Positions 1 to 32,481 of a stretch of DNA of 32,481 bases are shown here, in pieces. Where the stretch lies: the NCBI GenBank assembly GCA_012522275.1, contig JAAYKU010000111.1, positions 1 to 32,481 on the forward strand, read 5' to 3'. A model generated the notes under the pieces. That model did no database searches and was not told the origin of the DNA. It saw nothing but the letters and a program-made list of their open reading frames with translations. Each line of letters begins with the position of its first letter. The stretch's first letter is position 1. This DNA is from Smithella sp. GTDB taxonomy: Bacteria; Desulfobacterota; Syntrophia; Syntrophales; Smithellaceae. The translations under genes were made by a program, and so were the position numbers.

Positions 1-731
1 ATGCCGATCATGGTGCAGGCGGAAACAAACGCGATAATTTTTATCTTGCTGATGTTGATCCCGATGGAATGGGCGACATCCTCGTCGTCATTGATCGCCG
101 CCATCAAAAGACCATAGCGGGATTTGAGCACTTTATTGATGATCCACAGATATGTGAACATGATCACCGTGGAAATATAGCCGATAAAAAGAAAATTGTT
201 TTTGGCGTTGCCCGTATCCAGCAGAGGCACGATGCCGAAAAGTCCTGTGTCCCCCTTGAAAATGTCCGGGTAAATGAAAGTCACTTCAAGAAAAACCAGC
301 GGCAGCAGAAGTGTGAGCAAAACATAGTACAACCCCCGCGCCATCAGGACAAGCGGGCTGAATAAAAGAGCGGCGACCATACATGTCAAAATGGAAAAAG
401 GTAAAGTGATCAATGGCCCCCAGCCGTAGGCGATGCTCAAAAGGGCCGCCGTATAGCCTCCCACACCGATATAAAACTGCGGACCGAAATTCATCCGTCC
501 CGTCCCGATGGTCAAAAGCGCCAGCGGCATCGCGATGGCGGCGTAAATGTTGGCCGAAATCATCGTATTGATCAGCCCGGGGCTGACAAAATAAGATACC
601 GTCGGAAAAATAAACAGAACAACGGCCCAGATCAGTGTGTTGCGCCAGTAGCGCGGCTCAAGCACCCATTCCCATTTTTTGGTTCCCAGCCGGATGACGA
701 TACGGTCCCGCTTTAATTCCATTTCTACCAT
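1..731 (-). CDS. livM: Branched-chain amino acid ABC transporter permease, LivM-like (3' end truncated by window edge)
   Basis: Open minus-strand frame from ATG at 731..729 to the window edge: MVEMELKRDRIVIRLGTKKWEWVLEPRYWRNTLIWAVVLFIFPTVSYFVSPGLINTMISANIYAAIAMPLALLTIGTGRMNFGPQFYIGVGGYTAALLS... Hydrophobic, LivM-type 'IGVGGYTAALL'. It overlaps the livH stop by a few nt. Absent from the ORF track because no stop is present in the window. Confidence 0.85.
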   Translation of the reverse strand, partial: MVEMELKRDRIVIRLGTKKWEWVLEPRYWRNTLIWAVVLFIFPTVSYFVSPGLINTMISANIYAAIAMPLALLTIGTGRMNFGPQFYIGVGGYTAALLSIAYGWGPLITLPFSILTCMVAALLFSPLVLMARGLYYVLLTLLLPLVFLEVTFIYPDIFKGDTGLFGIVPLLDTGNAKNNFLFIGYISTVIMFTYLWIINKVLKSRYGLLMAAINDDEDVAHSIGINISKIKIIAFVSACTMIG

Positions 732-1600
732 AAAGATTCACTCCTTGCTAAGCCCTGAGGGCGGACAATCAGAACAACCATCACGACAATAAGTGCCGAC
801 AGATTCATGAAGCGCGGCTCGCTGATCACAAAACAGGACATGGCATGCGCAAGACCGATGATGTAACTGGCCAGGATGGTTCCTTTGATGTTGCCCAGGC
901 CTCCCAGGACCGCGACCAGAATGGCGGTAATCATGTACGTCCAGCCCATCTGCGGCTCGAGCGCCCAGACCGGCACTACAATCAGCGTTCCGATAATCAC
1001 CGGCACAAGGACAATCATCATCGTGAACATATAAAGCGTCTCCACATTGATGCCGACAATTTTCGACGAATAAATGTCCTGTGACAGGGCGCGGATGGCC
1101 ATCCCGGTTTTTGTTTTGACAAAAAACAGAACAAAGGCGCCGGTCATCAGCAAAGCGATTACCGAACCGACAACCTGTTGCTTGGGAACGACCACGCCGC
1201 CAATCTGAAATATGCCCGACATGAGCGTGGTATCCAGATAAACGCCCGCCTGTATCGGATAAAAATAGTTTGCCGCCTGTTCGACGATCAAGGCGATAAG
1301 CAGCAGTGCCGTCAAAAGGACATCCTCTGCGTTCAAGTATCTTTTGATTATCCCCTTATAAATCAGGGCCGCAATAATAAACTGGATTACAACCATTCCT
1401 AAAATTGAAGGTATCAGCGGCCAGTCCAGCGTCGTCATCAGCATCCAGGTGCCATAAGCCGTCAGAGGGAAGATGTAGGCATACCCGAGATGAAAAATCC
1501 GCAAAACCCCGCAGATCAGAGAAAAGCCGAGGGCAATGAGAAGATAAATCGAGCCCATAAGAAAAGTGTACACCAACACATTCTCAACATAAACTAGCAT
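725..1600 (-). CDS. livH: Branched-chain amino acid ABC transporter permease, LivH-like
   Basis: 291 aa hydrophobic protein. 'SIYLLIALGFSLICGVLRIFHLGYAY' and 'AILVAVLGGLGNIKGTILASYIIGL' match LivH family landmarks. SD-like GAGGGTG upstream. Confidence 0.9.
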   Translation of the reverse strand: MLVYVENVLVYTFLMGSIYLLIALGFSLICGVLRIFHLGYAYIFPLTAYGTWMLMTTLDWPLIPSILGMVVIQFIIAALIYKGIIKRYLNAEDVLLTALLLIALIVEQAANYFYPIQAGVYLDTTLMSGIFQIGGVVVPKQQVVGSVIALLMTGAFVLFFVKTKTGMAIRALSQDIYSSKIVGINVETLYMFTMMIVLVPVIIGTLIVVPVWALEPQMGWTYMITAILVAVLGGLGNIKGTILASYIIGLAHAMSCFVISEPRFMNLSALIVVMVVLIVRPQGLARSESLW

Positions 1601-1850
1601 ACTTTTTCACCCTCAATATTTTTGAACTGATTCTTTACTGCACAATACAAAGTTCCCTGATGAAAAGGAACACTTCCTGAGATTCAGCTGATACCGGATA
1701 GCGCAAAATCCGGACCACCGGGTAAAGACACAAACAGCCGTCGGTTCAGCGTGCGGCAACAACATAGGTTTTTGAAAGCATCGGAACTTGTTTGTCGGGG
1801 GTTATGAAGTACTGACAACGATTTGAAAACTTGAATAGTGTTATTGGCCG

Positions 1851-1876
1851 GCGCAATTCCCGTACGGGCATTGCGC
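1851..1876. repeat. 26-bp near-perfect palindrome GCGCAATTCCCGTACGGGCATTGCGC
   Basis: Reverse complement is GCGCAATGCCCGTACGGGAATTGCGC; only one symmetric pair mismatches (T/C at arm position 8). Lies in the livH-livK intergenic region. Confidence 0.85.
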
Positions 1877-2483
1877 GGAACGGTCTTAAGATGGGTATGC
1901 ATTATATGCTGAACATCTTTGAACACAGAAGATGCTGCGAACACAGGGCCTCCAAAGCTTCCAGATGTAGAATCGGTCCTATTTACAGGGTCTTCCGTTT
2001 GGTTATGAAATCCAAACAGCATCTCCTAAAAACCTTGAATCCTTCACCAGCTTGGCAACTGCTCACATACCACGTCGCTTCAAAATGAAAAAACGAAGCA
2101 GACGGCGTTGAGTTTAAAGCAGATCTGGTTTTTTGTCAATGACAAAAAATTCCGCGCCATTAATTTTGTGAACTTAAAACCTCTGACCACCGTTACTGTA
2201 CGTGACCGCCGGCATGCTTTGCCAAAAATTATTTTTTTGCGCATCCGGCAGCGCACGGCAACAGCCAAAATATCCGGGCAAAGAAACCGAAACGACATTA
2301 CACAAAAATCACACCACCGATGAGGTGGTCTTCTCGACCAATTGGACACGATTTTCATATGACAACCTGGGGATATGTGGAAAAAGCAATTTTCGACTCT
2401 TCAGCCTCATTTTAACAAGCAGGATCGACTTTTCATCATTGCGTCATACCCGCAACCGGCGCGGGAAAGCGAAAAATTAATGC

Positions 2484-2530
2484 TTGACAAAACAAAGCCA
2501 TCTTAATATGAGAAACGACATTCGTTATAC
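2484..2530 (+). promoter_or_regulatory. Candidate promoter plus operator upstream of the ABC substrate-binding protein (site a)
   Basis: TTGACA (2484-2489), 17-nt spacer, TATGAG (2507-2512), then AAACGACATTCGTTATAC (dyad AACGA-CAT-TCGTT at 2514-2526). Same layout as the other sites near TetR. Confidence 0.55.
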
Positions 2531-2824
2531 AGATTTTTACGAACAGGTTTTTTGCGGCAGCTTTGTCTGCTGAAAGGTTGGTGTAGAAATATAAACCACC
2601 GCTTGTCATTAGATGCACGCGAGAGTCCTGCAGGCTACAGTGCATCATTAAAATCCGTGTTCCGTCGAATCAATCGCGGGTGGAGTTTATGCAAAATATC
2701 ATACAGGCGTTAATGCTTGATAGGTTAAGTAAAAGACGGCAGGCTGTAAAAAGCAGTTCTAAACACCGCGTCATGAAAATCTGTTCATGACCGGAATTTT
2801 TATCCAGAGAAGGGGGATATAGCA

Positions 2825-4057
2825 ATGAAGAGTTGGAAAGCGTTACTTTGTACTGTGTTAACGGCTGTATTACTGACGTGGGCCGCGGCAGCTTTCGCGG
2901 ATGAAATTGTCATTGGTTTTTCGGCACCTTTGAGCGGGCCTGCCGCCGAGTACGGCCAGGATTGCATGTATGGCGTCGATATGGCTATCAAAGAACTCAA
3001 CGCGGCCGGCGGCGTCACCGTCGGAGGGAAAAAATACACGTTCAAAATGGAAAGGCTCGACGACCGCATGGACCCGACTCAGGCCAAAAACAATGCCCTG
3101 CGTCTGGTAAACCAGAACAAGGCAATCGTTGTTTTCAGCCCCAACTTCACTTCTGCGGCGGCCATCATGGGCATTCAACCGGCCAATTTCATCCTTGCGG
3201 CCTACACCAGCATTCACGTTCTTCTGGATAAGGGACACCCGATGATCATCACGGCTGTGCCGAGCTTCATGACTTATGCGCAGGTTTTCGTCAACACAGC
3301 TTGGGAAAACGGCTGGCGCTCCTACGCCAGTATCGTGACCACCGGCGGCTATGGCGATGCCTGGCGCAAAGCGTTTCATAGTTTTTGGGCCAACAAAGGC
3401 GGACGCAATGTCGGCGACTTCCCCGCTAACTACTATGCTGAGACCGACTACTCCGCTCAACTCACCGCGGCGCTGGCTAAAAAACCCGACTTTCTGCTCA
3501 TTGGCGGCCCCTCGGCCCCGACCGTGCTGGTCATCGAGCAGGCCAGAGCCCTCGGCTTTAAAGGCGGCTTCGTTGTCATCGACCAGGCCAAGCCGGACTA
3601 TATTACCAAAGTCATCAAAGACATGAAGACCCTCGAAGGAATGATCAGCACCGGTGACCTGGTAAGACTTCCTCTGCCCGCAGTGCCCGGCTTCAGCGAG
3701 AGATTCAGAGCCGCGTATAAAAGAGAAATGACTGCAGAATGCGTGCTGCATTACAATCCGATGAAAGTTATCGCCAAAACTATCCAGCAGTGCCAGTCGC
3801 TGGACCCGGTCGTTATCCGCCGCAATATTCCGAAGGCGCTGCCGACTCTCGGCGATGTCGTCCCCAATGAACTGTTCGGCATGAACGACCAGGGCTTCAT
3901 GTACTGCGGCCTGATCACGCAACAAGTGAAAAACGGCAAGTTTACGAAAGTAAATTATCTGTTCACCTTTCCCAAGACCAAGGCTGAATTTGATAAATAC
4001 AAGAAGATGAGCAAGAGCACAGAGCCTGACATGATTCAGTGGGTGCCCCTCAACTAA
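2825..4057 (+). CDS. ABC transporter substrate-binding protein, branched-chain amino acid (LivK) type
   Basis: Signal peptide MKSWKALLCTVLTAVLLTWAAAAFA, then DEIVIGFSAPLSGPAAEYGQD... typical of periplasmic-binding-protein LivK family (Peripla_BP_6). SD GAGAAGGGGG upstream. Confidence 0.92.
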   Translation: MKSWKALLCTVLTAVLLTWAAAAFADEIVIGFSAPLSGPAAEYGQDCMYGVDMAIKELNAAGGVTVGGKKYTFKMERLDDRMDPTQAKNNALRLVNQNKAIVVFSPNFTSAAAIMGIQPANFILAAYTSIHVLLDKGHPMIITAVPSFMTYAQVFVNTAWENGWRSYASIVTTGGYGDAWRKAFHSFWANKGGRNVGDFPANYYAETDYSAQLTAALAKKPDFLLIGGPSAPTVLVIEQARALGFKGGFVVIDQAKPDYITKVIKDMKTLEGMISTGDLVRLPLPAVPGFSERFRAAYKREMTAECVLHYNPMKVIAKTIQQCQSLDPVVIRRNIPKALPTLGDVVPNELFGMNDQGFMYCGLITQQVKNGKFTKVNYLFTFPKTKAEFDKYKKMSKSTEPDMIQWVPLN

Positions 4058-4091
4058 TCGACTGGGCACAGTTTCAGGCCGGTTACGGAAA

Positions 4092-4140
4092 AAAGCCCCC
4101 TTGCTTCACGTGAAGCAAGGGGGCTTTCATTTTTTTTTAT
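4092..4140 (+). terminator. Rho-independent terminator
   Basis: AAAGCCCCCTTGCTTCA-CG-TGAAGCAAGGGGGCTTT followed by a T-rich tract (ttttttttat). Confidence 0.92.
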
Positions 4141-4246
4141 ACAGCAATGGGGGCAAAACAAGCGGCGCTATCGGCTTGTAGTGAAAAAAACCGGTGCGCC
4201 GCAAAGGGTTTTTCCGATTCCTCGGATGATCAGTGCCAGCGCCCGG

Positions 4247-4630
4247 TTATGGAGAAAGTATCGCTTTAAAAGTCACAGGGTCCGTGGCATAAAGAACAAC
4301 CCGCTCCACTCCTTCCGCGCGGGATTCATGCACCTTGAGATACCCCGGATCGGAGGTCATTTTAAGGAAGGCCTTTCTCGACGGATATTGGACAAGCATC
4401 AACAGATCCCAGTCCTCCTTTCCCTGCAGCAGCTCTTTGGGCTTGCCGAAATATATTACTTTCGCGCCTGCCGCATCGACAAAGGGCCCGGACTCCTTAA
4501 TATAACGAAAATAAGATTCCCGTCCCCCGGCTTTTTTGAACTTCAACAGGTTGAGCATAACAAAAGGCCCATCACTGGGATTGTCCGCCAGTGCGCGAAA
4601 CTGGTCTTCATTGCTTTCCATACCGGACAC
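4247..4630 (-). CDS. DUF1330-family protein
   Basis: 127 aa; 'GPFVMLNLLKFKKAGGRESYFRYIKESGPFVDAAGAKVIYFGKPKELLQGKEDWDLLMLVQYPSRKAFLKMTSDPGYL' resembles DUF1330 (ferredoxin-fold) proteins. GTG start with GGGAGG SD. Confidence 0.8.
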   Translation of the reverse strand: MSGMESNEDQFRALADNPSDGPFVMLNLLKFKKAGGRESYFRYIKESGPFVDAAGAKVIYFGKPKELLQGKEDWDLLMLVQYPSRKAFLKMTSDPGYLKVHESRAEGVERVVLYATDPVTFKAILSP

Positions 4631-4705
4631 GGCTCACCCTCCCTGATAATTCTTTACTGAAAAGGCCGGTCCCCGGCCATCCTGCCGGCCGGAGACCAAG
4701 AGTAT

Positions 4706-5572
4706 TTATTTGAAAAAACTGTTCATCGCCTCTGCAACTTCCTGCGGCTTTTCTTCCTGCAGGAAATGTGCAGCTTTAATTTGGACCACTTCTATCGAAT
4801 CAAAGCAATCTTCCAGATGCATGATGTTCGCCGGTATGATGACTGTATCTTCATTGCCGTAAATGTAGAGTGAAGGCATGGTAAAACGCTTTCCGGCAAG
4901 ACTCGCCCAATGCTGCGCGTCGAGCGGCATCGCCCGGTACAAAGAAGCAGCGGTCGCCGGCGTGTTTTCAATGCTGTAGCAGCGGATGTATTCGGCTATC
5001 GCATCCCGGGGAATAATTCCGTCCTGGCCCTTCTGTCCGAAGAAAAAGCTGACCCATGTTTTTTCATTCCCTTTGATCATCACCTCGGGGAGAATCGGCT
5101 GCATCTGGAAATACTGGTACCAGTAAGGGAAGTATCGAATAGCGATCATCGCTTTGGTTACTTCCTCCGCCCCTTTGAGATTTGTCAGAACGGGAATGTT
5201 CATGATGACAAATTTTTTCACCCGCTCCGGCTGCAAAAAAGCCAGTTCCTGTGCCACAATGCCACCCCAGTCGTGACCGACCAGAAAGAAATCTTTGATG
5301 CCCATGGCATCGAGAACCTCTATGATATCTTTGGCCAGTTCAACTTTCTGGTAGGCTTTCACATCAAGGGTGCGCTCGGAATCACCCAATCCGCGTAAAT
5401 CAGGTGCGATCACCCGCCATTGCGGGTCAAGGAATTTCGTCACCCCCTCCCAGCAGTACGAACTTTCCGGCCACCCGTGGATCATCACCACCGGGAAGCC
5501 GTCTTTGTTGCCCCGGTCCCGAACGTTGAATGTTCCTCTCGCTACTTTGACTTTTTCTGTTTTCATGTTCAT
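4706..5572 (-). CDS. Alpha/beta hydrolase (epoxide hydrolase / haloalkane dehalogenase-like)
   Basis: 'VVMIHGWPESSYCWEGV', 'RVIAPDLRGLGDSE', nucleophile elbow 'LVGHDWGG', C-terminal 'AAHFLQEEKPQEVAEAMNSFF'. The listed ORF start (5614) is a TTG inside the operator; the ATG at 5572 (MNMKTEK) has a strong AAGGAGG SD. Confidence 0.9.
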   Translation of the reverse strand: MNMKTEKVKVARGTFNVRDRGNKDGFPVVMIHGWPESSYCWEGVTKFLDPQWRVIAPDLRGLGDSERTLDVKAYQKVELAKDIIEVLDAMGIKDFFLVGHDWGGIVAQELAFLQPERVKKFVIMNIPVLTNLKGAEEVTKAMIAIRYFPYWYQYFQMQPILPEVMIKGNEKTWVSFFFGQKGQDGIIPRDAIAEYIRCYSIENTPATAASLYRAMPLDAQHWASLAGKRFTMPSLYIYGNEDTVIIPANIMHLEDCFDSIEVVQIKAAHFLQEEKPQEVAEAMNSFFK

Positions 5573-5608
5573 ATCATTCCTCCTTAAGGATAAGTGCCGG
5601 TAAAATAT

Positions 5609-5655
5609 ATACAACGATCGTTGGTTGTAATAAATTGAAGGAGTGTCCCTGTCAA
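5609..5655 (-). promoter_or_regulatory. Candidate promoter plus operator of the alpha/beta hydrolase (site d)
   Basis: On minus strand: TTGACA (5655-5650), 17-nt spacer, TATTAC (5632-5627), then AACCAACGATCGTTGTATAT. Contains perfect palindrome CAACGATCGTTG (5612-5623). Confidence 0.65.
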
Positions 5656-5805
5656 GGTTTATTTAGCGTCCGCCGCCGCCGGCTTGTTTCTTACCCGTTC
5701 TCTTCCCGGCCTCATCCCACCTTCAGCATCCCAGCCGGTCCCTTGCGCATAATTATACATAGTTGCCGAAAAATCAAACAATTAGAGGGTTATTTGAAAA
5801 ACATC

Positions 5806-5858
5806 TTGACAAAACGCGCCTTTCTCCATTAATGGATTTGAACTGACGTCCGTTGTAA
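5806..5858 (+). promoter_or_regulatory. Candidate promoter plus operator upstream of the NMO-like gene (site b, weaker)
   Basis: TTGACAAAAC (5806), -10-like ATTAAT (5828-5833), then AACTGACGTCCGTTGTAA (imperfect dyad AACTGACGTCCGTT). Shares cTTGACAAAAC and CGTTGTA with the other sites. Confidence 0.45.
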
Positions 5859-6046
5859 AGAGGAACCGACAGGAGAAAATCAAATAAGCTTTTAAGGAGA
5901 AGCACTCACGCACTACCCGCCTCAACACACTGCAGCAGGTCCACCCCCGCGAATCAATGACCAGTATCAGGGAAATAACCGCTGATTATTAAGACCTTAC
6001 GGTAGAGTATAGGCTAAACCAAAAAATATTATAAAGGAGATGTTCT

Positions 6047-7162
6047 ATGATCAAGACAAGACTGACCGAAAAACTCGGGATTAAATATCCCATTATTCAG
6101 GCGGGCATGGGTCCGTTCTCCAACAACAACCTTTGCGTGGCCGCGGCCAACGCGGGCGTGCTGGGCCTGCTGTCCACCAGCGGTCTTTTCAACAAACATG
6201 ACCAGCCCTGGGTATACAATGCCTTTTGCGACACGGGTGAAGCCAACCGTGATGACGACATGGCCACTGTGCTGGAAACGGTTCTGAAACGCACCCACCG
6301 CCTGGTCAAAGACAAGGGCGGCGTTTTCGGCCCCAACGTGATGGTCTCCGCCGAGCTCAAAGAAAAGGCAAATATCATGATCGAAACGGCCATCAAAGTG
6401 CGGGAAGAAAATCCGGAAATGAAAAAGACACTGAAGGTGATATACACCTCCGCCGGTGACCCGATGGGCTGGGGTGACAAAATTAAAGGCGCGGGGTTTA
6501 CCTGGATTCACATTATCCCATCTGTCCGCGCCGCCATGCGCTGCAAAAAAGCCGGCGTGGATATAATTGTCGCTTCCGGCCACGAAGGCGGCTTCCATAC
6601 ACATTGGGAACCGCTGCACTCGATGGTTTTATTCCCCGCCGTAGTGGAGGCGGTCTCCGATGAAAATACCCTCGTAGTAGGCGGAGGAGGCGTATCCGAC
6701 GGCAAAACTCTGGCCGCTTCGCTGGCGATGGGTTTGGACGGCGTGCTCATGGGAACCCGCTTTCTGGCCACACAGGAAAGTGATTTCCCGCCTTTGTGGA
6801 AACAGTCCGTTGTAGAAGCTCAGGACCGCGGCACACTGGTGGCCCGCGGATATGTGGGACCGGCCCGCTGGCTGAGAACCCCTCGCAGTGAAGAGCACGC
6901 GGTCAACACACTGAAAAAATCGCCGGGCGTGTTTCTGGGAACGCCTGACAGCTACATGGACATGGAAGATATGTCTTTGATCGAATATGAAAACGAATCA
7001 ATCAAGGCCGTTTTCGAAGGCGATAAAGAAAAGGCGATGATGGCTGCCGGAGAGTGCGCTCAACGAATCAGCGACATGCCTAAGGTGGAGGACCTGGTGA
7101 AATCGATTGCCTCTGAAGCAGAAGAAATCATCGGCGGCATGGCTAAAAAATATCTGGGATAA
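6047..7162 (+). CDS. Nitronate monooxygenase / 2-nitropropane dioxygenase family (FMN-dependent, FabK-like) protein
   Basis: 'MIKTRLTEKLGIKYPIIQAGMGPFSNNNLCVAAANAGVLGLL', 'VDIIVASGHEGGFHTHWEP', 'VVGGGGVSDGKTLAASLAMGLDGVLMGTRFLATQES' are NMO-family motifs. SD AAGGAGAT upstream of ATG. Confidence 0.9.
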   Translation: MIKTRLTEKLGIKYPIIQAGMGPFSNNNLCVAAANAGVLGLLSTSGLFNKHDQPWVYNAFCDTGEANRDDDMATVLETVLKRTHRLVKDKGGVFGPNVMVSAELKEKANIMIETAIKVREENPEMKKTLKVIYTSAGDPMGWGDKIKGAGFTWIHIIPSVRAAMRCKKAGVDIIVASGHEGGFHTHWEPLHSMVLFPAVVEAVSDENTLVVGGGGVSDGKTLAASLAMGLDGVLMGTRFLATQESDFPPLWKQSVVEAQDRGTLVARGYVGPARWLRTPRSEEHAVNTLKKSPGVFLGTPDSYMDMEDMSLIEYENESIKAVFEGDKEKAMMAAGECAQRISDMPKVEDLVKSIASEAEEIIGGMAKKYLG

Positions 7163-7174
7163 AACTCCTGCAAA

Positions 7175-7215
7175 ACCGAATAAAAAAGCCGGCGGAGCCG
7201 GCTTTTTTATTCGGT
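7175..7215. terminator. Bidirectional terminator between convergent NMO-like and tetR genes
   Basis: Perfect 19-bp stem ACCGAATAAAAAAGCCGGC / GCCGGCTTTTTTATTCGGT with 3-nt loop (GGA); T tract on either strand. Confidence 0.93.
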
Positions 7216-7228
7216 CACGCCGTCCGGA

Positions 7229-7864
7229 TCAGGGCATTACCGTTTTCATGACATTTTTTTCAATTAAATCGATCAATTCCTGCTTTGTATACTTTTTCAT
7301 GTTCCAGTGACGCAGCGGATAGACGGACAACTGATAAAGAATCATGTTGGCGGTAAAAGAAGTATCCTCAATCAAGAAAACGTTTCTTTCGACCCCTTTT
7401 TTCAGGATTTCCTCTATCCGCTCGAAAACCTGCTGTTCTCTTTCCAGAATTACTTTCAACAGTTTCTTCGGCAGAGACTTGGACTCCCGGTACATCAGCA
7501 GGATTTCATCGCCATAGTCGTAGCCGCTGTTGATCATTTCACGGATAGCGGTTCTGAGCTGCAAAACAGGGTCATCAATATTCATGATTTCATCTTTTTT
7601 AAAATTCCCGTAAACAGGATTGTGGAGCATTTCAAAAACCAGGAAAAGAATCTCCTCCTTGCTTTTAATAAAATAATAGAGATTTCGTATATCTATTCCG
7701 GTCGCCTTCGAGATTTCCCTCATCGAAGTCTGAGCGTAGCCTTTTTTGATAAAAAGTTTCGTCGCTTTTTTAAGTATGTGCAGCTGCCTTTTCTGATAAA
7801 GGGTGTTGTCTCTGCGCCCGCGGCCGCCGCTGCCGGCGGCCTTCTTTTCTCCTTGAGTCTGCAT
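7229..7864 (-). CDS. TetR/AcrR family transcriptional regulator
   Basis: N-terminal HTH 'ILKKATKLFIKKGYAQTSMREISKATGIDIRNLYYFIKSKEEILFLVFEML'. ATG at 7864 (MQTQGEKK) with GGAG SD preferred over the upstream TTG at 7879. Confidence 0.92.
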   Translation of the reverse strand: MQTQGEKKAAGSGGRGRRDNTLYQKRQLHILKKATKLFIKKGYAQTSMREISKATGIDIRNLYYFIKSKEEILFLVFEMLHNPVYGNFKKDEIMNIDDPVLQLRTAIREMINSGYDYGDEILLMYRESKSLPKKLLKVILEREQQVFERIEEILKKGVERNVFLIEDTSFTANMILYQLSVYPLRHWNMKKYTKQELIDLIEKNVMKTVMP

Positions 7865-7937
7865 GGCATTTTTCTCCAAACATGCTATGGTTCCGTATGG
7901 GACCGATTTTGTCTTTCAACCGTATTGAAAAAATGGC

Positions 7938-7984
7938 TTGACAAAACATCGCAGCCAAAATAATTCATCCAACGATCGTTGTAT
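7938..7984 (+). promoter_or_regulatory. Candidate promoter plus operator upstream of the hydroxyacyl-CoA dehydrogenase, in the divergent tetR intergenic region (site c)
   Basis: TTGACAAAAC (7938), then CCAACGATCGTTGTAT (7969-7984), identical 16-mer to site d. Perfect palindrome CAACGATCGTTG at 7970-7981. Confidence 0.65.
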
Positions 7985-8058
7985 GGTGTCCTTTTATAGC
8001 AGGACTTATCATTGTTTGCTAATCTTTTCAAAAAAACCAAAGAAAGTGAGGAGAAAAC

Positions 8059-8928
8059 ATGAAAATTGATGATGTGAAAAACGTGTGCGTAGTAGGTGCC
8101 GGCAATATGGGCCATCAGATCGCGCTCCAGTGTGCTCTTTCCGGTTATAAAACGGTCAGCACGGACGTTGTCCCGGCCGTTTTGGAAAAAGCGGAAAAAT
8201 TTGTGGACAATTATCTGCCGGGCCGCGTCCAGAAGGGAAAGATGACGGAGGATGAGGCCAAAGCCGCGCGCTCCAGAATTTCCTTCACCGGCGACCTGAA
8301 GGAGGCAGCCAAAGACGCGGACGTGGTCATCGAGGCTGTACTGGAAAGAGTTGACCTCAAGCGCAAAATTTTCGCCGATCTGGACAAGATAGCGCCCCCC
8401 GGCGCCATACTGGCAACCAACAGCTCCTTTATCGTCAGCTCACGCATCGCCGACGCGACAACACGCCCGGATCGTGTCTGCAACCTGCACTTTTTCAACC
8501 CGGCACTGGTCATGAAGCTGGTAGAAGTGGTTCAGGGCTCCCATGTGTCGGATGAAACCGCTCAGTGCATGATGGATTTCTGCCTTAAAATCGACAAAAT
8601 CCCTATTCATGTAAAAAAAGAAGTGGATGGTTTTGTCTTAAACCGTATTTTCAGCGCGATCCACAAAGAGGCTTTCTGGATGCTGGAAATGGGCGTGGCC
8701 TCCTACGAGGACATCGACAAGGCGTGCGTTTACGGCGCCGGCCACCCGATGGGGCCCTTCCGCCTGCTGGATCTCACCGGCATCGATCTGGCCTATGACA
8801 TCGGCATGAGCCACTTCTATGAGTCGGGCGACCCCGCAGACCTGCCCGTGCCGACCATTGTGAAAAAATATACTGAAGGCAAGTTCGGCCAGAAAACGGG
8901 CGAAGGCTTCTACAGCTACAAGAAATAG
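8059..8928 (+). CDS. 3-hydroxyacyl-CoA (3-hydroxybutyryl-CoA) dehydrogenase
   Basis: Rossmann 'VCVVGAGNMGHQIALQCALSGY', 'LHFFNPALVMKLVEVVQG', 'VDGFVLNRIFSAIHKEAFWMLEMGVASYEDIDKACVYGAGHPMGPFRLLDLTGID'. SD GTGAGGAG. Confidence 0.95.
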   Translation: MKIDDVKNVCVVGAGNMGHQIALQCALSGYKTVSTDVVPAVLEKAEKFVDNYLPGRVQKGKMTEDEAKAARSRISFTGDLKEAAKDADVVIEAVLERVDLKRKIFADLDKIAPPGAILATNSSFIVSSRIADATTRPDRVCNLHFFNPALVMKLVEVVQGSHVSDETAQCMMDFCLKIDKIPIHVKKEVDGFVLNRIFSAIHKEAFWMLEMGVASYEDIDKACVYGAGHPMGPFRLLDLTGIDLAYDIGMSHFYESGDPADLPVPTIVKKYTEGKFGQKTGEGFYSYKK

Positions 8929-8939
8929 CCACACCAGTA

Positions 8940-8969
8940 AAAAAGGCGCCCCGCACGGGGCGCCTTTTT
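8940..8969. terminator. Rho-independent terminator between convergent genes
   Basis: AAAAAGGCGCCCC-GCAC-GGGGCGCCTTTTT. Confidence 0.92.
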
Positions 8970-8987
8970 GGTTTAGCCGCTTTTTTC

Positions 8988-10346
8988 TCACCACTGAAGA
9001 TCAACAAAAATTTCGCTGAGCGTCGGATGGGCAATCACCCACGACTTCAATTGTTTTCTCGTAAGTCGGCAGCTCACCGCCAGACCGAGAGGAGCGATCA
9101 GATCGGCGGCATTGTCGCCTGCGATCACCGCTCCGATTATTTCATTGTGATGAAACAAAGCCTTCACAAACCCCTGCCCCATCAATTCCGTACGCGCTAT
9201 GATATTGGCGCTGTAACTTGATTTCATAACTTCCACGCTCAGGCCTTCGTCGGCGGCACGCCTCTGAGTGTAGCCAACACGCGCAATCTGGGGATGGCTA
9301 TAAACAACGGAGGGAATAACGTTTTCATCATATTTATAATCACTACCGCCAAACATGCTTTGTGCGGCGACTTTCGCCTGCACGGCGGCGCGATGAGCCA
9401 GCATCATGCCTCCGGTGACATCTCCTGCGGCATAGATATCATTGGCGCTGGTCATCATGCGCGCGTCTGTTTTTATTCCTTTGAGATCATAATCGATCCC
9501 GGCTGCCTCAAGTTCCTTTTGGTGCAAAAGAGGCCTGCGGCCCGTACAAAGAAGGGCGCAGTCTGCTCGCAGTTGCGCAGTTTCAGCGTCTTTCCGGATT
9601 TGCATGACGATTCCTTCCGGAGCCTCATCAAGTGAAACCAGCGTCGTCGAGACATGCAGCGCAACGCCCAGACGGGAAAGCTCCTGGTGGAGAAAAGCCG
9701 CCGCCTCTTCATCCTCCTGCGGCAAAATTCTCTCCATCAGCTCGACCAGCGTGACTTTGACACCGAGTTCGGCGAAGAAAACAGCGTATTCCACGCCGAT
9801 AAAGCTCGCACCGACAATGATTATACTCGAAGGCAGACAGTTCATATTGAGAATGCCGTCCGAGGACAAAATCCGTTTGGAAAGACAAATACCATCCGGT
9901 ATGAGCGGCTCAGAGCCCCAGGCAATGAGAATGTGGTCCGCCTTCAGGCGCCGGCTTCGTCCCGTCGCGTCCGTCAAGCGGACTTCACAGGGCGAAATAA
10001 TTTCCCCGGCGCCCTCCCTGATTTCGACACCGGCATTTGCAAGCAACCTGCGCGCGCCCAGAGCCGCAACTTTCACCATCTGATCCTGATGTTTCTTCAT
10101 TGCGGCAAAATCCACCGTTGCACTGTCCGTGTCTATCCCGACACGCCGTAGTTTTTTGAGTCCCGCGTAAAAATGGCTGCACGCAAGCAGGGCTTTAGTC
10201 GGAATGCACCCCCGGTGCGTACATGTGCCGCCCCAGCCGTCTTTTTCCATGATCAAAACTTTTTTTCCGGCTCCGGCCGCTGTTTGTGCCGCGGCCAGAC
10301 CCGCCGGCCCGCCGCCGACGACAACCAGATCATATCGGTCAGACAT
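8988..10346 (-). CDS. Dihydrolipoamide dehydrogenase-like FAD-dependent pyridine nucleotide-disulfide oxidoreductase
   Basis: 'YDLVVVGGGPAGLAAAQTAAGAGKKVLIMEKDGWGGTCTHRGCIPTKALL' (redox-active CxxxxC), 'IIIVGASFIGVEYAVFFAELGVKVTLVE', 'DIYAAGDVTGGMMLAHRAAVQ', C-terminal 'AHPTLSEIF'. Confidence 0.92.
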   Translation of the reverse strand: MSDRYDLVVVGGGPAGLAAAQTAAGAGKKVLIMEKDGWGGTCTHRGCIPTKALLACSHFYAGLKKLRRVGIDTDSATVDFAAMKKHQDQMVKVAALGARRLLANAGVEIREGAGEIISPCEVRLTDATGRSRRLKADHILIAWGSEPLIPDGICLSKRILSSDGILNMNCLPSSIIIVGASFIGVEYAVFFAELGVKVTLVELMERILPQEDEEAAAFLHQELSRLGVALHVSTTLVSLDEAPEGIVMQIRKDAETAQLRADCALLCTGRRPLLHQKELEAAGIDYDLKGIKTDARMMTSANDIYAAGDVTGGMMLAHRAAVQAKVAAQSMFGGSDYKYDENVIPSVVYSHPQIARVGYTQRRAADEGLSVEVMKSSYSANIIARTELMGQGFVKALFHHNEIIGAVIAGDNAADLIAPLGLAVSCRLTRKQLKSWVIAHPTLSEIFVDLQW

Positions 10347-10579
10347 ACAGAAACTCCCCCTGTGCGGTTTTTAATTTTTTACCTGACTTGCACGATACAC
10401 ATCCTCTTGTCAAGAACACCCTCGATTTACATGGAAAGCAAAAAACAAAGCACATCACCGGGAAACGCCCCGTACAGCAGCCGGATAAACGGGCCGCGAC
10501 GGCGTCTTGAACATCTTAGCCTTATTGCGGGCCAATTGAATCTTGTCTTAGATACCGATATCTGATAGTTTCGCCCGGG

Positions 10580-11911
10580 ATGAAAGAAATTCTTACCGTT
10601 TCACAACTCAATGATAATATTAAAACCTTCCTGGAGGAAGCCTTCGGCCGACTTTATGTGGAAGGCGAAGTTTCCAATTTACGTCGTCCTCAATCGGGGC
10701 ACACTTATTTCACTCTAAAAGATGACAAAAGCCAGATCCGGGCCGTCTTTTTTCGCCCCTTCGGCATCCGGACGGCAAGGTTTGAAGTGGAAGACGGGAT
10801 GAAGCTCCTGTGCCGGGCCCGCCTGAGCGCTTACACGCCTCGCGGTGAGTATCAGCTCATTGTGGAATCGGTAGAGCCGCAGGGGGTCGGGGCTCTGCAA
10901 AAAGCGTTTGAGCAGCTCAAGGCAAGGCTTGCCGCCGAAGGGCTGTTCGACCCCGCCCGTAAAAAAACACTGCCCTTTCTTCCGGGTCGTATCGGCGTCG
11001 TTACATCGCCCACCGGAGCGGTCATCAGGGATATTTTAAACATCACCCGGCGGCGGTTCCCATCTGTGGATATTCTGGTCGCGCCGGCTCGTGTACAGGG
11101 TGAATCAGCGGCACGGGAAATCATTGCGGCTTTGCGAAATCTTCAACGGCACGGCCTGACGGATATTATCATCATTGCTCGCGGCGGCGGTTCCTTGGAG
11201 GATCTCGCCCCCTTTAATGATGAAGATCTGGCCAGAGAAATAGTCCGTTCCACCGTCCCTGTTGTCTCTGCCGTCGGCCATGAAACAGATTTCACCATCT
11301 GCGATTTTGTCGCTGATCTGCGTGCGCCGACGCCTTCCGCGGCCGCGGAGCTCGTCGTCCCCCGCAGAAGCGATCTGCTCGAAGCGCTCCACAGCCTGCG
11401 ACAGCGTCTTATCGCGGGCCAGCAGCGTATGCTCGATGACCGCAAGGGCGCACTCGATACGCTGGAGTCCCGCTTTAAGGACCCCCGCCGCTTTCTGTCT
11501 GATTACGCAATCGCGCTCGACGACCTGCGCGAAAGAATCCGCAATGCTTTCGCGCTTCAGGCACAGACACTCGGTCATAAGCTGCGCCAGCTGGAGCTGG
11601 AGCTCGAAAACCTCAACCCGGGGCGGCAAATAAGGGAAAAAAGATTTTTTCTCGACGCGGCGCAAAAGGATCTTAAAGACGGCTGGAAACACTACCACAA
11701 AAGCCGCACGCAGAAGCTCACGAGCCAGGCCGCACTGCTTGCCTCTTTAAACCCCCTGGCGGTTCTGCAAAGAGGTTACAGCATCACCCGCCGAGTGTCC
11801 GGCGGTGAAATCGTCCGCGACGCTTGTTGCTTGACTTTGGGAGAAAGAGTCCGTATTCAACTGGCGCAGGGAAGCGTCCGGGCAAGCGTGGATAAAATAC
11901 TCGAGGAATAA
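10580..11911 (+). CDS. xseA: Exodeoxyribonuclease VII large subunit
   Basis: 'LTVSQLNDNIKTFLEEAFGRLYVEGEVSNLRRPQSGHTYFTLKDDKSQIRAVFF', 'GRIGVVTSPTGAVIRDILNITRRRFP', 'IIIARGGGSLEDLAPFNDEDLAREI...SAVGHETDFTICDFVADLRAPTPSAAAEL'. Confidence 0.98.
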   Translation: MKEILTVSQLNDNIKTFLEEAFGRLYVEGEVSNLRRPQSGHTYFTLKDDKSQIRAVFFRPFGIRTARFEVEDGMKLLCRARLSAYTPRGEYQLIVESVEPQGVGALQKAFEQLKARLAAEGLFDPARKKTLPFLPGRIGVVTSPTGAVIRDILNITRRRFPSVDILVAPARVQGESAAREIIAALRNLQRHGLTDIIIIARGGGSLEDLAPFNDEDLAREIVRSTVPVVSAVGHETDFTICDFVADLRAPTPSAAAELVVPRRSDLLEALHSLRQRLIAGQQRMLDDRKGALDTLESRFKDPRRFLSDYAIALDDLRERIRNAFALQAQTLGHKLRQLELELENLNPGRQIREKRFFLDAAQKDLKDGWKHYHKSRTQKLTSQAALLASLNPLAVLQRGYSITRRVSGGEIVRDACCLTLGERVRIQLAQGSVRASVDKILEE

Positions 11912-11917
11912 TCAGCC

Positions 11918-12154
11918 ATGGCAAAAGAAAATTTTGAGGAAGCTCTGGAAAAGCTTGAAAAGATTGTAAGGGAAATGGAAGCGGGTGAAATGCCTCTCGA
12001 CGCGGCGTTGAAAGCGTTCGAAGAGGGCATCCGTCTGATCCGTTTCTGCTCGGGCAAGCTCGACGCAGCCGGGCGCCGTGTGGAGATACTTCTGGAAAAA
12101 GAAAATTCTCTGCAGACAAAAGCATTCCAGGATGAAGATACAGATGAACAATGA
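11918..12154 (+). CDS. xseB: Exodeoxyribonuclease VII small subunit
   Basis: 78 aa 'NFEEALEKLEKIVREMEAGEMPLDAALKAFEEGIRLIRFCSGKLDAAGRRVEILL', directly downstream of xseA. Confidence 0.96.
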   Translation: MAKENFEEALEKLEKIVREMEAGEMPLDAALKAFEEGIRLIRFCSGKLDAAGRRVEILLEKENSLQTKAFQDEDTDEQ

Positions 12155-13043
12155 TGATTTTCTTGAAGCGTATCTAAAGGACCGGTGCGACATTGTGGAA
12201 GATGCTCTCCAGCGCTACCTGCCTGATGAAGACAGCATGCCGCAGGAGCTGCACACCGCCGTCCATTACAGTGTTTTTTCCGGCGGCAAAAGAATCAGGC
12301 CGATTCTCTGCCTCGCGGCGCTCGAGGCCTGCGGAGGTGACATCGCGACCGGCATGCCGACAGCCTGCGCTTTGGAGTTGATTCACACGTATTCATTGAT
12401 TCACGACGATCTGCCTGCAATGGACAATGACGACTTCCGCCGGGGTAAACCCACCTGCCACAAAGTCTTCGGAGAAGCGATAGCGATTCTCGCCGGCGAC
12501 GCTCTTTTGACGGAAGCCTTCGTCCTTTTGTCGCAGGCCCAAAAAGTCCGTTTCCCGGCAGAGCGGCGTCTGGCGGTGATTCAGGAAATCGCGCACGCCG
12601 CAGGCATGGCGGGCATGGTCGGAGGCCAGGCTCTGGATATGCTGGCCGAAACGGTTGAACCGGACTTTACAGGCCTGGAACAGATCCACCGGCGTAAGAC
12701 AGGTGCGCTCATCGAGGCGGCCGTCAAAACCGGTGCGATTCTCGCCGGCGCAGGTGAAGAAAAAATCCAGGCCGTCTGCAGATATGGAACCCACGTCGGA
12801 CTTGCGTTTCAAATCGCCGACGACATCCTCAATGTGGAAGGCGACAGCGCTCTCATGGGCAAAAACACGGGCAGCGATGCCACCCGGGGCAAAGTCACCT
12901 ATCCCGCGCTTTTGGGGCTCGAACAGGCGAAAGCCAGGCTGGCAGAAGCGGTGGAGGCGGCCATTGAAGCCATCGCGGCGTTCGATTCGCGCGCTTTGCC
13001 CCTGAGGGTGATCGCCCGTTTCATTATGGAACGAAAATCATGA
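12144..13043 (+). CDS. ispA: Polyprenyl (farnesyl/geranyl) diphosphate synthase
   Basis: 'HTAVHYSVFSGGKRIRPILCLAA', FARM 'DDLPAMDNDDFRRGKPTCHKVFGEAIAILAGDALLTEAF', SARM region 'QIADDILNVEGD...GKNTGSDATRGKVTYPALLG'. Start chosen at MNNDDF (MKIQ at 12132 also possible); overlaps the end of xseB. Confidence 0.95.
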   Translation: MNNDDFLEAYLKDRCDIVEDALQRYLPDEDSMPQELHTAVHYSVFSGGKRIRPILCLAALEACGGDIATGMPTACALELIHTYSLIHDDLPAMDNDDFRRGKPTCHKVFGEAIAILAGDALLTEAFVLLSQAQKVRFPAERRLAVIQEIAHAAGMAGMVGGQALDMLAETVEPDFTGLEQIHRRKTGALIEAAVKTGAILAGAGEEKIQAVCRYGTHVGLAFQIADDILNVEGDSALMGKNTGSDATRGKVTYPALLGLEQAKARLAEAVEAAIEAIAAFDSRALPLRVIARFIMERKS

Positions 13044-13060
13044 AGGGCGGCGTAAAGTAA

Positions 13061-14992
13061 ATGAAGCATCCCGAAAACGTCGATTACACCGTATTGCAGA
13101 ATATAGACCTCCCTCGAGACCTGCGCGCTCTGAATCTGGCCGAGCTCAACACGCTGGCCGGCGAGATAAGAAATCTCATCGTCAATACGGTCGCCGCCAC
13201 GGGCGGCCACTTGGCATCCTCACTGGGCGCGGTCGAGCTGACGCTGGCGCTGCATTATGTCTTCAACGCTCCGGAGGATAAGCTCATCTGGGATGTCGGC
13301 CATCAGTGTTACACGCACAAGATTGTCACGGGACGTAAGGACAAGTTTTCCACTTTACGTAAACAGGGTGGCTTAAGCGGATTTCCCAAAAGAGAAGAGA
13401 GTGTCTATGACACCTTCAATGTCGGCCACAGCGGCACATCGATTGCGGCGGCGGCGGCTTTTGCCGAAGCCCACTGCCTCAGAGGCGACAAATTCCGGAC
13501 GATAGCGGTTATCGGCGACGGGTCCATGACCACCGGCATGGCCTTTGAGGCTCTCAACTGGGCCGGCGACCGTAAAAAGCGCGTCATCATCGTTCTAAAC
13601 GACAATGAGATGTCCATCTCACCCAACGTCGGGGCCCTTTCTTCTTATTTAAATAGAATCATGACCGGCGAACGTGTCACCAGGCTCAGGGGCGAGCTCA
13701 AAAATTTTCTGAAAAAAATCCCGAATATCGGTGAGCAGGTAATCAGGTTTTCGCGTCAGGTCGAGGAATCCGTGAAGACATTCGTCGTTCCCGGGGCCCT
13801 TTTTGAGGAACTGGGCTTCACCTATGTCGGTCCCCTCGAAGGCCATCGCCTCGACCATCTGATCAAAAATTTTGAAAACGTCAAAAACCTGGAAGGCCCT
13901 GTGCTGGTCCACGTGATCACGCAAAAAGGCCGCGGGTATAAATTTGCCGAAGAAAACTCGCCCACCTATCACGGTATCGCGCCTTTTGACGTCGAAACCG
14001 GAATGACGATTGCTTCGCCGGGGGCCGCCCCTTCCTACACAGAGGTTTTCGGCAGGACCCTCGTTGGGCTGGCCGCCGCCGATGAGCGCATCGTTGCCAT
14101 AACCGCCGCCATGTGCGAAGGGACTGGACTGGAAAAATTCCGGCAGGCTTTCCCCGCCCGCTTATACGATGTCGGCATCGCCGAGCAGCTGGCGGTCACT
14201 TTCGCCGCCGGCATGGCGGTGGAGGGATTTCTGCCCGTAGTCGCGGTTTACTCCACTTTTTTACAAAGAGCCTACGATCAGATTCTGCACGATGTATGTC
14301 TGCAGAAACTGCCTGTCGTCTTTGCCGTGGACCGCGCCGGCATCGTCGGAGAGGACGGGGCTACCCATCAGGGTCTTTTCGACCTTGCATATCTGCGCAA
14401 TATCCCGGGCATGATCGTGATGGCGCCGAAAGACGAAAACGAACTTCAGCATATGCTCAAAACCGCCGTCGGCTGCGGCCGCCCTGTTGCCGTACGCTAC
14501 CCGCGCGGTAAAGGCCTGGGCGTGGCGCTCGATGAGGAAATTACCGCCCTGCCCGTCGGCCGTGGCGAGCTGCTTTGCGAAGGTTCGGATCTGGCAATAA
14601 TTGCCGTCGGCTCCACCGTCGGCCCCTCACTGACCGTTGCCGAAAAACTCAGGGCGGCAGGCTTCACGGCCAGGGTCATCAATGCGCGCTTCATCAAGCC
14701 TCTTGACGCCGAAATGATTTGTGCAGCAGCGGCAGACACCGGTAAAATTCTGACAGTCGAGGAAAATGTTCTCGACGGTGGTTTCGGCAGCGCCGTTTTG
14801 GAGCTTCTGGCACAAAAAGGCATCGCTGGCGTGACCGTGAGGCGCCTGGGCATACAAGACGAGTTTGTGGAGCAGGGGACACAGGCCGGGCTGCGCCGCG
14901 CGCACGGAATCGATGCAGAGGGCATCATCGGCGCGGCAAAGGAAATGCTTGCCGGAAGCGCGCGGACAGAAAGAAATGAGCAGACAGGCTAA
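13061..14992 (+). CDS. dxs: 1-deoxy-D-xylulose-5-phosphate synthase
   Basis: '[45 protein letters not shown]', '[19 protein letters not shown]', '[21 protein letters not shown]', '[33 protein letters not shown]'. Confidence 0.98.
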
Positions 14993-15725
14993 AAAAAACC
15001 GCCTGGACAGGCTCTTGGTGGAGCGCGGCCTCGCTGCCGACCTCGAAAAGGCGCGCGCCCTGATTCTTGCCGGATCCGTCAGAACAGGTACACGTATCAT
15101 GGATAAAGCGGGCGAGTCGGTTGCGGCGGACGCTGAGCTTTCCGTGAAAGAAGAGGCGCACCCCTATGTCAGCCGCGGCGGTCTGAAACTCAAAGGAGCA
15201 CTGGATCATTTCGGCCTGGATGTGCAGGGAATGGCCGTTCTGGATGCGGGCGCCTCAACCGGCGGCTTTACCGACTGCCTTTTGCAGGCGGGGGCACGTA
15301 AAGTATTCGCGGCCGACGTCGGCTACGGCCAGCTCGCGTGGAAGCTTCGTGAAGACCCGCGTGTCGTCGTTATAGAACGTACCAACATCCGTCACTATGA
15401 CGGAAGGCATCTGGATGTAAAACCGGAGCTGGCCGTCATCGACGTATCCTTTATTTCGTTAAAAACCGTCATTCCGGCTGTGCTTTCCCTTCTTGCCGAT
15501 CACGCGCGGATCCTGGCGCTGATCAAGCCGCAATTCGAAGCGCGCAGAGAAGAAATCGGGAAAAACGGTGTGGTTGCAGACGAGGCGGTGCATAAGCGCG
15601 TCGTGGAAGAAATCCGCCTGTTTTGCGAATCACAAAACATGGAGGTGACCGGCACATGTGTTTCGTGTCTGACCGGACCGGCCGGCAACAGAGAATTTTT
15701 TATTCTGGCTGAAAAGAAGCTTTAG
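14976..15725 (+). CDS. tlyA: TlyA family S4-domain / FtsJ-like rRNA methyltransferase
   Basis: S4 region '[31 protein letters not shown]'; methyltransferase '[63 protein letters not shown]...[10 protein letters not shown]'. Start overlaps the dxs 3' end. Confidence 0.94.
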
Positions 15726-17456
15726 ATGGAAATCAAACTGGCCGAGACAGCGGGATTCTGCATGGGAGTGCGTCGTGCGGTGGACACGGTGCTGGACATC
15801 GCCCAGCGCGCAAAAGGCAGGCGCATCTATACTTACGGCCCCCTTATCCACAACCCGCAAACCATCGACCTTCTGAAAAGCCGCGGGATAACAGCGGTGG
15901 AAAGTGTCGATGAAATCACAGACCCCAAAAACGCTTTTCTGGTCGTCCGGGCGCACGGCATCGCGCCTGATGAAAGGAAAAAAATCAGGGAAAGCGGCGT
16001 GAAAATCATCGACGCCACCTGCCCGAAGGTCGGTTATGTCCAGGCAATCATCAAAAAGCACACAGCTCTGAATTACACCGTCATTATCGCCGGAGACCGC
16101 AGGCATCCTGAAGTGGACGGGCTGTGGGGTTACACCAACGGCAGGGGAATTATCATCGCCACCGTGGAGGACGCGGAAAAACTGCCTCCGATGGAGCGCG
16201 TCTGCATTGTCGCCCAGACCACGCAGAACACCAAATATTACGACCGTATAGTTAAAAAGATTCAGGAAAAAAGTCCGCAGGCGGTTGTTTTCCACACGAT
16301 CTGCTCTTCCACACAAAGGAGGCAGGAGGAAATTATCAGGCTCGCCCGGGAAATGGACGCCATCTTTGTCGTCGGCGGCAGAAACAGCGCCAACACCTGC
16401 CGCCTTGCTGACCTGGCCCAGAAAGAAAACAAACCGACCTTCCACATCGAGACGGCCCGGGAAATAAAAAACCGCGACCTGACTCCATACGCAAAGATCG
16501 GCATTTCCGCCGGCGCCTCCACACCCAACTGGATTATCGGCCAGGTCATCGACACGATCGAGGAAGCCTGCATGGTCCCCCGTAAAAAAGCCGGACTGCT
16601 GCTTAAACTCTGGCTGTGGTCGGTGAGAGTGGATCTTTATCCCGCACTGGGCGCCGCCTGTCTGACAATAGCCTCCATGGCGCTGCAAAAAATACCTTTA
16701 AGCACATCATCGATTGCCATCGCCTCCTTTTTTATTTACGCCATGCATGTACTCAACCGCTTGAACAGAAGCGGTGAATCCGGCCTCATCGGTTCATTCC
16801 GCGAAGTCTCCTACCGCAAATACGCCCGCTGCTATTTCGCGACAGCGGTCGGCTCACTTGCTGCGGCACTGGCGTTGAGCCTTATCAATGGATTGTTTTC
16901 TTTTGTCTTTTTGTCATTTCTGGCGGCGGCCGGCGTTTTATACAATATGAAAATACTGCCGGACAGATACCGCTTCAGAAGATTGAGCGACCTTCCCGGG
17001 TCAAAAAATATTTCCACCGCGGCGGCATGGGGCATCGCGGCGGCTGTTTTGCCGCTCCTGCACAGTCAGACCGCTGCGGGCGCGTCAACAGCGGTGGCTT
17101 TTGCCTTCACTTTCGGCCTTGTTTTTATCCGTTCGGCCATGTCGGACATCATGGATATGCAAAGCGATAAACTGCTGGGCCGGGAAACGATTCCCGTGAT
17201 CATCGGCAAGGAGAAAACACAGATCATCCTACGAGTCATCATTGTGATATTATTGATTGTTTTGTTAATTTCCCATCCCGCCGGGTGGACGCCCGCGCTT
17301 AGTTATTTTCTCGTTTTCTGCCCATTATATATATGGATTTGTTTAAGGCTTTGTGATAGAAGGGCGGGGTTTTCAGGGGCCTTTCTGGAAGGAATTCTGG
17401 AAACAAGCTATATTATTGCCGGTTTAGTGGTTTTCTGCTGGTATTTCCTGATCTGA
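15726..17456 (+). CDS. ispH: IspH (4-hydroxy-3-methylbut-2-enyl diphosphate reductase) fused to a C-terminal UbiA-like prenyltransferase domain
   Basis: N-terminal ~280 aa: 'AETAGFCMGVRRAVDTVL', 'RAHGIAPDE', 'IDATCPKV', 'HPEVDGLWGYT', 'TICSSTQRRQEE', 'VGGRNSANTCRLADLA', 'GISAGASTPNWII'. C-terminal ~290 aa is polytopic with 'FIRSAMSDIMDMQSDKLLGRETIPVIIGKEKT' (UbiA second Asp motif). No stop between the two. Confidence 0.9.
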   Translation: MEIKLAETAGFCMGVRRAVDTVLDIAQRAKGRRIYTYGPLIHNPQTIDLLKSRGITAVESVDEITDPKNAFLVVRAHGIAPDERKKIRESGVKIIDATCPKVGYVQAIIKKHTALNYTVIIAGDRRHPEVDGLWGYTNGRGIIIATVEDAEKLPPMERVCIVAQTTQNTKYYDRIVKKIQEKSPQAVVFHTICSSTQRRQEEIIRLAREMDAIFVVGGRNSANTCRLADLAQKENKPTFHIETAREIKNRDLTPYAKIGISAGASTPNWIIGQVIDTIEEACMVPRKKAGLLLKLWLWSVRVDLYPALGAACLTIASMALQKIPLSTSSIAIASFFIYAMHVLNRLNRSGESGLIGSFREVSYRKYARCYFATAVGSLAAALALSLINGLFSFVFLSFLAAAGVLYNMKILPDRYRFRRLSDLPGSKNISTAAAWGIAAAVLPLLHSQTAAGASTAVAFAFTFGLVFIRSAMSDIMDMQSDKLLGRETIPVIIGKEKTQIILRVIIVILLIVLLISHPAGWTPALSYFLVFCPLYIWICLRLCDRRAGFSGAFLEGILETSYIIAGLVVFCWYFLI

Positions 17457-17493
17457 CGGCGCAAAGATAATTTACAGGAGCAGGTGATCGAAA

Positions 17494-18081
17494 ATGAGGG
17501 TTATCTTCGCCCGGTCCGTACTGCTTATTGCCGTGCTGAGCATCATCGCGTGCGGCGGGTTACGCTATTCACAGCTGGATCCGGCGGCCGGAGAGTATCA
17601 TCCCGGGCGAATCGCCGTTTTCCCGGCGGACGTCGGGCCTCATAAAGAAGCGAGCCCCGCCATAGAGCAGGTTGTTGCCGATGTGCTGGTCGAAAAAAAA
17701 TGGTTCAAAAATGTTATCGATGCGGCCGCTCTGAACAGACAGATCAGCACAAATGAAGAACTCGGCAAAGCCGTGTCTGATTACTTATCCAAGCTGCAGA
17801 CACTCAACTATTCCGACCCGGCCTTGAGCAAAAAAATAGGTGAGCTGATTGAAGCGGATGCTTTTTTACTTGTTGCGGTTGACTACTGGAGTTATTATAT
17901 TAAAAAAGACAACAATTTGGGCAAGGTGAGCCTCGGTTTGCGGCTGATTGACGCGCCGACCGGCAAAACCATGTGGAAAGCCGGGCATGACAAAGAAGAG
18001 ACCTATACTTTTTTCAGGCCGGAGCTTGCCGGCATTGCCCGGGCGGTTGTAAAAACCATGGTCCGGGAAATGCCCCGCTGA
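17494..18081 (+). CDS. Putative lipoprotein (GNA1162/DUF799-like)
   Basis: Lipobox 'LLIAVLSIIACGG'; 'RIAVFPADVGPHKEASPAIEQVVADVLVEKKWFKNVID...ADAFLLVAVDYWSYYI...LIDAPTGKTMWKAGHDKEETY'. Confidence 0.75.
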   Translation: MRVIFARSVLLIAVLSIIACGGLRYSQLDPAAGEYHPGRIAVFPADVGPHKEASPAIEQVVADVLVEKKWFKNVIDAAALNRQISTNEELGKAVSDYLSKLQTLNYSDPALSKKIGELIEADAFLLVAVDYWSYYIKKDNNLGKVSLGLRLIDAPTGKTMWKAGHDKEETYTFFRPELAGIARAVVKTMVREMPR

Positions 18082-18131
18082 CCGGAGCGACAGCGATAAC
18101 TATTGTATGAATTAAAGAAATGGAGATAATC

Positions 18132-18353
18132 ATGAAAGAAGAAGTTCAAAAAGCGATAGAAAAAGTCCGGCCGGGACTGCAGGCCGACGGAGGCGATGTG
18201 GAACTGGTTGACGTAACCGATGACGGAGTAGTCAAGGTAAAACTTACCGGCGCCTGCCACGGCTGCCCGATGTCTCAGATGACTCTGAAGATGGGCATCG
18301 AAAAAATTGTCAAGCAGCAGGTTCCCTCCGTGAAAGAAGTAGTGTCCGTATAG
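18132..18353 (+). CDS. NifU C-terminal-domain (Fe-S scaffold) protein
   Basis: 'VQKAIEKVRPGLQADGGDVELVDVTDDGVVKVKLTGACHGCPMSQMTLKMGIEKIVKQQVPSVKEV' with CxxC (ACHGCP). Start at MKEEVQ. Confidence 0.95.
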   Translation: MKEEVQKAIEKVRPGLQADGGDVELVDVTDDGVVKVKLTGACHGCPMSQMTLKMGIEKIVKQQVPSVKEVVSV

Positions 18354-18389
18354 GACCGGCGTCAGACCGGAAAGACGTTAACATTTTGA

Positions 18390-18590
<201 letters not shown>

Positions 18591-18616
18591 AAAGAAATTT
18601 GAAAAAACTTTTTGCC

Positions 18617-18661
18617 GGGGAAAAGTCCGTTTGACACGGCGGATTTTTCCCCTGCTTTTTT
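18617..18661 (+). terminator. Rho-independent terminator after ferredoxin
   Basis: GGGGAAAAGTCCG ... CGGATTTTTCCCC stem followed by TGCTTTTTT. Confidence 0.8.
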
Positions 18662-18739
18662 ATTACTTAGAAAAAACCGGTACAGATGAAATTTTTTTAT
18701 CAGAATCTTCAATCCTGTATTACCGAGGGAATATAACTC

Positions 18740-19399
18740 ATGGGCGGGTTTATCACTTTTGAAGGGATTGAGGGCTCCGGCAAATCCACGCACATGGGAC
18801 TGCTGGCCTTGCACCTGAAGGACGCAAAGATACCCGCGGTGATCACGCAGGAGCCTTCGGGAACAGCAATTGGCCGCAAAATCGGAGACATCCTTTTTAA
18901 CCGCAGTCATCAGGGCATGTTTGCCGAAACGGAGCTCCTTTTGTTTTGCGCCGCCCGCGCCCAGCATGTGCGGGAAATCATTTTGCCGGCGCTCGAGGCA
19001 GACAAATATGTTGTGTGCGACAGGTTCTCCGACGCGACTTTTGCCTACCAGGCCTGTGGCCGGGGCCTCGATGCGGCTTTCATCAAAACGATGAACGATT
19101 ACTGCGCGCCGGGGCTCAAACCGGATTTGACCCTCCTGTTCGATTTGCAGGTGGAAACCGGGCTGCAAAGGGCGGCCGGCCGCGACGCAAAGCTTGCGGA
19201 CCCTGCCGCAGCCGATCGGTTTGAAAGGGAAAAGATTGACTTCCATCACCGCGTACGCGACGGCTACGAGCGCCTGAGACAGGCAGAACCGGAGCGCTTC
19301 CGTGTCATCGACGCCTCGCGGACGGTGGAGCTTGTCGCCGCAGATGTCCGCCGGCTGGTCATGGATTTTATCAAAAACGGAAAACGCTCCGGCCGGTAA
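18740..19399 (+). CDS. tmk: Thymidylate kinase
   Basis: 'MGGFITFEGIEGSGKSTHMGLLALHL' P-loop; 'VVCDRFSDATFAYQACGRGLD'; 'TLLFDLQVETGLQRA'. Confidence 0.96.
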   Translation: MGGFITFEGIEGSGKSTHMGLLALHLKDAKIPAVITQEPSGTAIGRKIGDILFNRSHQGMFAETELLLFCAARAQHVREIILPALEADKYVVCDRFSDATFAYQACGRGLDAAFIKTMNDYCAPGLKPDLTLLFDLQVETGLQRAAGRDAKLADPAAADRFEREKIDFHHRVRDGYERLRQAEPERFRVIDASRTVELVAADVRRLVMDFIKNGKRSGR

Positions 19400-19411
19400 T
19401 TTCATTTTCTT

Positions 19412-20392
19412 ATGTCTTTTAAAAATATTTACGGTCATTTCCGGCAGATCGGAATGCTGCAAAAGGCGATCGCTTCGCGGCGGGTCGGGCATTCCTACAT
19501 CTTCAGCGGCATCAACGGCATCGGAAAAAAAGTAGTCGCGCTCGCCTTCGCCTGCGCCTTGAACTGCGATGAGCCGGATGCCGCAGGCGACGCCTGCGGC
19601 AAGTGCGCTTCATGCCTCAAAATAAGCCGCGGCAGCCATCCGGACATACACCTTCTGGCGTCAGACACGCAATTTATAAGGATTGACGCTATCCGCCATA
19701 TTCAGCAGCAGATGACCTTCAGGCCGCTGGAGGGAAAAAAGCGCGTCTTTATCATCGACGACGCGGACAAGATGAATGAACAGGCAGCCAACGCTCTGTT
19801 AAAAACTCTGGAGGAACCGTCGGCCGGCAACATCATCATCCTGGTGAGCTCGCGCCCCAACTGGATGCCGCTGACCATCCTTTCGCGCTGCCGTCAGGTG
19901 CGCTTCCATCCCCTGCCGGCCGAAACCGTTGCGCGCTGGCTGGTTGAGCAGGGAAAAACCGACCCGGCCAGAGCGCACCTGCTGGCCTCTCTTTCCGGCG
20001 GCTCGATCAGCCAGGCCCTGGAGCTCGACGCCGAGGAAATGACCGCCTTTCGCGCCGATCTCGGCCGGCTTTTATCCGGCGCGAGCGCCCGCGAGCCGAT
20101 GAGCCTGCTTACCCTTTCGGCTTTCCTGGGCCAAGATAAAAAGGAAATCCGGCAGGGATTGAAAATCGTCAATACATATTTTCGTGATGCTCTGGTCTAT
20201 AAAGAAACAGCCAACCCCTCCATGATCATCAACGCCCACGACCTGCCGTGCGTGGCTTCGCTGGCACAGCGCCTGACCGGCGAGCAGATTCTTGCCAATA
20301 TCGCCCTGGTCGAACGCTCGACACAGATGATCGACATGAACGTGAACAAATCGTTGACATTGGAGACAATGGCATTTAAGCTCTCAATATGA
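19412..20392 (+). CDS. holB: DNA polymerase III subunit delta'
   Basis: 'GHFRQIGMLQKAIASRRVGHSYIFSGINGIGKKVVALAFACALNC...CGKCASC', 'RVFIIDDADKMNEQAANALLKTLEEPSAGNIIILVSSRPNWMPLTILSRCRQVRF'. Confidence 0.95.
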   Translation: MSFKNIYGHFRQIGMLQKAIASRRVGHSYIFSGINGIGKKVVALAFACALNCDEPDAAGDACGKCASCLKISRGSHPDIHLLASDTQFIRIDAIRHIQQQMTFRPLEGKKRVFIIDDADKMNEQAANALLKTLEEPSAGNIIILVSSRPNWMPLTILSRCRQVRFHPLPAETVARWLVEQGKTDPARAHLLASLSGGSISQALELDAEEMTAFRADLGRLLSGASAREPMSLLTLSAFLGQDKKEIRQGLKIVNTYFRDALVYKETANPSMIINAHDLPCVASLAQRLTGEQILANIALVERSTQMIDMNVNKSLTLETMAFKLSI

Positions 20393-20414
20393 AAATTGAA
20401 ACGGACCTGCAAAA

Positions 20415-21176
20415 GTGCTGACCAATATTATCGGTGTAAAATTTAAAAAGGAAGGCAGGATATACAGCTTTGATGCCTGCGACCATATCCTGCATAAAAA
20501 CGACGAGGTGCTCGTCAGCACGGACAACGGCGTCGCCCTGGGTGTGGTCGTCACGGACGTTTCGCGATGCACGCCGGAACGGCTTCCCGCCAATCTGAAA
20601 AAAGTGCTGCGCAAAGTGACTGTCGATGACCTGCGCGTCCGTGAAGAGCTGGAAATACTGGAAAAGGACGCAAAACAATATTGCATTGAAAAAATTCGGG
20701 AAAAAAGCCTGTCCATGAAGCTCATCACGGTGGAGTTGTTTTTCGACCGGAGCAAAATGATTTTTTACTTTACCGCAGACGCCCGGGTGGACTTTCGTGA
20801 ACTGGTCAAAGACCTGGTCGCCAGATTCAAAACCAGAATCGAACTCAAACAAATCGGCGCACGCCAGGAAACGAGAATTGTCAAGGGGCTGGCTGTCTGC
20901 GGCAGGCCCGTCTGCTGTGCCGGTGTCTTGCAAAACCTGGACAGGGTTACGGTAAAAATGGCCAAGGATCAGAGCATGTCGCTCAATCCGGAAAAAATAT
21001 CCGGCCTTTGCGGAAGGTTGATGTGCTGCCTTTCCTTCGAGCATGCAGTTTATGCCGAAGCTAAAAAAACCGGCCGGGAGGCAAGATCCGCACAGCCCCG
21101 TGAGGGCATGCCCGGACCGGCAGAGCACAAAACCGGCCAGTCGCAACAGGCAGGCAAAAAACGTCCCGACGCATGA
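20415..21176 (+). CDS. PSP1 C-terminal-domain protein (RicT/YaaT-like)
   Basis: 'NIIGVKFKKEGRIYSFDA', 'VKGLAVCGRPVCCAGVLQNLDRVTVKMAKDQSMSLNPEKISGLCGRLMCCLSFEH' (PSP1 cysteine motifs). GTG start. Located between holB and metG. Confidence 0.92.
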   Translation: MLTNIIGVKFKKEGRIYSFDACDHILHKNDEVLVSTDNGVALGVVVTDVSRCTPERLPANLKKVLRKVTVDDLRVREELEILEKDAKQYCIEKIREKSLSMKLITVELFFDRSKMIFYFTADARVDFRELVKDLVARFKTRIELKQIGARQETRIVKGLAVCGRPVCCAGVLQNLDRVTVKMAKDQSMSLNPEKISGLCGRLMCCLSFEHAVYAEAKKTGREARSAQPREGMPGPAEHKTGQSQQAGKKRPDA

Positions 21177-21192
21177 GGAGCAGTAAATAATC

Positions 21193-23088
21193 ATGAGTGA
21201 ACCATTTTACATTACAACCCCCATTTATTACGTTAACGCATCACCCCACATCGGGCATGCCTACACCACCATTGTGGCGGATGTTTTGGCGCGTTGGGCG
21301 CGCATGACGGGACGGGAAACGTTTTTTGTCACCGGGACTGACGAACACGGCGACAAAATCGCCGAGGCAGCCAGACAGGCGCAAATCACGCCCAAGGCCT
21401 ACGCGGACCGGATCAGCTCGCAGTTTCGCCAGCTTTGGCCGGAGCTGGCGATCACCAACGATTACTTTATCCGCACCACCGATGCGCATCATATCGACAC
21501 GGTGCGCCGGATACTGCAGAAAGTTTATGACACGGGCGACATCTATTTCGGCTCGTATGAGGGCTTTTACTGTGTCGGCTGTGAGCGCTTCTACACTGAA
21601 AAGGAGCTGGTGGAGGGCAAGTGTCCCGATCATCAGACGGTCCCGGAGTACCGCAAGGAAAGCAACTATTTTTTCCGGATGAGCAAATATCAGGACTGGC
21701 TTGTCGGTCACATCAGGCAAAACCCGGAATTTATCCGTCCCGAGCGCTACCGCAACGAGGTGCTGGGCTTTCTGCGCGAGCCGCTGGAGGATTTGTGCAT
21801 CTCGCGGCCCAAGACGAGGCTGGAATGGGGCATCACACTGCCGTTTGATGAAAAATATGTAACCTATGTATGGTTCGACGCCCTGATCAATTACGTGACG
21901 GCCGTCGGTTATCCCGACGGGGCGAATTTCGAAAAATTCTGGCCGCAGGCCCAGCATCTGATCGCCAAGGACATTCTCAAACCGCACGGTATCTACTGGC
22001 CGACCATGCTCAAGGCGGCGGGAATCGAGCCCTATCAGCACCTCAACGTCCACGGTTACTGGAACATGGAGCAGGGGAAAATGTCCAAAAGCCTCGGCAA
22101 TGTCGTACGCCCGCTCGATTTGAAAGATAAGTACGGCCTGGACGCCTTCCGCTACTTTCTGCTGCGCGATATGGTTTTCGGCCTGGACTCCACGTTTTCC
22201 GAAGATGCGTTTGTGGCAAGGCTAAACTCGGACCTGGCCAACGATCTGGGCAATCTGGTGAGCCGCACCGTGACCATGGCCATAAAATATTGCGACGGGA
22301 AAACTCCCGCTCCGCCGGCGCCAGATATGGAAAACAGGCTGCCGGAGCTGGCGCAAAAAACAGTTACGGAAGTGGAAACCTGCTTCGCCGAAATGTCGCT
22401 GCACAGGGCGCTGGCGTCCGTCTGGGAGCTGATCGGCTATGCCAACAAATATATTGTGGAGACCGAACCCTGGGCACTGGCCAAAGACCCGGCCAGTCAT
22501 GACAGGCTCGTCGCCATCATGTACCGTCTGCTGGAAGCGCTGCGCTGTGTGGCGATTCTGGTTTCACCGTTCATGCCGCAGGCGGCGGTGAAAATTCTGC
22601 AGACGATCGGTCTGGATCCAAACAGCAGGTATGACCTGGAAACCATCCGCTGCAATGACCCCCTTCCCGCGGGCTCGCCTTTGCAGCGCACCGAGGCTCT
22701 TTTCCCGCGCGTTGCGGTGAAAAAAGAAGCTGTGCCGGCCCAGGCAGATCCTTTGACGGACATCAAACCCCAAATCAGCTACGAGGAATTCTCGAAAGTG
22801 GACCTGCGCGTGGCAAAGATTGTCTCGGCTGAACGTGTGCCCAAATCCAATAAGCTGATCAAGCTCGGCATTGATATGGGCGACAAACGTACCATCGTGG
22901 CCGGCATCGGCCAGGACTACCGGCCGGAAGAGCTCATCGGGAAATCCATTGTAGTCGTGGCGAACCTCCAGCCGGCTAAACTGATGGGGGTGGAATCTCA
23001 CGGGATGCTGCTGGCGACAGATACTGCCGCCGGCCTTACGCTTATCGGATTTGACCGCGAGCCTGCGGCGGGAGCCAAAGTCCGCTAG
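21193..23088 (+). CDS. metG: Methionyl-tRNA synthetase
   Basis: 'FYITTPIYYVNASPHIGHAYTTIVADVLARWARMTG', 'GTDEHGDKI', 'KMSKSLGNVV', C-terminal tRNA-binding domain 'ISYEEFSKVDLRVAKIVSAERVPKSNKLIKL'. Confidence 0.98.
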   Translation: MSEPFYITTPIYYVNASPHIGHAYTTIVADVLARWARMTGRETFFVTGTDEHGDKIAEAARQAQITPKAYADRISSQFRQLWPELAITNDYFIRTTDAHHIDTVRRILQKVYDTGDIYFGSYEGFYCVGCERFYTEKELVEGKCPDHQTVPEYRKESNYFFRMSKYQDWLVGHIRQNPEFIRPERYRNEVLGFLREPLEDLCISRPKTRLEWGITLPFDEKYVTYVWFDALINYVTAVGYPDGANFEKFWPQAQHLIAKDILKPHGIYWPTMLKAAGIEPYQHLNVHGYWNMEQGKMSKSLGNVVRPLDLKDKYGLDAFRYFLLRDMVFGLDSTFSEDAFVARLNSDLANDLGNLVSRTVTMAIKYCDGKTPAPPAPDMENRLPELAQKTVTEVETCFAEMSLHRALASVWELIGYANKYIVETEPWALAKDPASHDRLVAIMYRLLEALRCVAILVSPFMPQAAVKILQTIGLDPNSRYDLETIRCNDPLPAGSPLQRTEALFPRVAVKKEAVPAQADPLTDIKPQISYEEFSKVDLRVAKIVSAERVPKSNKLIKLGIDMGDKRTIVAGIGQDYRPEELIGKSIVVVANLQPAKLMGVESHGMLLATDTAAGLTLIGFDREPAAGAKVR

Positions 23089-23121
23089 ACTCAAATAAGC
23101 GGACGGCCCGCTACATTGGCT

Positions 23122-23817
23122 TTATTCAGCCAGGAGCTTTTCGAGCGCCGGCTGGTCGAAGCCCGGCACGACTTTTCCTTTAATGTAAAACAGCGGCGTC
23201 GCCTGCACACGGGCCCGGGAACTTGCCTGCTGATGAGCCTGTTCAAGATCGTCGGCCGCCTTGTCGGCACATAAGTTAAATTCCGCGTTTGTGTCGAGCT
23301 TCCCGCTCATCACATCCTCATAGGCTTGCGCGCGATCTTTCGAACAGATGATATGGCGTATTTTTTTTGCCGAATTCTCGGACAGAGGATGGAAAAAAAC
23401 GTATTTTGTGACATCATTTTTTCTGTGCCGGAAAAAATTAAAAGCCATGCGGCAGTAGTAGCAGTTCGGATCGATAAATTCCACGACCTGCGTTTTGCCG
23501 CTGCCGATTATCACCGCTTTGTCCAGGGGTAGATTTTTCATGCCGGCCGCCATTTTGTCGGCCATGCTTTCCTGGGTCAGATTCCGGTTGTCTTTGGAAA
23601 TCATACTTCCCAACAGAATCACATCCCCTTCCGGCAGATAATAATACACGCGACGCCCATCGTATACTTCATACACGCCTTTTGTGGATGTCTCGTCAAA
23701 AGACTCAAACTGATGCCTGGGAAAGCTCTTTTTGAACTGCTCTTCCGGCGTTGTTTTCTGCATGGACGAACAGGCGGCCAAAAGCGCCAAAAGGGCAAAT
23801 AAAATAATCTTTTTCAC
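23122..23817 (-). CDS. DsbC-like thiol:disulfide interchange lipoprotein
   Basis: Lipobox 'LFALLALLAACSS'; thioredoxin-fold active site 'VEFIDPNCYYCRMAFNFF'; C-terminal 'ATPLFYIKGKVVPGFDQPALEKLL'. Confidence 0.88.
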   Translation of the reverse strand: MKKIILFALLALLAACSSMQKTTPEEQFKKSFPRHQFESFDETSTKGVYEVYDGRRVYYYLPEGDVILLGSMISKDNRNLTQESMADKMAAGMKNLPLDKAVIIGSGKTQVVEFIDPNCYYCRMAFNFFRHRKNDVTKYVFFHPLSENSAKKIRHIICSKDRAQAYEDVMSGKLDTNAEFNLCADKAADDLEQAHQQASSRARVQATPLFYIKGKVVPGFDQPALEKLLAE

Positions 23818-23989
23818 AAGGCGGCTCCTTTGTGGAAATCGGCAAAATCACATCTGAATCAAACATGTTGGACGGCCACGCACTATCAGAATCAGTCGCT
23901 GAACGCAAAACTTATTTTCAGTATTGCCGCTCATCCGGACGAGCCGGACAGGCGGATTTTCATACAGGGGGCCGTTATAAGAAGAGCTG

Positions 23990-24030
23990 AAAAAATTGCC
24001 ATCAGGCCGCTACGGCGGCGGCCCGATGGC
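23990..24030 (-). terminator. Minus-strand terminator downstream of tRNA-Sec
   Basis: Minus strand: GCCATCGGGCCGCCGCCGTAGCGGCCTGATGGC followed by AATTTTTTC. Confidence 0.75.
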
Positions 24031-24061
24031 AGACTATGATATATTGATATTATTAGTAAAT

Positions 24062-24159
24062 TGGCGGAAGTGCATGGGAATCGAACCCACCTGGGACGGT
24101 TTTAGCGCCCCACACCGGATTTGAAGTCCGGGAGGCCCACCAGTGACCTTGGCACTTCC
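24062..24159 (-). tRNA. selC: tRNA-Sec (anticodon TCA), encoded 3' CCA
   Basis: Minus strand: GGAAGTGCCAAGGTCACTGGTGGGCCTCCCGGACTTCAAATCCGGTGTGGGGCGCTAAAACCGTCCCAGGTGGGTTCGAATCCCATGCACTTCCGCCA. 8-bp acceptor (GGAAGTGC/GCACTTCC), CTTCAAA anticodon loop, long variable arm. Confidence 0.97.
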
Positions 24160-24229
24160 TTAGGGAAGCAAACAGCTAGCCTTTAACTTGAAACCGGAGT
24201 GCCTGTCAACAAACAAATGGCGGCAAAGA

Positions 24230-24580
24230 TCACCCGATGAGGTCAAGCAGCGTCTGCTGCATTTTATCAGCTGTTTTTATAGAAAGGATGTTCGCCTCGA
24301 AAGCATAGCGGATGACGATCTGGTCGACGAACTCATGGGCCAGCCCCACGTTGGAGCCTTCCAGCTCTGCGCCGGTTTTCTCATTGACTCCATACACCGC
24401 GCCCGGTGTGTTTATCTGCTCAATTTTCACGCGGATGCCGCCTTGAGGCTCCTGTTGCATGTGGACGCGACTTTTTTTGAACCCGTCCGTGTTGACATTG
24501 GCGATGTTATGGGCGTGGACATCCATCTTGACGCCCAGCGCCCGCAGAGCGGACAAAGCGGTATTGAATGCTGTGGACAT
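24230..24580 (-). CDS. Minimal flagellar basal-body rod-like protein (FlgG/FlgC family N- and C-terminal motifs)
   Basis: 'LSALRALGVKMDVHAHNIANVNTDGFKKSR' (rod N-terminal) plus 'EGSNVGLAHEFVDQIVIRYAFEANILSIKTADKMQQTLLDL' (rod/hook C-terminal). ATG 24580 with GGGAGG SD. Confidence 0.85.
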   Translation of the reverse strand: MSTAFNTALSALRALGVKMDVHAHNIANVNTDGFKKSRVHMQQEPQGGIRVKIEQINTPGAVYGVNEKTGAELEGSNVGLAHEFVDQIVIRYAFEANILSIKTADKMQQTLLDLIG

Positions 24581-24637
24581 AATTGCCTCCCCGTGTTCAC
24601 AGTTATCCATCGGAATAACCGAAGAAAAACTTGAGTC

Positions 24638-25252
24638 TCAGGCCAGTTCTAGTAAATCCTCAGGATTATCAAACAGATAGTCAGGGCGTGCGGCAAGCAT
24701 TTTTTCCCTGCTGTGCCAGCCCCAGGTGATCCCTACGGTTTTTATGCCTGCGGCGCGGCCCTCACTGATGTCGCCGGCCGTGTCGCCGATGTAGTAGATG
24801 TCTTTCAGGTCTGCACAGTATTTATCGATGATGTACAGGATTTTGTCCTTCTTGCTCAGCATGAAATCGGAGCCGAGCACCTCGTCGAAAATACCGTCGA
24901 GCCCGTACAGGTTCAGCGCTTCTTTGATCGTCGGCGTGTCATTGGAGGAGATGACGACCATGGGGTGATTTTTTTTAAGCTCCCTGAGCACCGGCCCGAC
25001 CGGGGCAAAAGGACGCATGTCCGCATAGTTGATTCCGGCCAGAATGTCGATGGAGGCGCTCATGAATCTGTCCAGGTCAACGCCTTTTTCCACGAGGGAT
25101 TCGTAAAAATTGCCGTCAAAGAGCTCCAGAAACTCCTCCCGTCCGCGTGACAGGGGCTGACCGATCACATTGAGACAGTCGGTGACTGTTTTTTCATAAA
25201 CGTCGAGCGAATCAACGATCACACCGTCAAAATCAAAAAGAAACAGCTTCAT
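24638..25252 (-). CDS. HAD-superfamily hydrolase (phosphoglycolate phosphatase-like)
   Basis: '[23 protein letters not shown]', 'MVVISSNDTPTIKEALNLYGLDGIFDEVLGSDF', 'YYIGDTAGDISEGRAAGIKTVGITWGWHS'. ATGA overlap with the mtnA stop. Confidence 0.92.
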   Translation of the reverse strand: MKLFLFDFDGVIVDSLDVYEKTVTDCLNVIGQPLSRGREEFLELFDGNFYESLVEKGVDLDRFMSASIDILAGINYADMRPFAPVGPVLRELKKNHPMVVISSNDTPTIKEALNLYGLDGIFDEVLGSDFMLSKKDKILYIIDKYCADLKDIYYIGDTAGDISEGRAAGIKTVGITWGWHSREKMLAARPDYLFDNPEDLLELA

Positions 25253-26298
25253 TTGTTTTTATCTCCCTTGCTCAGGCGGCCGATCCTGCGCGCGTCCGGT
25301 TTGGCAATCACGCCTTTTTCCGTAATAATGGCTGCAATAAGTGAAGCAGGCGTAACATCAAAGGCGGGGTTGTATACCTGCATGCCCTTCGGCGCCACGA
25401 CCGTGTCGCGAAAGCCTGTAACCTCGGCGGCCGCCCGCTCCTCAATGGGAATTTCCGCCCCGGTTTTCATGGAAAAATCAAATGTGGAAACAGGCGCGGC
25501 CACATAAAAGGGAACACCGTGCGCCGCCGCGAGCACTGCCAGCGAATAAGTGCCGATTTTGTTGGCCGTATCCCCGTTGGCGGCGATACGATCCGCGCCG
25601 ACGATAATCTTGTCTATCCGCCCCTGCTGCATCAGAAAACCGGCCATGCTGTCTGTAATCAGTGTGGCAGGGATTTTTTCTTTTTTCAGCTCCCACGCGG
25701 TCAGCCTGGCGCCTTGCAGCACCGGTCTGGTTTCATCCACAAAAACCGAAATTTTTTTCCCCGCCTCCCGGGCGGCATAAATCACGCCCAGCGCCGTGCC
25801 GTAGCCGGCGGTGGCCAGCGCCCCCGCGTTGCAGTGCGTCAGCAGCGAGTCCCCGTCGTCGATCAGGGCGCATCCTTCCCGTCCGATGCGTCTGTTGATT
25901 TCAATATCCTCGGCACAGATGCGCCTGGCTTCGGCCAGCAGACCCCGCGCGGGATTTTTCGACCCGGCTGCCTGGAGTGCGGCCAGTGTTTCTTTCATGC
26001 GCTCCAGTGCCCAGAAAAGATTACGGGCCGTCGGACGGGAGGCGGCAATTTCCGCGCAGATGCCGTTGAACTTCCCGGCGAATTCTTCCGGCGGCAAACC
26101 ACTGAGCCCCTGCGCGCCCTGGGCCGCAGCAAGGGCGGCTGCCACGCCGATGGCCGGCGCGCCGCGCACGGTCAAATCCCTGATTGCAGCGATCACTTCA
26201 TGGTAGCAGGTGCATACGACGCGCCTGTATTGTTGCGGCAGGGCGTTTTGATCGATCAGCACAACTGCGTTGTCTCTCCATAAAACCGGTCTAATCAT
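25249..26298 (-). CDS. mtnA: S-methyl-5-thioribose-1-phosphate isomerase
   Basis: '[22 protein letters not shown]', '[25 protein letters not shown]', '[18 protein letters not shown]', '[39 protein letters not shown]'. Confidence 0.95.
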
Positions 26299-27724
26299 GA
26301 TGCAGAGCCTTTTTGAGCAGATCGTTTACCAGCTTCGGATTGGCCTTGCCGCCTGTGAGCTTCATCACCTGGCCGACAAAATATCCAAAGAGCTTGTCCC
26401 TGCCGCCTCTGTATTCGGCCAATTGCCGCGGGTTGGCCTCTAAAACGGCGGCAATCGTTGCGTCAAGCTCTCCTTCATCAGTTATCTGGACCATCCCTTT
26501 TTCGGCGATGATCTGAGCGGGCGGGCGGCCGGTCCGGTACATCTGCTCGATAATTTCCTTGGCCATTTTGCCGCTCACGACGCCCTCTTCAATCAAAAGT
26601 ATCATCTCCGCCAGTGACTCAGGCATAACGGGACAGTCATGAGCGCCACGCCTGTCCTCATTGAGAAGCCTCATGACATCACCCATCACCCAGTTGGCGG
26701 CAATTTTAGGCCTGTCACAAAGCCTGACGACATCTTCGTAATAGTCGGCCAGCCTCCTGTCGGAGGTCAGCACGCCCGCGTCATAGGCGGGAATGCCGTA
26801 TGCGGAAACAAAACGCTCGCGCCTGGCCTGCGGCAGCTCCGGCAGATCGGCGCGGACTTTTGCAACCCATGCCTCGTCAATCACCACCGGCACGAGATCC
26901 GGCTCCGGAAAATAGCGATAGTCTCTGGCCTCCCCTTTGCTGCGCATGGACATCGTCATCCCCTGCGCCTCATCCCACAGTCTTGTTTCCTGCTCAACCT
27001 CCAGGCCTTTTTCCAGCAGACGCCGCTGGCGCGTTACCTCATATTCGAGCGCACGCTGGACATGGCGGAAGGAGTTGAGGTTTTTCAGCTCCGTGCGCCT
27101 GCCTAACGTAGACTGCCCGCGGGGGCGTAAGGAAACATTGGCGTCGCAACGGAAAGAGCCTTCTTCCATATTGCCGTCGCATATTTCCAGATAGACGAGA
27201 ATCTCGTGCAGACTCTTCAGATAATGGACGGCTGCCGCCGGCGAGCGGAGATCCGGCTTGCTGACGATTTCGATCAGAGGCACGCCGGCGCGGTTCAGGT
27301 CCACGTAGCTTGCCCGGTTTGCCTCGTCATGAATCAGTTTGCCTGCGTCTTCTTCCATATGGATGCGCTCAATGCCTATTTTCGTGTTTCCGTCTTGAAC
27401 TTCGATCAGAATATGCCCGCCCTCGGCCAATGGCAGGGTATCTTGCGATATCTGATAGCCTTTGGGCAAGTCGGGGTAAAAATAATTTTTACGCGCGAAA
27501 ACATTTTGCTCATTTATCCTGCAGCCGGTCGCCAGAGCCATTTTCATCGCGAATTCGACTGCCTTCCTGTTGAGCACCGGCAGGGCGCCGGGCAGAGCCA
27601 GACATACAGGGCAGGTAAGGCTGTTGGGCGGCCGGCCGAATGCGGTGGAACAGCCGCAGAAAATTTTTGTACAGGTCAAAAGCTGGGCATGGACTTCCAG
27701 CCCGATGACAGTTTCAAAATCCAT
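26291..27724 (-). CDS. gatB: Aspartyl/glutamyl-tRNA amidotransferase subunit B
   Basis: '[50 protein letters not shown]', '[14 protein letters not shown]', C-terminal '[28 protein letters not shown]'. Confidence 0.98.
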
Positions 27725-29181
27725 TACACAACGGGCCTCCTCTTTTCAACAGCGGCGCTTTTTTCAAACGCCGCGGCGAACTGCAAAAGCCTGGCCTCTT
27801 CAAAGCGGCCAGCCAGAAACTGCACACCCACCGGGAGACCGGCGTGCGTATAGCCGCAGGGAATGGAAATGGCGGGAATGCCGGAGAGATTCGCCGAGAT
27901 GGTGAACATATCGGACAGATACATCTGCAGCGGGTTTTCCACCTTCTCACCTATTTTAAACGCGGGAGTAGGCGTGGTCGGGGTGAGAATTATGTCGCAT
28001 TCACGGAATGCTTCGTCAAAGTCGCGGCTGATGAGCGTACGCACCTGCGAGGCCTTACCGTAATATGCGTCGCGGTAACCGGCGGAAAGCGAATAAGCAC
28101 CGATGATGATGCGGCGCTTTACTTCCGCGCCGAAGCCGTCCGTTCGGCTTTTGGTATATACTTCGGCCAGATCCCGTGCCTCTTTTGCCCGCAGGCCGTA
28201 TCTGATGCCGTCCATGCGCGCCAGATTCGACGACGCTTCCGCCGGCGCGATAATACAGTAGACCGCCACACAGTATTTTGTGTGCGGAAGGGAAATTTCC
28301 GTGATCCGCGCGCCGCATTTTTCGACACTCTGCACCGCCTTTTCTACAGCGTCCAAAACTTCGCGGTCGGTACCTTCAGCAAAATACTCCTTCGGAATGC
28401 CCACTAGCCAGCCGGAAATATCGCGTCCTAAAAACTTGCGGTAGTCCGGAATTTGTGTCGCCACGCAAGTGGCATCACGGGGGTCATAACCTGCCAGCAC
28501 ATTCATCATGATGGCCGCATCCTCCACGTCCTTGGTCAGAGGCCCGATCTGATCGAGAGACGAGGCAAACGCGACAAGGCCGAAGCGCGACACAAGACCA
28601 TAGGTGGGCTTAAAGCCGATCACGCCGCAAAGGGAAGCGGGCTGGCGGATCGAGCCGCCCGTATCGGAGCCTACCGCCGCGATGCATTCATCCGCCGCCA
28701 CGGCCGCCGCCGAGCCGCCGCTGGAACCGCCGGGAATCCGGTCGGTGTCCCAAGGGTTGCGCGTCGGCCCGAAACATGATGTCTCTGTGGAGGAGCCCAT
28801 GGCGAATTCGTCCGTGTTGGTCTTGCCGATGAATATCGCCCCCGCCGCGGCAAGTTTTTCCACCACCGTCGCGTCGTAGGGCGAAATATAGTTTTGCAGC
28901 ATGCGCGAGCCGCACGTTGTCGGCACACCGCGCGTGCAAAGCAGATCCTTGAGTGCCACGCCAATGCCGGTCAGGGGCTTGATGTCTCCTCTTTTTATGT
29001 CTTCATCGGCCAGGGCCGCCTGTGCCAGGGCTTCTTCCTTCATCAGGCGTATGTAGGCGTGAACTTTTGGTTCGACCGCGCCGATACGCTGAAAAACGGC
29101 TTCGGTAATCCGTGTCGCCGTCGTCCCGCCGGCGCGGATCATGTCCTGTAGTTCATGAATGGTTAGCGAGTGCAACTCCAT
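27724..29181 (-). CDS. gatA: Aspartyl/glutamyl-tRNA amidotransferase subunit A
   Basis: Amidase signature '[65 protein letters not shown]'. TAATG overlap with gatB. Confidence 0.98.
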
Positions 29182-29284
29182 AAAATCCTCTTATCAGTGA
29201 AAACCTCTCATTTTATTCCTGTTTGCAGGAGTTTTCCGACGGCTTTGCCCAAAGGCAAAAGCTGTGTGACCATGTGCCTGCTTG

Positions 29285-29572
29285 TCAATCAATGATTTTC
29301 GGCACACGGAAAAAATCGCCGCGCGTGTCCGGCGCGTTGGTCAACGCCTCTTGCGTATTGAGTGACTCACGCACCTCGTCTTCACGAAAAACGTTGGTCA
29401 GGCCTCCCGGATGCGCCGCGGGAACCACTCCCTGAGTGTCCAGTTCATTGAGGCTGCCGATATAAAGCAGAACTTCGTTGAGCTGGCGGGCAAATATTTC
29501 TTTTTCCTGATCCGTAATTTCCAGGCGCGCCAGCCCGGCGGCGTACTCCACATCCATTGCGCTCAGTTTCAA
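29285..29572 (-). CDS. gatC: Aspartyl/glutamyl-tRNA amidotransferase subunit C
   Basis: 'MDVEYAAGLARLEITDQEKEIFARQLNEVLLYIGSLNELDTQGVVPAAHPGGLTNVFREDEV'. TTG start at 29572 (MKLSAMDVEY...) supported by AAGGAGG SD; the longer listed ORF start is not. Confidence 0.93.
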   Translation of the reverse strand: MKLSAMDVEYAAGLARLEITDQEKEIFARQLNEVLLYIGSLNELDTQGVVPAAHPGGLTNVFREDEVRESLNTQEALTNAPDTRGDFFRVPKIID

Positions 29573-29582
29573 AACAGCCTCC

Positions 29583-30635
29583 TTAAAACACATCCCAGTA
29601 CGGACGCTGCAGGGAAATGACTTTTTTGAGCACCCGCATGTTGGCTTCATCCGCAGCCTCTTCCATGTCGGAAAGCTGCCCACAGGTCATGTGCGTTTCA
29701 TCGCTCATCTCCATCAGTGTGGACCTCACCGAGAGCGCCAGACCGCCTGCGTGATAGCCCCCCTCCAGAACGGCAACAATCTTGCCGTCGCAGCATTGAT
29801 CGGCGATATCGAGAAGCACCCGTGTCATCGCGGCAAATCCCTCCGGTGTAACGCGCATGGAGCCGAGCGGGTCTTTGTAGTAGATATCGTAGCCGGCGGA
29901 TACTAAAATGAGCTGCGGCCGATATGCAAGGGCAATCGGCGCGAGAATTTTTTGCATTGCCGCCACGTATGTGCCGTTTACCGCCCCGCGGTTCAGGGGA
30001 ACATTCACGGTAAAGCCCAGCCCCATACCCTCACCGACCTCCTGCCAGCTGCCCGTGCCGGGATAATGGGGATACTGATGGGTCGAAAAGTAAAGCACCC
30101 GACGGTCGGCATAGAACATTTTCTGAGTGCCGTTGCCGTGATGCAGGTCCCAGTCAACGACGAGTGTTTTTTTGATACCGTGCCGGCAGTGCGCATGCAT
30201 GGCTCCTATGGCAATGTTGTTGAAAACACAGAAGCCTGCCGAATTACCCGCACCGGCATGATGGCCGGGGGGGCGGACAAGAGCAAAGGCATTGTCCACC
30301 TCGCCTGCGATAACCGCGTCTATGGCGTTGAGCAGGCCGCCTGCGGCAAGCTTCGCAATCTTGTATGTCTCGGCGCCGGTCATCGTGTCCGGATCCAGAA
30401 TGACATGGCTTTTGCCCGCAGTGGATGCGACGAAGTCGATATAGTGAGGCGTGTGTACGTAGGCAATTTCATCATGGCTGGCCGGGCGCGGCTCGATGCA
30501 GACATATTGCCGGACACACGCAGGGTTGTCGAGCATTTCATAGACGGATGCCAGTCTCTCGGGACTCTCCGGGTGAGAAAATCCGGCCGTATGCTTTAAG
30601 TAGCGCTTATCTTTTACGATTCCGGTTTTGCGCAA
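29583..30635 (-). CDS. Histone deacetylase family (AcuC/HDAC-like deacetylase) protein
   Basis: 'HPESPERLASVYEML', 'FALVRPPGHHAGAGNSAGFCVFNNIAIGAMHA', 'LVVDWDLHHGNGTQKMFYADRRVLYFSTHQYPHYPGTG', 'LILVSAGYDIYYKDPLGSMRVT', 'LEGGYHAGGLALSV'. Confidence 0.93.
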   Translation of the reverse strand: MRKTGIVKDKRYLKHTAGFSHPESPERLASVYEMLDNPACVRQYVCIEPRPASHDEIAYVHTPHYIDFVASTAGKSHVILDPDTMTGAETYKIAKLAAGGLLNAIDAVIAGEVDNAFALVRPPGHHAGAGNSAGFCVFNNIAIGAMHAHCRHGIKKTLVVDWDLHHGNGTQKMFYADRRVLYFSTHQYPHYPGTGSWQEVGEGMGLGFTVNVPLNRGAVNGTYVAAMQKILAPIALAYRPQLILVSAGYDIYYKDPLGSMRVTPEGFAAMTRVLLDIADQCCDGKIVAVLEGGYHAGGLALSVRSTLMEMSDETHMTCGQLSDMEEAADEANMRVLKKVISLQRPYWDVF

Positions 30636-30911
30636 TACGCGGACCCTCTTTCGAAAAATGGTTCATTGTTATCAATTACTTATCATAAACGGCCTTAAAG
30701 AGCAAACACGGCTGAAATTTAACATCCGCGCAATTACAGCAGTGGGATGTTCATGTCAAGCGCCTCGTAAGACAGGCGCCATCAGCAAGCGGCCTTGACG
30801 CTCCCGTTTTGTCTGTGGGCAAAAAGGTATTGCATTTGCCTGTTTCAAAGGGCATGAAGATATAATCAATGAGCTGCACAGGCAGTGGAAAATTTTTGGA
30901 GAAAAATAATC

Positions 30912-31856
30912 ATGAAAAGAAAAATCAGCTTTTTGATGGCCGCTTTTATGCTGGTCACCATTTCCTGCGCGCCGACCCACTCGTCGCGCTATCGTGAAGG
31001 TTCCAACGTCGGCCAGGAAACCAAAATGACGCCACAAGACGAGGAGAGGCTGACCAAAGAAGCTCTGCCTAAAATGCTGAAGGATTACCCGCCGGCACAA
31101 AATCAGGAATTGCAAAAATATGTTTCCAGCCTGGGAATGAAGATCGTCCGGGCCAACAACCTGGAGGGGAATCCCTACCGCTACAATTTTACCGTCGTGG
31201 ACGTGGCCGACATTAACGCTTTTGCCATGCCGGCGGGAACCATATTTGTCACGGCCCCGCTTATTGCACACACCTCGAGTGAAGCGGAGCTCGCAGTCGT
31301 GGTCTCACACGAAATCGGCCATGTCGTAGCACGCCATTCCGCGGAAAGAATGTATCAGATGGAAAAAGCCCAGAACAAAACATGGCTGTATGCAGGCGGG
31401 GGTGCTCTCGTCGGGGCGGCCGCCGGGCTGGGCCTGGGGGCTTTGCTTTGCGACAAGGGCGACACGGCCTGTCTGGCCAAGGCGGCGGCAATCGGCGGGG
31501 TTGTCGGAGCGGGAGGAGGGCTTGTGGCGCAGAAATATACTTTTCTTGTAAACTCGCGGGAAGATGAAATGGAAGCGGACCGCCTCGGCTTCCGATACTC
31601 GGTGGCCGCCGGTTATCATAAAGACCATGTCGGAAAATTTTATGAAAAACTGCTGGAAACGGAAAAAAGCGGCAACAAAGACGGCAATCCGCTGATGAAA
31701 AGCCTGTCGGACGCCTTCAGCACGCATCCGCCCAGTAATGAACGGGTCAAACAAATGAAAGAGCTGGCAGCGGAAAGCCCGGAAAGAAACGCGGTTATCA
31801 ACACGACGGAATTCAACCGGGCAAGGCAGATTGCCGCGTCTTTGAAGAAAAAATGA
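30912..31856 (+). CDS. M48 family metallopeptidase, lipoprotein
   Basis: Lipobox 'MLVTISCAP'; HExxH 'VVVSHEIGHVVARHSAERM'; 'SREDEMEADRLGFRYSVAAGY'; 'FSTHPPSNERVKQMKEL'. ATG at 30912 preferred. Confidence 0.93.
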   Translation: MKRKISFLMAAFMLVTISCAPTHSSRYREGSNVGQETKMTPQDEERLTKEALPKMLKDYPPAQNQELQKYVSSLGMKIVRANNLEGNPYRYNFTVVDVADINAFAMPAGTIFVTAPLIAHTSSEAELAVVVSHEIGHVVARHSAERMYQMEKAQNKTWLYAGGGALVGAAAGLGLGALLCDKGDTACLAKAAAIGGVVGAGGGLVAQKYTFLVNSREDEMEADRLGFRYSVAAGYHKDHVGKFYEKLLETEKSGNKDGNPLMKSLSDAFSTHPPSNERVKQMKELAAESPERNAVINTTEFNRARQIAASLKKK

Positions 31857-31919
31857 GCGGGTCAGGAAAACAGTGTTTGATGGTCGGAGAGCGGGAAAAT
31901 AGAAAATGGCGTGGGGTTG

Positions 31920-32481
31920 CTATTTGTTGTTTTTGTTTGCATACCACTCAATCTGGCTGCAAATCCCACGGAAAATTTTCACTTCGCGTGACGAAAGACC
32001 GGCGCGGGTAAAGAAGCGCCGCAGATCCAGCATCCAGTATTCAGGATTTTGCCTGTTGACAAAACCGACCTGTGCAAGAAAAGAGTTTATCTGTCCGTAC
32101 ATACCTTCGAGCTCCGAAGACAGGGCCAGCCCCGGCTCGGCAACCTTACGGTCTGACGCTTGCGTTGCCAGGAAAATTTCATAACACAAAATCATTACGG
32201 CATGGGAAAGATTGACGGAGGTGAATTCCCGCGAGGTCGGAATTGTCACGACACAGTGGCACAGGTGCAACTGTTCGTTGGCCAGCCCTGTATCTTCCGG
32301 ACCGAACAGAAGGGCAACCCTGTTTGCCGGGGCAAGCTCAGCGGCTTTCCGGGCCGCCGCGCGCGGCGTCACAAACGGCCCGCGTGCCCTGCCGGTTCTG
32401 GCCGTCGTCCCGATGATATACTGAAAATCACACAACGCTTCCGGAGCAGAGTCCGCATATTTTATGTTGTCGACAACGTCC
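31920..32481 (-). CDS. TrmJ-like SpoU/TrmH family RNA methyltransferase (5' end beyond window)
   Basis: 'VALLFGPEDTGLANEQLHLCHCVVTIPTSREFTSVNLSHAVMILCYEI'. The frame stays open to the right edge (...DVVDNIKYADSAPEALCDFQYIIGTTART), so the listed start (32435) is internal. Confidence 0.88.
   Translation of the reverse strand, partial: DVVDNIKYADSAPEALCDFQYIIGTTARTGRARGPFVTPRAAARKAAELAPANRVALLFGPEDTGLANEQLHLCHCVVTIPTSREFTSVNLSHAVMILCYEIFLATQASDRKVAEPGLALSSELEGMYGQINSFLAQVGFVNRQNPEYWMLDLRRFFTRAGLSSREVKIFRGICSQIEWYANKNNK

Follow-up and report, generated by a model that had tools for sequence, protein, structure and literature searches.

Most TetR proteins are repressors. One that controls an anaerobic catabolic cluster is MbdR from Azoarcus sp. 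CIB, an acyl-CoA-responsive repressor of CoA-thioester catabolism that recognizes the operator ATAC-N10-GTAT and has 3-methylbenzoyl-CoA as its effector (PMC4424350). This cluster combines a dedicated ABC transporter operon with CoA-thioester enzymes, and the MbdR operators overlap the -10/+1 region (PMC4424350). PfmR (TTHB023) from Thermus thermophilus is linked to fatty-acid/phenylacetate genes and has a 16-bp palindromic operator with an AAYG-NN-CRTT centre at sites over +1, measured as (a/c)Y(g/t)A(A/C)YGryCR(g/t)T(c/a)R(g/t) (PMC7022988). FadR from Bacillus, PsrA, and FadP are TetR regulators of beta-oxidation-like genes (PMC5343134 for PsrA and FadP), and FadP is described as restricted to betaproteobacteria within the set of taxa examined (PMC5343134).

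The window analyzed here, a 32,481-nucleotide stretch of DNA from Smithella sp., is one contig of a 2.53 Mb draft genome in 315 contigs. It contains a gene predicted to encode a protein with a TetR_N domain (PF00440) scoring 43.9 bits against a curated cut-off of 24. The AlphaFold model (pLDDT 85) has the all-helical two-domain fold with a ligand domain that is typical of TetR/AcrR regulators. At the sequence level the protein also has the family trait of a palindromic operator at adjacent promoters that is kept in relatives. The closest solved structure by sequence and by fold is PfmR (3vpr; TM 0.71-0.83; about 23% identity). The inner bases of its consensus, A-A/C-Y-G-NN-C-R-T-T, fit the operator described below, whereas the outer bases and the target genes differ. 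AibR (5k7h/5k7z; 21% identity), solved with isovaleryl-CoA and operator DNA, is the second-nearest fold and governs another pathway, in Myxococcus. The other nearest folds are a Clostridium fatty acid regulator, FadR, KstR2, MbdR, and BkaR. Several of these besides MbdR we take, partly from the titles of their entries, to be acyl-CoA-responsive repressors of CoA-thioester catabolism.

Membership in the FadR or PsrA family was not supported. The protein scored 29.6 of 200 bits against the Bacillus FadR equivalog model (NF053878) and 22.5 of 300 bits against the Vibrio model for PsrA (NF053516), both under the family cut-offs. MbdR (4uds) has a similar fold with 16% identity in the fold alignment, and both regulators accompany a transporter and CoA-thioester enzymes. 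However, the enzyme set of MbdR is different, its effector is 3-methylbenzoyl-CoA, and its ATAC-N10-GTAT operator is not the form conserved here, TACAACG-NN-CGTTGTA (PMC4424350).

Four promoter sites in the window

The original prediction described four promoter-like regions, a to d, each with a TTGACA box, a downstream dyad, and a common right half-site YCGTTRTA, and assigned them to one local TetR regulon. All of its coordinates and distances were correct. The full sites extend over 2484-2529 (a), 5806-5857 (b), and 7938-7983 (c) on the plus strand and 5655-5610 (d) on the minus strand, with 39 nt from TTGACA to CGTT at a, c, and d and 45 nt at b. The sequence CTTGACAAAA occurs in the window at a, b, and c only. 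Site c does lie between tetR and the divergent HBD gene. Genes were assigned by Pfam, NCBIfam, and PDB comparisons.

Table 1. Candidate regulatory sites and genes of the locus, in window coordinates.
Feature	Position	Strand	Basis
Liv permease	725-1600	-	
Site a, -35 box TTGACA	2484-2489	+	Direct reading, pattern match and profile match
Site a, degenerate operator 5' of binding-protein gene	2514-2531	+	PWM 12.0; profile E=0.02
Liv/HAAT-type periplasmic substrate-binding protein (SBP)	2825-4057	+	Pfam Peripla_BP_6
DUF1330 protein, downstream of hydrolase, same direction	4247-4630	-	Pfam; arrangement kept in relatives
Alpha/beta hydrolase, nearest epoxide hydrolases and fluoroacetate dehalogenase	4706-5569	-	Pfam, PDB comparison
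Site d, strong operator TACAACCAACGATCGTTGTA	5610-5629	-	PWM 27.1; profile E=1.2e-8
Site d, -35 box TTGACA	5650-5655	-	Pattern match
Site b, -35 box TTGACA	5806-5811	+	Pattern match
Site b, operator, left half decayed	5842-5859	+	PWM 13.3; profile E=0.007
NMO-family flavoprotein, nearest solved structures FabK enoyl reductases	6047-7162	+	Pfam, NCBIfam, PDB
TetR-family regulator, 211 aa, TetR_N and TetR_C_24, presumed repressor of the four sites	7229-7864	-	Pfam, orthologs, predicted fold
Site c, -35 box TTGACA	7938-7943	+	Pattern match
Site c, strong operator TCCAACGATCGTTGTATG, tetR/HBD intergenic region	7968-7985	+	PWM 24.8; profile E=2e-10
3-hydroxyacyl-CoA dehydrogenase (HBD)	8059-8928	+	Pfam, NCBIfam

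All four sites match TTGACA-N30..45-YCGTTRTA, a pattern with 0 matches expected in the shuffled window, and they are its only matches in the entire draft genome. A profile built from 27 sites in relatives, with the window's own sites excluded, also ranked them as the top four genome-wide (E of 2e-10 for c, 1e-8 for d, 0.007 for b, and 0.02 for a). The sole other match at E <= 10 was the reverse palindrome of d. The genome-wide distribution is thus non-random; further targets could be missed because the assembly is a 95% draft.

The dyad claimed for all four sites is strong in c and d and degenerate in a and b. Using an operator-only PWM we found that a and b score below every training site (minimum 20.0), in a range where about 0.3 chance matches are expected per window. 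Site b appears to be a decayed ortholog because the nearest relative has an intact operator, CCAACGTACGTTG, at the same position. The dyad read in site a, AACG-N5-CGTT, departs from the conserved two-base gap. Counts of AACG-N4-TCGTT in the window were at chance, which makes the dyad reading of site a uninformative. A genome search for the dyad alone with a five-base gap, which is the wrong spacing, also gave chance-level counts (67 forward and 64 reverse against 66 and 47 in the control).

These scores raise the possibility that only c and d function and that a and b are relics, with the operator lost in this species and the promoter kept. The low PWM scores, the spacing of site a, and the large contribution of the -35 part to the profile scores of a and b fit such a loss. 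Nevertheless, both sites lie at orthologous positions, still rank fourth and third in the genome, and keep the right half YCGTTRTA whole, and weak binding to half-intact operators can occur. We consider the loss of function at a and b possible but rather unlikely, and expect that the regulator would bind them more weakly than c and d.

Several other features lie around these sites. A leader of about 295 nt (2530-2824) separates site a from the binding-protein start codon, and an Rfam scan of 1600-9000 found no family in it. Strong terminator-like hairpins occur 3' of the binding-protein gene (4092-4127, plus) and between the hydrolase and DUF1330 genes (4666-4699, minus). We found no operator site in the window 5' of the Liv permease gene. 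Genome G000 gave nine matches to the Liv-type binding protein at E <= 1e-60, and only the copy in the window had an operator-profile match upstream. For the NMO-like protein, a role as an FMN reductase is more plausible than an O2-dependent nitronate monooxygenase because the host, judging from its relatives, is presumably a strict anaerobe.

Conservation of the operator and its regulator

Relatives of the TetR protein were found in Smithellaceae/Syntrophaceae and other Desulfobacterota, mostly in metagenome-derived genomes. Orthologous loci keep the motif, as footprinting of a true regulon should find. In related Smithellaceae the operator lies 5' of hydrolase, NMO-like, HBD, and SBP genes; the HBD operators are weak in several relatives too (about 12). 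Further genes preceded by the operator in relatives include another binding protein (L153), an acyl-CoA dehydrogenase gene adjoining the NMO-like gene (L049), and a Liv permease operon, about 410 nt upstream of which the operator was seen (L157:3900 and L160:311).

We compared 51 genomes of the family, calling TetR orthologs at >= 60% identity and profile sites below 1e-6. Sites were present in 19 of the 20 genomes with an ortholog and in 2 of the 31 without one (Fisher 8e-11, an optimistic value because the genomes are related and their independence is overstated). The two site-bearing genomes without an ortholog are 68% (G036) and 84% (G048) complete. The one genome with an ortholog and no profile match (G041, 67% complete) yet has an operator scoring 20.7 5' of its SBP gene. 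In G016 the TetR ortholog is split between two frames and contains an in-frame TAG (C65:15195-15621) and operator-profile matches are missing, which is consistent with joint loss.

Orthologs and paralogs of the target genes also differed. With the window's copy excluded, 10 of 11 SBP orthologs (>= 60% identity) had an upstream operator scoring >= 20, compared with 0 of 18 paralogs (< 60% identity). Eleven hydrolase orthologs, counting the window's own, had the operator and none of 8 paralogs did; the only hydrolase of ortholog rank that lacks it belongs to G025, a genome without the TetR ortholog. Four loci (L170, L171, L172, and L173) share an SBP operator variant, TACATCGCTCGTTGTATG, and a divergent HBD paralog (42-43% identity).

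In Desulfatitalea and related genomes, TetR orthologs with 55-61% identity accompany the same palindrome at other genes, none of them orthologous to the window's targets: those for an old-yellow-type FMN reductase, a zinc alcohol dehydrogenase, and a short-chain dehydrogenase. The strongest reason to assign the operator to the TetR protein, and not to the target genes, is that it is kept with the regulator while the targets are non-homologous. A gene that we assigned to the old-yellow-type FMN reductase family by reading its sequence lies directly before the hydrolase gene in G025, linking the two gene sets functionally.

These results bear on whether the sites could be bound by another of the genome's seven TetR proteins, for instance the paralog on contig C39 (48% identical), as close paralogs can have operator cores in common. 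No such operator was found near the C39 or C196 paralogs, and the recognition-helix region has different residues (IDIRNLYYF versus INLGNLYNY). The sites are also mostly missing from genomes without an ortholog of the window's TetR, and relatives' paralog-linked NMO genes have a different palindrome. In these TetR-paralog and NMO-paralog modules (L053:11369-11384; L050 near 10885) it is TAAAACG-NN-CGTTTTA or a near variant, which suggests that sister regulators have diverged in specificity. Control by another TetR is therefore very improbable. Conservation, uniqueness in the genome, co-occurrence with the TetR gene, and the presence of the operator before all four target classes in relatives argue for the single local regulon that had been proposed.

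Operator form and promoter geometry

At relatives' loci, TTGACAAAA is followed by TACAACG-NN-CGTTGTA or, often, by a form four bases longer, TACAAC-CAACGNTCGTTGTA. CGTT, the terminal TA, and the left-half AAC are near-invariant in 47 collected sites, although CGTT and TA belonged to the pattern used for collecting them. The operator form is thus partly ascertained, since the patterns used to collect the training sites were similar to those of the original prediction; this bears less on the genome-wide and ortholog/paralog contrasts. The spacing values of 39 and 45 nt were right for the window, but a fixed distance is not conserved. In the 47 sites the distance from TTGACA to the operator is 32-47 nt, indicating that the operator is a module of its own whose position can shift between the -10 region and a point just beyond +1. 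Both divergent promoters share one palindrome in some relatives (L054, L057, L074, and L162). Inspection by eye revealed no convincing promoter directed at tetR near site c.

A sigma-70 promoter scan found no consensus -10 at any of the four sites and missed all four promoters because their -10 elements are weak. Relatives do keep a T-[TA]-A element, placed 17 nt after TTGACA. A perfect -35 box paired with a weak -10 is what would be seen if the TetR protein were an activator aiding polymerase. However, with the operator 32 to 47 nt after TTGACA, from -10 to past +1, bound protein would be in the way of polymerase, and repression is the mode of most TetR proteins (PMC4424350). We regard activation as even less probable than control by another TetR. 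That the sites resemble each other by chance or as generic sigma-70 promoters, whose consensus the -35 part does follow, is contradicted by the conservation, the genome-wide uniqueness, and the ortholog/paralog contrast, leaving it a negligible probability.

A candidate catabolic switch in Smithellaceae

The TetR protein is very probably a local regulator, most likely a repressor, of the four promoters, as judged from the sequence comparisons and the predicted fold. It would control the Liv-type binding protein (a), the hydrolase-DUF1330 unit (d), the NMO-like flavoprotein (b), and HBD (c). We propose that a dimer, possibly two on TACAAC-CAACGNTCGTTGTA, binds the palindrome over or just past -10/+1 and would thereby block RNA polymerase. 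The block would end when a pathway metabolite occupies the C-terminal domain. An acyl-CoA is a plausible effector, and repression relieved by an acyl-CoA is likeliest because the nearest folds include acyl-CoA-responsive repressors and PfmR has the same operator centre.

A search of the open-access literature, with subscription papers outside its scope, found no earlier description of this regulon. It is likely a small, ordinary, and previously undescribed genetic switch. The comparisons support well a local regulon that is new but of a known type, with logic like that of MbdR, rather than a new kind of system. A broader reading, which we consider speculative and unlikely, is that the regulator heads an uncharacterised catabolic regulon of Desulfobacterota for an undescribed anaerobic route that would use an imported organic acid, with the operator retained and targets exchanged between lineages. 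This route might include the Liv transporter, the epoxide-hydrolase-like hydrolase, FabK/NMO-like and old-yellow-type flavoenzymes, and acyl-CoA and hydroxyacyl-CoA dehydrogenases.

For the largely uncultured Smithellaceae, the locus provides a testable regulator-operator pair with a candidate co-regulated gene set, and would place the NMO-like, DUF1330, and hydrolase genes, whose functions are uncertain, in one pathway. The operator could be used to find more members of this pathway across Desulfobacterota; the genes it has already picked out in Desulfatitalea-type genomes encode an old-yellow-type flavoenzyme, a zinc alcohol dehydrogenase, and a short-chain dehydrogenase.
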